Source: an uncultured Opitutales bacterium
GTDB taxonomy: Bacteria > Verrucomicrobiota > Verrucomicrobiia > Opitutales > Intestinicryptomonadaceae
Assembly: GCA_944389885.1 (NCBI GenBank)
Contig: CALXNZ010000002.1
Location: 62,001-126,000, forward strand
Length of the DNA: 64,000 nt
Direction of reading: 5' to 3'
Positions 1 to 64,000 of the stretch are shown here, piece after piece. Positions within the stretch are counted from its first letter, which is position 1. Each line of letters begins with the position of its first letter. Both the position numbers and the translations under genes were made by a program. Below the pieces are notes generated by a model, which ran no database searches, was not told the origin of the DNA, and saw only the letters and a program-made list of their open reading frames with translations.

Positions 1-690
1 TGACTTCGGATATTTAACAAAATAAGAGTCGAGACCGCCCTTCTTTCCGTGCTTAAAGCGCAAGCCCGGATAATTCCAGAGATCAGACTCAACCACCGCA
101 ACTTTCATGCCGTCTTTCTCGTATATCAGGGGAAGCGTAATGCTGTGGTGTTTTGCGGCTTCCGAAACCTTCATGCGGAGAAATTCGTGTTCAAACGAAT
201 CCATGTCAGAAGTCACCGCATGGGCTATAATTTTGTCGGACGAATCAAGGGGCAACAGGAGAGTTTCATCGTTCACTAAAAGTTCCCCGCCTCCGAATGA
301 TGTCGAAAAGCGGTAGGCGACGGCGTCATTATACGCGCGCAGCGTAAGCTTATAATTATTTTTAAAATCGAGAACGAGTTGGTTGTAAACTTCCGGCACG
401 GTTTTGCGGATACCCCACACCGGGGTGGACTTTGTATCGACAGAAGTTGCCGAAGAGCCTATTGCAGTAGCGCCGACTCCAAGTTTACCCTTGCTGGTAT
501 CCATTGATATCTCCGCCGAATCCAGCACGACTTTACCGTCCACGAGCACGGTCAGCTTTAGCTTATCTCCATCGCTGACTTTTGCCTCGATAGTTCCGTC
601 TGGAGATTTTATTTGATAAGTTTCCGCAAAGGCCTGCATGGAGAGCAGGCCCATTGAGGAAATCAGGATTGCCAATAATTTCTTTTTCAT
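1..690 (-). CDS. Glycoside hydrolase family 97 protein (alpha-glucosidase/alpha-galactosidase type), 3' end outside window
   Basis: The 230 visible residues are an N-terminal signal peptide (MKKKLLAILISSMGLLSMQA, cleavage near AFA) and most of the GH97 N-terminal beta-sandwich. The pattern YQIKSPDGTIEAKVSDGDKL, then VYNQLVLDFKNNYKLTLRAY and DAVAYRF, matches the start of SusB-like GH97 enzymes, which hydrolyse alpha-glucosides or alpha-galactosides in the periplasm. The catalytic barrel lies beyond the window edge, so retaining or inverting type cannot be told. The start is the ATG whose complement ends at 690, because a signal peptide follows directly. The gene is divergent from rpoN. The family assignment rests on remembered family patterns. 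Confidence 0.8.
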   Translation of the reverse strand, partial: MKKKLLAILISSMGLLSMQAFAETYQIKSPDGTIEAKVSDGDKLKLTVLVDGKVVLDSAEISMDTSKGKLGVGATAIGSSATSVDTKSTPVWGIRKTVPEVYNQLVLDFKNNYKLTLRAYNDAVAYRFSTSFGGGELLVNDETLLLPLDSSDKIIAHAVTSDMDSFEHEFLRMKVSEAAKHHSITLPLIYEKDGMKVAVVESDLWNYPGLRFKHGKKGGLDSYFVKYPKS

Positions 691-986
691 AATATGTAGG
701 CGGCAATGTTATTGGCAGATAATCTGCGGGTCAATCCAAAATTATCGAAGCACCTGGCGGCGCAAAGGTTAAGAGTCCTAACCATATAGGCTCTGCGGAG
801 ATAGGAGAGAAGAATTTTCGGGGTCAAAGCCGAAATATGCGAATATAATCTCAAGCATTGAATATAATTCCGACAACACAGCCGGAAGGAAAGGTAAAAG
901 CGCCGCTAAAAAAATTCTAAAAATTAAGAACAAACAATGGGAGTTAGAGCTTGAAAAGCCCGCTCAAAGTTTTTGTATGTTTTCTT
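691..986. other. Divergent intergenic region between the GH97 gene and rpoN
   Basis: This stretch must hold the promoters of both divergent genes. The only structure seen is a short hairpin (GGTTA...TAACC, 767-783). A reading frame runs into rpoN from a TTG at 951, but the rpoN homology needs only the ATG at 987. No RNA gene was recognised. Confidence 0.4.
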
Positions 987-2405
987 ATGCCCCAGGAAAT
1001 AAGACAGACTGTCAAGACGGAACAGGGCTTGGCCATAACGCCGCAGCTCAAACGCAGTCTGGACATTCTCCAAGCTCCCGCTCTCGAGGTGGAAAAGATT
1101 ATAGAGAATGAGATTCGGACAAATCCGCTTTTAGAGGAGGTCCCCAATGAGCCGAACCCTGCTCCCGAAATGCTTGGAGACGGTGGGGAGCATGAAGATT
1201 TTGAAAGTTCCGAAGAAAAAGTCCCGGCAATTCCAAAACGCGAGAGGCGCGAAGGGATAAGCTATAGCGGTTCCTCACTTGACTCGGACGCCCAAGAAAA
1301 GCGCGATTTTTTCATAAGCTCCATACCTGACAAAATTTCGCTGCATGAATATTTGCTAAATGAGGCCGCCATAGACGCGCCGACTCCCGGTTCGCAAGCC
1401 GCATTCAAGGAATTGGCGGGATTTCTGGACGAGAGGGGATTCCTGCCCGGCGACGCCGCAGAACTTGTCCGAGGCAAGGGATTTTCAGAATCGGACGTGA
1501 ATGCGGCCCTCGAACTTCTCAAGAATTGCGAGCCCGCGGGAATAGGAGCCAGAGACATGCGCGAGGCTTTAATGCTGCAGCTCGAGAGAAAAGGCATGGG
1601 GAACTCCCTTGCGTACAGGATTCTTGAAAATCATTTTCCGCTTTTATTAAAGCGCAAAGTCGAGGAAATCGCAAAGTCTGAAAACTGCAAAGCCGATAAA
1701 GTCGAGAAGGCCATATCCGACATATCCAAGCTTAACACGTCGCCCGCGTACGGGTTTAAGCCTGAGGAATCTGAAGCCATACTGCCGGACCTTGTATTTT
1801 TCAAAGACGACAACGGCGAATTTGACGCGACCCTATACGAGGACTATATTCCCAAACTCCGCATAAACCCCGAATACAGGCAAATGGCCGCCAACGGCAA
1901 TCTCGACGAAGAAACCGAGGAATATATACGCCAAAAGATACGCGACGCGAAGTCTGTCATGGACGCATTAAAACAAAGGCAGGCGACTCTCCTGAAGATA
2001 GGCCTGGCAATATTGTCTAAACAGCTCGATTTCTTTGCGAAAGGGCCCTCTGCCCTAAAACCTATGACAATGCAAGACGTGGCCGACGTTGTGGAATTGC
2101 ACCCCACGACCGTCGGGCGGGCCATCTCCGGCAAATACGCCGACACTCCGTTCGGCATAGTGGCCTTAAAATCCTTTTTTAGCGGCGGATATGAGACCGA
2201 TAAAGGGCAGGAAGTAGCCAGCGGCTCCGTAAAGGAAAAAATAAGGCAGATAATAGACGCTGAATCCCCCCATAGCCCATTGAGCGACGCTAAAGTCGCG
2301 GAAATGCTTTCGCGCGACGGATTAAATGTGGCGCGGCGAACGGTCGCCAAATATAGGGACGAGCTCGGTATAGCCCCAAAAGCTCTTAGAAAACGCTTCA
2401 AATGA
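987..2405 (+). CDS. rpoN: RNA polymerase sigma-54 factor
   Basis: This is sigma-54, which directs RNA polymerase to -24/-12 promoters and needs an AAA+ enhancer-binding activator to open them. The N-terminal Gln/Leu-rich region I is present (LAITPQLKRSLDILQAPALE), followed by an acidic linker, the core-binding domain and the C-terminal DNA-binding domain. The RpoN box appears near the C-terminus as ARRTVAKYRDELGI, close to the consensus ARRTVAKYRE. The length of 472 residues is normal. I chose the ATG at 987 over an upstream TTG because region I starts immediately after it. The stop overlaps the ATG of the next gene (ATGA), so rpoN, tsaB and the alr homologue probably form one transcript. No enhancer-binding activator lies in the window. 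Confidence 0.95.
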   Translation: MPQEIRQTVKTEQGLAITPQLKRSLDILQAPALEVEKIIENEIRTNPLLEEVPNEPNPAPEMLGDGGEHEDFESSEEKVPAIPKRERREGISYSGSSLDSDAQEKRDFFISSIPDKISLHEYLLNEAAIDAPTPGSQAAFKELAGFLDERGFLPGDAAELVRGKGFSESDVNAALELLKNCEPAGIGARDMREALMLQLERKGMGNSLAYRILENHFPLLLKRKVEEIAKSENCKADKVEKAISDISKLNTSPAYGFKPEESEAILPDLVFFKDDNGEFDATLYEDYIPKLRINPEYRQMAANGNLDEETEEYIRQKIRDAKSVMDALKQRQATLLKIGLAILSKQLDFFAKGPSALKPMTMQDVADVVELHPTTVGRAISGKYADTPFGIVALKSFFSGGYETDKGQEVASGSVKEKIRQIIDAESPHSPLSDAKVAEMLSRDGLNVARRTVAKYRDELGIAPKALRKRFK

Positions 2406-3052
2406 ACACGTTCACATGCAATAGAATTCTGTTGAGCGATCCGTGCGGGACAAGAGTGCGCATGGCAATAGCCGAGCGCGGGGAAGTTGTCGAGGAAATC
2501 CTAACCGGCGAACCCGCGATGGAAAGTTTTGCGGAATCGGCATCTCAAATATGCTCCCGCTGCGGAATTCGGATAACCGATATAGAATCATTCGGAATTG
2601 CGCAGGGGCCCGGCTCCATGCTGGGAGTGCGCATAGCAAGCGCATACTTGTCAACAATAGCAAAAAGTTTTGATAGGGACATTTTTGTTTGGGACTGCCT
2701 TGAAACCTCTATTTACGCGCTTGCGGAAAAATATTCCCTCTTAGATTTGGAATGCGCGGCGCCATCGCGCAAGGGATTTTTGAATTTGGCAGTTTTGCGC
2801 GGTGGAAGGCTTGTATCGGAAGAGGAAATAGAAATCGAAAAAGCGGAGGAACTTTTTAGCCCGCATACGTTTGCGCTCAAGCAACGCCCCTGCCCTATTC
2901 TTGAAAAACTGCCGGCGGCGGATATATCGCTTGCGGAAACTCTAAAAGTTATAAAAATAAAGGATATAGCCCTGAAAAGCGAACTTCCGCCAGACGCGAA
3001 ATCGCTTTCCAAACGCGAATATGTGAAATGGAAGGATCAAGCACACATTTAA
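2402..3052 (+). CDS. tsaB: TsaB-like protein, tRNA t6A37 biosynthesis
   Basis: This matches TsaB (YeaZ), the non-catalytic partner of TsaD in making N6-threonylcarbamoyladenosine at position 37 of ANN-decoding tRNAs. The diagnostic segment is GIAQGPGSMLGVRIA, the counterpart of the usual GPGSFTGVRIG, about residues 60-75. The N-terminal phosphate-binding strand of the ASKHA fold (ILLSDPCGTRVRMAIAERG) is also recognisable. The length of 216 residues fits the family. Translational coupling is suggested at both ends: its ATG overlaps the rpoN stop and its 3' end overlaps the next gene by 25 bases. tsaC, tsaD and tsaE are not in the window. Confidence 0.85.
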   Translation: MNTFTCNRILLSDPCGTRVRMAIAERGEVVEEILTGEPAMESFAESASQICSRCGIRITDIESFGIAQGPGSMLGVRIASAYLSTIAKSFDRDIFVWDCLETSIYALAEKYSLLDLECAAPSRKGFLNLAVLRGGRLVSEEEIEIEKAEELFSPHTFALKQRPCPILEKLPAADISLAETLKVIKIKDIALKSELPPDAKSLSKREYVKWKDQAHI

Positions 3053-4158
3053 GGTGTTCCGTACGCATAGACTTATGCGCCCTGGAGCGCAATCTCGGCA
3101 AATTGAGAAGTTTTCTACCCGATACAAAGGCTTTCATGGGGCTGGTTTCTGCAGACGCATTCGGGTGCGGAGTGGAGGCGGCCGTCGTGCGCCTGATGCT
3201 GAGCGGGGCCGACGCATTTGCCGTCACAAATTCCGACGAGGGGAAATGCGTGAGAGAAGTCGGAGAAGGCTGGCCAGTGATAGTGATGAGTTCGACTCTC
3301 CCTGGAGAGGAACGCATATATTTTGAACAAAAGCTGACACCCGTACTCGTAAGCGAAGAAGAAATCGCGCGATTTGAAGAGTGCGCAATGAATATGAATC
3401 GGAATCTGCCCGTACATATGCGACTCCCCGTAAAAGGAACGGCTATCCCGTCGCCGGAAGAAGCAAAAGCAATGCTCGTAAGGCTCGAAAAATCTGAACG
3501 TCTGCGCCTTGAGGCTTTTTGCCTTCCGGGAACGGGAACGGGAGCCCCGACAGAAGGCACCATACCGGACGCGGGATTTCTGGAATTCGCCGCCTCGAGA
3601 GTAGGAAATCTCAATCTGAAACCTTACATACACCACAGCGACGTTGTAAATCTGGCAGGATTGCCTCCGGAATTTGGGCGATGCCTCAGAATAGGGCTTG
3701 TCTTATTTGGAGCAAAGCCATCGCAAAATTCTATACTGAAAGGATTTGAGCCGGAACAGGTTCTGACATTCAGAAGCTCTGTAAGCCAAATAAAAACCCT
3801 TCCGAAGGGGGCGACAGTCGGATACTCACGCAAATACACCATGCCGAAAGAATCGAAGGTGGCGCTTATATCCGCCGGATACGGCGACGGTCTCGCCCGC
3901 GGAGCCGGGGGGAAAGCCCATGTATTAATACGCGGCAAGCGCGCTCCCATAATAGGAATCGTATCAATGGATCAGGCCTCAATAGACGTGGGAAATTTCG
4001 ACGAAATAGAGGTTGGAGACGAAGCCATAATAATAGGCGAATCCGAAGGTGAAAAAATATCAGTAGAAGATTACTGCAATGCCTTATCAATAACTCCGGC
4101 TCAAGCCCTAACGTCGATAACTAAACGAGTCGCGAGATTCTATAAGACGCTCTATTAA
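3028..4158 (+). CDS. Alanine racemase homologue lacking the PLP lysine
   Basis: The 376-residue protein has the two-domain layout of alanine racemase: an N-terminal PLP barrel starting RIDLCALERNL and a C-terminal beta domain. The C-terminal half is well kept, with VGYSRKY (the second catalytic base, Tyr266), GYGDGLAR and MDQASIDV. In the N-terminal half, the family motif VVKANAYGHG reads GLVSADAFGCG, so the lysine that forms the Schiff base with PLP is Ser41 (codon TCT at 3148-3150). The usual KVDTGMxRxG motif is also degenerate (RLPVKGTAI). A D-alanine-forming racemase should not work without that lysine, so this is probably a pseudoenzyme or has a new role. A true alr elsewhere in the genome is expected. 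The start at 3028 lies within tsaB and puts 11 residues before the first family strand. Confidence 0.8.
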   Translation: MEGSSTHLRCSVRIDLCALERNLGKLRSFLPDTKAFMGLVSADAFGCGVEAAVVRLMLSGADAFAVTNSDEGKCVREVGEGWPVIVMSSTLPGEERIYFEQKLTPVLVSEEEIARFEECAMNMNRNLPVHMRLPVKGTAIPSPEEAKAMLVRLEKSERLRLEAFCLPGTGTGAPTEGTIPDAGFLEFAASRVGNLNLKPYIHHSDVVNLAGLPPEFGRCLRIGLVLFGAKPSQNSILKGFEPEQVLTFRSSVSQIKTLPKGATVGYSRKYTMPKESKVALISAGYGDGLARGAGGKAHVLIRGKRAPIIGIVSMDQASIDVGNFDEIEVGDEAIIIGESEGEKISVEDYCNALSITPAQALTSITKRVARFYKTLY

Positions 4159-4232
4159 CGGTTTAACTATTTAATTAATATATGGGGTTAAACACTTGAC
4201 TTTTACCTAATATGCACTTAGGAATATTAATC

Positions 4233-6008
4233 ATGAAACCCATTCATTTTCTAAAAAAATATTCACTTTTCATTCTCGGTTGTGCTTTACTATTTACACT
4301 TCCGGTTAAAACACACGCCCTTACGTTTCTAAAAACAAATTCCGGAGACTTGCGCTGGAGCGCAAATTACAATTGGCGCGTAATAGGCGACACCGAACCG
4401 TACGAAGCTCCCGAAACCCCTCCTAACGACAATTCCTGCAGAGTGGAAAACGAATACAACGCCTTCAGCGTTCTCGTTGACGGAGAATATACCGTAGGCA
4501 AGATGTCGTCAAACTACGATACTGGATACGCGGATCAAACTGGTACATTTACTTGGGATTTAAACTATTCCGACGGAGCCTCCATAACGCACGGGACGAT
4601 TAACATAGACGCCGCCAATTATTCCGGATACGGCATAAGTATGGCGCTTGGAGGCAACAGCCAGCCATTCATGTACTCTCAGGGCATAGTATATTCTGGC
4701 GGAGTAATAAACTACACCAACAGTTCCGATCCGGACGCGATAGTCTGGGTGCAAGTTGCCGGGAGATCCCAAAACGCCGAAGACGCGAAGATACACCATA
4801 CCAAATCTATAACATTCGATGCCCAGAATACGCTCAATATAAGCAATTATGTGTACTTCAAATACGATACCGAAGCCGGAGAATATAATACCGGAATTCT
4901 AAACATGTTCGGAACAGTCAATGTCCTGAAAGAAGAGAACGACGCCATATCATACAAGGACGTACTAATAGGCGCCTACTCCGCAACCGACTACCAAAAC
5001 ACAATATTTAATATAGGCGACCCTTCAAGATCCGCCGCAGAAAATACTACAGCAATATTCACTTGCGGTTCCTTTAAGCAAGAAGCAGCAACCGCCGTAA
5101 ACATAAACGGCGTGTTGAATGTCTATGGTTCATATCAGACAATTGCCAACAGCACCGGCAAGGCGGGTAGAACCAGTCTATATGTTGCAGAAGGCGCCCA
5201 ACTCAACATAAAATCCGGAGACACCAGCGTAAGAAACTCCTTTAACATATCCGGGACCGATGCTGTGATAGCCGGAACTGTGAATATAGACCACGGCACC
5301 GTAAAAGGCGAAATTACCAGCTCCGGAGATTATATTGGCGGGGGTTCCGTTCTCACAATCAAGAACGGAGGTTCAATTACACAGACCTCTTCAACAGGTT
5401 TGGCACTTGAATTTGTCGTAGGAGTTAATGCTACTCTAATAGTCGAAAAGGGAGGATATTTATATTCAAGGAACCAAGTTCGCTTCGGAGGCGACAATTC
5501 AAGAATAGTTTTATACCAAGAAAACGCCCTGACATCTGCTGAAGGCGTGTGGAAGGTCATAAGCAATTCCGCTGCGAATAAAGACGTATATTTGGAGTTG
5601 CATGCTAATCAGGATCTGCTGTACTTTTCATGGTGGGTGACATCCGAAACCGATACCAGAACTTTCCATGTAGATATAGGCGATGAAGTGACCCTGATCT
5701 CAATGGAATATCTCACCGAAAGCAACGGATCCGAAGGATTAAATACAGATTACAGATTTATATCGTTCACAAATTTCCGCAATAATATCATCAAAGTAGA
5801 TAACGTAAATCCATACGAGCTCGAAAGGCTCGACCAGATTTCCGCCGAAGGCTATGAAGACTTCCGATTTGACTTTGTAAACGGAGTGGACGGAACGAAT
5901 GGCTATTACTTAAACGCTACCAAGATAATCCCCGAACCCTCCACTTGCGCAATTCTAATTTCATTGTTTGCCTTATCTTTTGCCTTAAGGAGACGCAATA
6001 GGAGATAG
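4233..6008 (+). CDS. PEP-CTERM exported protein, paralogue 1
   Basis: This is a surface or exopolymer-associated protein of unknown function with exosortase sorting signals. A signal peptide (MKPIHFLKKYSLFILGCALL, cleavage near KTHA) is followed by a beta-rich, Asn/Gly/Thr-rich passenger of about 540 residues. The end is VIPEPSTCAILISLFALSFA plus an Arg-rich tail, a textbook PEP-CTERM signal. An exosortase (EpsH/XrtA-type) is expected to cleave it in the inner membrane, but none is in the window. The start at 4233 has AGGA 9 bases upstream; an ATG at 4212 would place residues before the signal peptide. It shares long colinear segments with the gene at 6736-8502, especially the last 130 residues (NPYELERLDQISAEGYEDFR), so the two arose by duplication. 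Confidence 0.85.
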   Translation: MKPIHFLKKYSLFILGCALLFTLPVKTHALTFLKTNSGDLRWSANYNWRVIGDTEPYEAPETPPNDNSCRVENEYNAFSVLVDGEYTVGKMSSNYDTGYADQTGTFTWDLNYSDGASITHGTINIDAANYSGYGISMALGGNSQPFMYSQGIVYSGGVINYTNSSDPDAIVWVQVAGRSQNAEDAKIHHTKSITFDAQNTLNISNYVYFKYDTEAGEYNTGILNMFGTVNVLKEENDAISYKDVLIGAYSATDYQNTIFNIGDPSRSAAENTTAIFTCGSFKQEAATAVNINGVLNVYGSYQTIANSTGKAGRTSLYVAEGAQLNIKSGDTSVRNSFNISGTDAVIAGTVNIDHGTVKGEITSSGDYIGGGSVLTIKNGGSITQTSSTGLALEFVVGVNATLIVEKGGYLYSRNQVRFGGDNSRIVLYQENALTSAEGVWKVISNSAANKDVYLELHANQDLLYFSWWVTSETDTRTFHVDIGDEVTLISMEYLTESNGSEGLNTDYRFISFTNFRNNIIKVDNVNPYELERLDQISAEGYEDFRFDFVNGVDGTNGYYLNATKIIPEPSTCAILISLFALSFALRRRNRR

Positions 6009-6011
6009 CCT

Positions 6012-6077
6012 ATGAAAAAGGGAATAGTCGCCGGGTTATTATCAATCATATCGTTCGCCGCAGGAAGTATGGCATAA
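6012..6077 (+). pseudogene. Possible truncated exported-protein gene (signal peptide only)
   Basis: Three bases after the first PEP-CTERM gene, an ATG with GGAG 7 bases upstream opens a 21-codon frame that reads as a complete signal peptide: MKKGIVAGLLSIISF followed by AAGSMA and a stop. The sequence then becomes IS30-type transposase in another frame. The simplest reading is that a third exported-protein gene lost everything beyond its leader when the transposase fragment arrived. The last few leader codons overlap the first recognisable transposase residues, so the exact junction is uncertain and part of the leader may be coincidental. Confidence 0.4.
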
Positions 6078-6607
6078 AAGATTATAGGGGACAAATTCGT
6101 AACAGAGTGAGCATAGAAAGCAGACCCGAGATAGTGGCGGAAAGATCTAGATTTGGAGATTGGGAAGGAGATTTGATAATGGGTAAAAATCACAAGGGTG
6201 CGATACTGACGCTGGTAGAGCGGCGAAGCAAGTATCTATGTGCAACTTACTTGTCGGGGAAGGATGCGAAAGCTACGAAAAATGGCGTAATAAAGTTGTT
6301 GCGCGGAATGAATGTGAAAACGATAACCTTTGATAACGGCAAGGAGTTTGCTTATCACGAAGATATGAGTAAAAGATTAAGGAGTGAAATATACTTTGCA
6401 CACCCATACACTTCTTACGAAAGAGGTCTTAATGAATACACAAATAGATTGTTGAGACAGTACTTTCCGAAGGGAATGGATTTGCGAAAAGCGACAGAAA
6501 GGGAACTAAAATTTGCGTTGAACGAGATCAACTCTCGACCGCGAAAGAGTTTAAATTGGAAGAGTCCAAGCGATTATCTTCACGAACTAAAGTGCGCCGC
6601 CCCCTAG
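6053..6607 (+). pseudogene. IS30-family transposase, 5'-truncated
   Basis: The frame gives the DDE catalytic half of an IS30-type transposase. RRRKYGIKDYRGQIRNRVSI and ESRPEIV match the linker that precedes the catalytic core. The triad is visible as Asp in GDWEGDLIMG, Asp in TFDNGKEFAYH and Glu in YERGLNEYTNRLLRQYFPKG. A full IS30 transposase has 320-380 residues with an N-terminal helix-turn-helix; here only about 185 residues remain and the DNA-binding half is missing. The frame is closed by a stop at 5999-6001, inside the preceding PEP-CTERM gene. A GTG at 6107 could start a shorter product. No pair of terminal inverted repeats was found. It is a non-autonomous remnant lying between two PEP-CTERM paralogues. 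Confidence 0.75.
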
Positions 6608-6612
6608 GGGGC
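6599..6612. repeat. 14-bp perfect GC palindrome at the IS30 remnant's 3' end
   Basis: GCCCCCTAGGGGGC is its own reverse complement and overlaps the transposase stop codon (TAG at 6605-6607). It stands out in an AT-rich setting. It may be part of the IS end, an insertion target, or a short hairpin stopping transcription into the next gene. Confidence 0.5.
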
Positions 6613-6735
6613 AATTAGTAAATGAATCAATAACTTTAATCTTTACAAACAATCAACAATATCTAAAAACATCTACCGTCAGTTATGCACTGGCGTTTTG
6701 AAAAAAGGAAACAAAATCTTTTAAGATACATCACA

Positions 6736-8502
6736 ATGAAAGCCCCAATTAACATACTCATACTAATATCAACATTTTCGATTTGTTATAGCGCCAATGC
6801 GCTGACTACGATAAAGACAAACAATGTCAGTGGCGGAATGTGGAGCGTCAACACGAACTGGCATATCGGAAATACTTCCGAAATCCCCGAAACTGCACCG
6901 AACAGCAATACGCTGGAAGTACAGAACGAATACAGCGCAACCAGTATGGTGGTTGACGGAGAATTCACGGTAGGCCGCATAGGGGCAAACTCTGATACGG
7001 GGCACTCTAACAATACCGGGAAATTCGTATGGGATCTCAATCCGACGGCTCCCGATGCAGACGCAGGCGTAATAAACATAGATTCTGCAACCCTTACAAA
7101 TACAGAAAATTCGGCTATAGATTTTGGGTTCCTCGGACAAAGTAAACCGGAAATATATTCGCAAAATATCACATTTTCCGGAGGTACTATAAATGTATTC
7201 GATAGCCTTGATTCCTCAAAATCAAGCGTTATAAATATAAATGGATCGTCCACAGCAGCCGAGGAAGAAGGTATAAGCTATGTGAAATCGATTACATTCG
7301 ACCTCGATAATACGCTAAATATAAGGAACAATACAACTTTTAAAGCTTCGGGTGGGGCAAACCAATACAAATCGCAAGTATTCAACCTGTTTGGCACGGT
7401 TAACGTATTTGATACCGTAGATAATGAAGTGGTCTATAAAAATGCCGGGCTCTATGCGGCAAGCCAATCGGCGGCTTACACCGGCGTAATTATGAATATA
7501 GGCGACACTTCAAAACCGGCAAATGAAAACGTAACCGCAATTTTTACATCGGGCAATTTTACTATGGGTGCAACTTCCGTATTAAACATTAACGGCACAA
7601 TGAATGTTCACGGGAAATTCACTATGAATGACGGTTCTGAAACGGCCGCCCGCACCCAGCTCAATATAGCCAAAGGTGCGTCATTAACAACACAGTCGGG
7701 CGCCCCCGACGTGAATAACAACTTTGTTTTAGGTTCCTATAGTGATACTATAATTGAAGGGTCCCTCCTTGTAAATAACAACGCCACAAAAACAACTTCG
7801 CTGACCGACACTGAAAACTCTTTGAATCAATGGGCAACTCTTACGATAAAAAAAGGCGGCAATGCGCAGTTTATTTCCGACACCGAATTGTCCGTATATC
7901 TTATGTTGAGAAATAATTCTACGTTAACCGTAGAAGAGGGAGCTTCGTTAACCGTGCGCAGCCAGTTGAGATTCGCAGGCAGCGACGCCCGCGTAAAAAT
8001 TTACGAGGCAAACGGAATAAAATCCCAAGAATATGGCAACAGATGGAAGCCCGTCATAGTGACATCTGGTGTAAAGGACGTATATATAGACCTCTACGCA
8101 AATCAAGATTGGGTATATTTATCGTGGTGGGGTGCGAACACTGAGGAATTGACTTCTACTTTCCACATATATCTTGGAGATGACGTTTCCATGATAACCC
8201 TCGATACTCTCACTGAATCGAATGGTGTGAACGGACTCAATAACGACTATCGCTTCATAATTTTAGACAATTTCCGAAACAATACAATAAAAGTCTCAAA
8301 ACTGAATCCATACGAGGCCGACTATATGGACCAAATATCGGCAGAAGGATACGAGGACTTCCGCTTCGATTTTGTAAACGGAGTTGACGGAACTGACGGG
8401 TACTGGCTAAACGCCACGCAAGTGATTCCCGAACCTGCCACATGCGTTATTTTGTGCGGATTGGCGGCTCTGGGATTCGCGGTGTTCTTCCGCAGAAAAT
8501 AA
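6736..8502 (+). CDS. PEP-CTERM exported protein, paralogue 2
   Basis: This is a second full-length PEP-CTERM protein of 588 residues, colinear with the one at 4233-6008. The signal peptide is MKAPINILILISTFSICYSA with cleavage near ANA. The passenger begins with a TTIKTNNVSGGMWSVNTNWH pattern equivalent to LTFLKTNSGDLRWSANYNW in paralogue 1, a WxxNxNW motif common at the start of autotransporter-like beta-helical passengers. The shared C-terminal module (NPYEADYMDQISAEGYEDFR, then FDFVNGVDGTDGYWLNAT) precedes VIPEPATCVILCGLAALGFA and the basic tail FFRRK. The ATG at 6736 is chosen because it opens the signal peptide; an ATG at 6685 would add 17 basic residues. A strong terminator follows. The function is unknown; matrix or surface association is inferred from the sorting signal. 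Confidence 0.85.
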   Translation: MKAPINILILISTFSICYSANALTTIKTNNVSGGMWSVNTNWHIGNTSEIPETAPNSNTLEVQNEYSATSMVVDGEFTVGRIGANSDTGHSNNTGKFVWDLNPTAPDADAGVINIDSATLTNTENSAIDFGFLGQSKPEIYSQNITFSGGTINVFDSLDSSKSSVININGSSTAAEEEGISYVKSITFDLDNTLNIRNNTTFKASGGANQYKSQVFNLFGTVNVFDTVDNEVVYKNAGLYAASQSAAYTGVIMNIGDTSKPANENVTAIFTSGNFTMGATSVLNINGTMNVHGKFTMNDGSETAARTQLNIAKGASLTTQSGAPDVNNNFVLGSYSDTIIEGSLLVNNNATKTTSLTDTENSLNQWATLTIKKGGNAQFISDTELSVYLMLRNNSTLTVEEGASLTVRSQLRFAGSDARVKIYEANGIKSQEYGNRWKPVIVTSGVKDVYIDLYANQDWVYLSWWGANTEELTSTFHIYLGDDVSMITLDTLTESNGVNGLNNDYRFIILDNFRNNTIKVSKLNPYEADYMDQISAEGYEDFRFDFVNGVDGTDGYWLNATQVIPEPATCVILCGLAALGFAVFFRRK

Positions 8503-8520
8503 AAACCAAAAATTGCGAAA

Positions 8521-8549
8521 GACGTCCGAATCAAGCCGGACGTTTTTTT
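8521..8549 (+). terminator. Rho-independent terminator of PEP-CTERM paralogue 2
   Basis: The stem ACGTCCG (8522-8528) pairs with CGGACGT (8537-8543) across an 8-base loop, followed by a run of seven T. It lies 19 bases after the stop codon at 8502. Confidence 0.85.
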
Positions 8550-8550
8550 G

Positions 8551-9155
8551 TAATCGCGCAGGATTATCCTCAGGAGGATACACTGGATATTCCTCTTTGA
8601 CTGGAAAGAGATATTCTTTGGAATTTATTAAATATTTACCCCGAATATACTTTTTAAATCCATATCCGTTTGGATAATCTGCCAAATATAAAAAGACACT
8701 TCCGTTTTCGCAATCGCCGATTCATATTGCGGATATTTTGTTATTTTTCCGGAATTACCTTATACTCCATTTTACGGCAATCGAATATTCATTGCCTTAC
8801 ACGGAACTTATAGAACGAATCTTACATATACTTCCATATGACCGATATTATAAAAAACATATACAATTTAATGGTAAAATATGGATCACCATAATACTAC
8901 AAGAACATATGCAACACGCTTTTGATGCGGCATATAATATTTATAATATATTTATATTAAATAAATTACAAATTACACTCTCAAAATTTAGTTGACTATG
9001 CACTGCTTCCTATTATCCTGCAAATTCAATAATGTCGCAAAAGTGCGACATTAATTTTATCATTTTGGCTCTCCGATTTGTCGATTTCGTAAAATCAAAG
9101 ATGAAAAGCAACGAGGAAATTTTTAGACATTTTTATAAAGATTGTTAAAAAAACA
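8551..9155. other. AT-rich stretch with no convincing gene; possible decayed gene on the minus strand
   Basis: The AT content is much higher than in flanking genes. A plus-strand frame at 8738-8995 needs a TTG start and has no recognisable family. On the minus strand, 8715-8551 reads without stops as a protein-like string (GSVFLYLADYPNGYGFKKYI, then RGKYLINSKEY), but an upstream stop and no clear start suggest a decayed gene or chance. A 9-bp stem with a 4-base loop lies at 9031-9052. The stretch is probably acquired DNA linked to the genes at 9208-9562. Confidence 0.4.
9031..9052. repeat. Inverted repeat, 9-bp arms
   Basis: AATGTCGCA and TGCGACATT are perfect reverse complements around the loop AAAG, followed by AATTTT. 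It could be a weak terminator or a protein-binding site upstream of the ribbon-helix-helix genes. Confidence 0.55.
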
Positions 9156-9195
9156 TTGACACAGGTGTATATACACCTACAAGGGTTAGAAAGGA
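9156..9195 (+). promoter_or_regulatory. Promoter with 16-bp palindromic operator upstream of the RHH pair
   Basis: A consensus -35 box TTGACA (9156-9161) is followed at once by the perfect palindrome AGGTGTATATACACCT (9163-9178), which fills the -35/-10 spacer. The best -10 candidate is TACAAG (9178-9183), a weak match. An AAGGA ribosome-binding site follows at 9191-9195. The arrangement is typical of autorepression by a small ribbon-helix-helix protein, and the gene immediately downstream encodes one. Repressor binding here is inferred. Confidence 0.6.
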
Positions 9196-9207
9196 AATAG
9201 ATGTAAT

Positions 9208-9417
9208 ATGCCGAATCAACGCGATAAAAATAAAAGGGGCGTTTGCATCTATATACCTAAGGAAATGAAGGAAACGCTTCAAACAATAGCCAAAGAGAGA
9301 GGAACTAACCTTGCCGCATTAACCCAATTTTTGTATGAAAGAATGATTGAGGAGGTCATTAATGAAAAAAGAGCCAATAATACTAAAGGTAAAACAAAAG
9401 ACCTTCAAACAGATTAA
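9208..9417 (+). CDS. Small ribbon-helix-helix (CopG/Arc-type) protein
   Basis: The 69-residue protein fits a ribbon-helix-helix DNA-binding fold. A basic N-terminus is followed by a short strand (KRGVCIYIP), a first helix (KEMKETLQTIAKERG), a turn with N-L-A-A-L, and a second helix (TQFLYERMIEE). The C-terminal tail is Lys-rich. Such proteins bind palindromes as dimers and often control plasmid copy number or toxin-antitoxin operons. A 16-bp palindrome sits in its promoter. Its 3' end overlaps the next gene by 56 bases. The family is assigned from pattern, not from a recognised close relative. Confidence 0.6.
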   Translation: MPNQRDKNKRGVCIYIPKEMKETLQTIAKERGTNLAALTQFLYERMIEEVINEKRANNTKGKTKDLQTD

Positions 9418-9562
9418 GACCCTAAATTTAGACTTGGAAAGCCTTGTGGAAGAAGCTTTCCTGCGAGGTGTTAGTCACCTTAAAAAGAATAAGGATTTCA
9501 TTGCAAATTTGCTCTCCGAAAAAGGTTTAAAAACCGCAAAAGCAGAAGAAAAGAGTAAATAG
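9362..9562 (+). CDS. Second small RHH-like protein, overlapping the first
   Basis: The 66-residue product starts at the ATG at 9362, which has an exceptionally good ribosome-binding site (GAGGAGGT, ending 6 bases upstream) inside the preceding gene. A strand-helix-helix layout is suggested by EPIILKVKQKTFKQIKTLNL then LESLVEEAFLRGVSHLKK; the tail is Lys/Glu-rich. It may be an antitoxin-like partner or a diverged duplicate of the first gene. No toxin-sized gene follows; the next sequence is the 5'-truncated end of a PEP-CTERM gene. That suggests a mobile fragment inserted into, or deleted part of, that gene. The function is unknown. Confidence 0.5.
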   Translation: MKKEPIILKVKQKTFKQIKTLNLDLESLVEEAFLRGVSHLKKNKDFIANLLSEKGLKTAKAEEKSK

Positions 9563-9584
9563 AGGAATATTTTCATGCTACGGG

Positions 9585-10109
9585 GTGGAAGTCCGCGGCG
9601 GTACGTTTGAAATAGCCAGATACTCCTATTCGGACGCGACCATAACAACCGACAGTTCAGCTTCGCACGGCAATCTCACAATGCTGGGAGGCAGATTTAA
9701 ATTCTCTCCCGGAGACGGAATTACCTCTGCGGCATTTGGATTTGATAAGCTCGAGTACGCCGACGGAATTATATGGCTCAACATAAACCAAGACGGAGCC
9801 GATATGATAAAGCTCCACAATGGCACTATCACCGCCCTCGACGACTTCACTGGCAAGGTATTTTTTGAATTTGACGGCAATGTGGAATTGCTTCTCGACA
9901 ACTATGTCAAGATAGTTGACTGGACTCAGAAGTCGGAGCTCGGAAACAATAATTTCTACGCCGACGACTACGGAATGAACAAAGCCGTATTCGACGTTCG
10001 CGACGACGGCTTGTATGTAAAATACTCCGCCATTCCGGAGCCGGCAACTTGCGCGGCGGTTTTGGGAATATTCTGCCTGGCAATCGCAGCCTGGAGGCAC
10101 CGCAAATAA
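9585..10109 (+). pseudogene. PEP-CTERM protein, C-terminal remnant
   Basis: The 174 residues are the C-terminal end of an autotransporter-like PEP-CTERM protein: a beta-strand-rich passenger (VEVRGGTFEIAR, then LTMLGGRFKF) and a sorting signal reading AIPEPATCAAVLGIFCLAIA plus the tail WRHRK. No signal peptide is present. The frame stays open upstream for a few codons into sequence belonging to the ribbon-helix-helix segment, so the 5' part was removed when that segment was joined here. Without a leader it cannot be exported and should count as a pseudogene, even though GTG at 9585 could start translation. It is not closely similar to the two full paralogues outside the sorting signal. Confidence 0.7.
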
Positions 10110-10125
10110 AAATACAATATGCCCA

Positions 10126-10158
10126 AAAAGCGCGGAATTTGCTTCCGCGCTTTTTTTT
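10126..10158 (+). terminator. Rho-independent terminator
   Basis: AAAGCGCGGAA (10127-10137) pairs with TTCCGCGCTTT (10143-10153) around a 5-base loop, followed by T residues. It closes the accessory segment before the housekeeping genes begin. Confidence 0.9.
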
Positions 10159-10213
10159 GCATATTCAACAAAAAACTTGTCATATCCTCCCCTCTATTTA
10201 AAGTTTTTCAATC

Positions 10214-10666
10214 ATGGCAAAAGTTGATATAGAACTCGTAAAGCTGGTTCTGCAAAGAGCCGACCTCGATGCGCGCAAAGTCGCACAAATTATCGAGGAC
10301 ATAAATTTTGAGGCTAAAAATCAAGTTTCCGACGAGGAAAAAGAAAAACCCGTAAAAAAGCAGTATGTAGTCGTGGTGAGCGATCCCAATGGACGCTTTA
10401 CCGATGCCGACTATGTCGGATGGGTTCTGCAAATTCCGGACGACGAGAATCCTGCCTCCGCTCTGGAGAAAATCCACAAAGGCGCATACGACTTCAACGC
10501 ATCGCCCAAAGGACGCCGCATGCCTTTAAAGACGATTGCCGAAGCATGCGAATTCGGAAGCGCAAAAATCTACAAGAAGCACAAAGTATGGGTAAAGACA
10601 AAAGAGCCCGTGCTGATAGTGCGCTCAAACAATAAAATACCGCGCGGAGAACCCACCGAAGAATAA
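10214..10666 (+). CDS. Conserved-looking hypothetical protein upstream of def
   Basis: The 150-residue protein is not recognised. The N-terminal 30 residues (VDIELVKLVLQRADLDARKV) look like a short helical pair. A charged linker rich in Glu and Lys follows, then a beta-rich segment (KKQYVVVVSDPNGRFTDADY). A basic Pro-containing tail ends the protein. It lacks a signal peptide and membrane segments, so it is probably cytoplasmic. The stop is two bases before the def ATG, so the two are very likely co-transcribed. No function is proposed. Confidence 0.7.
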   Translation: MAKVDIELVKLVLQRADLDARKVAQIIEDINFEAKNQVSDEEKEKPVKKQYVVVVSDPNGRFTDADYVGWVLQIPDDENPASALEKIHKGAYDFNASPKGRRMPLKTIAEACEFGSAKIYKKHKVWVKTKEPVLIVRSNNKIPRGEPTEE

Positions 10667-10668
10667 AT

Positions 10669-11253
10669 ATGCTTTACAGAGTGACCAAATACGGAGAACC
10701 CGTCCTAAAAACCAAGTCGCAGAAGGTAGAGGTATTCGACGCCGATTTAAAGAAGTTCGCCGGGGATCTCTACGAAACCATGTGCCAAGAGAACGGTCTG
10801 GGCCTGGCGGCTCCGCAAGTGGATTCGGCAAAAAGCATGTTCGTGATAGATATGCGGCGCCGGCTCAATCCCGAAAGTCCCTGCAGATTCACTATAGACG
10901 GCAAAGAGCTGCCAATGGATATAGCAATGCCATTGTTTGCGGTAAATCCGAAAGTCGAGGAGATAGGTGAATACGTTGAAGTCGGTGAAGAAGGGTGCCT
11001 TTCTTTTCCCGGCATATATGCGGAAGTAGAAAGATCCTACCAAGCGAAGCTGAATTACCAGGATCTCGACGGAGCCGAGCACGAACTGATATGCGAAGGG
11101 CTCTTCGCCCGCTGCGTACAACACGAGAACGACCACCTCAACGGAATTTGTTTTGTGGATAGATTGGAGCCGAAAGAACTCTTTAAAATCGCCACAAAGC
11201 TCAGAAAATTGCGCAAGCAGACAAAAGATTTTCTGAAGCATAAAGATAAATAA
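10669..11253 (+). CDS. def: Peptide deformylase
   Basis: This metalloenzyme removes the formyl group from the N-terminal methionine of new proteins. All three signature motifs are present: GLGLAAPQ (residues 43-50), EEGCLSFPG with metal ligand Cys110, and QHENDHLNG with metal ligands His152 and His156 and catalytic Glu153. The length of 194 residues is normal. It is followed after a 32-base gap by coaE. Formyltransferase (fmt), often adjacent, is not in this window. Confidence 0.95.
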   Translation: MLYRVTKYGEPVLKTKSQKVEVFDADLKKFAGDLYETMCQENGLGLAAPQVDSAKSMFVIDMRRRLNPESPCRFTIDGKELPMDIAMPLFAVNPKVEEIGEYVEVGEEGCLSFPGIYAEVERSYQAKLNYQDLDGAEHELICEGLFARCVQHENDHLNGICFVDRLEPKELFKIATKLRKLRKQTKDFLKHKDK

Positions 11254-11285
11254 AATACGCGGCAGGAACCGCCATACCCCACAAC

Positions 11286-11855
11286 ATGCTGATAGCGTTG
11301 ACAGGCTCGATAGGAAGCGGCAAGAGTGCGGCGGCAAAAATATTCCAGGCTTGCGGATTCGACGTCGTAAACGCCGATAATATTGCGCGCTCGCTTCTTG
11401 AAAATGACGCGAAAATCCGACTGGCCATATCCGATATATTGGGCAAAGAGGCTTTTGAAAAAGACGGAAGCCCAAACCGCAAAATAATCGCCCAAAAGAT
11501 ATTCTCCAACAAAAAATTGCTCGAGAGAGTCGAATCAACCATGCATCCGGCAATAATGAAGACCGCCCTTGAAGGAGTAAATTCCGGCGTTCGCGTAGTC
11601 GAGGTGCCATTGCTATTTGAAAAAAAGCTTGAAGGGAATTTCGACCTGTGCATTATGGTTTATTGTAGCGACTTCCTTAGATTTAGGCGGTTGCGCATTG
11701 ATAGGGGCATGAGCGACGCCGAGATATTCGCGCGCGACGCTTTGCAAATGCCCCAAAAGACAAAGGCGGAACTCGCCGATGTAGTTTTGTTCAACGAAAG
11801 CGGCCTCGATTTTTTAAATAGGCAGATATCGCTTTTTATATCACGTTTAAGCTAA
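11286..11855 (+). CDS. coaE: Dephospho-CoA kinase
   Basis: This is the last enzyme of coenzyme A synthesis, which phosphorylates the 3'-hydroxyl of dephospho-CoA with ATP. The P-loop is GSIGSGKS at residues 7-14. The CoaE-typical [10 protein letters not shown] follows the first strand, and the acceptor/lid region around [15 protein letters not shown] is present. The length of 189 residues is normal for the family. The stop lies 5 bases before the rho start, so def, coaE and rho are likely one operon. Confidence 0.93.
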
Positions 11856-11860
11856 ACGCA

Positions 11861-14395
11861 ATGGAAGAAGAAAACCTTAGCAACAACCCTCCGGAGACAG
11901 ATTCGGAGAACGCTCAACAGCCCGTAAAAAAACGCAGGGGCAGACCCCCGCGCGCAAAAACAGAAACGCCGCCAGCGGAATCGGCAGATACAGAAAAGAA
12001 GCCCAAGCGCAGAGGCAGGCCCCCGCGCGCGAAAGTTTCACAACCAGAAGAAATTCCCTCCCAGGAGCCATCTGCTCCCAACGACCAACAGCCCGACCCC
12101 GAACCACAAAACCCCGAGACTGAAATTTTTGTGCACAGAGACGAGGGCGACGACTTCGCCTACGCTTCGCGCTATAGGGAAAATTCGGAAGAATCGACAC
12201 CTGAAGAGGACGATTCCGAAAAAGTGCCCGAATATTTTTCAACCACCGACGAGGATCTCGATCCCAACGCCTACGCTTCACGCTACAACGAGGAAGACGC
12301 TCTCGACGATAGAAGCGCAGAAGAATCCCCGCAGTCCGAAGCCCGCCCGCAGGAAGAGCCGAGGCAGGAACGCGGCAACCAGATTCCTATGCGCCGCTTT
12401 GATAAGCAAAATCAAAGAAACCAGGGAATGCAAAATCGCGGCCAGGGCAGATTCCAAAACAACCGCCAACAAAATTACGGGCGCTTTCAAAATAACCGCG
12501 GCCAGCAATCCTCCCGCGGCGGCAATCTCCAGCGCAACAACCAAATCCAACAGCGGCAACAGAACATCAACCAACGCAATACCGGCAATCAACAAAAGCA
12601 GCAAATGCGCCAAAAATCGCGTTGGAATCAAAGTCAAAATGCTGAAGAAGATTATATAAATCCTGCGGATCTCCCGGAATGGGGAATCCTAAAAAGCGAG
12701 GATTTTATAAAAAACTATCTGCTGAGAAATTATTGCGGCGTAATAGACTTCCAATATCCCGAAGACGCCTCCCCAAAGAGTGACTCTCCCTTGCGCGAGA
12801 GCGATGCCCCAATTTCAGAAACTACGACCAGTGAAGCGGAAGTTCCGGAAAATACCGAGAGTGAAACGAAAGCAGAAAATACCTCGGTATGCGACATGCC
12901 CGTTCTCGCCTCCGAAGGCTCTGCCGACAATCCTCCGAACGATGTAATCGAAGAGAAATCATACTGGCAAACCCTGATGGGAACCCTCCCCCAAGAACAC
13001 GCTGAAGGGGAAGAAAAAAATGATGGTGAGATATCGCCTACACCCGATATGGTCTCGGCCGCGGAAGCGTCATTTGTCGAAGACGACACTTACAAGGTAT
13101 CGGACGCGATTACGCTCGAAAGTTTGTCGGATTTTAACAAGATTTACGCCCTGCCCTTGCCTGAGATGCGTGAGGCGATGGTAGAAGCGGGAATCCCATT
13201 CCGCGCAGGAGTTGGCAAATGCGGACTTGCCGAAGATTATTACAAATTTGCCCGGCAAAATAAAAAGCTCGTAAAAGTGTCCGGAATTCTCGACGTGTTT
13301 GGGAACGGGCTCGGCGGGGCCCTCGCCTTTGAATGCGACAGCTACAAATTACGTCGTTCATGCGCATACATTCCCCAGTTTTTTATAGACAAATACAAAT
13401 TGTCGAGGGGCACATCTCTAAATGCCTTGGCGATGCCCCCGCGCGAAGACGGCAAAGAGAATTGTCCAATCGCCATAAAAATAACGTCAGCTATGGGGCT
13501 TCCTCCCGAAGCGGTAAAAGATTTGACTCCGTTTACGGATTTGACGCCTTACTACCCCACGCGCCGAATGATTATGGAACTGCCCTGGCAGGCTGGCAAA
13601 GACAATATATCAATGCGGGCCGTAGATTTGCTGACGCCGATAGGTCTTGGACAGAGAGCCTTGATAGTTGCGCCGCCGCGCACGGGAAAAACGGTGCTCA
13701 TGCAAAATATGGCAAAATCCATAAGAGAAAATACGCCGGAAGCGCATTTGATGATATTGCTTGTGGACGAGCGCCCTGAAGAAGTGACGGATTTTAGGAG
13801 AAACGTCGACGCCGAAGTAATATCCTCAACCTTTGACGAAGACGCTCTGAGCCATGTGCATGCGGCGGAAATGGTTATAAGCAAAGCCCGGCGCATGGTC
13901 GAATGCGGCAAAGACGTAGTGATTCTGCTCGATTCCATAACGCGCCTCGCCAGGGCCTACAACGCGCTAATGCCCAACGGAGGCCGGACAATGACAGGCG
14001 GAGTGGAGGCTAACGCCCTTCAAAAGCCGAAAAAATTCTTCGGATCTGCCCGCAATATAGAAGGAGGGGGGTCTTTAACGGTTATCGGGACAGCCCTGAT
14101 AGAAACCGGCAGCAAGATGGACGAAGTAATATTTGAGGAGTTTAAAGGCACGGGAAACCTTGAGCTGCATCTCGACCGCCAGTTGTCAGATAAACGCATC
14201 TTCCCGGCTATCAACATAGAAAAGAGCGGAACGCGCAAGGAGGAACTGCTCTACCACCCGGACGAACTCGTCAAAATATATGCGCTTCGCAGAGCCATGA
14301 AGGGGGTTCCCACAACCGACGCAATGGAAATGTTGATACAAAGACTGAAAAAAGTGAAAACAAATGTTGAATTTTTGATGGGACTCAATAGATAG
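11861..14395 (+). CDS. rho: Transcription termination factor Rho with long N-terminal extension
   Basis: Rho is a hexameric RNA translocase that ends transcription. The conserved core begins near residue 415 ([20 protein letters not shown]). It includes the RNA-binding OB domain, the P-loop APPRTGKT and the Walker B region [17 protein letters not shown]. The Q- and R-loop regions follow ([20 protein letters not shown]) and the C-terminus is complete. At 844 residues it is twice the usual 420. The extra N-terminal half is disordered-looking: two AT-hook-like repeats ([11 protein letters not shown] at 23-33 and [12 protein letters not shown] at 47-58), an acidic part with two copies of AYASRY, and an Asn/Gln/Arg-rich stretch near 185-265. 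Extended Rho proteins are known in other phyla, where the extension can bind RNA or promote condensation. That role here is inferred. Confidence 0.95.
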
Positions 14396-14441
14396 TTAGG
14401 AATCACAACACAACACGGAATTTTTACGGAGACTTTTTGAA

Positions 14442-16157
14442 GTGACTTCAGCCGATGATTTTGTATTGCAACTCATAGAGGAAAAGGGGTTGGTGGCGCA
14501 CGATATAATCGAAACGGGGCGCCAACAACTGCAATCCGAAGGAGTCAGCCCCACGGAACTCGATTCCAAGCTAATAGACTTGATTGTCGATAAACGCTAC
14601 TGCAAGTACGACGACATCACTTACATTCTTGCTCAGGAATTTAACGTTCCCCTCATTTCGCTTCAGGACATAAGCGTTGAAGAAGACGTCTTAAAACTGA
14701 TGAAACAGGAGGACGTCCGCAAATACGGAGTTTTTCCGCTTGCGGTAAATAACGGGCAGCTGGAGCTGGCGGTGTCGGATCCGATGGATATGGACACCGT
14801 GGACAACTTGAGCCATATGCTCAAGATGCCCATAGACATAAGGCTTGCCACTCCCTCTGCGATAAAAGACGCCATAGACGCCAACTACGGCGTGCAGGCA
14901 TACGGCGACATATTCGGAGAAAATTACGGAGAATCCGAAAAAGCCAAAGACGATCTCGCCACCGGAAACGAAGAAAACGTATCCGAAGAAGAGGCTCCGA
15001 TAATACGCTATGTGCACAAGCTGATAACAGAAGCCGTAAAGCGCAGGGCGTCCGACATACACCTTGAACCGCTCGAAAAGAAGTTCCGCATAAGGTATCG
15101 AATAGACGGCGTGCTAATAGAGGTTGAGAATCCCCCAAAGCGCCTGCAGCCTTCGATAATATCGCGCTTAAAGTTGATGGCAAATATCTCAATAGCCGAA
15201 AAGCGCGTTCCGCAAGACGGAAGAATACAAATTACTTATAATAATAAAGAGATAGACCTCCGCGTATCGAGTCTGCCTACGGTTTACGGAGAGAGCATAG
15301 TAATGCGTATTCTCGATAAGGAAGGTTTGCGCCTCGGACTTCCAGAATTAGGGTTCTTCTCCGACGACCAGTCAACCTTTGAGAGAATAGTGGGAATGGC
15401 CGACGGAATATTCCTTGTGACCGGGCCTACCGGTTCGGGAAAATCCACTACATTGTATTCCGCGTTGAATTATTTGAACCACCCCGACCGCAAGATAATC
15501 ACAGTGGAAGACCCTGTGGAATATCAAATGACCGGCATAAACCAGGTTCAGGTTAGAAGGGAGGTAGGCATGACGTTCGCCGCGGCGTTGCGCTCGATGT
15601 TGCGACAGGCTCCAAACATAATAATGATAGGTGAAATACGAGACTTGGAGACAGCCGAAATAGCGATAAACGCCTCGCTCACCGGCCACATGGTGTTTAG
15701 TACGCTTCACACCAACGACGCTTCGAGCGCCGTGACCCGACTGGTTGACATAGGAGTGAAGCCGTTCCTCGTCAGCGCATCATTGAGGGCGGTTTTGGCG
15801 CAGCGACTCGTCCGCAAAATTTGCACAAAGTGCAAGAGCGTTTACGTGCCCGATCCGCGCGTACTGCAAGCCATAGGCATAAACGAAATAGAGGCGGCAA
15901 AAATCACATTCTACCACGGGGAAGGATGTCCGGCATGCCACGGAATAGGCTATAAGGGACGAATGGGCATATTTGAAATGTTCATAGTCAATGAAGAGCT
16001 TCAACAGATGATTTACGAAGGCAGAACCCTTGTGGAACTGCGCGCCAAAGCCCGCGAGCTCGGCATGCGCACAATGAGAGAAGACGGCGTGCGCAAAATA
16101 GGCGGCGGACTAACTACCGCCGACGAAGTGCTGAAGGTGACAATGAACGAAGCCTAA
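14442..16157 (+). CDS. PilB/GspE-family assembly ATPase 1
   Basis: This is a hexameric ATPase that powers type IV pilus extension or type II secretion. The order is an N-terminal GspE/MshE domain (about residues 1-150), a linker, and the ATPase core. The core has GPTGSGKST (Walker A, near residue 330), [20 protein letters not shown] (Walker B and Asp box) and [12 protein letters not shown] (His box). Two cysteine pairs (CTKC and CPAC) form the zinc site typical of extension ATPases and absent from PilT. The start is a GTG at 14442 with GGAG upstream. A paralogue follows 14 bases later. Pilus versus secretion cannot be decided because pilins and secretins are not nearby. Confidence 0.88.
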
Positions 16158-16171
16158 GGAGATCTTTCACA

Positions 16172-17848
16172 ATGTTTGAAGACCATAACAACACAGTTTA
16201 CGAAATGGTTGAGGCCAGCAAGCTCCTGAGCAAGGCGCAGCTGGACGAACTTAACGAGACCCACCTGAATACGGGGAAGTCGCTTGCAGACGCAATAATA
16301 GACTCGGGATTGATAGACAAACAGAAACTGTTGGAAATGACAGCGGATTATTTGAACTACGAGTTCATGCCAATTCCGCCGGCAAATATCCCGGAAAATA
16401 TCTACAAGCAGTTGAGGCCCAACTTGGCGCGCACCTATGGGGTAGTTCCCATCAAGGCGGACGATACGTCGATATCGCTGCTGGCCCGCGACCCGTTCAA
16501 CAACGCGATTATAGACGACATCACATTCACGCTCAACAAAGACGTCACGATAGTGGTAATGGATCCGGCGCAAGTGGATTCGCTGATGATCCAGTGCTAC
16601 GGCGAGGAAGATTCGAGCATAGACGACTTGTTGGCGGAAATATCCGGAGTAAACTTCGACGACACGAATGAAGACGCCGCCGCGCTCGCCAATGAAACGC
16701 CTATTATACGCTTTGTAAATTTGATACTTCAACAGGCGATAAGAGACAAAGCCTCCGACATTCACTTTGAGCCGTTTGAAGACCAGTTCAGGATAAGGTA
16801 CAGAATAGACGGAGCCCTCTATGAAATGGCGCCGCCGCCGAAGAGCCTCGCACTGCCCGTAATAAGCCGAATAAAAGTTTTGGCAAATCTGAATATAGCC
16901 GAGCAGAGAATACCGCAGGACGGCCGAATAAAGATGACAATTTCCGGGCGTCCTGTCGATCTCCGTGTATCCACGCTTCCGACACAATTTGGCGAGAGCG
17001 TCGTGCTCCGCGTGCTCGACAAGAGCGTGGTGAATCTCGACCTTGAAAAGTTGAGCATGAGCGACGAAGTAAAGGAGAGCATACGCAAGCTTGTAAAAAT
17101 GCCAAACGGCATATTCATAGTGACCGGGCCGACCGGCTCAGGAAAGACTACAACGCTATATTCGGCTTTGAGGGAGGTAAACACAGTTGACATAAAAATA
17201 CTGACCTCCGAAGACCCGGTAGAATATGAAATAGACGGCATAATGCAGGTGCAAATAAACCACCAAGTGGGGCTCGACTTTGCGCGCTGTCTGCGAGCTT
17301 TCTTGCGACAAGACCCCGACAAGATAATGGTGGGAGAAATTCGAGACCTCGAGACTGCCCAAATAGCGGTACAGGCGTCGCTCACAGGGCACGTGGTGTT
17401 GGCTACATTGCACACTAACGACTCCCCCGGCGCCGTGACCCGACTCATAGATATGGGATTGGAACCCTTCCTAATAGCGGCCTCCCTTGAAGGCGTATTG
17501 GGGCAGAGACTCGTTAGAAAGATATGCACGACATGCCGCACAGCATATGAACCGGACCAAGATATCATAGATATGCTCGGAGTGGATCCGATAGAGATAG
17601 CCGACAAGCAATTCTATTTTGGCAAGGGCTGCGCGGAATGTTCGGGATCAGGATACAAAGGGCGGCAAGGGCTCTTTGAGCTTCTGATGATGAATGACTC
17701 TCTGAGAGACTTGATTACGGCGCGAGCCCCAACTTTGGTATTGAAACAAAAAGCCATAGAAATGGGCATGCGCACTCTTAGAGACGACGGTCTGCGAGCA
17801 ATATTCGACGGAGCGACAACCGTTGACGAAGTTCTCAAATACACCTAA
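16172..17848 (+). CDS. PilB/GspE-family assembly ATPase 2
   Basis: This second ATPase has the same layout as its upstream neighbour. The N-terminal domain is about 150 residues. The core has [38 protein letters not shown] and [12 protein letters not shown], and the zinc pairs are CTTC and CAEC. The pair has clearly diverged (the P-loop is GKTT here and GKST upstream), so this is an old duplication, not a recent one. Both keep the zinc site, so neither is a PilT retraction ATPase. They may serve two different machines or form a mixed system. An AAGGAGA ribosome-binding site precedes the ATG. A terminator follows, before pilC. Confidence 0.88.
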
Positions 17849-17854
17849 ATTTTC

Positions 17855-17887
17855 AAAGGCAATTCTTTATCTTTGAGTTGCCTTTTT
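17855..17887 (+). terminator. Probable terminator between pilB2 and pilC
   Basis: AAAGGCAA (17855-17862) pairs with TTGCCTTT (17878-17885), followed by T residues. The loop is 15 bases, so it may be leaky or an attenuator ahead of the PilC-type gene. Confidence 0.6.
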
Positions 17888-17935
17888 GTAAAAAAGCTTT
17901 ATCAAGTTTATCCCAACACTTAAATATATTCGATT

Positions 17936-19177
17936 ATGGCAAAATTCAAATACATGGCGCTCGACAAGGAGGGACGCGAAATAAGCGGCGTGATAGACTC
18001 CACAAGCGAGAACCGCGCGCGAAAAGACTTGGCGTCGCAGGGAATAAAAGTTTCCCGCATAGCCGAGGTAACCGTCGCAACAGAATCGGGCGCGAAAGCT
18101 AAAAAAGGCAAGAAAGCCCTAATAGGAACTGGAATAAAGAACGCCGAAATCACGGTGTTTTCGCGCCAGCTCGCCACGCTGCTCAAAGCCGGTCTTCCGC
18201 TTTTGCGCTCCTTGGAAGTTATAGCGCGTCAGGAGAAAAACCCCTATTTCAGAACTATTATTGACCAGCTTGCCGACAATGTCCGAACAGGTAATAAATT
18301 TTCCGACGGACTTTTGCAGCATCCAAAGGTATTCGATAAGCTCTATGTAAACATGGCAAAGGCCGGCGAAGCGGGCGGTGTTCTCGACACGGTGCTCGAC
18401 CGTTTGGCGACATTCCAGGAAAAAGCCCTCAAGACTACGAACAAGGTTAAGAGTGCTATGGTTTACCCGATTGTCATTATGACAGTGGCAATAGCAATCG
18501 TGATAATCCTTATGATATTCGTGGTTCCTCAATTCCAAACCATATTTGCCGGAATGTTGAACGGAGCCAGAATGCCAGCTTTAACACAGACTATCATAGA
18601 TATTTCAGATTTTATACAGCACAACTATGTTGCGGCAGCCCTAATAGTGCTTGGCGTTGTAATAGTGGTAAAACTATTCTTCAAAACTAAGATAGGCATT
18701 CGAATTTGGGATACTCTGGCCTTAAAGCTTCCTAAAATCGGAGACATGGTGATGAAGTCCACGGTGGCGCGCTTTACGCGCACATTCGGAACCCTGTTAG
18801 CGTCAGGAGTACCAATTTTGGAAGCCCTTACCATTACGCGCGGAACTATCAAGAATTCACTTGTTTCAAATGCGCTCGAAAGGGTTCACGACAGAGTCCG
18901 CGACGGCGAACCTCTCGCCGCCCCGCTCGACCAGCAAAAAATATTCCCGACTATGGTGACAAGCATGGTTGAGGTCGGTGAAGAAACAGGTCAACTCTCA
19001 GAAATGCTCAACAGAATCGCCGACAACTATGATGAAGAAGTCGACAACTCGGTCAGCGCAATAACGTCCATCATAGAACCTATAATGATAGTATTTCTTG
19101 CGGTCGTGGTTGGTACTATCGTCATAGCGCTGTTCCTGCCAATCATCAAGATTGTGTCCACCCTTACAGGCGGTTGA
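17936..19177 (+). CDS. PilC/GspF-family inner-membrane platform protein
   Basis: This is the inner-membrane platform that couples the PilB/GspE ATPase to pilin assembly. It has two homologous T2SSF domains. The first begins near residue 70 (FSRQLATLLKAGLPLLRSLE) and the second near residue 275 (FTRTFGTLLASGVPILEALT). Three hydrophobic segments are visible: near residues 175-200, 225-245, and at the C-terminus (IEPIMIVFLAVVVGTIVIAL). The N-terminus FKYMALDKEGREISGVID is typical of GspF/PilC. The length of 413 residues is normal. It belongs with the two ATPases upstream. Confidence 0.92.
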   Translation: MAKFKYMALDKEGREISGVIDSTSENRARKDLASQGIKVSRIAEVTVATESGAKAKKGKKALIGTGIKNAEITVFSRQLATLLKAGLPLLRSLEVIARQEKNPYFRTIIDQLADNVRTGNKFSDGLLQHPKVFDKLYVNMAKAGEAGGVLDTVLDRLATFQEKALKTTNKVKSAMVYPIVIMTVAIAIVIILMIFVVPQFQTIFAGMLNGARMPALTQTIIDISDFIQHNYVAAALIVLGVVIVVKLFFKTKIGIRIWDTLALKLPKIGDMVMKSTVARFTRTFGTLLASGVPILEALTITRGTIKNSLVSNALERVHDRVRDGEPLAAPLDQQKIFPTMVTSMVEVGEETGQLSEMLNRIADNYDEEVDNSVSAITSIIEPIMIVFLAVVVGTIVIALFLPIIKIVSTLTGG

Positions 19178-19212
19178 TTCATAAGCTATAAAATATTTGC
19201 AAGAACTTTTCT

Positions 19213-19239
19213 GGCTCCCATTGCGGGGGCCTTTTTTTT
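19213..19239 (+). terminator. Rho-independent terminator after the pilus block
   Basis: GGCTCCC (19213-19219) pairs with GGGGGCC (19225-19231, one G-T pair), followed by eight T. Confidence 0.85.
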
Positions 19240-19295
19240 ATCATATTAAGGCAATATTCTTGAAGGGATAAAAAGAATCGCCATATTGGGAAAGC

Positions 19296-20837
19296 ATGCT
19301 GGCAAAAGCGCACTCAGGAGCTCTCATAGGGGTAGAAGCTATTCCCGTTGATATAGAAGTAAACACGGGGGAACAGGGAGAGCCGCGCACATTTATTGTA
19401 GGGCTTCCCGATACGGCTGTAAAAGAATCGCTAAACAGGGTATCGTCGGCCCTGTCAAACAGCGGCTTCATAATGCCCCTGACAAAGACTACAATAAATC
19501 TCGCCCCGGGCGATATACGCAAAGAAGGCCCGATATACGACCTCCCGATTGCCCTTGCAATACTTGCGGCTATGGGCAAATTGAGCGCCCCGGAAAAACT
19601 TTCGGAATTCGTCATAGCCGGAGAGCTTAGCTTGTCGGGAGGGCTCCGCGGGATATGCGGCGGAGTATCGCTGGCGATACTCGCGAGGAATTCGGGGAAG
19701 AAGAAATTGATACTGCCGGAAGATTCAGCCGCGGAAGCTGCGCTGGTGGAGGGTGTGGAATCGTATTCCGCCAGAACGCTGAGAGATATAGTGAACTACT
19801 TCAACGGTGACGGCGAACTTAAAAGAGTCACGCAGAGCGACTCTCCTTTCATGAGCACTCCCGATCCCTCAAAAATACCCGATTTTAGCGAAGTGCGCGG
19901 ACAGGAGAGCGTCAAGAGGGCAATAGAAGTGGCAGTAGCCGGCGGGCACAACCTGCTCATGATAGGGCCTCCCGGATCGGGGAAGAGCATGATGGCAAAG
20001 AGAATACCCTCTATAATGCCGCCGCCTTCAATCGACGAATACCTTGAGATTCTCGGCATATATTCAGCCGCTGGTCTCTCTCAATCGCCGGAATGTAAAA
20101 TGTTTTACAGGCCATTCAGGGCCCCGCACCATACTATAAGCGACATAGGGCTCACCGGGGGAGGATCAAATCCGAAGCCCGGAGAAATATCGCTCGCTCA
20201 CAACGGAGTCTTGTTTCTCGACGAGCTACCGGAATTTAAACGCTCGGCGCTCGAAGTTTTGCGCCAGCCTCTCGAAGACGCGACAGTGACAATATCGAGA
20301 TCGGCGGCAAAGATTACAATACCGTGCCGGTTCATGCTCGTTGCGGCGATGAATCCCTGCCCTTGCGGATATTTCGGAGACAGGCGCGGCAAATGCAAGT
20401 GCACGCCGCTTCAAATACAGCGCTATAAGTCCAAAATATCCGGGCCCCTGCTCGACAGGATAGACATACATGTAGAGGCTTCTGCCATTCCCATCTCAGA
20501 TATGGCCAGCCCATCGTTAAAGTCGGAGAGTTCCGCGGAAATGCGCAAGCGCATAGAAGCTGCTTACGAAATACAACAATCCAGATTTTCGAACTCGCCA
20601 TCGATATACCGTTTCAACGCAAGAATGAGCTCGGCGCAGATAAAAGAATTTTGCCCGCTCACAAAGGAGCTTAGCGACACTTTATCAATGGCGATGGAAG
20701 AGCTCAACTTATCGGCGCGGGCCTGGAATAAAATAATAAAAGTTTCCCGCACGATTGCAGATTTGGACGCGAGCCGGGAAATAAAGCTGCACCATCTTCT
20801 TGAAGCCATCAATTACCGCTCCCTCGACAGGCAATAG
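19296..20837 (+). CDS. comM: YifB/ComM-family AAA+ ATPase
   Basis: This is a 513-residue Mg-chelatase-like AAA+ protein. ComM is a hexameric helicase that promotes branch migration during natural transformation. The N-terminal Lon-like domain ([20 protein letters not shown], then [13 protein letters not shown]) is followed by the ATPase core. The core has [13 protein letters not shown] (Walker A, near residue 230) and LFLDELPEF (Walker B). A cysteine-rich [17 protein letters not shown] segment and the C-terminal Mg_chelatase_C helices complete it. Proximity to type IV pilus ATPases is consistent with DNA uptake, though no com pseudopilin genes are here. It is convergent with sufD, with an 81-base gap holding only a weak hairpin. 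Confidence 0.9.
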
Positions 20838-20918
20838 GCCCACGCGGAAATGCTGAGATTTGGCGACCATCAATAGGCGGCAAAGACCGCTTGGGGAAAA
20901 CTTATAAATTGCGGACGT

Positions 20919-22100
20919 TTAGGAGAAGCACAGTTCAGACATATTTTTGACCTCCGGATTATCGGAAAGCCTTTCAAATACGCTCCAGGCGAATCCCCGC
21001 ACTAAAAGTTTCAAGGCCTCTTTGGGAGGAAGCCCGCGAGACATCATGTATAGGAGCTGCTCCTCATCGGGCTTTGAAACTGTACAGCCATGAGAACACG
21101 CCACATCGTTTGCCAATATTTCAAGAATCGGAGAAGCCTTAGCCTCGGCTTTGTCAGACAATAGCAGGCTGCGGGCGCTTTGATAAGATGACGTATTCTG
21201 GGCCGCGTTCTCGACCCTAATCAACCCTGAAAAGGCAAGCCTCGAGGAGCCGTCGAGAGCAGATTTAACCGCAATATTGCTCGACGCGTCGGGAAGAGTA
21301 TGGTGCTGCAAAGTGCGAATATCGTGGACCACAGAAGCCCCTCCGCGCACAAATACGCGCGAATCCACCTCGGCTCCCGATCCGCGCATATGGAAATTGC
21401 GCTCAATGCGGGTGTGATCGCGCCCGACTTCCGCAAATGCGTCAACCACCTTTGCAGAATCCGCAACAAAGAAATCGTCGCGGACCCACCTGCGGGAATT
21501 TTCCGCCGATGCGGACAGCCCGGCCAATTCGAGAACTGACCCTCGCCCGAGAAAGAATCCGAAGCGCATTGCCTGAAAAGCTCCCCCGAATGTAAGGAAG
21601 TCGCGGGCGAGTTTAAAAGTAGCTCCCGGAGCAATGTCGAACACCACATTCAAAACGCCGAGCGGAAGTTTTCCTATAAAAGCCGCCTGAAAAGACGCGT
21701 CCGATTCCACTTTTACATAGAAACCCGTGCTCGCCCTTGACGAACAAAGCACTCCGAACTTGCCAGACGACAAAGAAAAGAATTCAGCGGCTTTATCGGG
21801 AAATAATCTTGACGCTTCCGGCATGCCGAGAATGGATATGCCCGAAGGAACGTCCGCAGACACTCGCTGAGAGTCGTAGAACAGGCTCCACAATCCGCCC
21901 TTGACATGGGATTCAAGGGAATCCAAAAAGGAATCTGACGAGGTTTTTGTAGCGGAAGTAAAAAACGGGAACAAGGAATCGACATTCCAAGCGTCGCGTT
22001 TTGAAAAGCGCCAATACTGATCCTTGCGGTCGGGGAACGGTATTTTTGAAAAATCTCCCCGCGCCCGATTTTCAACAATGCCTATATCGAACTCGCTCAT
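20919..22100 (-). CDS. sufD: Fe-S cluster assembly protein SufD
   Basis: SufD is the partner of SufB in the SufBC2D scaffold that builds iron-sulfur clusters. The C-terminal half carries the right-handed beta-helix typical of the SufB/D family. It ends with the conserved [31 protein letters not shown], quoted here as [12 protein letters not shown] and [14 protein letters not shown]. The length of 393 residues is normal. Its ATG overlaps the end of sufB, and the order Minf_1886-sufC-sufB-sufD reads right to left. No cysteine desulfurase (sufS) or sufE/sufU lies in the window. Confidence 0.93.
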
Positions 22101-23518
22101 CCTACGGATCCTTCCATTTCAAGCTCAATGAGCCTCTTCAACTCAACGGAATACTCCATTGGAAATTCCTTTATCAAGTCGTTGACAAATCCGTTTACAG
22201 ACAGGCTCATCGCCTCGGTCTCGGACAAGCCGCGCTGCCTCATATAGAAAATCTGTTCTGCGCTAAGCTTTGAGACGCTCGCCTCATGCTGGACGCTATT
22301 GTTTTCGCCGGAACATTCAATGGCAGGATAGGTATCAGTGCGCGAATTTTCATTTACCAACAGAGCGTCGCACACCGTATTGTTGCGGCAGTTTTTAACA
22401 TTGCCCGGAATGTACACAAGTCCCCTATAAGAGGCCCTTCCGTCACTTATGCTAACGGACTTCGACACCACATTTGAAGTGGTATCGTCGGCCAAGTGAA
22501 TCATTTTTGCCCCGGTATCCTGATGTTGCCCGCGATTTGCGAGCGCTATTGATATGACTTCTCCGCGGGCCCTTTTGCCCTTAAGGACAACCGCAGGATA
22601 TTTCATGGTAAGGCCGCTGCCTATATTGCAATCAATCCAGCGTATCTGGGCGTCCTCGGCGGCTTCCCCGCGCTTTGTGACAAGATTGTAAACATTGTCG
22701 GACCAATTTTGAACCGTCACATATTGAATTTTTGCGCCTTTTAGCGCGACCAGCTCGACAACTGCCGAATGCAATGTGCCCGTGTCATACTTTGGCGCGG
22801 TGCAGCCTTCCATATACATTAACTCCGAGCCCTCGTCGGCTATTATCAAGGTTCGCTCGAACTGTCCAAAGCTTTCGGCATTTATTCTAAAATAAGCCTG
22901 CAATGGCTGCATCACCTTGACGCCCTTTGGCACATATATAAAACTTCCGCCCGAAAATACCGCGCTGTTTAATGCGCTAAACTTATTGTCGGAGGGAGCT
23001 ATGACTTTTCCAAACCACGGGCGAAATATATCTGGATATTTTTTTAGGCCCTCAGTCGAATCCACAAATATCACACCGTCTTTTTGCAGATTCTCCTTCA
23101 TATTTGAATACGCTGACTCCGAATCGAATTGGGCGTCAACGCCCGCCAAAAAAGCCCTCTCCTGCTCCGGCACTCCAAGGCGCTCAAAGGTGCGCTTTAC
23201 GTCCTCCGGAACTTCTTCCCACGTCTTCTTTTTCTTTGCGCCCTTCGCCAGATAATAACGTATTTTGGAATAATCCAATTCGTCGAGGCGCTCCGAAGCC
23301 CAATGTGTCGGATTTTCCTTCTCAAGAAAAATCTTTAAGGCCTTCAGGCGAAAATCGAGAATCCACTGCGGCTCGTCCTTCACTTTGGAAATATAGCGCA
23401 CAACGTTCTCGTTCAATCCGACTCCGGCGTCGTATGCGTAGTCCTCGGCGTACCTGAAATCGCTTGTACTGCGGTCGAGGTTCAGATTGGCTATCTGCTC
23501 TTGCTTATCTTCGGACAT
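22097..23518 (-). CDS. sufB: Fe-S cluster assembly protein SufB
   Basis: SufB is the main scaffold subunit on which [Fe-S] clusters form. The family landmarks are present: [13 protein letters not shown] near the N-terminus, [25 protein letters not shown] and, towards the end, [20 protein letters not shown] followed by [11 protein letters not shown] chose the ATG ending at 23518 ([12 protein letters not shown]), not an upstream TTG at 23548, because the TTG would overlap sufC and add an atypical ten residues. The length of 473 residues is normal. Confidence 0.94.
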
Positions 23519-23532
23519 ATCCGTTATCGCCC

Positions 23533-24273
23533 CTATCCGGCTATCCAATCATAACCTTTGCTCTCCAATTCAACAGCCAATTCCGGCCCACCGCTCTTGA
23601 CTATCTTGCCGCCGCTCATAACATGCACGGCATCCGGCCTTACATATTCCAAAAGCCTGTGGTAATGCGTTATCAGCAACATTCCCCTATGGTGGGAGCG
23701 CGCCTTGTTGACGCTCTCGGAGACTATCCGCAGGGCGTCGATGTCGAGTCCGCTGTCTATCTCGTCGAGCATTGCAAAACTTGGATTCAGCATGAGCATC
23801 TGGAGGATGTCGCACCGCTTTTTCTCGCCGCCAGAAAAGCCCTCGTTTACGCTGCGCGACGTAAATTTCGGATCCATTTTAAGCTCTACCATTTTTTCGC
23901 GCAACTGGCGGTAGAATTCTGGAGCATTTACTTCCTGGCCCTCCGGCAATCTCGCGTTTAAGCATGCCCTTATGAAGTTTGCAATGCTGACGCCAGGGAT
24001 CTCCACCGGATACTGGAATGCGAGAAAAAAACCCTTTCGGGAAATTTCATCGGGAGAGAGCCCCACGAGACTTTCTCCATTGAGAAGAATTTCTCCGCTT
24101 TCGACGGGATAATTGGGATGCCCGGCTATAGCTTTCGACAAGCTGCTCTTCCCCGTGCCGTTGGGACCCATTATAGCGTGAACCTCGCCGGCCGGAACGC
24201 AAAGATTCATTCCGTCAACAACCTTTTTACCGGCTACTTTAACCGTAAGATTTTTTATCTCCAAGCCCTGCAT
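23533..24273 (-). CDS. sufC: Fe-S cluster assembly ATPase SufC
   Basis: SufC is the ABC-type ATPase of the SufBC2D complex. It has Walker [10 protein letters not shown] (near residue 35), a signature [17 protein letters not shown] and Walker [21 protein letters not shown]. These match SufC closely, including the SufC-typical KKRxDILQM segment. The length of 246 residues is normal. Its ATG shares bases with the stop codon of the upstream gene (TAATG), so the two are translationally coupled. Confidence 0.96.
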
Positions 24274-24671
24274 TATAACCTCTTCCTTTTAGGCAAAAAC
24301 GGTTTCACAAACGCCTCGTTAAAATCATACCCGTTATCAAAATCCTCGATTTTATCGTCCTCGGTTTTGCGCAACGCTCCGGCGCTTATCAAGTTGAATA
24401 CGATGTCCCCTATGTCCCTGCACGATTTCACACCCCATTCGTCAAATAGAACTTTTGCCATAGGGCCGAAAGACTGCAGGGCAAAGATTCTTATCCCGTC
24501 CAAAAGCTCTCCAGCCGAAACGTGCCTATCGCGCCTGCCGGGATTGGACGCGCACACATTCTTCACTGTGAAATCCAAAGCCATACGCACAAAGACATAT
24601 GCCCCCACCTTAAAGCGCTTGTCGTCTTTAAGTATGGATTCAAGCATGCTATGAAACTCCCTGTTTCCCAT
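24273..24671 (-). CDS. Minf_1886 family protein (Verrucomicrobia/Planctomycetes conserved unknown)
   Basis: The 132-residue protein matches the Minf_1886 family, a short cytoplasmic protein conserved in Verrucomicrobia and Planctomycetes with no established function. Recognised parts are the N-terminal [20 protein letters not shown], the central [20 protein letters not shown] followed by [12 protein letters not shown], and the C-terminal [13 protein letters not shown]. No membrane segment or metal motif is present. It overlaps the sufC start and is first in the suf operon, so a link to Fe-S assembly is possible, but this rests on position only. Confidence 0.85.
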
Positions 24672-24692
24672 ATTATAGATTTATCGGAATTT

Positions 24693-27600
24693 TTAGGAAA
24701 AGTTGCGTATGCCACGCCATCTGGCAAGTTCCTCGGAGGGCTCGTTCATATACGATTGCAGCGATCTAACTTCCAACGGCTTGCTTTTTAGAGCTTTTAT
24801 GCCCTGTATCGCGGCATAGGCTCCCATGATTGTAGTTATCATACACACCCTCCCAAGAAGCGCGGCCTGGCGAATTTTGTTTTCGTCCTGGCGCGGCATC
24901 ATTCCGGACGGCGTATTTATTATGATCTGCATTTGCCCGTTCTTGACCATATCTACGACATTCGGCCTGGCGCCTTCGCTCAGCTTGTAAGTCTTGGTGA
25001 CAGGAATTCCCCTGGCTCCCAAAAATTCGGCAGTCCCCGAGGTGGAGAATATTTCGTATCCCATTTTCGAGAAAGCCATGGCTATTTCAGCCGCGGCTTC
25101 TTTATCGTGGTCTTTTACGGATATAAATACGTTCCCTGAAGTCGGCAGGCTTGGCTGCGCGGCCATTTGGCTCTTGGCAAACGCCATTCCCAATGAGTCA
25201 GAAAGCCCCATGACTTCTCCGGTGGAACGCATTTCCGGCGTGAGCATTATTTGAGACCCCAAAAAGCGAACGAACGGAAATACGCTCTCTTTAACCGCTA
25301 TGCAGTTTGGAATAACTTGGCGCGTAAAGCCCAAGTCCGCAAGCTTTTCTCCCGCCATTACTCGAGCCGCCAACTTTGCCAGCGGCACGCCTATTACCTT
25401 TGAAATAAACGGTATTGTACGCGAAGCGCGAGGATTGACCTCTATTAGGAAGAGCTCTCCTTTTTTCACAGCATACTGGACATTCATCAGGCCCACGACC
25501 TTCAAAGCCTTTGCCAAAGAGTAAGTAGCCCGCCTGACCTCTTCCAATACGTTCTCGGTCAAGGTATGCGGCGGCAAGACCATGGCGGCGTCCCCGGAAT
25601 GAACGCCCGCATATTCTATATGCTCAAGCATGCCGCCTATTACGGTTGTTTCGCCGTCGCTTATCGCGTCGACATCAAGCTCTATTGCGTCCTCTAAAAA
25701 TTTGTCTATTAGTACAGGTTTGCCGGGAGCCGCGTCAAACGCGTCGCGCACCACGCGCTTCATCTCGTCCATTTCGTCCACTATGAACATGCCCCTGCCG
25801 CCCAGTACAAAACTCGGCCTCAACAATATGGGGAACCCTATCTTTCCCGCCAATTCATAGGCTTGCTCAGGAGTCGTAGCAGTGGCGTTTACAGGCTGTT
25901 TCAGCCCAAGCTTGTCGAGAATCTCTTTGAACAATTCCCTGTCTTCAGCCAAATCTATCGACTCTGGAGAGGTGCCTATTATATTCACTCCGTTCGCCTC
26001 AAGTTCCGAAGCCAAATTGAGAGGCGTCTGCCCCCCAAACTGCACTATTGCAGCATCGCATTTTTCCTGATTGTAAACCTCAAGAACGTCCTCCAGCGTG
26101 AGAGGCTCGAAGAAAAGTTTGTCCGACGTATCGTAGTCGGTCGAGACGGTCTCGGGATTTGAATTTACCATTACCGTCTCATAGCCGGCCTCCCTAAGGG
26201 CAAAACTCGCGTGCACGCAACAGTAGTCAAATTCTATGCCCTGCCCTATTCTATTCGGGCCGCCGCCTATTATCATTATCTTCTTCTTGCCGCCGACATG
26301 TTCTGGCCTTATCTCATTTTCCGCGCCGTAAGTGGAATAGTAGTATGGTGTATAAGCCTCAAATTCGGCCGCGCAAGTATCCACAAGCCTGTAAACGGTG
26401 GATATTCCGTACTTGGAGCGCAACTGCTTTATATTCCTTATTTTTGTGGAACATATCTCGGCTATTTGAAGATCGGTAAAGCCGGATTCCTTGGCCCTGC
26501 GCAAAAGATCCTCGTCGAGATTTAAGATTCCGGCGGCTGCAAGATTGTCTTCTATCTCGACTATTTGGCGTATCTGTTTGAGAAACCATCTGTCGATTTT
26601 AGTTAACTCAAAAATTTCGTCGTCCGACATTCCCGCCTTAACTGCATAGCGTATGAAAAATATGCGTTCCGCGGTTGGGCGAACCAATCCTTTGCGGATA
26701 TCGTCTTTCGGCGGAATCTCTTTCCCGCCGAATTTTCCGCCGCCTCCTAATCCGCGCGTTCCTATTTCAAGGGACCTCAAGGCTTTTTGCAGGGATTCCT
26801 TGAATGTGCGCCCTATTGCCATAGCCTCGCCTACGCTCTTCATCGAGGACGTCAAAGTATTATCCGAACCCACAAATTTCTCAAATGTGAACCTCGGAAT
26901 TTTAGTGACCACATAATCTATGGTCGGCTCAAAACTGGCCGGAGTTTCGCGGGTAATATCGTTGCGCAATTCGTCAAGCGAATATCCCACGGCAAGTTTT
27001 GCGGCTATTTTAGCGATTGGGAATCCGGTGGCCTTTGACGCGAGCGCAGAACTGCGCGACACTCTCGGATTCATTTCGATGACTATCATTCTGCCGTTTT
27101 CCGGATTTACCGCAAACTGTATATTTGAACCTCCAGTTTCAACCCCTATTTCGCGGATTACGGCAAAACTTGCGTCGCGCATTAGCTGGTATTCTTTATC
27201 CGTAAGAGTTAGAGCCGGGGCTATCGTTATTGAGTCTCCAGTGTGTACTCCCATAGGATCGAGATTTTCTATGGAGCAAACCACAACGCATTGGTCTTTG
27301 TGGTCGCGCATCACCTCCATCTCGAATTCTTTCCAACCCAAGAGGCATTCTTCCACAAGGACTTCGCTGACGGGGGACACTCCAAGCCCGAAGGCAACCA
27401 TTTTTTCGTATTCCTCCCTATTGTAGGCTATTCCCCCTCCCGTTCCACCCAAAGTGAAGCTCGGCCTAATTATTACGGGGAAGCGATTCCACGACTCAAT
27501 CCAATCCATGGCCTCGTTGAGAGAGTGAACCGTCTTGCTGTTGGGAATGTCCAGGCCTATATTCAGCATAGCCTGCCTAAAGAGCTCGCGATCCTCCCCC

Positions 27601-27974
27601 TTCTCTATGGCCTCCTGCTTCGCTCCGATTAACTCGACGCCGTATTTGGACAATATGCCGCGTCTGGCAAGTTCCAGGGAAAGATTCAATCCAGTCTGTC
27701 CGCCAAGTGTGGGGAGAAGGGCGTCGGGGCGCTCTTTCTCTATAATCTTTTCTAAAACTTCTGGGGTAAGAGGCTCTATGTAAGTCGCATCGGCAAATCC
27801 CGGATCCGTCATTATCGTGGCGGGATTGGAGTTTACAAGCACTACCTTATAACCTTCTTCTCTAAGCGCCTTACAAGCTTGCGTCCCCGAATAGTCGAAC
27901 TCGCAAGCCTGACCTATTACTATAGGCCCAGAACCAATTATAAGAATGGTTTTTAAATCTGTACGTCTTGGCAT
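24693..27974 (-). CDS. carB: Carbamoyl-phosphate synthase large subunit
   Basis: This 1093-residue subunit makes carbamoyl phosphate from ammonia (passed from CarA), bicarbonate and two ATP, feeding arginine and pyrimidine synthesis. Both tandem ATP-grasp halves are present, each opened by its own signature: [20 protein letters not shown] near residue 10 and [20 protein letters not shown] near residue 575. The C-terminal MGS-like allosteric domain ([20 protein letters not shown]) is complete. I start at the ATG ending at 27974 ([12 protein letters not shown]) because the family starts there; an earlier frame start adds 15 hydrophobic residues. The carA gene is not adjacent. Confidence 0.97.
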
Positions 27975-28177
27975 AGCGCTTAATATAAAAAAATCTGTTA
28001 GACAATACGCAAATACCATATCCCCGCAAGCTTTTTCACTATTTTCCCACTCTTGCCTCCAATATTTCCCGCTCTCAACGGTAAAAATCTTCGGAAGCTA
28101 TCCGACATAACCCTTTTTCAGAAAGTTGAAAAAAATAAAATTGCCCTCGGCGAACGCATCGCACAGAATCAGACCCA

Positions 28178-29467
28178 ATGCGGAAATTCGACAGAAGACA
28201 TTTTATCAGGGCAGGCGTTTTCGCAGCCGCCGCGACACTCTTGCCAAAGCTCGCGGCAGCCGGCGAAACTTCGCGCATCAAGGTTGCAATAGTCGGCTGC
28301 GGCCGCAGCGGAATAAGGGCGGCAAAATACCTCATGATGGACGGGAGGGCCCGCATAGTTTCAGTGTCCGACGTATTTGAAGATATAGCATTAAGAATGC
28401 GCGACGCCATGCGCGCCGAATCAAAAAAATACCCGGATTCCGGCGGCAGATTCGATGTTCCCGATTCCCGCGTATTCAGCGGTCTCGACTGCTACCTCAA
28501 GGCCGCCTCTACCGACGCCGACTTGCTTGTTCTGGCAACGCCGCCCGCATTTAGAATGCGCGAGTTCGAAGCGGCCATATCTTCCAAGAAACATGCCTTC
28601 TTAGAAAAGCCTATTTGCGTTGACTCCACGCAATGCAGAAAGATGCGTGAATTGTCCCGCCGAGCGAAAGAGCTTGGCTTGACTGCGATAGTGGGATTGC
28701 AAAGGAGGTATCACGCAGGCTACAGGGAGGCCATGAAGCGCCTCCACGACGGACAAATAGGCAAAATACTATCCGCACAATGCTTCTGGATGCTTCCAAA
28801 CTACGACGGCATGGATTTAAAAACTCCCCCTGGATTCGACCCGCTCGAGTTGGAATACCAGCTGAAGAACTGGGCGGTTTTCGTATGGGCGAGCGGCGAC
28901 CATATTGTAGAGCAGCAAATACACAATCTCGACATAATGCAATGGGGGCTCGCCCGCCCGCCGAAATTTGTAAACGGCATAGGCGGGCGCGGAGTCGATT
29001 TGCCGATGCCCGAATACGGCAACAGATTCTCGCATTTCGCGGTTGATTTCGATTATGGAGACGGGCTGAGAATGCAGGCATTTTGCCGCCAAGAGCCCGG
29101 CACCACGCATTTAGTTTTAGAGAGATTTGTGGGAACCGAAGGAATAATGGACACGAATCTATTCTCAAGGCAATTTATAAGGGGAAAGGTTGACTGGGAA
29201 GCCCCGCGAGCACCGAACTGCCACGCGGTAATGTTCTCGGAGCTTCTCGATTCAATAGAGCGCGCCAAGGCAATAAACACCATAGACGAAGTTTTAGATT
29301 CTAATATGCTTGCAATCTCCGGACGCCTCAGCGCATACTCCGGAATAAAATTTAAATACGAATGGGCTGAAAAGCGGTCTAAGGAATCTTTAGTTCCAAA
29401 CGACTTAAAATTCGGGAAATTACCCGTCGCGCCTTTGGCCGTTCCGGGAAAATATAAGCTCGTTTAA
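28178..29467 (+). CDS. Gfo/Idh/MocA-family oxidoreductase with Tat signal
   Basis: This is an NAD(P)-dependent sugar dehydrogenase-like protein predicted to be exported folded. The N-terminus carries a twin-arginine motif (DRRHFIRAG) and a hydrophobic stretch ending LAAAG. A Rossmann segment follows (IKVAIVGCGRSGIRAAKYLM), and then the catalytic-lysine motif EKPICVD that is typical of the family. The length of 429 residues with a Tat signal is common in Verrucomicrobia and Planctomycetes, where such proteins are numerous and often lack defined substrates. It may act on periplasmic sugars; the substrate is unknown. ruvC starts one base after its stop codon. Confidence 0.88.
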   Translation: MRKFDRRHFIRAGVFAAAATLLPKLAAAGETSRIKVAIVGCGRSGIRAAKYLMMDGRARIVSVSDVFEDIALRMRDAMRAESKKYPDSGGRFDVPDSRVFSGLDCYLKAASTDADLLVLATPPAFRMREFEAAISSKKHAFLEKPICVDSTQCRKMRELSRRAKELGLTAIVGLQRRYHAGYREAMKRLHDGQIGKILSAQCFWMLPNYDGMDLKTPPGFDPLELEYQLKNWAVFVWASGDHIVEQQIHNLDIMQWGLARPPKFVNGIGGRGVDLPMPEYGNRFSHFAVDFDYGDGLRMQAFCRQEPGTTHLVLERFVGTEGIMDTNLFSRQFIRGKVDWEAPRAPNCHAVMFSELLDSIERAKAINTIDEVLDSNMLAISGRLSAYSGIKFKYEWAEKRSKESLVPNDLKFGKLPVAPLAVPGKYKLV

Positions 29468-29468
29468 T

Positions 29469-30092
29469 ATGGAAAAGAGCTCGAGAAGCCTTTGGACAGA
29501 AAAAATCCTCAACCGCGCAAAAGACTTAAATCCTAAAGATTTGTCTTTAAGTTCCTATCTGCGCAAAAAGTCAGAAGCCTACCAAAGAACCCTTACCGGT
29601 GTGAAGGTGTGCGGAGTGATACTCGGCATAGACCCAAGCCTTAGAGGAACGGGGCTATCCGCCCTTGAGGCAAAATCCGACGGCTCAATAAAATATATAG
29701 AATCAACCACGGTTAAAAACAATCCAAAGCTTTCAATGGCGGAATGTCTGGGCAGAATTTACCAGGAAACCGCCGCAATAATAAAACGCACTTCGCCGAT
29801 TGCAGTGGCAATAGAGCAAAGTGTTTACGTTCAAAATTTCAAAACAGCAATGACACTCGGCTCCTCGAGGGGCGCCGTGCTGGCCGCAGCCGCATGCGCT
29901 AAATTAAAAGTATTTGAATACCCACCGCTGCGAATTAAACAGGCGGTAATCGGATACGGCAGGGCGAGCAAAGAGCAAGTTGCCCGCTCCGTGGCTGTCA
30001 TGGTTTTAGGGGCGGGTATCCTGCCTCCGGACGAATCGGACGCCAGCGCAGCGGCCCTCACCCATATTTTCACACACAAGGAACTAAAATGA
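29469..30092 (+). CDS. ruvC: Holliday junction resolvase RuvC with N-terminal extension
   Basis: RuvC cuts Holliday junctions with the RuvAB branch-migration complex. The four acidic catalytic residues align well: Asp55 in GIDPSLRGTG, Glu116 in AIEQSVY, and Asp188 and Asp191 in PDESDASAAALTH (Asp7, Glu66, Asp138 and Asp141 in E. coli). The protein has 207 residues against about 173 usually; the extra 48 are N-terminal, Lys/Ser-rich and without a known motif. No in-frame ATG lies near the canonical start (a GTG at residue 45 or 50 could serve). The extension may therefore be real or a mis-set start. Its stop overlaps the next ATG. Confidence 0.88.
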   Translation: MEKSSRSLWTEKILNRAKDLNPKDLSLSSYLRKKSEAYQRTLTGVKVCGVILGIDPSLRGTGLSALEAKSDGSIKYIESTTVKNNPKLSMAECLGRIYQETAAIIKRTSPIAVAIEQSVYVQNFKTAMTLGSSRGAVLAAAACAKLKVFEYPPLRIKQAVIGYGRASKEQVARSVAVMVLGAGILPPDESDASAAALTHIFTHKELK

Positions 30093-30949
30093 GCGCAACA
30101 CTCGTAGCAATGGCCGCAGGCATGGGAAGCAGATTCGGCGGCCTAAAACAAACGGCAAAATTCGGGGACGCAAAAAAAACAATTCTCGACTTCGCCATTG
30201 AAGACGCGATTCGGGCCGGCATAGACAAGCTCGTATTTGTCATACGCAAGGCGATAGAAAATGACTTTAGGGAGAGCGTATCAAAAAAATACGAAAGCAT
30301 TATAGACGTAAGATATGTATTCCAGGACGAGCGCGGCCCAAAACTGCCTGAGGGCAGGACAAAACCCTGGGGGACCGGACACGCAGTTTTGTCGTGCTCA
30401 AAAGAAATATCGGAACCATTCCTGGCAATAAACTCCGACGACTATTACGGGCGCGATGTTTACCTTCAGGCTGTCAAATTCCTCTCGGATTCAAAGCCGT
30501 CGCGCCACGCCCTTGCCGGATACAAACTAAAAAACACCCTATCGCAAAGCGGAGGAGTCTCGCGCGGAATATGCCGCTCGAATCCGCAGAGCGGGGAGCT
30601 TTTATCAATAAAAGAATATTCAGGATTAAAAATGGAAAGAGAATCTCCCATGAAAATAGTCGGAGACGAATCCTGCGAATTCTCCGGGGACGAACTGACC
30701 TCCCTCAATTTCTGGGCTTTTGAACCCGACTTCATGCAACTCTTGGGCGCCTATTTCGACGACTTCATATCCTTGAACTCCAACGACACAAAATCCGAAT
30801 TTTATCTTCCATCTGCCGTGGATAGAGCTATAAAAGAAGAGAAAGCAAATGTAATAGTGCTGCCCACCGACGAGGTATGGCAAGGCGTGACGTACAAAGA
30901 AGACGCCCCGCGCGTGGAAGAATTTTTAAGGCGAATAGGACGAATTTAA
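30089..30949 (+). CDS. Sugar-phosphate nucleotidyltransferase
   Basis: This 286-residue nucleotidyltransferase carries the family signature MAAGMGSRFGGLKQ at the N-terminus. The metal-site Asp is in AINSDDYYGRDVY near residue 115. Such enzymes activate sugar phosphates to NDP-sugars for cell-wall or exopolysaccharide synthesis. The substrate cannot be told; the protein looks like a single catalytic domain without a hexapeptide-repeat C-terminus. It overlaps the ruvC stop by four bases and is followed after 13 bases by an exported unknown, so it is likely part of one transcript. Confidence 0.8.
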   Translation: MSATLVAMAAGMGSRFGGLKQTAKFGDAKKTILDFAIEDAIRAGIDKLVFVIRKAIENDFRESVSKKYESIIDVRYVFQDERGPKLPEGRTKPWGTGHAVLSCSKEISEPFLAINSDDYYGRDVYLQAVKFLSDSKPSRHALAGYKLKNTLSQSGGVSRGICRSNPQSGELLSIKEYSGLKMERESPMKIVGDESCEFSGDELTSLNFWAFEPDFMQLLGAYFDDFISLNSNDTKSEFYLPSAVDRAIKEEKANVIVLPTDEVWQGVTYKEDAPRVEEFLRRIGRI

Positions 30950-30962
30950 AAATAGACGCATC

Positions 30963-32219
30963 ATGAGAAAAATAGTAGCCGCTATAATATCCGCTCTGTT
31001 TGCGATTTCCGCGGGAGCTCAAATTACGGTGCAACGCCAAGCCCAACCATCTACCCAGCATCCCGCCATAGGCCAGAAACCGCCGTCGCCATCGCGCCTA
31101 TTGCATCCAATGCTTTTTGTCAGCGCCCAAGATCCGTCAATGGACTGGTGGTTTAGAATACCGTCTGATTCCGGACCGCATTTGGCGGAGATGCGACGCG
31201 CATTTTATGGGCAGGATTTCAGCGTATTCCCATTCGCCGAGGGCATGGGAGAAAAGGACGGCAAGTTCAACCTAAAATACGAGATAATCGTAAAGAAGCC
31301 CGACGGCAATAGCGTAAAAGTTGCGGAAGTCCCGAATTTTTCCGGAGAGCTTCCGGATCCAAACATGATTGTTGCATGCCCTGATATTGTCGGGACAAAA
31401 TTCGACAGTTCATATCCCGAGGGCAAGTATATATTTGTAATGAAGCTGACAGATGCCACCAGCGGAAAGACGGCGGAAGATTCAACATATGTCACGCTTT
31501 GCAAATGGAGCTTTCCAAATCCGCTCGTTGGCGAAAGCACAGTTGCCGAATATATCCGCACATATTATATGCAGCCGAATCCGGAAAATCTCTACGCCAT
31601 ATTCTATTCAAAGAATCTGAATTTGGAACAGAGCGACGCTCCAAACAAGCTTAACTATATATATGTCGGTTTTCTCAAAGCCGCTTTTGCCAAGAATAAA
31701 TTTTTGCTCCCAATAATAAGGGATAAATTTCCTACCATGGACAAACTTGACAGGATAAAGACGATATTCCTTCTGGCCATACTCGACGAACCCCGTTTTC
31801 CAAAAGAGGAAATCTCCGAAAAAGAATTTGAATACCAAGTAAAGATAAGGCAAGCCGACATTCCCAATCCCTATGCTGAATGGCATCCGATAATAGGGGC
31901 GGCGCAGATAGACCTTCTCTGGGGAGAATTTTTTGCCGACGGCACATACAGGCCAATACGCAGAATAATAGACCTGCTCTCCCTCACCGAGGAGGCAAAT
32001 TTTGCGGACTCTATGGCGGAACAGAAGAAGCGCCCTTCAAATCCGGAAGAAAAGCGCAAATTCATGCTTGGAATATTGCATAAGGCCGCCTTGATGACGC
32101 TTGCTAAAAATTCTTATGAGATTGCCCTCGTGCGGAAATACTGCATGTGGGCTATGGAAAACAAAGATATTCCACAGGGCGCAAAATCCGAAATAAGCCC
32201 TATAATAGGAGAGGAATAG
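30963..32219 (+). CDS. Exported protein of unknown function
   Basis: The 418-residue protein starts with a signal peptide (MRKIVAAIISALFAISAGAQ, cleavage after AGA). A Pro/Gln-rich linker is followed by a beta-rich segment (about residues 45-190) and then an all-alpha half (about 190-410). The alpha half has conserved-looking WHPIIGAAQIDLLWGEFF and a Lys/Glu-rich tail. No catalytic motif or sorting signal was recognised. It is the last gene of the cluster before glnB, which converges on it with a 3-base gap. Periplasmic location is inferred from the signal peptide. Confidence 0.7.
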   Translation: MRKIVAAIISALFAISAGAQITVQRQAQPSTQHPAIGQKPPSPSRLLHPMLFVSAQDPSMDWWFRIPSDSGPHLAEMRRAFYGQDFSVFPFAEGMGEKDGKFNLKYEIIVKKPDGNSVKVAEVPNFSGELPDPNMIVACPDIVGTKFDSSYPEGKYIFVMKLTDATSGKTAEDSTYVTLCKWSFPNPLVGESTVAEYIRTYYMQPNPENLYAIFYSKNLNLEQSDAPNKLNYIYVGFLKAAFAKNKFLLPIIRDKFPTMDKLDRIKTIFLLAILDEPRFPKEEISEKEFEYQVKIRQADIPNPYAEWHPIIGAAQIDLLWGEFFADGTYRPIRRIIDLLSLTEEANFADSMAEQKKRPSNPEEKRKFMLGILHKAALMTLAKNSYEIALVRKYCMWAMENKDIPQGAKSEISPIIGEE

Positions 32220-32222
32220 GCA

Positions 32223-32618
<396 letters not shown>

Positions 32619-32623
32619 CTAAG

Positions 32624-33484
32624 ATGAAATCCCCGGAACTTATAAAATCCGAATTGTTCCGCACAGCCATGAAATGCGGATTCGACGGATTTGGAGTCTG
32701 TTCCGCAGACGATTTTTCCGGCGCCGAACGCGCCAGACTTGACGCTTGGCTGGAATCCGGAATGTGCGCGGAAATGGGCTACTTGAGGAGGGGGGCCGAC
32801 ACAAAGTTGTCGCCGCGCAAATTCATGCCAAACGCAATATCGGCTATATGTCTGGCGGCCAACTTTTTCCGAAAGAGCCCTGAGACCCGCATAGCCCTAT
32901 ATGCCCAGGGGCCGGACTATCACCATGTGCTAAGAAACCGAATCCGCGAGGTTGAGGACATAATAGCCGCAAACGGGGGCGAATATAGAACCAGTATAGA
33001 CGCCTCTCCCCTATGGGAAAAGGCTATTGCGGCAAGAGCGGGAATAGGATGTATAGGTAAAAATACCCTTATTATACGCAAGTTTAACGGGCCGTGGAGT
33101 TTCCTGTGCGTAATATTGTGTAATTTGAAACTTCCAACGGACGCTCCCGCTCAAGACATCTGCGGGAACTGCGACATTTGCATTAAGGCCTGCCCGTCTC
33201 GCGCCATATCTTCAGCCGGCATAGATGCCAGAAAATGCATATCCTATCTTACTATAGAAAAAAAGTCCGCCCTGAGCGAAGAAGAAACAAAGCTCTCCCA
33301 CAACAAGATATTCGGATGCGACGCCTGCCTGAGAGCCTGCCCTTACGGCAAAGATGCTCCCGAAGCAGCGATTGAGGAGTTCCGCGGCACAATCCAGCTC
33401 CCTCAAAATCCCAGCCGCGACGACTTATTAAACGCTGCCAGGGGGACTCCCATGTGGCGGCGTTTCGGCAAAAGAGAATTTTAA
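32624..33484 (+). CDS. queG: Epoxyqueuosine reductase
   Basis: This enzyme uses cobalamin and two [4Fe-4S] clusters to reduce epoxyqueuosine to queuosine in the tRNA wobble position. The N-terminal domain (CGFDGFGVCSADDFSGAERA) and the cobalamin-binding centre are present. Two ferredoxin-type cysteine sets follow: CGNCDICIKACP and CDACLRACPYG. At 286 residues it is shorter than E. coli QueG (379) and lacks the C-terminal HEAT-like domain; short QueG proteins are known in other phyla. The ATG at 32624 is chosen because the family N-terminus follows it. Confidence 0.9.
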   Translation: MKSPELIKSELFRTAMKCGFDGFGVCSADDFSGAERARLDAWLESGMCAEMGYLRRGADTKLSPRKFMPNAISAICLAANFFRKSPETRIALYAQGPDYHHVLRNRIREVEDIIAANGGEYRTSIDASPLWEKAIAARAGIGCIGKNTLIIRKFNGPWSFLCVILCNLKLPTDAPAQDICGNCDICIKACPSRAISSAGIDARKCISYLTIEKKSALSEEETKLSHNKIFGCDACLRACPYGKDAPEAAIEEFRGTIQLPQNPSRDDLLNAARGTPMWRRFGKREF

Positions 33485-33522
33485 TTGAAATCAAGACCTT
33501 AAATCAAAAAATAGAAACAATT

Positions 33523-34071
33523 ATGGATATAGAAGAAAGATTGCATACATATCTCGACAAAGATCCCCAAATAGACCCGTCGGCCTATGTAAGTAAAACG
33601 GCGGTGCTTGTCGGGGACGTAAGGATAGCAAAGGACGCCAGTGTCTGGCCGAATTGCGTGCTTAGGGCAGATATAAACTCAATAGAGCTTGGCGAATGCT
33701 CCAATATTCAAGACGGTTCAGTGGTGCATCTGGCCGACGACGCCGGCGTAAAAATAGGCAAAAACACCACCATAGGGCACGGCGCAATAATACACGCATG
33801 CACGATAGGCGACGGCTGTTTGATAGGAATGGGCGCCATAATTCTCGACAAGGCCGTAATAGGCGACCATTCAATAGTAGGGGCCGGAGCCCTCGTCACA
33901 AAGAACACAGTTATTCCGGAAGGTTCGCTCGTGCTGGGATCGCCCGCAAAGGTTGTAAAACAGCTTGACGCAGAAAAGCAAAAGGGCCTCGAATACTGGG
34001 CCCACAAATACGCAAAGCTCGCCCGCGCAAACAGAGAAAAGGAAAACAAGTGCCAAGAGAATCGAGGTTAG
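33523..34071 (+). CDS. Gamma-class carbonic anhydrase-like hexapeptide-repeat protein
   Basis: This is a left-handed beta-helix protein of the gamma-carbonic anhydrase/YrdA family. It has regular hexapeptide repeats from about residue 20 to 150 and the metal-binding histidines in HLADD, GHGAIIHACTIGDG and the adjoining turn. A true carbonic anhydrase also needs the acidic proton-shuttle residues of Cam, and most short YrdA-type members have unproven activity. The length is 182 residues. I chose ATG 33523 because the family begins there; upstream in-frame sequence overlaps queG. The end overlaps trmB by 22 bases. Confidence 0.85.
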   Translation: MDIEERLHTYLDKDPQIDPSAYVSKTAVLVGDVRIAKDASVWPNCVLRADINSIELGECSNIQDGSVVHLADDAGVKIGKNTTIGHGAIIHACTIGDGCLIGMGAIILDKAVIGDHSIVGAGALVTKNTVIPEGSLVLGSPAKVVKQLDAEKQKGLEYWAHKYAKLARANREKENKCQENRG

Positions 34072-34646
34072 AAGAGGCTCTTTTACGCCGGGCGGAACGG
34101 ATACAATCTCTGCGCGAATCATGCAGCCAAATATTTTCTTTAGGCCGCAAAATAACCCTTGAAATAGGCTGCGGCAAAGGGCATTACCTCAGCGCATACG
34201 CCCAGGCCAATCCGGAGGAACTATGCGTGGGGATTGATCTCATAAGCGAGCGCATAAGGGACTCGCGCAGGCGCGCCGAAAGGCGCGAAGCCCGCAACGC
34301 CCATTTTTTCAAGGCCGAAGCCTTTGAATTTCTCGAGGCAATGCCCCGGGATTTGAAGCTCGAAAAAATTTTTATATTTTTTCCCGATCCTTGGCCCAAG
34401 AAGCGCCACCACAAACGCAGGCTCATTCAGGAAAAATTCCTTAACGATATCCGCAAGTTCACAAGCGTCGGCACCAAGCTTTATTTCAGAACTGACTACG
34501 CCGAATATTTTGAATGGGCACTTGACGCCATAAAAGCAAACCCCAACTGGGAACTCTTAAACGACAATACTTTGCCCTTCGAGGAAGTGTCGCAATTTCA
34601 ACGCATACTGCCGAATTTTTCGACACTCGTGGCGGCCGCCAAATAG
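34050..34646 (+). CDS. trmB: tRNA (guanine-N7-)-methyltransferase
   Basis: TrmB methylates G46 of tRNA using S-adenosylmethionine. The SAM-binding motif is LEIGCGKGHYLSAYA; IFIFFPDPWPKKRHHKRRLI is the TrmB hallmark. The C-terminal segment with LYFRTDYAEYFEWAL is also typical. The length is 198 residues. The start is a GTG at 34050 within the preceding gene; no ATG fits. It converges on a membrane transporter on the other strand. Confidence 0.93.
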   Translation: MPRESRLEEALLRRAERIQSLRESCSQIFSLGRKITLEIGCGKGHYLSAYAQANPEELCVGIDLISERIRDSRRRAERREARNAHFFKAEAFEFLEAMPRDLKLEKIFIFFPDPWPKKRHHKRRLIQEKFLNDIRKFTSVGTKLYFRTDYAEYFEWALDAIKANPNWELLNDNTLPFEEVSQFQRILPNFSTLVAAAK

Positions 34647-34706
34647 CGTCTATCACCTCCTACTTTCATTTGGCGGAAGAGGCATAGTTGCCATTTGCGC
34701 ACAGGG

Positions 34707-35123
34707 TTAAGACATAAGCATAACAATGGAACCCGCCGCAATTAAAGCTCCGCCCAATAAAACCTTGCCCGACACCGGTTCCCCTAAAATCACAAACGCC
34801 AAAAGCATTGTAAATACCACGCTCAGTTTGTCAACCGGCGCCACTTTTGACGCATCGCCTATCTGCAGGGCCTTAAAGTAAAACAACCACGACGCCCCCG
34901 TGCATATGCCTGATATCACTATGAAGAATAGCGACCAACGCGGGATTGACCTAATATCGCGCATTTCTACGGTAGCAAACACTATCCCCCATGTGATAAA
35001 GAGGATAACGAGCGTTCGCACCGCTGTGGCAAGGTTTGAGTTTACATCCTTCACGCCTATTTTTGCGAACAGGACCGTGAGGGCCGCAAAGAAAGCCGAT
35101 AATAATGCGTATGTCTGCCACAT
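34707..35123 (-). CDS. Single-domain EamA/DMT-family membrane transporter
   Basis: The 138-residue protein has about five hydrophobic helices and one EamA domain. Recognisable family parts are LLSAFFAALTVLFAKIGVKD at the N-terminus and VAPVDKLSVVFTMLLAFVIL followed by GEPVSGKVLLGGALIAAGS at the C-terminus. Half-size members work as dimers, like small multidrug-resistance transporters. The substrate is unknown. It lies 5 bases downstream of the ZIP transporter gene on the same strand, so the two are probably co-transcribed. Confidence 0.85.
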   Translation of the reverse strand: MWQTYALLSAFFAALTVLFAKIGVKDVNSNLATAVRTLVILFITWGIVFATVEMRDIRSIPRWSLFFIVISGICTGASWLFYFKALQIGDASKVAPVDKLSVVFTMLLAFVILGEPVSGKVLLGGALIAAGSIVMLMS

Positions 35124-35128
35124 AATAT

Positions 35129-36013
35129 TTACGAGAAAATAATTCCGCTGAAAGCCATTAGAGCCATGCCAAGAAACACGCCCACTATTCCATAATGTTC
35201 ATGCCCGTATTCTTTTGCCATGGGCAAAAGTTCGTCGAGAGAAATGTAAATCATAATTCCGGCAGTAAGGGCGAGAATCGCCCCCAATAGCATCGGCGTA
35301 AGAAATGGCGACAAGAAAAGCCACGCGCAGATGGCGCCGACAGGCTCGGCGAGCCCCGATAGCGCCGACATCATGAATGCCTTCTTTTTACTGCCCGTGA
35401 CATTATAAACCGGCAGAGCCACGGAAATACCTTCCGGAATATTGTGCAAGAGCACCGCAAATCCCACTGCTATGCCTATATTTATATCGCTAAGGCTCGT
35501 GGCAAAAACCGAAAGGCCTTCCGGGAAATTGTGGATTCCAAGGGCAATTGCGGTTATCAGGCCCGCCCGGGCGGTTCTGTTGCATTGGGCCTTCAAGTGC
35601 GTTTTATGCCCGTTTCCGACAGGACAGGATTCGCAACCGGATCTCAGTGAACCGTGATTCATGCAATTGCATACACCATTATCGCCCCTGGCCCCTACCA
35701 TATCGGAATCTATGTGCTCCGGAACAAACCAGTCTATTGCTCCGGCCAAGAGAACCCCCAAAAAGAAGCTTGCCACACAGATTATCTCAGGCCATTTAGT
35801 CGCTTCTTCAGCCTCCGAAGCAGCGAATTTTACAGCGAGGGGCATTACGTCCATAAAGCACAGATAAATCATCACACCCGCGGAGAAGCTCATGCCCAGC
35901 GCAAGAAGCTTCACGTCGTTGCGTTTTATTATAAAAGTCAGCGCGGCGCCCACAAGGGTCGACATTCCCGCGATAAACGTTATAAAAAGGGGCATGAATA
36001 CGGAATTTTCCAT
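35129..36013 (-). CDS. zupT: ZIP-family metal (zinc) transporter with Cys/His-rich loop
   Basis: This is a ZIP-type importer of zinc or related divalent metals, closest in layout to ZupT. The metal-site helices are visible as GIHNFPEGLSVFATSL and LLHNIPEGISVALPVY. The loop between the third and fourth helices is unusual: it carries clustered ligands (CNCMNHG, CESC, HKTH) in about 45 residues and may bind zinc or iron as a sensor or buffer. I start at the ATG ending at 36013 (MENSVFMPLFITF), which begins the first helix; longer frames add 42 residues without homology. It is divergent from a PerR/Fur-type regulator with an inverted repeat between them, so metal- or peroxide-responsive control is likely. 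Confidence 0.88.
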   Translation of the reverse strand: MENSVFMPLFITFIAGMSTLVGAALTFIIKRNDVKLLALGMSFSAGVMIYLCFMDVMPLAVKFAASEAEEATKWPEIICVASFFLGVLLAGAIDWFVPEHIDSDMVGARGDNGVCNCMNHGSLRSGCESCPVGNGHKTHLKAQCNRTARAGLITAIALGIHNFPEGLSVFATSLSDINIGIAVGFAVLLHNIPEGISVALPVYNVTGSKKKAFMMSALSGLAEPVGAICAWLFLSPFLTPMLLGAILALTAGIMIYISLDELLPMAKEYGHEHYGIVGVFLGMALMAFSGIIFS

Positions 36014-36127
36014 AAAGAGCCTATTTTTTCTTAAGCAAAACACTGGGTTGGAATGAAGTCCTTTGCGCATGTTGGCATTTACGCTGCATAAAATGCTTGA
36101 CGGGCAAAGAACTTTGTTTTTACTGAT

Positions 36128-36146
36128 ATTAGTAATCATTACTAAT
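36128..36146. promoter_or_regulatory. Perfect 9-1-9 inverted repeat, Fur/PerR-type operator
   Basis: ATTAGTAATCATTACTAAT has two 9-bp arms around one central base, the geometry of Fur-family boxes. Its last two bases are the first two of the regulator's start codon (ATG at 36145). A -35-like TTGACG lies at 36097-36102 on the plus strand with a weak -10 (TACTGA) at 36121. It lies 115 bases upstream of the divergent ZIP gene. Binding by the adjacent regulator is inferred. Confidence 0.7.
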
Positions 36147-36624
36147 GAGAGTCAACACAAAAAGCGGGAAAAGTTCAAGAGCGGAGAATTGCAATAAGAA
36201 GCCCCTGCTCCTTGAATTCTTGCAGACCCACAAATTGGATCATCCCACTGCGGATAAAATATATTCGTCGATGCGAGAGCTATATCCCCGCATAAGCCTT
36301 GGAACGGTTTACAGAAACTTGAATGCCCTTGCCCGAGAAGGCAAAATCTTAAAGATAGAAAACCCTTTTTCCCCTTCCCGCTTTGACTTTAGGACAATTC
36401 CACATTTGCACATATTCTGTAAAAAATGCGGGAAGATATTTGACATTTCCCAAGAAGTATCAAAATATATAATAAAATACTTGCCGCAAGGATTCGCGTT
36501 AGACGATTTGCAAATTTGCGCATCCGGGCTATGCCCGTCATGCTCGAGTAAAATAAATAATTCTTCAACAAAACAAACCACGAAAGGAAAACGACATGGC
36601 AACACTAAAAGGAACAAAAACTGA
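36145..36624 (+). CDS. perR: Fur-family regulator, PerR-like
   Basis: The 159-residue protein is a Fur-family metalloregulator. The winged-helix part has [20 protein letters not shown] and [16 protein letters not shown]. The dimerisation domain has [20 protein letters not shown], with the metal-site Asp and His residues of PerR, and two CxxC zinc pairs (CKKC and CPSC). Co-transcription with rubrerythrin points to PerR (peroxide sensing through iron) over Fur or Zur. The start codon overlaps a 19-bp inverted repeat and has no Shine-Dalgarno, so it may be leaderless or autoregulated. The last 29 bases overlap the rubrerythrin gene; the Lys/Asn-rich tail is read from its ribosome-binding region. 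Confidence 0.85.
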
Positions 36625-37171
36625 AAAGAATCTGATGTCGGCATTTGCCGGCGAATCCCAGGCCCGAAACAGGTACACATTCTACGCAAGCATAGCCAAA
36701 AAGGAGGGCTATGAACAGATATCGGGAATATTTCTCGAAACTGCCGACAATGAGAAGGAACATGCCAAACGCTTCTTCAAGCTGCTCGGCCAGGTTGGAG
36801 ACGTGGAAATAACGGGCGCATTCCCGAGCGGATTGGGAAATACTATGGAAAACCTCGAAGCCGCTGCTAAAGGGGAGCATGAAGAATGGTCTGACCTTTA
36901 CGAGCGTTTTGCAAAAGAGGCGTCCGAGGAGGGCTTTGAAGAGGTTGCAACCGTATTTAGGAAGGTCGCCGAAGTCGAGCAACACCACGAAATGCGTTAT
37001 CGCAAACTTCTCGAAAATCTGACAAATGGAAGCGTCTTCAAAAAGCCCGAACCCATAAAGTGGAAGTGCCGCAACTGCGGATTCGTATTCACTGGAGAAG
37101 AAGCTCCGGAAAAATGTCCGGCATGCGCCCACCCGAAGGCTTATTTCGAAATCCTTGCGGACAATTTCTAA
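36596..37171 (+). CDS. rbr: Rubrerythrin
   Basis: Rubrerythrin reduces hydrogen peroxide to water at a non-haem diiron site and is a common peroxide defence in anaerobes. The ferritin-like domain has repeated Glu-rich helices ([32 protein letters not shown] and [16 protein letters not shown]). The C-terminal rubredoxin-like domain reads [20 protein letters not shown] followed by [11 protein letters not shown], with its four cysteines intact. The length of 191 residues is typical. AAAGGA precedes the ATG. It follows a PerR-like regulator and ends before a perfect terminator. Confidence 0.95.
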
Positions 37172-37219
37172 TATTGGCGCGGCAATCGTTCCGCAATAAA
37201 ATCTAATAAAGGGCAAATC

Positions 37220-37254
37220 AAAAGGGCGAAAGTTTTAAAACTTTCGCCCTTTTT
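37220..37254. terminator. Perfect 34-bp bidirectional terminator
   Basis: Bases 37220-37253 form a perfect inverted repeat with 17-bp arms (AAAAGGGCGAAAGTTTT and its complement). A and T runs at the ends let it work on both strands. It serves rubrerythrin (plus) and the giant gene (minus). Confidence 0.93.
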
Positions 37255-37271
37255 GTGGACATACCGTTTTT

Positions 37272-40200
37272 CTATTCCACCTTGAACTTTACAAAGACCT
37301 TCTTTCCAGATACCGGGAGAGAAACTTTATATATGTTCTCGGATTCGGTTTCGCCGACTTTTACTCCATCTTCCGGACTGTCGAACCACGATACCATATC
37401 ATAGGAATACATTACTCCCACCGACACGTCTTTTACATACTTCCCGACGGGGAATGTCACCTCAAATGCTCCATCGCCGGAGAATTCGTACTTGAAGTTC
37501 GGATTGGAAGCGTAAGTGGTCGGCTTTGATGCGTCGAGGTTGAAGGCGTATCTTTCTATATTGCTTATTCCGTCTCCGAACGGAATTGCTTCCGCGGAAG
37601 CCTCAAGAGAATTTGCCTTGGCCCAATCCGCAAAGCTCTGAGAGACCTCAAGGGTTATAGAATCGGAAATCACGGCGGCATTTGTCGGAGAGGCTGTTTT
37701 TGCGGTCAGCATGCAGCGATAACTTGTCCCGTTGAGAGAATAAGTTGCCGGAGCCACTGTGAGGACGTTTTGAGTTTCGCCGCCCACATCGTTCCACGAG
37801 GAATCACCCGATGCCTGCGACTGCCATTGATACAGGGCATTGGAAGAGGAGCTTACGGAGAATCTCGCGCTTGCTCCCGCCGCCACAGACTGTGTTCCGC
37901 TAATGGCTACTTTTACTATCAGCCTGGCGTCATTGCTGATTACAGAACCGCTTGCATTCGTTGCCGTACAGCGGAACAGCCTGCCGTTATCCGATATTGA
38001 TACGCCCTTAAGCGTAAGGGTTTGAGAGGTTCCACCGGTCACGTCAATCCATCTTCCATCTGAGTCGCTCCATTCAGACCAGTTGTAGCTTATGGGAGTT
38101 TCTCCCGTGACGGAGAATGTAAATGATGCGTCGGAGCCTTCGTATGCCGTTGCGCCCTGCGGTTGCGCGACTATCGCCGGGGGCCACTGTATCTTAAGAG
38201 TCACTTCCGTAGAAGTGGCCGTGGAGCCGGACGGCGGATAGCCCGTGCCGTTAGATATCGTACAGCGATATTTTGAGCCGTTGAGAGAGTAGTCTGAGGT
38301 ATCCACTCTTATATAGTAGTCAGACCCTTCAATATCTTTCCACTCCGATTCCCCTGCCAGCATGCGCTGCCATTTATAGGTAATTGGGCCATCTCCAGCC
38401 ACATGCATTGCAATGACCGCAATTCCTCCTTTGTTAACACTTACAACATTTTCATAAGGAGAAATCGCGACAGTCGCATAAGAGCGCAGCCATATGCTGA
38501 CAGAATAATTTGTTGATGAGCCGTTAGACACTTCGCACATATAATGCGTATTTGCATCTTGGGCGTCCGCTACAACTTCAAGTTCGGCGGCGGTTGCCCC
38601 GGATATCTTCTGCCATGTATTCGTAAGCGGATCGTGAACATACCACTGGAAGGAGGTCGCGTTTTCGACGTCCGCCTTGAGGGTCACAATGCTACCGTCG
38701 TAAGCTTCCACAATACTTGAGTCGCTGTTTACCACTACTTTCTCAACAACGCTCAACAAGGCGGTATCGGAGGTCGCCGTACTTGAAGTAGAGGCGCTTG
38801 ACACCACGCAACGATATGTATTTCCGCTCATTGACAAGTCGACACCCGGTATCGACAAGCGTGAAGAATTTGCCCCGGATATATCTTTCCATGCGTTTCC
38901 AACCGGATCCCACAATTGCCATTGGTAGGAGAGCAAATCTCCTCCGGCCACGACCTCAAACACTGCCGTCGAACCGACTTCAGCGGTCAGGGCTTGCGGA
39001 TGCGAAAGGATCTCGGCCTTACTGGACACCGACAACCATGCGGAACCGGAGGTCGCCGACAGTATGCCGTTGCTATAGACTAAGCACCTAAATGTCACAT
39101 TATCCAATGTACCGTCAACTTTCACATTCACAGTCGAACTTTTATCGCTGCCGTCGGCGGCGGCATAATTGACCCATTCCTTGCCGTTATAATATTGCCA
39201 TTGGTAAGTGATGCCAGAGGATTGTGAAGTCTCCGTCGATATGGAGAACTGAACAGTATCCCCCGTGGTTCCCGACGCTTTTTGAGGTTGGGCGGTTATC
39301 GCAACACTTGCCCCCACTTTGATTGTGGAAGCCGATGAATAAACCGCACCCCCTATGTTGTATATACTATTCTCGGCGCGGGATATTACCACGCAACGGT
39401 ATTTCGCCCCGTTATCGGTAAGCTGAGCTCTCGCGGAATATGTTGCGGCAGTAGCCCCCACTATGTTTTTCCAAGAAGATCCGCCGTCGTAAGAAACCTG
39501 CCATTGATACGAAAGTCCTCCTCCATTTACGCCTATGGACAGGGAGAATCCAGAGCCCTCTACACAGGAAACAGATTCCACAGGCTGGGTGGTTATTATG
39601 GCTGTCGGTTCCACAGTTAATGTCGCCACACTCGAAACCACGCGATTCCATACGAAATTCGACGCTGTCTGATAGGCGTAATACCTATATTGATATCCGT
39701 TCAAATCGTATGTCGCTCTCGATATCGACAAAGTATTTGAATTTGAGCCTAAATCGAACCATGTTTTCCCTCCGTCCGCGGAAGCCTCCCAACCGGAAAC
39801 TACGGCATAAGCAGAATCCCCTTTCGCCGCTGCCGTAAACGATACGTCCCCGTACAATCCTACACTCTTTGAAACAGGATTTTCTGTTATCGACATTGCT
39901 CCAGTTGATACAACAATCATATCCGATGAGAACACATAGCCGCTGCCGTTTATGGCAAAGCATCTGTATTTGCGGAAATCCTGCTCCTCTTTCAAAATTC
40001 CCTCCAGAGTATAGACATTGGAGGTGGCTCCGGATATTGGAGCCCAATCTTTCCATTGTATTTCGCCGTTAACTATATTCACCGTACCGTCGGCATTAGT
40101 GTCCATTTCAGCCATGTACCACTCGTAGCTTATCTCAGCATTGCCGACTACCGTGACAGACAAATCCACATTTGAACCTTCGGCCGCATAATTAGCTCCG

Positions 40201-43200
40201 GCAGTTTCAGCGCTTATCATTGGAGACTGCGTATATGTCATTGTGGCAGTCTGCGAAGCTGCAGAGTAATCCCCCTGTCTTATGCGACAGAAAACCGTTG
40301 TACTCCTCAAAGCCGAAACTTCGTCAGCAGTAAGAGAGAGAGTAGATACATTATCTGTAATAGACTCGGTCTTATATACTCTTCCCCCTGCAATCCATTC
40401 GTATGTTTTTGCTATATTCGACCCTCCGGAAACCTCCACGGTAAATTCAGCAGAATACCCGCCTCCAACTATTATGGACTTAGGATTCGATAGCACCGCA
40501 AATTCGGAATAAACATTAAACATTGCCGCATCAGAAGCTTTAACAGTGTTGCCTCCGTTGCTCACCAGACACCTATAATAGAGTCCTGACGATGGTACCC
40601 CTACCGCATTGTTTATAACGTAAGTAGACGATACTGCGTTTTCGATATCGTTCCATGTGGATTTTCCATCGCTTGAAACTTGCCATTGATATTTAAGTTT
40701 GTCGGCATTGTCGGCAACGACAGTAAACGTGGCGCTTCCACCTACCATAGCCGCAGCATCCTTTGGCTGTTCCGTGATATTTACAGCTATGTCGGGATAA
40801 ACCGACAGCCGCGCGGGATTAGAATATATATAAATTCCCTCCACGCTGCATATCTTGCACCTATACAAATTCCCATTCATCGAGGAATCGGCTTTAAACG
40901 AATACGTCCCGTTCACTTGCCCGGAAATATCCGACCAAGTTTCGCCGTCGTTAGAAGACACCTGCCATTGATACGTTCCCTCGCTGGACAACAATACTAT
41001 AAACTCAGCCTCGTATCCCGTCGTCACAGACTGGTATTCATTTTGATATATTATGGAGAGATCGGTAGCCACTTGCAACACGCTCGCATCTGTGACCGCT
41101 GATCCTATAGATATTGTAATCTTGCATCTGAACGAATCTCCATTCATTGAAGCGGTGATGTCGGAGAGCGTGTAATTGGCCCCCGTAGCTCCGGGTATAT
41201 CAATCCACTCAGCCGTACCGGAAGCTTTGCGCTGCCACTGGTATTCCGCGCCGTCTATCGAATCGACAGAGAACGCAACACTGTCACCAATTTCTACACG
41301 AGGATTGGAAGGCGTTATTTTTGACAGCTCCTGAACGCTCAGCCATATGTCAGATGTTTCTACACTTTGAGCGGCGTTGGATACCACGCACTTATAACGC
41401 GTATTATCGTCTCCGTTTTTGCGGACTTCCTCAACTGTGATGCTCGGAGATGTCTCGTTGCTCAAGGCGAGCCATTTACCGGACGAACTATCAAAGTAGT
41501 ACCATTGATAAGAATCCGCATTTGAGGCGACTACGGTCATTGTGACATCCATTCCGTCGTATATTTCAACAACAGACGGCATTTCCTGTATGGTTATTGG
41601 CTCCAGAACCTTTAACGCATAAGGTTCCGAAAGCCCGACTTTTGATCCGACCGTCACCCGGCAACGGAACAAATTACCATTCATAGAGGAAAGCGCATTT
41701 ATTGTAATCGAACTTAAGGAGGAGGACATATCGCTCCAAGTAGAGCCCCCGTCGGTGGAGGTCTGCCATAAATACGAGGCTCCCGAATACGCCTCTACCG
41801 ACATTGTGAATGGCTGTCCGGCACATGCCGCATCAGCAGAGCCGGAAATCTTTGGAGAAGAGAATACACTCAAATATGCGGAAGCCGTAGTCACAGACAT
41901 TCCATCGTTTGAAATCACGCAACGATATTGTCCGACATCGTCAGAATCCGCCGAAGTCAACGTGAGTGTTGCCGAGGTAGCCCCGGATATATCAACCCAA
42001 GAGTTGCTGGCCTCATCGAATTTCTGCCACTGGTACGAGCCCACTATGCCCGATGCCGATACGCTGAGAACAGCCGAATCACCGGCAAATATTGTAGAGC
42101 TTGAGGGTTGTGAATCTATAGTTATCGAAGCTTCAACATGCAGCCAAACCTCGTCGGAGGAGAAGTTCGATATAAGGTCATTTGAGAGCAAGCATCTGTA
42201 TTTTGTATTTACATTGTCGATTTTACCCATTACGCGAAGAGTTGGCGATGTTTCTCCATTGAGATTCACCCATTTTTCGGTAATAGAATTGAGATACTGC
42301 CATTGATAGGAAGTTGCGCCCGCAACATCTACCGTGAATGTGGCATACTCCCCAGCCTTCACGGTTTGGGAAACCGGCTGCGAGGCTATCTCGATAGACG
42401 GAACGGCTTTAAGGGTCACCGTATTGCTCACCACCGACACTCCGCCGGCCGTACATACGCACGCATACTTTGTGCCGTCCATATCTGTTGAAACAGGAGA
42501 TATGACATACGTTGCGGAGGTTGCTCCGGGAATATCAGCCAAGGAAGACGAACCTTTTGCCATCTGCCATTGATAGGAAACCGCACCCGATGTATTAACT
42601 TTCAAAGTCACAGATTCCCCGGCTACGCCCTCAGGATTCTCGGGCTCTATCGACGGATAAGAATGAACTTTCACGGTCGCGGGAGCGGAAGTCTGAGTAT
42701 AGGCTCCGTTCTTTACCACACATCTGTACTGCGACGCGTCGTCCTCGGAAGCTCCGGGAATCTCATATGTGGGAGAAGTCGCGCCGCTTATGTCAACCCA
42801 CTGGCTGCCTTCCAATTTCTGCCATTGGAAAAGTATGTCGGATCCGGAAGCCGATACGCTGAGAATGATGGAACCGCCTTCAAAAACCTCCACATCTTTA
42901 GGTTGCGAATTCAATGAGACCTCGTCCACAATTTTCACCTGCGCCGACGAAGAATATACGCTGGCTCCGGAATTCGACACCATACAGCGATATAAGTAGT
43001 TTGAGGTAGCATGAGTTGGAGTCACAGTCAGGGAAGCGGAATTTGCCCCATCTATATTTATCCATTTCATTTCCCCTTCAACTTCACGATCTCCTGTATG
43101 GGCCTGTCCGAACACGAACGTGTTCTTCAATTGTCCGCAAGTCGGGCATGTCCAGGTTTCAGGCAATTGATCCCATTCGTTGAAGTCCGTAGTATAATAT

Positions 43201-46200
43201 CCGCAATTTCTGCATATAAGGGCGTCTGAATATATCGGCTCTAATACGGTGCCAACCTCTCCGTCGGAATACTGCCACTGATAAGTTATCGAATCGCCTT
43301 TGGCTTTTACCGACAAGGTATGGGAACCGCCCTCGCCCACTTCCGCTCCGGAAGGATGCTCAAGAATTGTCGCAGGGGTCAGAACCGTCAACCACGCCTG
43401 CGCTACATTCTGAGGATTCGACGTGGTTGAAATACCCATGTAGTTAGACACCACGCACCTAAAGGCGCAATTATCCATGTCGGCAGTGGCCGTAATGCTC
43501 AAGTTGGCGGTTCTATCAGAGGAATCCAAGCCTGAGACATTGCTGAATCCAGTCGGACTCGACGGGTCCGTCTTCTGCCACTGGTAAAGTATTACACCGT
43601 CTTCACATTCCGCCTCGACAGAGAACTTGGCTGTGCGGCCTTCATATACCGTAGTGGGCTGGGCGTGCTTTGTAATAACTACAAGCTTTGAGACATTTAG
43701 CGTTGCTCCGGCCGAAGTCACCGTAGTGTTCGGATTGCTTACTTGGCATCTATAAATGTAGCCATTGTTTTCGTATTCGGCAGATTTTACGGTATACGAC
43801 GAGGAATTTGCCCCCGCAATATCGGTCCAAGTTATGCCGCCGTCCGATGACACTTGCCATTGGTAAGTGAGTCTGCCTCCGTTGACGCGCACGCTGAATG
43901 TGGCCACACCGCTCTCAAGCACGCTGACGGAAGTCGGCTGAACTTCTATGATTGGATATGGGTTGACTGTAAGGGTAGCCTCATTCGACATGCCGGTGGC
44001 AAAGTTGTCGAGTTCGGTTTCGGACTTATAATCCGTGACAAAGCACCTGAACTTATAACCGTTCATGGAGCTTGGAATATCGTTTATGGAATATGAAGAA
44101 GATGTCGCATTCGGAATAGTTTCCCAATTTACGCCGTCCGGAGAGCGTTCCCACTGGTATGTGAGCCTTCCGGTTCCCGACGCCTTTACTGTGAATGTCG
44201 CCGAACCGTACACTCCGACAGTGCAACTCGCCGGATGCTCCAAGAATTCGACCGGAGGATTAACATACAGGTAAACCGCATTTGAGGTGACAGTCCCGAG
44301 ATCGTTGGCCACTTGGCATCTGAATTGATAGCCGTTGCTCACTTCCGTGAGATCTTCGAGCAGGAGGGTGTCTGTAGCCGCGCTGGGATTCTCCGCGGCG
44401 GAAATGTTTACCCATTGGGAATCCGCGTCTATCTTTTTCTGCCACTGGTATTTTAGCGGGTCGAGGCCGCGGGCCACAACTGTAAACGTGGCGTCGTCGC
44501 CGATTTGGGCGTAAACATTGCTCGGCTGCATTGTAATTACAGGCTTATCCTGCAATTGAACCCCTCCGCTCTTAGACTCCGCCTTCTTGATATAGGTGAC
44601 GCCGTCGACAACATAGGTCTGAGTCGCGGTTATCCTGGTGTACCCGTTTCCGTTCGCGTAATCGGTGACATAATCTTTGGGAACGGAGAATATTATTGTC
44701 TGCTCTTCAGCGGTGGTTGTTTGATTGAGAGTGTACAGAGTTCCGTTTCTGGTATATTGCGAATATATCTGATAGACGACAGGCACGCCTCTCACGCCTA
44801 AAATGCTGAATGTATACATCGGCGTTTCGCCCGTCGATATTATGGCGTCCTGCAAATCCAGAAGAATTTGCATATTGTAATAAACTATGAGTTGGGCGCT
44901 TGAGGAGGCGACTTCGCTATTGCCATTGCTCACCAAGCAGCGAATATAATATGGTTGCCCATCATTGAACTTTCCGGTGATAGTAGAACCCACTGTCACA
45001 GAAGTATCCTTTATCAAGAGCACATTGGTATTCGCCCCGGATATGTCGCTCCAAGTAGAGCCGTTTGAAGACATCTGCCAGCGATAATTTACGGCATTTT
45101 CAGCTTCTATATAGAAGTCAGCAACGTCGCCGGTAAGGATTTTCAAGCTTTGCGGCTGTTGCGTGATTATTACGGCTTTTACCACGCTCATCGTAGCGGA
45201 ATTTGAATAGACAACACCGAGAGCGTTGCTAAGTTTACAGCGCACTTTCCAGCCGTTTCTATCGTATGGGGAATCGAGGTTCAGCACCGATGAATTTTCG
45301 CCTTCGAGATCTATCCATGTGACCCCGTCTGTGGAATACTGCCATTGATACTCTATTGCGCCTCCGTCGGCCACAACTGTAAATACTGCCGCGGCATTTT
45401 CCGTGACCTCGGTATTTTCCGGCTGTTGAGTAATCGCTATTTCGGATATTACCCCGAGCACTATTACAGTAGAAATTGCTTCGTTTTCCCCGGTTCCAGC
45501 CACGCATCTGTACCTGTACTTATCCATGTCCGCGGTGGTGACCAGAGAGTATTCTTTCGAGTTGGCCCCTGATATCGCGCTCCAAGTCTTTCCGCTATCT
45601 GTGGATTGCTGCCATTGGATTGGCGTCAGATCGGTATCGGCAAAGAACGTCACTGTCACGCCTATGCCCACTGTGCTCGCGGGAGAAACGGTTATATTAA
45701 ACGAATTTGGAACGTATTCCCAATACTCCTCCGCTTCCTGGGCTCCGGCGCTCCCATTGTATCCGTCGAATTTTATAAAATTAGAATAGTTGGACCCCAA
45801 TTTCTTTTTGAAATATATATGGTCCATACCGGAGACATAGTTTTTAATTATCAGCTCCGCCCCGGCTTCCTCGACAGACGCCGGACAAACGAAATCATCG
45901 AAATATACGTCTTGAGCCAAGTCGTTTTCTCCGAGGTCTATCACGGCCTTTACGGGAGCTTTACCGGCGCGAGACAGCGTCAGAGTCCCGAATATTTGCG
46001 AAGAGCCGTTTAAGTTGAGAGTCCCCGCCAGATTATCTGAATTTATGGGCTTTCTAAAAGTTAAAGCTACTCCATCTCCGATTTGGTCTTGTTCAGCAAA
46101 CTTCACGGAAGCCCCCTGCTCTATTACAAGGGCATTCCCTGACAATGCTTTTGCCCCGCCCGTCTTTGCAAATTCCACGTTTGTAGAAGCTATGATTCTC

Positions 46201-47078
46201 CCTATTCTGTTGCTTGCGGAACCTCCAAAAATCACCGTTGGTTTTTCATATCCCCAATAGTCGGAATCCATTAGTACGACATCCTGCCCGTCGGCAACGA
46301 CGGCTGCATTTATTCTAATATCCCCGCCTTTTGTATATTTTACTACAGTATAGTCGGTGTTCGATGTGCTTGTGGAATCCGTATAATACAGGAACGCCAA
46401 AGAAGAAAATGTCTCGAAAATCAATCCGTTCCCTTCCCCCGCCAACATTGCCGAAGTCAGGGTGCGGCCTTCTGAAAAGAGCAATTCACCCAAGCCCTTG
46501 TTGGAAAAAGTAGCCCTTTGCACGTCACCCAAAACAGACACGTTTACATTGAGGTCGAAGGTATAGCCGGCCAAATATATAAATGATTCCAAAGACGATT
46601 TTTTTATATATCCGCCGTTTTCTCCGCGCTGATTTTGGAAGGCCAAGAGATTTAATCCTTTTTCCACATATTCATCGCCGGAATACAAAGCGAAACTTAT
46701 CGGATAATCGCCCGAAAGTATATAGGGCATAAAGGAGTGGTTTGAGGCCAAATACTGGGTTATCGTCACCGGCCCGCCTCCATCTCCGAGAGCCTCCGCA
46801 ACATCCATATACAGGGTTTCTTCCTTATAAGAGCTCGGTTGGGGCCCGAATTTGACGCGCCACAAGAAGCGTGACGAAAGACCTCCCGGATAAACACCGT
46901 ATTCCCAACGCTCTACTGAACCCCAATATGGCGACGACGATCCGCTGTCATATCCGCTGAGGCGAATGTTCTCAACTACAGTCCTGCTGTCCTGGTCCTG
47001 ATCCTGAGCAAAGGCGCATGAGAATTGAGCCACCATAATGGCCGCAAAAGACAAAATTTTAACTATTTGCATTTTCAT
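37272..47078 (-). CDS. Giant exported Ig-repeat protein with an embedded rubredoxin-like domain
   Basis: This 3268-residue protein begins with a signal peptide (MKMQIVKILSFAAIMVAQFS, cleavage after AFA). An N-terminal beta-rich region of about 450 residues follows. After it come about 27 Ig-like modules of 80-95 residues, each with a core YxWQ and a later YRC (tryptophan and cysteine of the Ig core), and one divergent module near residue 700. In one module the loop after YQWQ is expanded by about 55 residues with CRNCGYY and LPETWTCPTCGQLKNTF: Cys1289-x2-Cys1292 and Cys1311-x2-Cys1314, a compact rubredoxin-like site. The C-terminal domain contains FGDGISNIERYAFNLD, a Ca-binding-like motif. 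There is no PEP-CTERM signal, so the anchor is unknown. The ATG at 47078 starts the signal peptide. Adhesion or surface-layer function is inferred. Confidence 0.85.
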   Translation of the reverse strand: MKMQIVKILSFAAIMVAQFSCAFAQDQDQDSRTVVENIRLSGYDSGSSSPYWGSVERWEYGVYPGGLSSRFLWRVKFGPQPSSYKEETLYMDVAEALGDGGGPVTITQYLASNHSFMPYILSGDYPISFALYSGDEYVEKGLNLLAFQNQRGENGGYIKKSSLESFIYLAGYTFDLNVNVSVLGDVQRATFSNKGLGELLFSEGRTLTSAMLAGEGNGLIFETFSSLAFLYYTDSTSTSNTDYTVVKYTKGGDIRINAAVVADGQDVVLMDSDYWGYEKPTVIFGGSASNRIGRIIASTNVEFAKTGGAKALSGNALVIEQGASVKFAEQDQIGDGVALTFRKPINSDNLAGTLNLNGSSQIFGTLTLSRAGKAPVKAVIDLGENDLAQDVYFDDFVCPASVEEAGAELIIKNYVSGMDHIYFKKKLGSNYSNFIKFDGYNGSAGAQEAEEYWEYVPNSFNITVSPASTVGIGVTVTFFADTDLTPIQWQQSTDSGKTWSAISGANSKEYSLVTTADMDKYRYRCVAGTGENEAISTVIVLGVISEIAITQQPENTEVTENAAAVFTVVADGGAIEYQWQYSTDGVTWIDLEGENSSVLNLDSPYDRNGWKVRCKLSNALGVVYSNSATMSVVKAVIITQQPQSLKILTGDVADFYIEAENAVNYRWQMSSNGSTWSDISGANTNVLLIKDTSVTVGSTITGKFNDGQPYYIRCLVSNGNSEVASSSAQLIVYYNMQILLDLQDAIISTGETPMYTFSILGVRGVPVVYQIYSQYTRNGTLYTLNQTTTAEEQTIIFSVPKDYVTDYANGNGYTRITATQTYVVDGVTYIKKAESKSGGVQLQDKPVITMQPSNVYAQIGDDATFTVVARGLDPLKYQWQKKIDADSQWVNISAAENPSAATDTLLLEDLTEVSNGYQFRCQVANDLGTVTSNAVYLYVNPPVEFLEHPASCTVGVYGSATFTVKASGTGRLTYQWERSPDGVNWETIPNATSSSYSINDIPSSMNGYKFRCFVTDYKSETELDNFATGMSNEATLTVNPYPIIEVQPTSVSVLESGVATFSVRVNGGRLTYQWQVSSDGGITWTDIAGANSSSYTVKSAEYENNGYIYRCQVSNPNTTVTSAGATLNVSKLVVITKHAQPTTVYEGRTAKFSVEAECEDGVILYQWQKTDPSSPTGFSNVSGLDSSDRTANLSITATADMDNCAFRCVVSNYMGISTTSNPQNVAQAWLTVLTPATILEHPSGAEVGEGGSHTLSVKAKGDSITYQWQYSDGEVGTVLEPIYSDALICRNCGYYTTDFNEWDQLPETWTCPTCGQLKNTFVFGQAHTGDREVEGEMKWINIDGANSASLTVTPTHATSNYLYRCMVSNSGASVYSSSAQVKIVDEVSLNSQPKDVEVFEGGSIILSVSASGSDILFQWQKLEGSQWVDISGATSPTYEIPGASEDDASQYRCVVKNGAYTQTSAPATVKVHSYPSIEPENPEGVAGESVTLKVNTSGAVSYQWQMAKGSSSLADIPGATSATYVISPVSTDMDGTKYACVCTAGGVSVVSNTVTLKAVPSIEIASQPVSQTVKAGEYATFTVDVAGATSYQWQYLNSITEKWVNLNGETSPTLRVMGKIDNVNTKYRCLLSNDLISNFSSDEVWLHVEASITIDSQPSSSTIFAGDSAVLSVSASGIVGSYQWQKFDEASNSWVDISGATSATLTLTSADSDDVGQYRCVISNDGMSVTTASAYLSVFSSPKISGSADAACAGQPFTMSVEAYSGASYLWQTSTDGGSTWSDMSSSLSSITINALSSMNGNLFRCRVTVGSKVGLSEPYALKVLEPITIQEMPSVVEIYDGMDVTMTVVASNADSYQWYYFDSSSGKWLALSNETSPSITVEEVRKNGDDNTRYKCVVSNAAQSVETSDIWLSVQELSKITPSNPRVEIGDSVAFSVDSIDGAEYQWQRKASGTAEWIDIPGATGANYTLSDITASMNGDSFRCKITISIGSAVTDASVLQVATDLSIIYQNEYQSVTTGYEAEFIVLLSSEGTYQWQVSSNDGETWSDISGQVNGTYSFKADSSMNGNLYRCKICSVEGIYIYSNPARLSVYPDIAVNITEQPKDAAAMVGGSATFTVVADNADKLKYQWQVSSDGKSTWNDIENAVSSTYVINNAVGVPSSGLYYRCLVSNGGNTVKASDAAMFNVYSEFAVLSNPKSIIVGGGYSAEFTVEVSGGSNIAKTYEWIAGGRVYKTESITDNVSTLSLTADEVSALRSTTVFCRIRQGDYSAASQTATMTYTQSPMISAETAGANYAAEGSNVDLSVTVVGNAEISYEWYMAEMDTNADGTVNIVNGEIQWKDWAPISGATSNVYTLEGILKEEQDFRKYRCFAINGSGYVFSSDMIVVSTGAMSITENPVSKSVGLYGDVSFTAAAKGDSAYAVVSGWEASADGGKTWFDLGSNSNTLSISRATYDLNGYQYRYYAYQTASNFVWNRVVSSVATLTVEPTAIITTQPVESVSCVEGSGFSLSIGVNGGGLSYQWQVSYDGGSSWKNIVGATAATYSARAQLTDNGAKYRCVVISRAENSIYNIGGAVYSSASTIKVGASVAITAQPQKASGTTGDTVQFSISTETSQSSGITYQWQYYNGKEWVNYAAADGSDKSSTVNVKVDGTLDNVTFRCLVYSNGILSATSGSAWLSVSSKAEILSHPQALTAEVGSTAVFEVVAGGDLLSYQWQLWDPVGNAWKDISGANSSRLSIPGVDLSMSGNTYRCVVSSASTSSTATSDTALLSVVEKVVVNSDSSIVEAYDGSIVTLKADVENATSFQWYVHDPLTNTWQKISGATAAELEVVADAQDANTHYMCEVSNGSSTNYSVSIWLRSYATVAISPYENVVSVNKGGIAVIAMHVAGDGPITYKWQRMLAGESEWKDIEGSDYYIRVDTSDYSLNGSKYRCTISNGTGYPPSGSTATSTEVTLKIQWPPAIVAQPQGATAYEGSDASFTFSVTGETPISYNWSEWSDSDGRWIDVTGGTSQTLTLKGVSISDNGRLFRCTATNASGSVISNDARLIVKVAISGTQSVAAGASARFSVSSSSNALYQWQSQASGDSSWNDVGGETQNVLTVAPATYSLNGTSYRCMLTAKTASPTNAAVISDSITLEVSQSFADWAKANSLEASAEAIPFGDGISNIERYAFNLDASKPTTYASNPNFKYEFSGDGAFEVTFPVGKYVKDVSVGVMYSYDMVSWFDSPEDGVKVGETESENIYKVSLPVSGKKVFVKFKVE
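43064..43250 (-). other. Rubredoxin-like insertion within an Ig module
   Basis: This segment of the giant gene encodes the rubredoxin-like insert. It sits between YQWQYSDG and MKWINIDGANSASL, where other modules have only a four-to-six-residue turn (for example YSTDGVTWIDLEG), which places it in the C-C' loop of the Ig fold. The two CxxC pairs are 18 residues apart, against about 29 in classical rubredoxins; the W(T)CPxCG(x)2K(x)2F end is nearly canonical. It would bind iron or zinc outside the cytoplasm. Confidence 0.8.
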
Positions 47079-47130
47079 CTTGTAATAAAATTGTGCAATG
47101 TGAGGGGTATATGTCCGAAATACCGCGCAA

Positions 47131-47140
47131 CGCATATGCG
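47131..47140. promoter_or_regulatory. Palindrome in the divergent promoter region
   Basis: CGCATATGCG is a perfect 10-bp palindrome, with wider partial symmetry (CGCGCA...TGCGCG), in the 230-base region between the giant gene and the ExbB/TolQ-like gene. It is a candidate operator, but such a short palindrome may be chance. Confidence 0.3.
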
Positions 47141-47308
47141 CGTCTATCGAAAATCTTTGCATTCTATCCTAAGTTTAAACCGCATTTCGTCAACTTTTTA
47201 TTGAAGCTAATTTATCAAGAATTTGCCTGCGATATTTGTGGAAAAATCGTTAAAAAATCTGAAAATAATCTGGCTTTTTCCAAGTCTTCACAATTACATA
47301 TTAAATGT

Positions 47309-48160
47309 ATGAATTACTTTTTCTCGTTCAATATATTGGCCTCCAACATGGTGGATCATTTTGTGCAGTCAAATTTGGCGGGGCAGGCCATAGTCGTTAT
47401 CCTGTTAATTCTCAGTGTAATTGCATGGGGAGTAATGTTCTGCAAAAATTCCGACCTAAACGCAATAGATCTGGCAAATAAGAAAACGCAAAACATATTA
47501 TCGCGCTCCTCAAGCCTCATGGCGGCAGTTGACGGGAAAGACATCTCTGGCCCGGACGCCGCCCTGCTGAAGTGCGCAGTTTCGGAATGGGGGCGTTCAG
47601 GATATGGACTTGACGATTCCACGGAAAGCCGGGCTCTGCGCATGGGGCATGTAGAAAACGCCTTGCAGAGAACCCTCGCCCGCCAAACCATTATGTGCCA
47701 GTCTAAAATGACATTGCTCGGCACTATAATAAGCGGAGCGCCTTTTTTGGGACTACTTGGCACCGTATGGGGCGTAATGGACTGCTTCGGCTCAATGAGC
47801 GCCCAAGCTTCGGTCACTCTCCAGGATTTGGCTCCGGGCGTTGCGGGAGCTTTGCTGACGACGGTCGCAGGCCTGCTCGTAGCCATACCGTCGGTATTCG
47901 GATACAATTACCTCACTACGCGCACGCGTTCGCTCGTCACCGAGCTCGAGAATTTTGCAAGCCTTGTGGCGGACCGCCTCGAACTTGAGTCGCGGGCGCG
48001 CGATCTCAATACGCGCATAGAGAAGCGCAAAAACGAAATTCCGGCAGCTCCTGTAAAAACACCACAAGCGGAAACGCCATCGGCCGACGCAACAAAAATG
48101 ATAAAATTCTCGCTCGACGACGATGACGACGATCCGCTTACGCGTAAGTTTGACGACTGA
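47309..48160 (+). CDS. exbB: MotA/TolQ/ExbB-family proton channel protein
   Basis: This inner-membrane subunit, with ExbD/TolR, uses the proton motive force to energise TonB or TolA. The first helix is near the N-terminus (GQAIVVILLILSVIAWGVMF). The conserved paired helices follow (TLLGTIISGAPFLGLLGTVW then GVAGALLTTVAGLLVAIPSV), with the family residues Gly-Leu-x-Gly-Thr-Val-x-Gly. The C-terminal tail is charged and ends with a run of six Asp. I start at the ATG at 47309 because TM1 follows. The frame is open back to 47093 (ATG at 47111), and a longer form cannot be excluded. Three genes in a row give the ExbB-ExbD-TonB or TolQ-TolR-TolA motor. Confidence 0.85.
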   Translation: MNYFFSFNILASNMVDHFVQSNLAGQAIVVILLILSVIAWGVMFCKNSDLNAIDLANKKTQNILSRSSSLMAAVDGKDISGPDAALLKCAVSEWGRSGYGLDDSTESRALRMGHVENALQRTLARQTIMCQSKMTLLGTIISGAPFLGLLGTVWGVMDCFGSMSAQASVTLQDLAPGVAGALLTTVAGLLVAIPSVFGYNYLTTRTRSLVTELENFASLVADRLELESRARDLNTRIEKRKNEIPAAPVKTPQAETPSADATKMIKFSLDDDDDDPLTRKFDD

Positions 48161-48196
48161 CAATCAAATACTTAAATTCCGCAACCGCATACAAAG

Positions 48197-48607
48197 ATGA
48201 AACTGCGCCGAACAGAGCAAACCGCTCCCATGACGGAACTAAACGTCACCCCTCTAATGGATTTGGCCTTCTCTCTCCTAATCATTTTTATGATAAGCAC
48301 TCCGTTATTGGAGCAAACCATTCCCGTGCAGCTGCCAAGCCAGCAAAAGAACGCATCAAGCCAACGCCCGGAAGCCCAATTTCAGGTAATCTCCGTGAAT
48401 GCTTCAGGACAGATTTACTGGGGCAAACAGGCCGTAGATCTGCCTGAACTCGAGAGATTGCTTGCGGCCCTCGCCACAATGCCGGATCCGCCGGCAATAA
48501 GTTTTAGAGGCGATAAATCACTGAGATACCAGCAAGTGATAGATGTCATAGACGCAATCAAGCGCCACAATTTAACAAAATTACACCTCGATACGGAAGT
48601 TCATTAG
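48197..48607 (+). CDS. exbD: ExbD/TolR-family transport protein
   Basis: This 136-residue protein is the single-helix partner of the ExbB/TolQ channel. The N-terminal ELNVTPLMDLAFSLLIIFMI carries the essential membrane aspartate in the TPLMDLAF motif. A periplasmic domain follows with VISVNASGQIYWGKQAVDLP. It lies 36 bases after the ExbB-like gene and 6 bases before the TonB-like gene. Confidence 0.93.
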   Translation: MKLRRTEQTAPMTELNVTPLMDLAFSLLIIFMISTPLLEQTIPVQLPSQQKNASSQRPEAQFQVISVNASGQIYWGKQAVDLPELERLLAALATMPDPPAISFRGDKSLRYQQVIDVIDAIKRHNLTKLHLDTEVH

Positions 48608-48613
48608 CCGTCC

Positions 48614-49411
48614 ATGTATTCATCCGGAACAAAGTCTGGCTACTACTATTCCCTAACGCTACACATTTGTTGTGCGCTTGCCCTGTTTGTATTTGGATTT
48701 GTCGCAGAACTTTTCAGAACTCAAGAGGAGCCGCCCGTCGTATTTGAAATAGTCGAGCCCATTCCAGAAGCTCCGTCCAACACATCGGAAGCCCCAAAAG
48801 AACCCGACACCGAAGAGATAATACAACCTCAACTCGATCCCATAAAGCCGCTCGAACTCCCTGAACCGGAGCCGGAACCCGAGCCTGAACCTAAACCGGA
48901 GCCTGTTCCTCAACCTAAGCCTGAACCTAAACCAGAGAAAAAAATAGAGAAACCTCCTGTACCCCAAAAAGTATCGTACGCCGATTTTATAAAACAAAAT
49001 CCTAAAAAAAAGCAGAGACCTAAAACAACTTCTTACAGGAAACAAAAAATCAAGTATGACAAAGTCTCCGCCGATACCGGAAGCCTCGACAATCTCGACG
49101 CCCGCATAACAAGCAATATCGGTAGCAATCGGGCGATGCAAAATGAATTGGGCGCGTATGTTCGATACATACACTCCATGGCGAAAAGGAATTGGGTAAT
49201 ACCCTCCTCAATAGTCGGTGAAGAGCTCACCGTGCGCATAGAATTCAGAGTTGGCGCAAACGGAACCATATCAGGCGTCAGAATTCTAAGCAAAAGCGGA
49301 AACGCGGATTTCGACAACAGCGTCGTAAATCTTTTCAAGGTTTTGAACTTAAATCCTCCACCGGACGGGAAAGCCCACACAATCACTCTAAATTTCCGCT
49401 CTCTTATTTAG
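48614..49411 (+). CDS. tonB: TonB/TolA-family energy transducer
   Basis: This 265-residue protein has one N-terminal membrane helix (LTLHICCALALFVFGFVAEL). A long Pro/Glu/Lys-rich spacer follows with PEPEPEPEPKPEPVPQPKPE near residues 80-110, able to span the periplasm. The C-terminal domain reads WVIPSSIVGEELTVRIEFRV and ISGVRILSKSGNADFDNSVV. That domain resembles the TonB C-terminal and TolA families equally well, so the operon could be ExbBD-TonB (nutrient uptake) or Tol (envelope integrity). No TonB-dependent receptor, TolB or Pal is adjacent. Confidence 0.85.
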   Translation: MYSSGTKSGYYYSLTLHICCALALFVFGFVAELFRTQEEPPVVFEIVEPIPEAPSNTSEAPKEPDTEEIIQPQLDPIKPLELPEPEPEPEPEPKPEPVPQPKPEPKPEKKIEKPPVPQKVSYADFIKQNPKKKQRPKTTSYRKQKIKYDKVSADTGSLDNLDARITSNIGSNRAMQNELGAYVRYIHSMAKRNWVIPSSIVGEELTVRIEFRVGANGTISGVRILSKSGNADFDNSVVNLFKVLNLNPPPDGKAHTITLNFRSLI

Positions 49412-49886
49412 CTCTCTTTAGAAACCTCCAATATTAAATAAAAATCCCAATCTTTATCTAAGACTACATTTTAACATTTTGCATGTTTGCATATTATTAT
49501 TTATACTAATAGCAATTAAATCAATATGTTTACATTCTGGCGCGTTTTGGAATAGCCTTTTTCCCAAAGGCATAATGAGCCTGCCTACCTTCACCGCGCA
49601 CAACTATGCGGCAACTTAAATTTCTCCATAAATTATAAATAAGCCGTCCTAAAATGTGAAAATATTTGACTAAGCCAAAGCTTAGAACAATATCTGATTA
49701 CAGTGCTTTATATACGATATACCCTAATGCAATAAGAACTTCGGCAACAGATAAGCACAAAACCTTCCTTCGCTTTGAACACTATATGCTAAACATGGCA
49801 TCTGATAATTAACTGTCCGCTTTTATTATCGCAAACGCCTATAGCTCCAGCACAAGCAAATTTAGCATTAGACCAAAATATTTAAG
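49412..49886. other. AT-rich intergenic region, no gene seen
   Basis: The 475 bases between the TonB-type gene and a membrane protein hold no credible frame. The only structure noted is a weak hairpin with arms GCCTTT/AAAGGC near 49555-49571, without a T-run. No tRNA-like or riboswitch-like fold was recognised. Confidence 0.4.
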
Positions 49887-50486
49887 ATGAATAAGTACTT
49901 AATTTCCACGCTCATGATAAATTTTACAATATCTATATTGTCAATAATTTCGGCTCCGATTTTGGTATTCAGCTTAAATCTGCCCGAATACGCGCTTACA
50001 GAAGGCGGTTGCCTTGAAATGACACAAGCTTTTGTATTAGTTTGCACGTTCGCAGTATATGTGGCAGCCCTGATGTGCAAAGGCGGCAAGGACGAAAAAA
50101 TGATAACGCTGTTCTTCGCCGCTCTTACATACGCGTTTATCCTGAGGGAAGTGGATTTCGACAAGATGAATCTGCCTAATGTATTGTTATTTATGCTATA
50201 TGGTCATGGCAGAACCGCAACACTTGCCATCGCCTTTGCCATAGCCCTCATCGGAGCTGCGATAAGATTTAAAACCTATCTAAACAGCACATTAAAATTT
50301 TTGTTCTCCACGCGCGGGCTCCTAATTGCCCTATCATGCGCCCTGCTATGGACAGGCTACTTTTTTGAGCGACATGTAGAGGGAGCCATGGGAGAGATTC
50401 TCGAAGAGACAAGCGAGCTCATCGGCTATCTAATGCTCCTGCTCTCCGCAGCCATTACCCTAAAGCGCTCACATTCCCAGCAGTAG
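49887..50486 (+). CDS. Multi-pass membrane protein of unknown function
   Basis: The 199-residue protein has about six hydrophobic helices with short loops (for example FTISILSIISAPILVFSLNL, FVLVCTFAVYVAALMC and LLIALSCALLWTGYFF). Acidic residues sit at loop/helix boundaries (REVDFDKMN and EILEETSELIGY), a pattern that may bind metal or mark an active site. The family is not recognised. No Shine-Dalgarno sequence is evident; the ATG at 49887 is the first in frame. Confidence 0.7.
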   Translation: MNKYLISTLMINFTISILSIISAPILVFSLNLPEYALTEGGCLEMTQAFVLVCTFAVYVAALMCKGGKDEKMITLFFAALTYAFILREVDFDKMNLPNVLLFMLYGHGRTATLAIAFAIALIGAAIRFKTYLNSTLKFLFSTRGLLIALSCALLWTGYFFERHVEGAMGEILEETSELIGYLMLLLSAAITLKRSHSQQ

Positions 50487-50757
50487 CCTTGGATATTTAA
50501 ACAAATTATTTCAGCACTTAATTTAGCATTAATCCATAAAAGCTATTAAACCGCTTGCAGTGGGATTTTCTTTTTTAGCCAGGATAAATTCCCGTTCCCA
50601 TAGTACATGTATAAAAATATACATGGCATTCCGCAATCAACATATGTAGAAGTACATTGTATTCCAGTTTGCTCTAAACAAAAAATAAGTTGAATAGCGC
50701 CCGGTAAAAGTCCTACTTGACAGGCAATATCCTACTCAAGATAAATTTTACACAAAA
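50487..50757. other. Intergenic region with an inverted repeat
   Basis: No gene seen. CATGTATA (50606-50613) and TATACATG (50618-50625) form an inverted repeat with a 4-base loop, resembling a protein-binding site. The flanks are AT-rich. Confidence 0.45.
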
Positions 50758-50787
50758 AAAGAAACCGCAACTATGCGGCTTCTTTTT
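50758..50787 (-). terminator. Terminator of the PEGA lipoprotein gene
   Basis: AAGAAACCGCA pairs with TGCGGCTTCTT (one mismatch) around a 4-base loop. On the minus strand it is followed by a run of T, 32 bases after the gene's stop codon. The T-run at the other end could also let it act on the plus strand. Confidence 0.75.
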
Positions 50788-50818
50788 CAAAAGCTTGCCA
50801 AGAGACAAGTATTATATC

Positions 50819-51295
50819 CTATTTCTTGGAATAGAAATCCGTTATAGTCTTTATAAGATAAGAATGTTCCTGTTGTGATATCTTACCTTCTTTGCGCATT
50901 TGATCGACTTTCAATATATTTGAAGTCATATCGTTGAATGCGTTAAGCCCGGGATATTCCGGAAGGAAAGTTGGCTGCAAACCTGCATCGACCGGAGAAG
51001 GAGAAAGCTCTCTATAATACCCCATATCGACGAGAGGCCCGAATTTTACAAAAGAGTCTTGACGTATTGAAGCCAGACTTACCACCTTGTCTTTATAGCC
51101 TTCTTTAGCTAAACGAAGCTCGTATACGCCATTTTTATCGAGCGTAACGGTCACTGGAGTGCGACCTACCAGCTGGTCATTAACGAAAACATCCGCACCT
51201 TCCGGGGATGAATTTACGGCAACTCTTTCTTGGAATGCCGAATTGCAACCTGTGAGAAGCGCCGCGAGGGCAGTAAGTAGAAATAATTTTTTCAT
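50819..51295 (-). CDS. PEGA-domain lipoprotein
   Basis: The 158-residue protein starts with a lipoprotein signal peptide (MKKLFLLTALAALLTGC, lipobox LLTGC). A PEGA domain follows: AVNSSPEGADVFVNDQLVGR then TPVTVTLDKNGVYELRLAKE and GYK. PEGA domains are found on surface and envelope proteins and may bind polysaccharide or peptidoglycan. A helical C-terminal part (MTSNILKVDQMRKEGKISQQ) ends in Lys residues. The function is unknown. Confidence 0.85.
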   Translation of the reverse strand: MKKLFLLTALAALLTGCNSAFQERVAVNSSPEGADVFVNDQLVGRTPVTVTLDKNGVYELRLAKEGYKDKVVSLASIRQDSFVKFGPLVDMGYYRELSPSPVDAGLQPTFLPEYPGLNAFNDMTSNILKVDQMRKEGKISQQEHSYLIKTITDFYSKK

Positions 51296-51412
51296 ATACT
51301 AAAGTGGTGTCGTATTTCTGAATAATCTGAATGTTCTTTTAGAATTAGTCAAGCCTTTTGATTTAAAAATGAAAAAATCTTTACAAATTTATACGGAATA
51401 CCCAAGTAAACC

Positions 51413-52207
51413 CTAAAATTTGGACAATTCGGCGGAGCGGTCGCGAGCTGCCACAAGAGCATTTTCGACCATCTCACGGAAATTATTTTTAGAAAAAACA
51501 TTTAAAGCCGCCAAAGTCGTTCCTCCGGGGCTTGATACAGCCTTGCATAATTCGTCCGCAGACAGAGACGACTTTGTCAGCAACATCGCCGAGCCCAAAA
51601 GGGTTTTTTCCACGAGTTTTTTTGCTTCATCTCTGGTAAATCCCAATTTTAACGCCCCCTCTATCATCGCCGCCGCGAATTCAAACAAGTATCCAGGGCC
51701 GCTACCCGACAACGCCGTCACCGCGTCAAGTTTTGCTTCCGGAACTTCCATGAATTCCCCTATTGCCGAGAGCACGCTCTCAACTGTTTTTTTATCGGTT
51801 TCAGACAGAGGCTTTTCAGAGGCGTAGCAGGAAATCCCCTGGGATATTTGGGCGGGCATATTCGGCATCACGCGCACTATATTACCTACCCCCTTAAAGC
51901 ACTGGCGCAATCTGGACAAGTTTGTCCCCGCAAGAATTGAAATAAGAAGCGGAAAATTCGCTGAATCTGCAGTTTTTGCGACCTCCGCAAGCTGTTGGGG
52001 CTTGCACGCCAAGACTACCGTCTGCGAATTCCCAAACAATTCAGCATGTGAGGCCGCGAGAGCTATGCCCGTTTGTTCGGACAATTCCCTGCCGGTATTG
52101 TCGTCGCCGCAAACACAGGCTATATTTTCCGCGCCTATTGAATCCAACATTCCCCTTACTATCGCTCCGGCCATTTTACCGGCTCCGACAAAACCGAATT
52201 TTTTCAT
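51413..52207 (-). CDS. proC: Pyrroline-5-carboxylate reductase
   Basis: ProC makes proline by reducing pyrroline-5-carboxylate with NAD(P)H. The nucleotide-binding FGFVGAGKMAGAIVRGML is at the N-terminus. NIVRVMPNMPAQISQGISCY follows, and then the signature ALSGSGPGYLFEFAAAMIEG with SSPGGTTLAALNVF. The length of 264 residues is normal. The stop codon of the upstream esterase gene is one base before its ATG, so the two share a transcript. Confidence 0.95.
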   Translation of the reverse strand: MKKFGFVGAGKMAGAIVRGMLDSIGAENIACVCGDDNTGRELSEQTGIALAASHAELFGNSQTVVLACKPQQLAEVAKTADSANFPLLISILAGTNLSRLRQCFKGVGNIVRVMPNMPAQISQGISCYASEKPLSETDKKTVESVLSAIGEFMEVPEAKLDAVTALSGSGPGYLFEFAAAMIEGALKLGFTRDEAKKLVEKTLLGSAMLLTKSSLSADELCKAVSSPGGTTLAALNVFSKNNFREMVENALVAARDRSAELSKF

Positions 52208-52208
52208 A

Positions 52209-53039
52209 TTATTCGCCTTTAGAATTTTTGGAAAATATTTTTGAAAAATAAAGCAGCTGGTAATCTATGGCATTGTTCCAATAGGCGCCGTCGTGTTTTC
52301 CGGGGCGGGCTATATAGACGTGGGGAATTTTCTTATCCAAGAGCCTATTGTGCAAATCGAGATTCACTTTATAGAAGAAATCTTCCGTTCCGCAATCTAT
52401 ATATATGTTGTAGTCCTTCCCGATTTTCGGAACAAGATTTACGCAAGTATGGGAATCCCATATATCGGGATTTTTTTCATATTCTCCCAAGTCGTCTTTC
52501 AAATTCCAATTCTTGGGGAACGGGCGTATGTCAACTCCGCCGCTTAGTATCCCGGAGGCGCAAAATAAATCCTGGTGGTTTACGCCAAGCCACATCGCTC
52601 CGTGCCCTCCCATGCTGAGGCCGGCCACGGCCCTCATCGATTTTCTGGAATCTGTTCTATACTTGGAATCCACAAATGGAATCAACTCTTTGGTGACATA
52701 TGTTTCGTAGCGTATAGATTTATTTACGGGGCTGTCGTAATACCAGCTGTTGGCTCCGTCGGGGCAGACTATTATCATTCCGAGATCCGAGGCCAATTTT
52801 TCAATATCTTGGCGTATATGAACCCAGCTCATGTGGTTGCCGCCGTGTCCGTGGAGCAAATAGACCACCGGATACCTGCGATCCGAATCCTGCTCGTAAT
52901 AGGTCGGTGTGACAACCACATTCTTTATCGATTTTTTCATCGACGGGCTTGCCACCTCAACGACTTCAATCTTAGCCGACGCAAAATTTAACGCCAACGC
53001 CAATAAAGCAAAAAAAGAAATAAATCTAACAGCTCTCAT
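52209..53039 (-). CDS. Exported esterase D-type alpha/beta hydrolase
   Basis: The 276-residue protein has a signal peptide (MRAVRFISFFALLALALNFA, cleavage after ASA). An alpha/beta-hydrolase domain of the esterase D/acetyl-xylan esterase kind follows. The oxyanion hole is in VVYLLHGHGGNHMSW, the nucleophile is in GLSMGGHGAMWLG, and the catalytic His is in ARPGKHDGAYWNNA. Relatives deacylate plant polysaccharides or cleave feruloyl esters; the substrate is not known. Export fits polymer degradation in the periplasm. Confidence 0.88.
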   Translation of the reverse strand: MRAVRFISFFALLALALNFASAKIEVVEVASPSMKKSIKNVVVTPTYYEQDSDRRYPVVYLLHGHGGNHMSWVHIRQDIEKLASDLGMIIVCPDGANSWYYDSPVNKSIRYETYVTKELIPFVDSKYRTDSRKSMRAVAGLSMGGHGAMWLGVNHQDLFCASGILSGGVDIRPFPKNWNLKDDLGEYEKNPDIWDSHTCVNLVPKIGKDYNIYIDCGTEDFFYKVNLDLHNRLLDKKIPHVYIARPGKHDGAYWNNAIDYQLLYFSKIFSKNSKGE

Positions 53040-53084
53040 AGACCCACATTTGACTACTTTTTACGGGAAAGTCAACAGCGACCT

Positions 53085-53112
53085 AAAAAAAACTCCGCCT
53101 GTCAGCGGAGTT
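53085..53112 (-). terminator. Terminator of thrS
   Basis: AACTCCGC and GCGGAGTT form a perfect 8-bp stem with a 6-base loop. On the minus strand it is followed by eight T. It lies 119 bases beyond the thrS stop codon. Confidence 0.85.
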
Positions 53113-53231
53113 GTCTCAAAGCAAGATTGCAAAGGAGCGCCCCCATACAGGATTGTTTTCTGCTCTGAAAATCTCCCAATAAACGCTCCACGCAACGCTG
53201 AAGGTTGTCCTGCGGTTTTTCAGAATTGGTT

Positions 53232-55061
53232 CTATCTCATAGAATCCGGAAGCGCGCGCTCCGCGGCGTCTCTGGATATGAGCGACACCGCTTCGTCGAG
53301 AGACTTTGCGCCCTCAAACTCCTTGCGTATCCTCGACCTTACGGAAACCGTTCCCGACTCTGCCTCTTTCTTTCCTACAACAAACATATGGGGAATCTTT
53401 TCCGTCTCGGCCCTGCGTATTTTTGCTCCGAGTTTTTCGGCCGTGGCGTCGAGGCTGGCGCGCAAGCCTGCTTTTTTCAATTTTGCGCAAACATCGGCCC
53501 CGTACTGGGCAACGTCGTCTCCGAGAGCGATAACGCGCACTTGTTCCGGAGCCAACCATGTCGGGAAATTCCCGCCGAAGTGCTCTATCAAAACCCCCGT
53601 GAATCTTTCGAGAGATCCGAAGGGCGCCCTATGTATCATTATCGGACGATGCTGGGCGTTGTCGGAACCTATATACACCAAGTCGAAACGTTCCGGAAGG
53701 TTATAGTCAACTTGAACCGTTCCAAGCTGCCACTCGCGGCCTATTACGTCTTTTACAACAAAGTCTATTTTGGGCCCGTAGAAAGCCGCCTCTCCAAGTT
53801 CTTCGGTAAAGGGAACTCCGAGCGATTTTGCGGCTTTGCGGATTGCGGCTTCGCTCTTTTCCCAGTTCTCGTCAGATCCGACGTATTTATCCGACGCAGG
53901 ATCCCTCAAGGAAATGCGAACGCGGTATTCCTTCATTCCGATTGTCGCAAACACGGCCTTAACAAGATCCAGACACCCTTGTATTTCGGCATCGAGTTGT
54001 TCAGGCGTGCAGAATATATGGGCATCGTCCTGGGTGAATCCGCGCACGCGGGTCATGCCGTTGAGCTCTCCCGACTGCTCCCAGCGATAGACGTTGCCAA
54101 ACTCCGCCAGCCTTACAGGCAAATCCCTGTAAGAGTGCGGATCCGATTTATATATCTCCACATGGAAGGGGCAATTCATGGGTTTCAACAGATAACCTTC
54201 CACTTCGCCGGATTCCAATCCCGATTCAAATTCCGCGATGTCGGCATGCCTATCAGAGAGCGAACGCAAAGCGTCCCTCTCTATAATCGGGACAAACTGC
54301 GAATCCTTATAATACGGGAAATGCCCGCTCGTCCTAAAAAGTCCCAATTTTCCTATATTGGGGGTAAACACCTGTTGATAGCCTTGCTCGTTTAGAAGTT
54401 CGAGAATAAAATTCTGCAGGCACTGGCGGACTATCGCCCCTTTCGGCTTCCACAAGATGAGCCCCTGCCCGACCCTGTCAACTATGGTAAACAATCCCAT
54501 TTCTTTGCCGAGCTTGCGGTGGTCCCGCAATTTTGCCTCTTCGATTTGGTTGAGATATTTTTCCAAATCCTCTTTGGACGCGAAAGCCGTGCCGTATATG
54601 CGCTGGAGCTGCTTATTGTTTTCGTCTCCCCTGTGATAGGCGCCCGCAACCGAAAGCAGCTTAAAAGCTTTTATGCGCTTAGAGTAGTCCACATGGGGCC
54701 CGGCGCACAAATCGCAAAATTCTCCATTGCGATAGAATGTTATCTTTTCTCCTTCGGGAATGTCGGCGAGCCTGCCGAGCTTAAACTCCTCCTGCCCGGA
54801 TTCCCTAATGAGTTTTTCAGCCTCGCTGCGAGATAATTCAAAAGTTTCAAACTTCTGGTTTTCGGATATGATTTTCCGCATTTCGGCCTCGATATTTGCC
54901 AGATCCTCGGCGGTAAACTTATGGTCGAGATCAAAGTCGTAATAGAAGCCCGTATCTGTGGCGGGACCTATATCGAGTTTTGCTTCCGGGAAAAGCCTTA
55001 GCACGGCGGTCGCCAAAATGTGCGAGGCGCTGTGCCGTATTTTTTTTAAGTCTTCGTTCAT
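53232..55061 (-). CDS. thrS: Threonine-tRNA ligase without TGS domain
   Basis: This enzyme charges tRNA-Thr. The N-terminal editing domain starts at once: His10 and His14 in RHSASHILATAV and the second pair in CDLCAGPHV. The class II core has motif 2 in RVRGFTQDDAHIF and motif 3 in GSLERFTGVLIEHF. The three zinc ligands are in MNCPFH, QDDAHIF and MIHRAPF, and the anticodon-binding domain ends the protein. At 609 residues it lacks the roughly 60-residue TGS domain found first in most bacterial ThrRS. Confidence 0.95.
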   Translation of the reverse strand: MNEDLKKIRHSASHILATAVLRLFPEAKLDIGPATDTGFYYDFDLDHKFTAEDLANIEAEMRKIISENQKFETFELSRSEAEKLIRESGQEEFKLGRLADIPEGEKITFYRNGEFCDLCAGPHVDYSKRIKAFKLLSVAGAYHRGDENNKQLQRIYGTAFASKEDLEKYLNQIEEAKLRDHRKLGKEMGLFTIVDRVGQGLILWKPKGAIVRQCLQNFILELLNEQGYQQVFTPNIGKLGLFRTSGHFPYYKDSQFVPIIERDALRSLSDRHADIAEFESGLESGEVEGYLLKPMNCPFHVEIYKSDPHSYRDLPVRLAEFGNVYRWEQSGELNGMTRVRGFTQDDAHIFCTPEQLDAEIQGCLDLVKAVFATIGMKEYRVRISLRDPASDKYVGSDENWEKSEAAIRKAAKSLGVPFTEELGEAAFYGPKIDFVVKDVIGREWQLGTVQVDYNLPERFDLVYIGSDNAQHRPIMIHRAPFGSLERFTGVLIEHFGGNFPTWLAPEQVRVIALGDDVAQYGADVCAKLKKAGLRASLDATAEKLGAKIRRAETEKIPHMFVVGKKEAESGTVSVRSRIRKEFEGAKSLDEAVSLISRDAAERALPDSMR

Positions 55062-55164
55062 GTTAAATCCTCCGGCTCCAAATCTTAAAAATTCGGAACT
55101 CTTGCATCTTGCAACTACTCTACAACTTGTAAAGCTTTTACTATATTATTTCAAGAGCTTGTCG

Positions 55165-55686
55165 CTAAAGCTGACCGCCGTTTATTCCCAATCCCATTAT
55201 GAAATCGTTCATAAAGAAGCCGCCGCCTATGTCAAAATCTCCCTGCGACACTTTCTTCATTCCCTTGTGCCCGTAGAAGCGCAACGCCTTGCTGTTGTCC
55301 CTATTTACGTTCAGCTCCATAACGCACGGAGTCGCGCAGACTTTAGATATGTATTCCACTGCCTCGTCGAACATAAACGACCCCAATCCCAATCCTTGAT
55401 ACTCCGGCAAAACGTATATTTTTTGCAGGTGGAATTTAGCCCCGGGCTGCGGTTCTATTTCCGTATAAGCTGCAGGCTCGCCGTCTGCCATACCTATGTG
55501 ATACACCTGCCCGGCTTTCATTTCGGAGGCTATGGCAGACTCCGAATACATCATATCCATCATATAGTCGGTTTGCCCGGGAGATAGTATATCGGCATAG
55601 GTGTGGCGAAACGCTATGTCGGCCATGGAATGTATCAGTGGAATATCGCCGGCATCGGCCAGCCTTATTGAGAATTTCTTTTTCAT
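55165..55686 (-). CDS. GNAT-family N-acetyltransferase
   Basis: This is a 173-residue acetyltransferase of the GNAT superfamily. Acetyl-CoA binding is shown by LQKIYVLPEYQGLGLGSFMF (the Q-x-x-G-x-G/A loop), and LNVNRDNSKALRFYGHKGMK is typical of the following motif. The substrate is unknown. The ATG ending at 55686 (MKKKFSIRLADAGDIPLI) is used because the fold starts there; earlier frame starts overlap the GH20 gene. Confidence 0.85.
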   Translation of the reverse strand: MKKKFSIRLADAGDIPLIHSMADIAFRHTYADILSPGQTDYMMDMMYSESAIASEMKAGQVYHIGMADGEPAAYTEIEPQPGAKFHLQKIYVLPEYQGLGLGSFMFDEAVEYISKVCATPCVMELNVNRDNSKALRFYGHKGMKKVSQGDFDIGGGFFMNDFIMGLGINGGQL

Positions 55687-55697
55687 AAAATATCTTT

Positions 55698-57434
55698 CTA
55701 TCGGAAAATATCGGGGCATATTGCGCGGATTTTTCCGGAAGATTCCGCCAATCCTCCAGGGCGCGCCCTCATCAGCCAAACGCGCTCGTACTCGCCTGCT
55801 ATACGCTTAAGTTCGCCCTGCAGGGCATCCGACTCCACCCGCGGATCCGACGCCCTCGCGCACGCAAAATTTATCATATCCGCAGCAAGGTTAAATTCCG
55901 CCAAATTTTTGCCCGCATCAGGACATTTCATCGCGGACGCAACAGCTAAACTCCTGCAAGACTCCGCAAGCTCGGAGATTTCCGCCGGATTGAAATCGGG
56001 TCTGCCGTCAAGCAAATCGCCCGCCTCTTCCGGATTTGCAAAAAATAGTTTGTGGTAAAAGCAAAAAAGTTTCTTTTCCGGATCGACACGCCCCAGATTG
56101 CAGAGCGCGCGAGAGAAATTCCCAGACGCATCTTCAAACACAAACAAGTCGAGCGCTCTGCACACATCGGACTCCTCTGCGCAATTTCCCCACATTGCCG
56201 CGCCCGCAGCCGCTATCGCCGGATACATCGCGCACCACGGCTGATGGTTGCCTCCGTCCCCCCACTGGGTTAACAGGGCCCCTTCGGCCTTAAAAGCTTT
56301 CGCGCACTCGCACGCCACTTTTATATTTTCTTCAGCGCAACTCCAGCGGGAGCCGAAAGAATTCCAGGTGCTCGTTCCGGGAGCCACCATGAAATTTCTG
56401 CCGAGAGACGCCATATAGCGGCATTGGCTCTCATATGGGTGATCAAGGTAATATCCCCACAAAACAGGTGTCATATCTTTGGGCAGGCGCTCGGCAAGCT
56501 CCCTCTTCTGCATGAGAACGTCCGCCCACATATACGCCCGTTTGCCGCGCGCCGCTATTCTCTGGCGCAACCCGAGCATATAATCCACGTACACGTCGTA
56601 CTTGCCGTTGGCAGAGGCCCCGCAGAGTTTCGCGCTGCGCCCCATTCCAAGCTCCCAGGGCTCGTCGCCGCCTATATTGATTTTGTCGGACGAAAAATTC
56701 GGCAAAAATTGGGAGTAGAGGGAATCCATGAAGTCAAGAGATTCTTTGCTCGGAAAGAGCGTAGTCGGGTATTTGCGCACCGTTCCAAGAGGATCCACAA
56801 ACGGAGCGGTGCTCTCGGCAAGGTGGGCGTAGCGGGGATACCTCAACCAGCGCTCCATATGCCCAAGCCCGTTCATGTTGGGGACAAGCTCTATGCCTGC
56901 GGCATTGCAGAATCTGTCCAAATCCGCATATTGCGACGCGGTCATCGGCGACGAATCCCCCCACACTATCTGATGCCCCTCAAAAGCGTAGGTGTGTTCT
57001 GTATAAAGCTCCAATCTATTGTATTTAAAAAGCGCGAGCTTTCCCACCAGCCAAAACAACTCCTCCATCTTGGGGACCTTGCAACGACTTATGTCCAGCA
57101 TGAATCCCCTGACGGGCAAGTCCGGCCAATCCTCTATTTCTACAAATGGCAGCCTGCCGCCTTCAGACGCCATAGACAGCTGCAATAGAGTCCTGCCCGC
57201 ATGTTTCACGCCGATTCTGTGCGCGCACTCTATGCGTATTCCGCGTGAATCTATGACGAGCGAATACCCCTCTGGATTCGATATGCCGCGAGATTTTTCG
57301 ACCCTCAGCTTTTCCGCCCGCGGCATTCCTTTTTCGTCAATCCAAACGCGCGAATCGCGGGCGTTGAGAAAGCCGTTTCCCGCTTTAAATTTTTTCGGGA
57401 ATGGCAGGAGAAAAAGTTTTTCAGACAGCCCCAT
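55698..57434 (-). CDS. Glycoside hydrolase family 20 (beta-N-acetylhexosaminidase-like)
   Basis: The 578-residue protein fits GH20, which removes terminal N-acetylglucosamine or galactosamine by substrate-assisted catalysis. The catalytic Asp-Glu pair is in INIGGDEPWELG. The barrel start VRGFMLDISRCKVP and the tryptophan-bearing ALLTQWGDGGNHQPW are also recognisable. It has no signal peptide, so it should act in the cytoplasm, perhaps on imported glycans. The ATG at 57434 lies one base after the DUF1015 stop, so a TTG at 57452 is less likely. Confidence 0.85.
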   Translation of the reverse strand: MGLSEKLFLLPFPKKFKAGNGFLNARDSRVWIDEKGMPRAEKLRVEKSRGISNPEGYSLVIDSRGIRIECAHRIGVKHAGRTLLQLSMASEGGRLPFVEIEDWPDLPVRGFMLDISRCKVPKMEELFWLVGKLALFKYNRLELYTEHTYAFEGHQIVWGDSSPMTASQYADLDRFCNAAGIELVPNMNGLGHMERWLRYPRYAHLAESTAPFVDPLGTVRKYPTTLFPSKESLDFMDSLYSQFLPNFSSDKINIGGDEPWELGMGRSAKLCGASANGKYDVYVDYMLGLRQRIAARGKRAYMWADVLMQKRELAERLPKDMTPVLWGYYLDHPYESQCRYMASLGRNFMVAPGTSTWNSFGSRWSCAEENIKVACECAKAFKAEGALLTQWGDGGNHQPWCAMYPAIAAAGAAMWGNCAEESDVCRALDLFVFEDASGNFSRALCNLGRVDPEKKLFCFYHKLFFANPEEAGDLLDGRPDFNPAEISELAESCRSLAVASAMKCPDAGKNLAEFNLAADMINFACARASDPRVESDALQGELKRIAGEYERVWLMRARPGGLAESSGKIRAICPDIFR

Positions 57435-57435
57435 T

Positions 57436-58662
57436 TCAGAAGGTGTGCACAAAGAGGCCCGATCTCAACTTAGGTTCAAACCAAGTGCTTTTGGGGGGCA
57501 TTATCTGTCCGGCGTCGGCTATCGCCATTAGCTGGGATACGGTTGTCGGATACATAGAGAACGCCACTGCAAATCCGCCATCGTCCACAAGCCTTTCCAA
57601 TTCCCCGACCCCCTTGATTCCTCCGACAAAATCTATGCGCTCGTCGGTACGCGGATCGCCTATTTTTAGCAGCGGGGCCAAAACCCTATTCTGGAGCAGC
57701 GCCACATCCAAGGACGACACCGCATCTAAATTTTCCGTATCGGAAAATTTTAGCGAATACCATTTTCCATCGAGATACATTGACACCTCGCAGCTGCCCG
57801 ACGGCTCTTTTACACCGCTTTCCGAGACCTCGCAGACTTTTCCCAATTCTTCGAGAAAAGAGTCTTTCGACATTCCCGCCAAATCTCTTACCACTCTATT
57901 ATATGGCAGAATCTTCAGCTGTCCGGCGGGGAACACTACCGATAGAAACCAGTTGTAGTCCTCGTCGCCGGTGTGCGCGGGATTCTCTGCTTTGAGGTCG
58001 CGGGCGCACCTGGCATTGCTGGCGCTGCGGTGGTGCCCGTCGGCGACATAAGCGCAGGGAATTGCGGAAAATATATCCACTATTTCCGCGATTTTTCCGG
58101 GTTCGTCTATGCGCCAGACGCTATGGCGTATGCCGTCGGGAGCGGTGAAGTCGCAAATGGCGTCGGCGTCGGATTTTTCGGCGACTATAGCGTCGAGCTT
58201 TGTGCCGTCGCGCACAGCCAAGAAGACCGGACCGGTGTTGGCGCGCAACTTGCGAGTCAGGCGGTATCTATCGTCTTCCTTTGCCCGGCGCGTCTTCTCG
58301 TGTTTTTTTATGACGTCGGCATCGTAATCCTCGGCATTGAATACGGCGACCAAACCGGTTTGAGAATGCCCTTTCATCTCCTGCCTGTAAAGATACATAC
58401 ATGGAGATTTTTCCCTTACCAGATGCCCTTCCGATATCAATTTGCGGAAATTTTCGTCCGCATGAGAATAGACAGCCTCCGAATACGGATCCGTCCCTTC
58501 CGGCAATTCTATCTCCGAACGCACGACGCGCATAAAGCTCAACGGCTTACCGTCGGCCTGCTCCCGCGCCTGTTCAAAATTGACAACATCGTACGGAAGG
58601 CTTGCTATGTCTGCGGCCTCCCCTTTTTTAGGCACAAGGCCCTTGAATGCTCTTATTCTCAT
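57436..58662 (-). CDS. DUF1015 family protein
   Basis: This 408-residue protein belongs to DUF1015, a widespread cytoplasmic family. Family features are the N-terminal AFKGLVPKKGEAADIASLPY DVVN, the HEKTRRAKEDDRYRL segment and CAYVADGHHRSASNARCA. The function is unestablished; members often sit near serine biosynthesis genes, but none is here. It precedes the GH20 gene by one base, suggesting one transcript. Confidence 0.88.
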   Translation of the reverse strand: MRIRAFKGLVPKKGEAADIASLPYDVVNFEQAREQADGKPLSFMRVVRSEIELPEGTDPYSEAVYSHADENFRKLISEGHLVREKSPCMYLYRQEMKGHSQTGLVAVFNAEDYDADVIKKHEKTRRAKEDDRYRLTRKLRANTGPVFLAVRDGTKLDAIVAEKSDADAICDFTAPDGIRHSVWRIDEPGKIAEIVDIFSAIPCAYVADGHHRSASNARCARDLKAENPAHTGDEDYNWFLSVVFPAGQLKILPYNRVVRDLAGMSKDSFLEELGKVCEVSESGVKEPSGSCEVSMYLDGKWYSLKFSDTENLDAVSSLDVALLQNRVLAPLLKIGDPRTDERIDFVGGIKGVGELERLVDDGGFAVAFSMYPTTVSQLMAIADAGQIMPPKSTWFEPKLRSGLFVHTF

Positions 58663-58772
58663 ATCCGATCCATAAAAACAACATGCGTTTCTTTTGCAAG
58701 ATTTGACTCCAAAAACTTCATTATGCGGTTAAAATGCTTGTTTTCCGCGAGGTTTTTACGATAATTGAAACC

Positions 58773-59636
58773 ATGAAAAATATTGCGGCCATAAAATCGA
58801 GAAAAGGGGGTTGCCTCTTTTCAATATTCAAACTCTTTCTGCTTCTCGTCGTAATAGCGATTGTCGCAGTTTACTTCTTTCTCACTCCGATAGTAAACAT
58901 GGCCTTAGTGGCATTTCTTGGAGACAGCGGCGTAAAGGCCCATGTGGGAGCTCTGAAATTCAATATCGCCAGCCAGGAAGTTGATGTGCGCGACTTTTAT
59001 ATAACAAATCCCCCGAATTACTCCGACACAAACGCCATGTCTTTTTCGCAGGCGTATGTAAAAACCGACCTCAATCCGATACATATATTTACCAAAAAGC
59101 TTGTGACGGTTGACGAAATAAAAATCGTAGGCCTTAATGCAACCGTAGAGCTTTCAACCGGCAAGGGCTTGGCCGCCCTCTTTACAACGCCAAAATCAAA
59201 CCTTACAGAACTTGCGGCAGCTATAACACCCAAGTCGGACGGCGACGATAAAGCCGCAGAACCGCAACCCGCAGCCGCGCAGTCAAAACCGTCGGAAGGC
59301 CAGGATATCAAAGTCATAATAAAGAAAATCGTTTTTGAGGACGGCAAGACCACATGCGGAATTAACAAAGATTCATTCACTATGAGCCTGCCCTCCTTTA
59401 CCATAGAAAATCTCGGCGTGAAGGAGGGGGGCTTGACTCCGTCTGAACTCGCCGCTCAGGTCATGGGAAAATTGGCGTCAAAAATCACCGTTGACGTCGC
59501 CCAAGAGCTTGTGAAACGCGGCATAAAAATCGGAGAGGGCGCCGGGAACGAAGCTTCTGAAGCCGCGGACGGCGCCGCCAATAAAGTAGAATCGGGGCTT
59601 AAAAACGTATCAAACGCCTTAAAAAGTCTATTTTAA
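58773..59636 (+). CDS. AsmA-like membrane-anchored protein
   Basis: The 287-residue protein has one N-terminal membrane helix (LFSIFKLFLLLVVIAIVAVY). A periplasmic part follows that resembles the AsmA/DUF748 repeat (VDVRDFYITNPPNYSDTNAM then YVKTDLNPIHIF and VTVDEIKIVGLNATVEL). A low-complexity Ala/Pro/Lys linker lies near residue 165. Related proteins are involved in outer-membrane biogenesis or lipid transport. I start at ATG 58773, which gives the helix a short basic leader; an upstream start adds 13 residues. Confidence 0.75.
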   Translation: MKNIAAIKSRKGGCLFSIFKLFLLLVVIAIVAVYFFLTPIVNMALVAFLGDSGVKAHVGALKFNIASQEVDVRDFYITNPPNYSDTNAMSFSQAYVKTDLNPIHIFTKKLVTVDEIKIVGLNATVELSTGKGLAALFTTPKSNLTELAAAITPKSDGDDKAAEPQPAAAQSKPSEGQDIKVIIKKIVFEDGKTTCGINKDSFTMSLPSFTIENLGVKEGGLTPSELAAQVMGKLASKITVDVAQELVKRGIKIGEGAGNEASEAADGAANKVESGLKNVSNALKSLF

Positions 59637-59651
59637 GGCTTCCATGCAGGC

Positions 59652-59688
59652 AAAAAGCGCCTCCCCCATTCGGGGGAGCCGCTTTTTT
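59652..59688 (+). terminator. Strong terminator
   Basis: The hairpin has complementary arms AAAAAGCG/CCGCTTTTT extended by CTCCCCC/GGGGGAG, followed by T. It lies after the AsmA-like gene and before rng on the opposite strand, so it may serve both. Confidence 0.88.
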
Positions 59689-59768
59689 ATAACAATGGCT
59701 ACATTCTCTGCTTGAAAGCCTTATCATGCCCGCAAATGCGGGGCGATTTAATATGCGACAAAAGAGCT

Positions 59769-61469
59769 CTAATCGTGACCGCTCACTATTTTGAAATTTT
59801 CCACATGGTAAGACGGATCCGCCCGGAATGTGAGCTTTATGTCGTAAACCTTTTCCAGATTCAAAAGGAATTCGTAATCTTCGGTCTGCAGCCTGCGGAG
59901 ATTGTCCGGGTGTAGCATAATCAGCAAATTAAGTTCGCCCTTGGCTCCGGCGGAACGCAGATTGCGGCAGGTCGCCACTATCTTGCGCTGTATCTCTGCG
60001 CTCATTGTGCGCGTGCTCTTTACCAGACCCTTGCCCCCGCAATACGGGCAGGCCACATAAATCTCGCTCGAATTGCTCTTGGCGTGGCGCTGGCGAGTCA
60101 TCTGCATTATGCCCAACTGGGAAATCGGCAGAACCTGGCTCTTGGCCTTGTCCTTTTCCATTTCCTCGCACAATCGCTTATAGACCGCCTGCCTGTCCTT
60201 GCGGCTCTTCATGTCTATCGTGTCGAGAATGACGAGCCCTCCCAAATTGCGCAGGCGCACCTGCCTGGCGGCCTCGGTGACGGCTTCGAGATTGGCCTGC
60301 AAAATAAAATCTTTTCCGTCGGCGTCCTTGCCCTTGTGGGAACCCGTGTTAACGTCTATGGCGACCAGCGCTTCGGTTTCGTCTATGACAATCTCCCCGC
60401 CGGAAGGCAAGGGAACCCTGCGCTGAAAAGTCTGCGCTATTTGGCGCTCTATATTGTAGCGCTCAAATATCGGAATGTTTTCCTTGAACAGGCAAATCTT
60501 GCTTCTGGCCCTGTGGGAGATTTCCGAAACTGACTTCAGTATGCGCTCGTAATCCTCTTTGCTGTCTATGAGAATTCTGTCGGTTTGTTCGGTCAGAAAA
60601 TCGCGCACTGTGCGCTCTATGAGATCGGGCTCCTTATACAAAGTGGCCGGAGCCGGAGTGGATTCTATGCGCTGCTGTATCTGCTTCCAAATATTGAGCT
60701 GAATATGGAGATCGCGGACAAAATAGGTCCAACGTTTTCCCTGTCCGGCAGTGCGCACTATAACGCCCATGCCCTCCGGAATCTTCATTGAGCGCAATAT
60801 CTTTTTTATTCTGTCGCGCTCGCGCCTGTCCTCTATTTTGCGCGATATTCCGCACTGCCCCCCGTAAGGCATAAGGACAAGATAGCGACCGGGAATAGCT
60901 ATGTTTGTGGTGATTCTCGGCCCCTTAGTCCCTATCTGACCCTTGGTTATCTGGACAATGATTTCGGTTCCTATCGGAAATTTTTCGGGTATGTCTTTTG
61001 CGGAAAATTTGGCGAGTTTTTTCTGCTCTTTACTGCGGTTTTCGCGCACGACCTCGTAGGAATTGTCGGTAGAAGTGGGGAAGATGTCCCAATAATGCAG
61101 GAAGGCGTTTTTTTGCTGCCCTATATCCACAAATGCCGCCTTTAATCCGGGTTCAAGATTTTGTATCTTACCCTTGAATATGGCGCCCACCATGCTTTCT
61201 TCGCCGTTGCGTTCAATTTCAAACTTCTGCATTATGCCCTCTTCAAGAAGGGCCATGCGCTTTTCAAACGGCTCCACGTTTATTACAATCTCGCGATAGG
61301 GTTCGTTTTCGCGTTTGAGAAGCTTTATTATTTTTTCCAGAAGCGGGCGTTTTTTCGCCCTCAATTTCGCCTCTTGTATTAGCTGCTCTTCGGGAATGGG
61401 TTCAACAATCTGTTCCGGAGGACGTTTCGTGAGGTCGTCGGAGCTGTTATCAATTTCCTGTTTGTTCAT
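59769..61469 (-). CDS. rng: Ribonuclease E/G family protein
   Basis: This is an RNase G-type endoribonuclease of 566 residues that processes rRNA and starts mRNA decay. The S1 domain follows a charged N-terminus ([20 protein letters not shown]). The catalytic Asp residues are in [12 protein letters not shown] and [14 protein letters not shown], and the zinc-link cysteines are in CPYCGGKG. The long C-terminal scaffold of RNase E is absent. The N-terminal 55 residues are Glu/Lys-rich and not typical. Confidence 0.93.
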
Positions 61470-61501
61470 TTTTCAGTTTCTTTTTCGGAGAAACTTTTGA
61501 A

Positions 61502-62791
61502 TCAAACGCAAGTTTTTCTGTGCCTGTAAACGCTTTGAACCAGACCCAGTAGAATGCAACACGTCAAAACAAAAGTTCCGCCATAACTTAACATTGGCAG
61601 GGGCAGTCCCGTAATGGGCATTACGCCCATGGTCATACCCACATTTATTAAAGAATGAGTCATGAGTATTGCGGCTATGCCGATACACATGAACTGTCCA
61701 AATCTGTCTCCGGTAATCTGGGCGGTTCGCACGCAACCGTAGATTACAATGACCGACAATAGGAATATGACGGCCAGCCCGCCGACAAAACCAGATTCCT
61801 CGGCGATAACGGAAAAGATAAAGTCGTTGTAGGCAACGCTGGACGGGAGATAGCCCAATTTTGCCTGGGTACCCTCCGCAAGCCCTTTGCCGAAAATGCC
61901 GCCTGTTCCGACGGATATGAGGCTTTGCCGCTGGTTCCAACTCACGCCGAGCCCGCGAGGATCGGCTATGTCGGGGGCCACAAATGCCAATATTCTATTG
62001 CGCTGATAATCTTTTAGCGGCAGGCATAACGCTCCGGAATTTCCGTAGGCGTTCTGCGACGCCGAATCGAGCGCCGTCAGGTTTTCGCGTTTTAAAAACG
62101 AGCTGTATCCATAGATATCGGCGGCAAGAAGGCTTGCGAGCAATGCGAAAACCGCGAAAACCGCCGCAAAAAACCTCTTTGACAATTTGGATATATACAG
62201 CATTGCAAAAAGCATTGGGAAAAATACGAGGGTCGAGCCTAAGTCAGGCTGCAAATAAATCAATAAAATTGGTACAAAAAATACGGCTCCGAGTTTGAGC
62301 CAAAACTTATACGACTTCCCGGATCCGCTGGCATCTCCGCGGGCGAAAAGGGCGGCCGCCATTATGCAAGTCCCTATTTTGGCGAGTTCAGAGGGCTGAA
62401 CCGAAAAAAATCCCAAGTCTATCCAGCGCGTGGCGTTAAAGCGCGTGTCCACAAAAGGAACGGGTATTCCAAAATTCTCCTTCAGGGCAAGCGGCACGAG
62501 CAACAGTATCGACAATAGATATATTATATGGGCGTACGGCAAAAAAATCCTATAATCTATCCACGATAAAAAGACGTAAATAGGCAGCCCCGCAAACAAG
62601 AAGAATATTATCTGTTTCACCCAAAATTGGTTTTTCAGGGGAATTTCGTCTATGTTGTATGTCTGGGACGAGTATATAAAAGCCACGCCTATTGCAAATA
62701 ATATGAGCATGCATACGGGCACGACCCAATCTATTCCCATGCTTTTTAGCTTGGGAATCTTTTGTCCAAAGACTTTTTCGGGATTGTTCAC
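61502..62791 (-). CDS. rodA: Rod shape-determining SEDS glycosyltransferase RodA
   Basis: RodA polymerises peptidoglycan glycan strands for cell elongation with a class B PBP. About ten hydrophobic helices are visible. The SEDS hallmarks are RWIDLGFFSVQPSELAKIGT, QPDLGSTLVFFPMLF, and GLPLPMLSYGGTFVLTC near the C-terminus. The RodA or FtsW choice rests on gene length and the Q-P-D-L-G motif context. The start is a GTG. It is co-directional with, and 4 bases downstream of, metH. mreB, mreC and mrdA are not in this window. Confidence 0.88.
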   Translation of the reverse strand: MNNPEKVFGQKIPKLKSMGIDWVVPVCMLILFAIGVAFIYSSQTYNIDEIPLKNQFWVKQIIFFLFAGLPIYVFLSWIDYRIFLPYAHIIYLLSILLLVPLALKENFGIPVPFVDTRFNATRWIDLGFFSVQPSELAKIGTCIMAAALFARGDASGSGKSYKFWLKLGAVFFVPILLIYLQPDLGSTLVFFPMLFAMLYISKLSKRFFAAVFAVFALLASLLAADIYGYSSFLKRENLTALDSASQNAYGNSGALCLPLKDYQRNRILAFVAPDIADPRGLGVSWNQRQSLISVGTGGIFGKGLAEGTQAKLGYLPSSVAYNDFIFSVIAEESGFVGGLAVIFLLSVIVIYGCVRTAQITGDRFGQFMCIGIAAILMTHSLINVGMTMGVMPITGLPLPMLSYGGTFVLTCCILLGLVQSVYRHRKTCV

Positions 62792-62795
62792 CTCT

Positions 62796-64000
62796 CTATA
62801 TAATTGAAGCCGCCATATTGCGCGATGCGTCCGCGGAGTCTCTACCGGTTCTGGCGCAAAAATCCGCTATCTGATCTTCCGCGATTTTCGCGTCTATATA
62901 CCGCGCCGCGGGATTCCCTATCCACAGGGCGCATACGCTGGATTGGGGAGTCATCATATAGCTGCCGGTGAGAGATATTCCAACGGAATCTCTCATCGAG
63001 AGCAACTTTTCAAATTTCAGTTTTTGGGCGTGATCCGGGTAGCTCGGATATCCTACCGCCGCCCTTATACCGCTTGCGGCTAAATCCCCGGCCCCGCGCG
63101 CATTTGCAATCCCGAGCGCCGGCGCAAAAAACTTCAGCTGGACATAGCGCGACAGCGATTCCGCCACCATATCGCAAAGATTTTTAGCTATCATCTGCGA
63201 ATATGAATCTCCTTCTTTTGCGAAATTTCCCACAAAATCGTCGGCTTCTTTGCCAACAGTCGCAGCAAACAACGCTATTACGTCCCTGCGCGGGCCGCCT
63301 TTGGGGGCAACGAAGTCGGCAATCGACGCGCATACTCCCTCTCTTGAGGGAATTTGAGTCCTTACCGTATTTAGGACTTCGCAAGGAATCTCGCCGCCTT
63401 TCTCGTAGACCTCTATGTCCTCGCCTGAGGATACCGCCTCATAAAATCCAACGCGGACTTTCAATTTAGCAAGCTCCGCCAATCGCGACAGAACCGCGCG
63501 GGTGTCCCCATAGAAATCGTCGAGCTCTCCGCGTTTTTCATTGGAGACGCTCCAAGCTCTAAAATACATGCCCCAAGGCAAAATCTTTTCTATTTCATCA
63601 AACCCAACATCGAAAGTTTCCACCCCGAAAAACGGAGCTTTTTTCGGCGCGAATTCAAATTTTGCGCGTCTTAAGCGAGCCTCCGCAAGCGGAACAAGCT
63701 TGGCCGAATTTATCTCTTTTGAACGGGACTCCTCATAGTCCTTCCGCAATGCGCTCTGCTCGTCGGCAATTTTCAAAGCGTAAATATCGCGCTTAGGCGA
63801 TGTAAGGGCGGCACATACGCCGGCCGAAAGGCTCGCGTCTCCAACTCTCACAACTGTCCCCGAATACAGCGGAGCAAGCTTTACCGCTGTATGCAACGCG
63901 CCAGTGGCCGCCCCCCCAACCATTATCGGAACGCGCATGCCGGCGCGCTCAAACACTTCTATCGTATGGGCCATCTCGTCGAGTGACGGCGTTATGAGAC
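62796..64000 (-). CDS. metH: Methionine synthase, C-terminal part (cobalamin-dependent), 5' end outside window
   Basis: The 401 visible residues are the end of the cobalamin-binding domain and the whole activation domain of MetH, which methylates homocysteine to methionine. ITPSLDEMAHTIEVFERA continues the cobalamin domain at the window edge. VGGAATGALHTAVKLAPLYS then WGMYFRAW, VGYPSYPDHAQK and GSYMMTPQSSV are the AdoMet-domain landmarks. The frame is open at position 64000, so the start is not given. The stop is 4 bases before the rodA start. Confidence 0.93.
   Translation of the reverse strand, partial: LITPSLDEMAHTIEVFERAGMRVPIMVGGAATGALHTAVKLAPLYSGTVVRVGDASLSAGVCAALTSPKRDIYALKIADEQSALRKDYEESRSKEINSAKLVPLAEARLRRAKFEFAPKKAPFFGVETFDVGFDEIEKILPWGMYFRAWSVSNEKRGELDDFYGDTRAVLSRLAELAKLKVRVGFYEAVSSGEDIEVYEKGGEIPCEVLNTVRTQIPSREGVCASIADFVAPKGGPRRDVIALFAATVGKEADDFVGNFAKEGDSYSQMIAKNLCDMVAESLSRYVQLKFFAPALGIANARGAGDLAASGIRAAVGYPSYPDHAQKLKFEKLLSMRDSVGISLTGSYMMTPQSSVCALWIGNPAARYIDAKIAEDQIADFCARTGRDSADASRNMAASII

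Follow-up and report, generated by a model that had tools for sequence, protein, structure and literature searches.

The bacterial family Intestinicryptomonadaceae (order Opitutales) encodes two paralogues of alanine racemase (Alr), here termed P and C, that have each lost one half of the Alr active site. P, encoded in the 64,000-nucleotide stretch of DNA analysed here (the window), lacks the lysine that holds PLP and retains the catalytic tyrosine; C, whose gene lies on another contig of that genome, has the reverse pattern. In our view, P and C very likely work as an alanine racemase only when joined in an obligate heterodimer, each dimer having a single composite active site. In this reading, both dimerisation and activity are predicted from the residues that each paralogue keeps. 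Nearly all bacteria have Alr, which is an antibiotic target and whose known form is a homodimer in which the monomers share two sites. In this family, a homomer has apparently been turned into an obligate heteromer by the fixation of complementary site halves in two paralogues.

Results

The gene for P is an intact open reading frame on the forward strand (window 3028-4158) that encodes 376 amino acids. Its product scores 185.5 bits against the NCBIfam model for alr, TIGR00492 (curated cut-off 168 bits), and matches the Pfam models of the Alr N- and C-domains (PF01168 and PF00842). Upstream on the same strand lie rpoN, encoding sigma-54 (951-2405), and a tsaB-like gene (2402-3052), whose 3' end contains the P start codon in a 25-nt overlap (3028-3052). 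The same rpoN-tsaB-alr order surrounds single, complete Alr genes in other families of the order. Each of the 18 readable genomes of the family, which span three genera, has a P orthologue; one further family genome, which reads N where sampled and gave no match, was left out. Both the in-frame ATG and the overlap with tsaB are identical in all 18 genomes, suggesting translational coupling.

P has diverged from Alr at several catalytic positions while retaining others. At the position of the PLP lysine (Lys39 in S. aureus Alr, Lys34 in E. coli), P encodes Ser41 (TCT, window 3148-3150, forward strand, as for all P codons below), within the motif LVSADAFGCG where Alr has VVKADAYGHG. The KxDTGMGR motif is also lost, with RLPVKGTAI in its place (3421-3447, covering the positions of Lys131 and Arg138). 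Residue 167 (3526-3528) lies where Alr has His168, which partners Tyr265', and is histidine in no P sequence (Pro in nine, Ala in five, Ser in two and Leu in two). Ala358 (4099-4101) stands at the Tyr354 position, which in these proteins is usually Trp and is Trp in C. On the other hand, Tyr266 (TAC, 3823-3825), equivalent to the catalytic Tyr265', is tyrosine in 18/18 P sequences, and Met314-Asp315-Gln316 (3967-3975), equivalent to Met312'-Asp313' and the residue that follows, reads MDQ throughout. The pocket left without its catalytic residues carries invariant residues of its own: Ser11, Phe45, Pro134, Gly168, Asp181, His203, Asp205 and Ala358. The original prediction, that P is an Alr homologue with serine for the PLP lysine and no KVDTGM motif, yet with Tyr266 and the C-terminal domain in place, is borne out on each point, as is its description of the gene as intact, joined to tsaB and free of decay.

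The loss of lysine is fixed across the family: the position is Ser in 16 of 18 orthologues, Ala in the other two and Lys in none, in all three genera. A sequencing error at this codon, with lysine in related strains, had been named as a possible refutation; with Ser or Ala at the codon in 18 separate genomes and nothing that we could count in its favour, a sequencing or assembly artefact is excluded, as is chance. It is also extremely unlikely that P is a slowly decaying, pseudogene-like remnant in which the absence of lysine has no functional meaning. The lost PLP site would fit such a remnant and nothing else does: P is intact in 18 genomes of three genera, 109 of its residues are invariant, the catalytic tyrosine does not vary, and dN is far below dS in close orthologue pairs (for example 0.046 vs 1.9, with dS near saturation), so P is under strong purifying selection.

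The second Alr gene, encoding C, lies on another contig of the same genome (contig 5, approximately 31.7-32.7 kb), unlinked to P and flanked by genes that we take, from reading their sequences, to be yraN-like and metF-like. C scores 241.2 bits against TIGR00492, well within the model. Its VVKADAYGH and KxDTGMGR motifs are in place, as are the Arg and the Asn-Ser phosphate site; the PLP lysine is present in 15/15 aligned C sequences. C is missing the hairpin that carries the catalytic tyrosine: the LPxGTxVSYGRTxxL stretch of single Alrs is cut down to a few residues in C, a deletion shared by 15/15 sequences. In addition, MDQ has become LDE in every C sequence that covers the region, making the Met312' position Leu in 15/15, and some conserved non-catalytic barrel residues have been lost. 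C has also gained an invariant histidine, absent from single Alrs, next to the phosphate-binding Asn-Ser (HxHNSA). Thus, the second canonical alr that the original prediction proposed to look for exists as a second alr, but the missing tyrosine hairpin and the change of MDQ to LDE rule it out as a canonical one.

The losses in P and C can be placed on the known structure of the Alr active site. In the S. aureus enzyme, Lys39, Tyr43, Arg138, His168, His200, Asn203, Ser204, Arg219, Ile222, Ile352 and Tyr354 of one site come from the first monomer, while the second contributes Tyr265', Met312' and Tyr284', a residue of the entry (PMC3245724). We mapped these residues in an alignment of E. coli Alr with 18 P sequences, 12 sequences of single Alrs from outside the family and, depending on the column, up to 15 C sequences (13 of them full-length). 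Asp313' was counted with the second-monomer set, as in Alr generally. C keeps all 12 first-monomer positions scored, each in at least 14 of 15 sequences. P is changed at nine of the 12: Lys39, Tyr43, Arg138, His168, Asn203, Ser204, Ile352 and Tyr354 differ in all 18 sequences, and the Lys131 position differs in 14 (as Arg), leaving the His200, Arg219 and Ile222 positions as kept. For the second-monomer set the pattern is reversed, with Tyr265', Tyr284', Met312' and Asp313' kept in 18/18 P sequences, and Tyr265' (with its hairpin) and Met312' lost from every C sequence. Both sets are intact in the single Alrs that we sampled from the order's other families. Because C retains the first set and has lost Tyr265' and Met312', and P the reverse, the losses in the two proteins are complementary, and the line between them coincides with the border between what each subunit contributes to the composite site. 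Of the features that define an Alr, P lacks the lysine and C the tyrosine, and the pair together holds both.

Conservation of the two domains follows the same division. In the 13 genomes with both full genes, identity among P sequences is 0.616 in the barrel vs 0.682 in the C-terminal domain, and among C sequences 0.677 vs 0.623; single Alrs are nearly even (0.560 vs 0.565). The crossover runs in this direction in 69/78 genome pairs, which are not independent of one another. When losses over all 135 conserved columns are sorted by domain and by the copy that suffered them, the ratios are 27:12 vs 4:8 (Fisher p 0.042), a modest contrast.

From this partition, we infer that a P-C dimer would have exactly one complete site, to which C gives its barrel and P its C-terminal domain, and that neither homodimer would have any. 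In the proposed mechanism, PLP would be held in the barrel of C by the lysine of VVKADAYGH, and the same barrel would supply the equivalents of Tyr43, Arg138, His168, Ser204, Arg219 and Trp354, and the C-terminal domain of P would insert Tyr266 and Met314 into the C site in the roles of Tyr265' and Met312'. Each P-C dimer would then hold one full two-base site (Lys and Tyr'). The opposite site, formed by the P barrel and the C C-terminal domain, would have neither base and should be dead, and P:P and C:C homodimers are predicted to lack racemase activity. Two findings weigh against the pairing: the genes for P and C are unlinked, and the losses in C extend to some conserved barrel residues with no catalytic role. 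A single-sequence AlphaFold model of P has a pLDDT of 33.5 and is uninformative. We also entertain, as an unlikely elaboration, that the dead pocket of P serves as an allosteric ligand site through which D-alanine production is tuned.

The main rival to the heterodimer is a homodimer of C in which some other acid-base group has taken over. C would be a complete racemase alone, with another residue, such as the histidine of HxHNSA, standing in for Tyr265', and P would be a regulatory or stabilising, prozyme-like pseudoenzyme that need not donate residues. C does pass TIGR00492 (at 241 bits), its specific invariant histidine lies beside the phosphate-binding Asn-Ser, and trypanosomes have prozymes that act allosterically (PMC5201418; PMC3663545). 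Such an arrangement leaves unexplained why P would preserve Tyr265' and Met312' in 18/18 genomes despite the loss of its PLP side, and why C would have lost Met312' as well as the tyrosine, and we regard it as improbable. It had been suggested from the window that P may be a pseudoenzyme with a regulatory or structural role in D-alanine supply. A role in that supply fits our proposal; a free-standing bystander beside a canonical Alr does not, and since C is missing the tyrosine hairpin that P keeps, the role of subunit fits far better than that of regulatory bystander. The suggestion of a PLP-independent activity for P gives way to the interpretation of P and C as complementary halves of one active site.

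The distribution of the two genes is consistent with an obligate pairing. P is present in 18/18 readable family genomes and C in 16/18, and C never occurs without P. The two genomes in which C was not found are incomplete in different ways: one (G018) is an assembly of about 410 contigs with 79% completeness, and in the other (G001), where the C neighbour metF and the D-Ala-D-Ala ligase Ddl are missing too, 44 of the 470 kb sampled (9%) are masked. Because of this masked sequence and the 79% completeness, neither genome is a counterexample to the co-occurrence of P and C.

The family also evidently needs D-alanine, because Ddl has been retained: strong matches were found in 16/18 readable genomes, the exceptions being the masked G001 and an 86%-complete assembly (G006). 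A search with PF01168 found no third Alr, returning, besides P and C, only YggS-size proteins and two weak matches to other open reading frames. As for a by-pass through D-amino-acid transaminase, the Aminotran_4 protein that we checked is of the IlvE type, passing TIGR01122 and not TIGR01121. With no third Alr and an IlvE-type transaminase, no candidate source of D-alanine other than P and C is visible, although an unrecognised racemase may exist. These observations bear on another explanation, that C is a different PLP enzyme, for example an aldolase, that P is a remnant with another role, and that D-alanine comes from another enzyme. A precedent lies in the Y265A substitution, which makes G. 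stearothermophilus Alr an aldolase (PMC6411801). The retention of Ddl and the IlvE-type assignment count against it, as does the persistence in tyrosine-less C of His168 and Arg219, the residues that tune Tyr265', and we judge it very unlikely.

P and C each form a single clade with full support; a joint P+C clade is neither shown nor rejected (p-AU 0.51). By domain, identity to single Alrs is 32-41% for P and 38-42% for C. Because P occupies the rpoN-tsaB-alr neighbourhood of single complete Alrs, it is to all appearances the native gene and C a relocated copy. In the simplest history that we infer, a single duplication preceded the radiation of the family, and the two copies then underwent complementary losses. 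Mirror-tree correlation between P and C is 0.915 (partial correlations 0.75 and 0.65), slightly above controls and weak evidence.

Within the order genomes surveyed, a split Alr was seen only in this family. In other genomes with an extra or low-scoring Alr match, Lys and Tyr occur together in every copy whose sequence spans both, and candidates for independent splits among two-match and low-scoring genomes either kept both residues or were assembly fragments. Some of these proteins are unusual in other respects. In another family of the order, with reduced genomes of approximately 0.7-1.0 Mb (f26), Alrs (L126, L128, L129 and L131) keep Lys and Tyr and read Met-Gly or Met-Asn at the site of the otherwise conserved Asp313; two genomes of this family (G149 and G181) carry two Alr paralogues. 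A divergent second Alr-like protein in another genome (L181; G295, C5:474993-475373) has IMKADAYGNG, GYGG and MN for MD, and is perhaps a racemase of other specificity.

Discussion

P and C belong to the same sequence family as bacterial Alr/DadX, the fold type III PLP homodimers described by TIGR00492; they share its two-domain architecture and ancestral neighbourhood, and jointly hold every catalytic residue. The difference is that the homodimers known for Alr have two complete sites each, whereas P and C each hold one half of a composite site. Two Alr paralogues per genome are also found in E. coli (alr/dadX) and B. subtilis (alr/yncD), where each is a racemase alone. For B. subtilis, YncD is listed as a second alanine racemase (PMC6522883). 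We found no published precedent for a heterodimeric or pseudoenzyme alanine racemase in the open-access literature.

Closer parallels to the proposed arrangement come from outside the Alr family. In eukaryotic serine palmitoyltransferase, the LCB1 subunit lacks the PLP lysine and keeps residues thought to be catalytic, which has led to a single-site hypothesis (PMC3794620). LCB1/LCB2 is thus a natural heterodimer of PLP-enzyme paralogues, one without the PLP lysine, as we propose for P and C, whose pairing is predicted from sequence. LCB1/LCB2 is of fold type I, eukaryotic and membrane-bound, whereas P-C would be of fold type III, bacterial and devoted to D-alanine supply; moreover, in P-C the trans-acting base has been explicitly deleted from the lysine-bearing subunit. 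The complementary residue loss and strict co-occurrence expected of a split-site heterodimer are both seen here, the latter in 16/18 genomes with incomplete data in both exceptions.

Trypanosomatid deoxyhypusine synthase is active as an impaired subunit with a dead paralogue, both of which are needed (PMC3663545), and it and the AdoMetDC prozymes resemble P-C in this combination. These enzymes are eukaryotic and unrelated to Alr, and AdoMetDC is activated by relief of autoinhibition rather than by sharing of a split site. A prozyme would also be expected to act on a partner with a complete catalytic set, and C has neither Tyr265' nor Met312'. Among fold relatives, a mixture of the Lys57Ala and Cys334Ala mutants of ornithine decarboxylase regains 29% of activity through one site (PMC3289617). 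This pair shares with P-C the type III fold and the complementary lesions, but consists of artificial point mutants rather than a fixed natural state. If the heterodimer is real, the P-C pair is the natural version of this laboratory mixing of two complementary dead mutants. It would be a clean bacterial case, with both complementary losses readable residue by residue, and would open the one-way evolution of such complexes to direct tests in E. coli. The pair also carries a warning for annotation: P and C both pass the alr equivalog model, and neither alone is predicted to be a racemase.

Other features of the window

Two similar genes (window 4212-6008 and 6685-8502) encode large proteins that are predicted to be secreted, end in PEP-CTERM-like sequences and match no Pfam model. 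Between them sits an open reading frame (6107-6607) that resembles a truncated IS30-type transposase and has a weak match to the integrase core (rve; 26.2 bits, under the Pfam cut-off).

Follow-up and report, generated by a model that had tools for sequence, protein, structure and literature searches.

Rubredoxins are normally cytoplasmic and occur as stand-alone proteins or as terminal domains; the gap between their two CxxC knuckles is 29 residues in the classical type, and their sites bind metal very tightly. The described systems closest to the locus reported here are the short-loop rubredoxins (PF00301; PDB 1spw, 6rxn and 6nw0/6nw1), the C-terminal domain of rubrerythrin (PF21349), the Ig-repeat proteins (I-set, Ig_3) of bacteria and phages, and the engineered CCR5-rubredoxin (PDB 4mbs), in which a rubredoxin was placed within a loop of the host protein as a man-made crystallisation aid. 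The stretch of DNA analysed in this study (the window; 64,000 nucleotides from an uncultured Opitutales bacterium) encodes a giant Ig-repeat protein in which one Ig module carries, by homology, a short rubredoxin as a natural guest. Both domains are known; their arrangement is new and has so far been found in two genomes. No report of a natural rubredoxin in an Ig repeat, or of a rubredoxin in Opitutales, was found in literature searches, which is not proof of absence.

Screening of the whole protein with hmmscan gave matches to Ig_3 (E 5.7e-70) and I-set (E 5.1e-46), and about 27 Ig modules were resolved with a module HMM built in this study. The module that hosts the insert has the same fold as those of the bacterial and phage Ig-repeat proteins. 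The probable start is Met29 of the open reading frame, at position 47078, which would give a protein of 3268 residues. When inspected by eye, the N-terminus was hydrophobic and signal-like, with an A-x-A motif, and the same was observed at this place in two orthologs, which open with the signal-like peptides MKKFLF... and MKKLLL... (G007 and G013, respectively). The features of the gene and of the insert are presented in Table 1.

Table 1. Features of the giant Ig-repeat gene and of its rubredoxin insert (window coordinates; residues counted from the start of the full open reading frame).
Feature	Position	Strand	Residues	Basis
Giant, probably exported Ig-repeat protein	37272..47162	-	3296-residue ORF	ORF, Pfam domains and module HMM
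Probable Sec signal peptide, MKMQIVKILSFAAIMVAQFSCAFA followed by Q	47007..47078	-	29-52	read by eye
Host Ig module, split by the insert	42924..43376	-	1263-1413	two module-HMM half-matches (1263-1308 and 1359-1413); intact Ig fold in AlphaFold2
Whole insert between the C and C' strands	43071..43259 (about)	-	1302-1364	alignment with the insert-free G013 ortholog and with sister modules
Rubredoxin domain, SDALICRNCGYYTTDFNEWDQLPETWTCPTCGQLKNTF	43116..43229	-	1312-1349	Pfam and PDB-chain matches
First knuckle, CRNC	43203..43214	-	Cys1317 and Cys1320	sequence
Second knuckle, CPTC	43137..43148	-	Cys1339 and Cys1342	sequence
Outgoing stalk strand (predicted)	43212..43256	-	1303-1317 (model 43-57)	AlphaFold2 on alignment A5, DSSP E43-57
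Returning stalk strand (predicted)	43068..43118	-	1349-1365 (model 89-105)	AlphaFold2 on alignment A5, DSSP E89-105; breaks up in the A4 model

The initial annotation had located a rubredoxin-like insertion in the C-C' loop of a single Ig module, and its coordinates and description of the sequence were right; the cysteines it numbered 1289, 1292, 1311 and 1314, counting from Met29, are Cys1317, Cys1320, Cys1339 and Cys1342 of the full open reading frame. The insert of about 63 residues is flanked by YQWQYSDG (1294-1301) and MKWINIDG (1365-1372), and separates YQWQ (1294-1297) of strand C from KWINI (1366-1370) of strand C'. As a result the distance between the C and C' tryptophans is 71 in this module, compared with 8-12 in nearly all sister modules. 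The GC content of the insert was similar to that of the rest of the giant gene. The initial annotation was right that a single module carries the rubredoxin, although loop insertion as such is not confined to that module. A second module has a lengthened C-C' loop (window 40050-40121, residues 2348-2371, AEMDTNADGTVNIVNGEIQW), in which the tryptophans W2348 and W2370 are 22 apart, with about 12 extra residues; this loop resembles a calcium-binding DxNxDG loop. Another Ig-repeat protein, L006 (G009 C15), has a long acidic stretch with DADGNGIADNLE inside one module, a possible metal-binding insert.

The similarity of the two CxxC pairs to the rubredoxin consensus exceeded chance, as judged from Pfam scores on either side of the cut-off, from matches over the whole domain to PDB chains and from the presence of the domain in a second genome. 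Searches of PDB chains with phmmer gave end-to-end alignments, both knuckles included, between the insert and solved rubredoxins of the short type (1spw, E 1.8e-5; 6nw1, E 2.8e-5; 6rxn, E 3.7e-5; and also 6nw0, within the E range 2e-5 to 4e-5). The Pfam Rubredoxin model (PF00301) matched the window insert with 26.6 bits in the search of its own genome (cut-off 23), the match covering only positions 27-47, in the C-terminal half, and with 19.7 bits (E 8.9e-4), under the cut-off, in the hmmscan of the whole protein. The insert of the second genome scored 32.6 bits, over the cut-off. The insert has the C-x2-C-G-Y ... L-P-x-x-W-x-C-P-x-C-G-x-x-K-x-x-F pattern and short linker of the short-loop rubredoxins, from which it differs in being a guest within the Ig module of a protein predicted to be exported, in its gap of 18 residues and in having a threonine in place of the second conserved core tyrosine. 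This gap, called unusually short in the initial annotation, is short beside the classical type, but it is near that of the genus rubredoxin domains (19-21) and of others (22) and longer than that of 1spw (16). The rubrerythrin-type domain, including that of the rubrerythrin encoded next to the giant gene (36596-37171), shares two CxxC knuckles and a short linker with the insert, but its linker has 12 residues and it aligned poorly to the insert. The insert scored below the family cut-off of PF21349 (14.6 bits against 26.5). On the strength of these alignments, homology is well supported and the insert is considered a genuine short rubredoxin domain.

Nearly every genome of the genus yielded rubredoxins. 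Among the closer genus matches to the insert (39% identity) is the short N-terminal rubredoxin, with a gap of 21, of a 603-residue TPP-dependent enzyme with acetolactate-synthase-like domains in the window genome (G000 C7:71683-71796, L073:1495-3303); this rubredoxin is terminal and belongs to a predicted cytoplasmic enzyme, whereas the insert is an internal guest. A direct origin of the insert from this genus rubredoxin was not backed by the tree. Rubredoxin-matching open reading frames of 595-654 codons are present in most genomes of the genus, the TPP domains having been checked in the window genome only. Two tandem short rubredoxins precede a glutamate-synthase-type domain, as judged by eye, in unrelated metagenome-assembled genomes (L046:198-1817 and L059:8027-9628), and two adjacent rubredoxin genes or domains are present at G008 C6:41423-41742.

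AlphaFold2 was run on 153 residues with two alignments, one containing Ig rows (A5) and one containing rubredoxin rows (A4). The A5 model (mean pLDDT 91.9, pTM 0.68) had a complete Ig core, from which the C and C' strands extended as a two-stranded stalk bearing the insert as a compact tip. The A4 model (pLDDT 80.1) had the same secondary structure at the tip, with a stalk that was partly of low confidence. Disruption of the Ig core, the outcome named beforehand as speaking against the proposed reading, was not predicted: the modelled Ig part superimposed on 3bfo with a Z score of 13.5 and an rmsd of 1.5 A over 83 residues. Because Ig domains took up the Foldseek and VIA-align lists, the missing rubredoxin rows in them are uninformative. 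Two further alignments, A3 and A6 (MAFFT, with many Ig modules and many rubredoxins), were left out because they misplaced the C' strand onto the W-x-x-L-P motif. The existence of engineered rubredoxins in receptor loops, known from PDB entries, indicates that such an arrangement is structurally feasible.

A search for the same architecture in relatives, as proposed in the initial annotation, did find it, but in only 2 of the 373 genomes of the order, as earlier among 54 relatives: the window genome (G000) and G007, a second species of the genus. When a collection covering 84,980 species was scanned by motif, no further locus with both parts was found. Among the bacterial and phage Ig-repeat proteins no rubredoxin guest was seen outside these two genomes; the phylum-wide rubredoxin search listed its strongest matches only, so that weakly matching long frames might have escaped it. 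Long but weak matches in other Verrucomicrobia and in Bacteroidales (L049, L051, L052 and L061-L064) proved to be ordinary Ig repeats that lack paired CxxC motifs.

The giant proteins of the window genome, G007 and a third ortholog, G013, shared 34-37% identity across about 3100 residues, with alignment module by module. In G007 the rubredoxin occupies the same module and the neighbouring modules also align, whereas the matching module of G013 has an ordinary loop, STDGGQS, and no rubredoxin. Loss of the four cysteines in homologues, which the initial annotation had named as a refutation, was examined with a mixed outcome: all four are kept in the only insert-bearing ortholog, but nine residues (ITDSNSGTT) within the first pair turn it into C-x11-C and could disrupt the G007 site, and G013 has no such domain. 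In a small tree of 38-50 columns, which is weak evidence and from which the nine G007 residues were excluded, the two inserts clustered with a local support of 0.95, and the window insert showed long divergence. This clustering fits one insertion event, with loss or absence in G013. Ten of the 11 signature columns were the same in both inserts and in the consensus, against seven of the 27 other columns being the same between the inserts (Fisher p 3.5e-4); this value is indicative only, as the pattern used to gather the reference set had itself fixed part of the signature columns. Retention of the signature while the rest drifted speaks for selection on the fold once the domain had been inserted.

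On the N-terminal side of the giant gene the window contains TolQ/ExbB-, TolR/ExbD- and TonB/TolA-like genes. Genes similar in sequence adjoin the orthologs, and only this side of the neighbourhood looks shared. The downstream side contains the rubrerythrin gene, a PerR/Fur-family regulator and a ZupT-like zinc transporter. On the corresponding side, the G007 ortholog is accompanied by QRPTase, inositol monophosphatase and Lpt genes, and the G013 ortholog by Sel1-repeat and PilM genes. The rubrerythrin/PerR pair, whose proximity had been pointed out in the initial annotation, is thus not beside the gene in either ortholog, and the redox neighbourhood is not tied to the insert; a functional link of the insert to PerR, rubrerythrin or ZupT was rejected.

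Searches for DsbA, DsbB and VKOR gave no match in any of the 14 genus members, whereas the controls were detected; one of the 14, G010, yielded nothing in any of the searches and may be atypical. The giant, probably exported proteins have 39-51 cysteines each, mostly one per Ig module, and in most modules this single cysteine has no partner. Since no disulfide-forming enzyme of these types was detected and the modules mostly have one cysteine, exported cysteines are probably not routinely oxidised in the genus. It is therefore plausible that a Cys4 metal site stays reduced outside the cytoplasm.

From these observations we infer that the insert is occupied by a metal, that it lies at the surface and that it has a structural or binding function. 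The reading preferred here, with a probability slightly above even, is that of a metal-stabilised rubredoxin guest at the tip of a stalk on a secreted or surface Ig fibre, where it would act as a structural or binding knob. A single insertion event, in an ancestor common to the window genome and G007, would have placed a short rubredoxin in the C-C' loop of one of the Ig modules. The domain would fold on its own at the tip of the two-stranded stalk, which consists of extensions of the C and C' strands, and one metal ion, zinc or iron, would be held by the four cysteines, as suggested by their conservation. The compact knob would then project from the fibre and alter the surface that the fibre presents. 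A knob or binding role is most likely its main job, an argument made from context and by exclusion. The main rival is that the insert is a passenger, a rubredoxin fragment that landed in a permissive loop and was tolerated without function. The W2348 to W2370 module indeed suggests that the C-C' loop tolerates another insert, and the rubredoxin is missing in one ortholog and altered differently in its two carriers; preferential retention of the signature in both lineages after long divergence is not what neutral decay would give, even with the p-value taken as indicative only, and a passenger is considered unlikely.

A working extracellular or periplasmic iron rubredoxin, serving as a one-electron carrier or oxidant scavenger on the surface of an anaerobe, would agree with the four cysteines and most of the signature being kept in both inserts, with the frequency of rubredoxins in the genus and with the rubrerythrin and PerR-like genes adjoining the window gene. 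It is nevertheless rather improbable, as no redox partner domain was among the domains matched in the giant protein by hmmscan, the rubrerythrin/PerR pair is not conserved beside the orthologs, one ortholog lacks the domain and the nine-residue insertion in the G007 knuckle would disturb the NH-S network. The patchy presence, the long divergence of the window insert, the altered G007 knuckle and the lack of a conserved redox neighbour together disfavour an essential redox role. A little less probable again is the bolder version in which a natural redox-active rubredoxin on the surface fibre of an anaerobic member of the Opitutales lineage moves electrons or quenches oxidants outside the cell, enabled by an envelope without disulfide-forming enzymes. 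Metal sensing or buffering at the surface, with the site loading or losing zinc or iron and thereby changing adhesion, is very unlikely: a Cys4 site is predicted, and the ZupT-like transporter and the Fur/PerR-family gene lie downstream in the window, but conservation of the insert does not extend to these neighbours, and the tight metal binding of rubredoxin sites suits structure better than sensing. The lowest probability of all is given to disulfides formed by the four cysteines, either within the insert or as crosslinks between fibres. CxxC pairs in a probably exported protein might suggest them, but the rubredoxin signature extends beyond the cysteines, DsbA, DsbB and VKOR were not detected in the 14 genus genomes, and most Ig modules have a single partnerless cysteine. 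The specific redox, sensing and crosslinking roles put forward in the initial annotation were unsupported.

The insert, together with the missing Dsb enzymes, raises the question of whether cysteine sites that are reduced and loaded with metal are maintained in the envelope by anaerobes of this group. The natural insert mirrors the rubredoxins that engineers have placed in receptor loops. As a guest insertion in an Ig loop on the exported side, it would indicate that a secreted adhesin-like fibre can accommodate a Cys4 metal domain.
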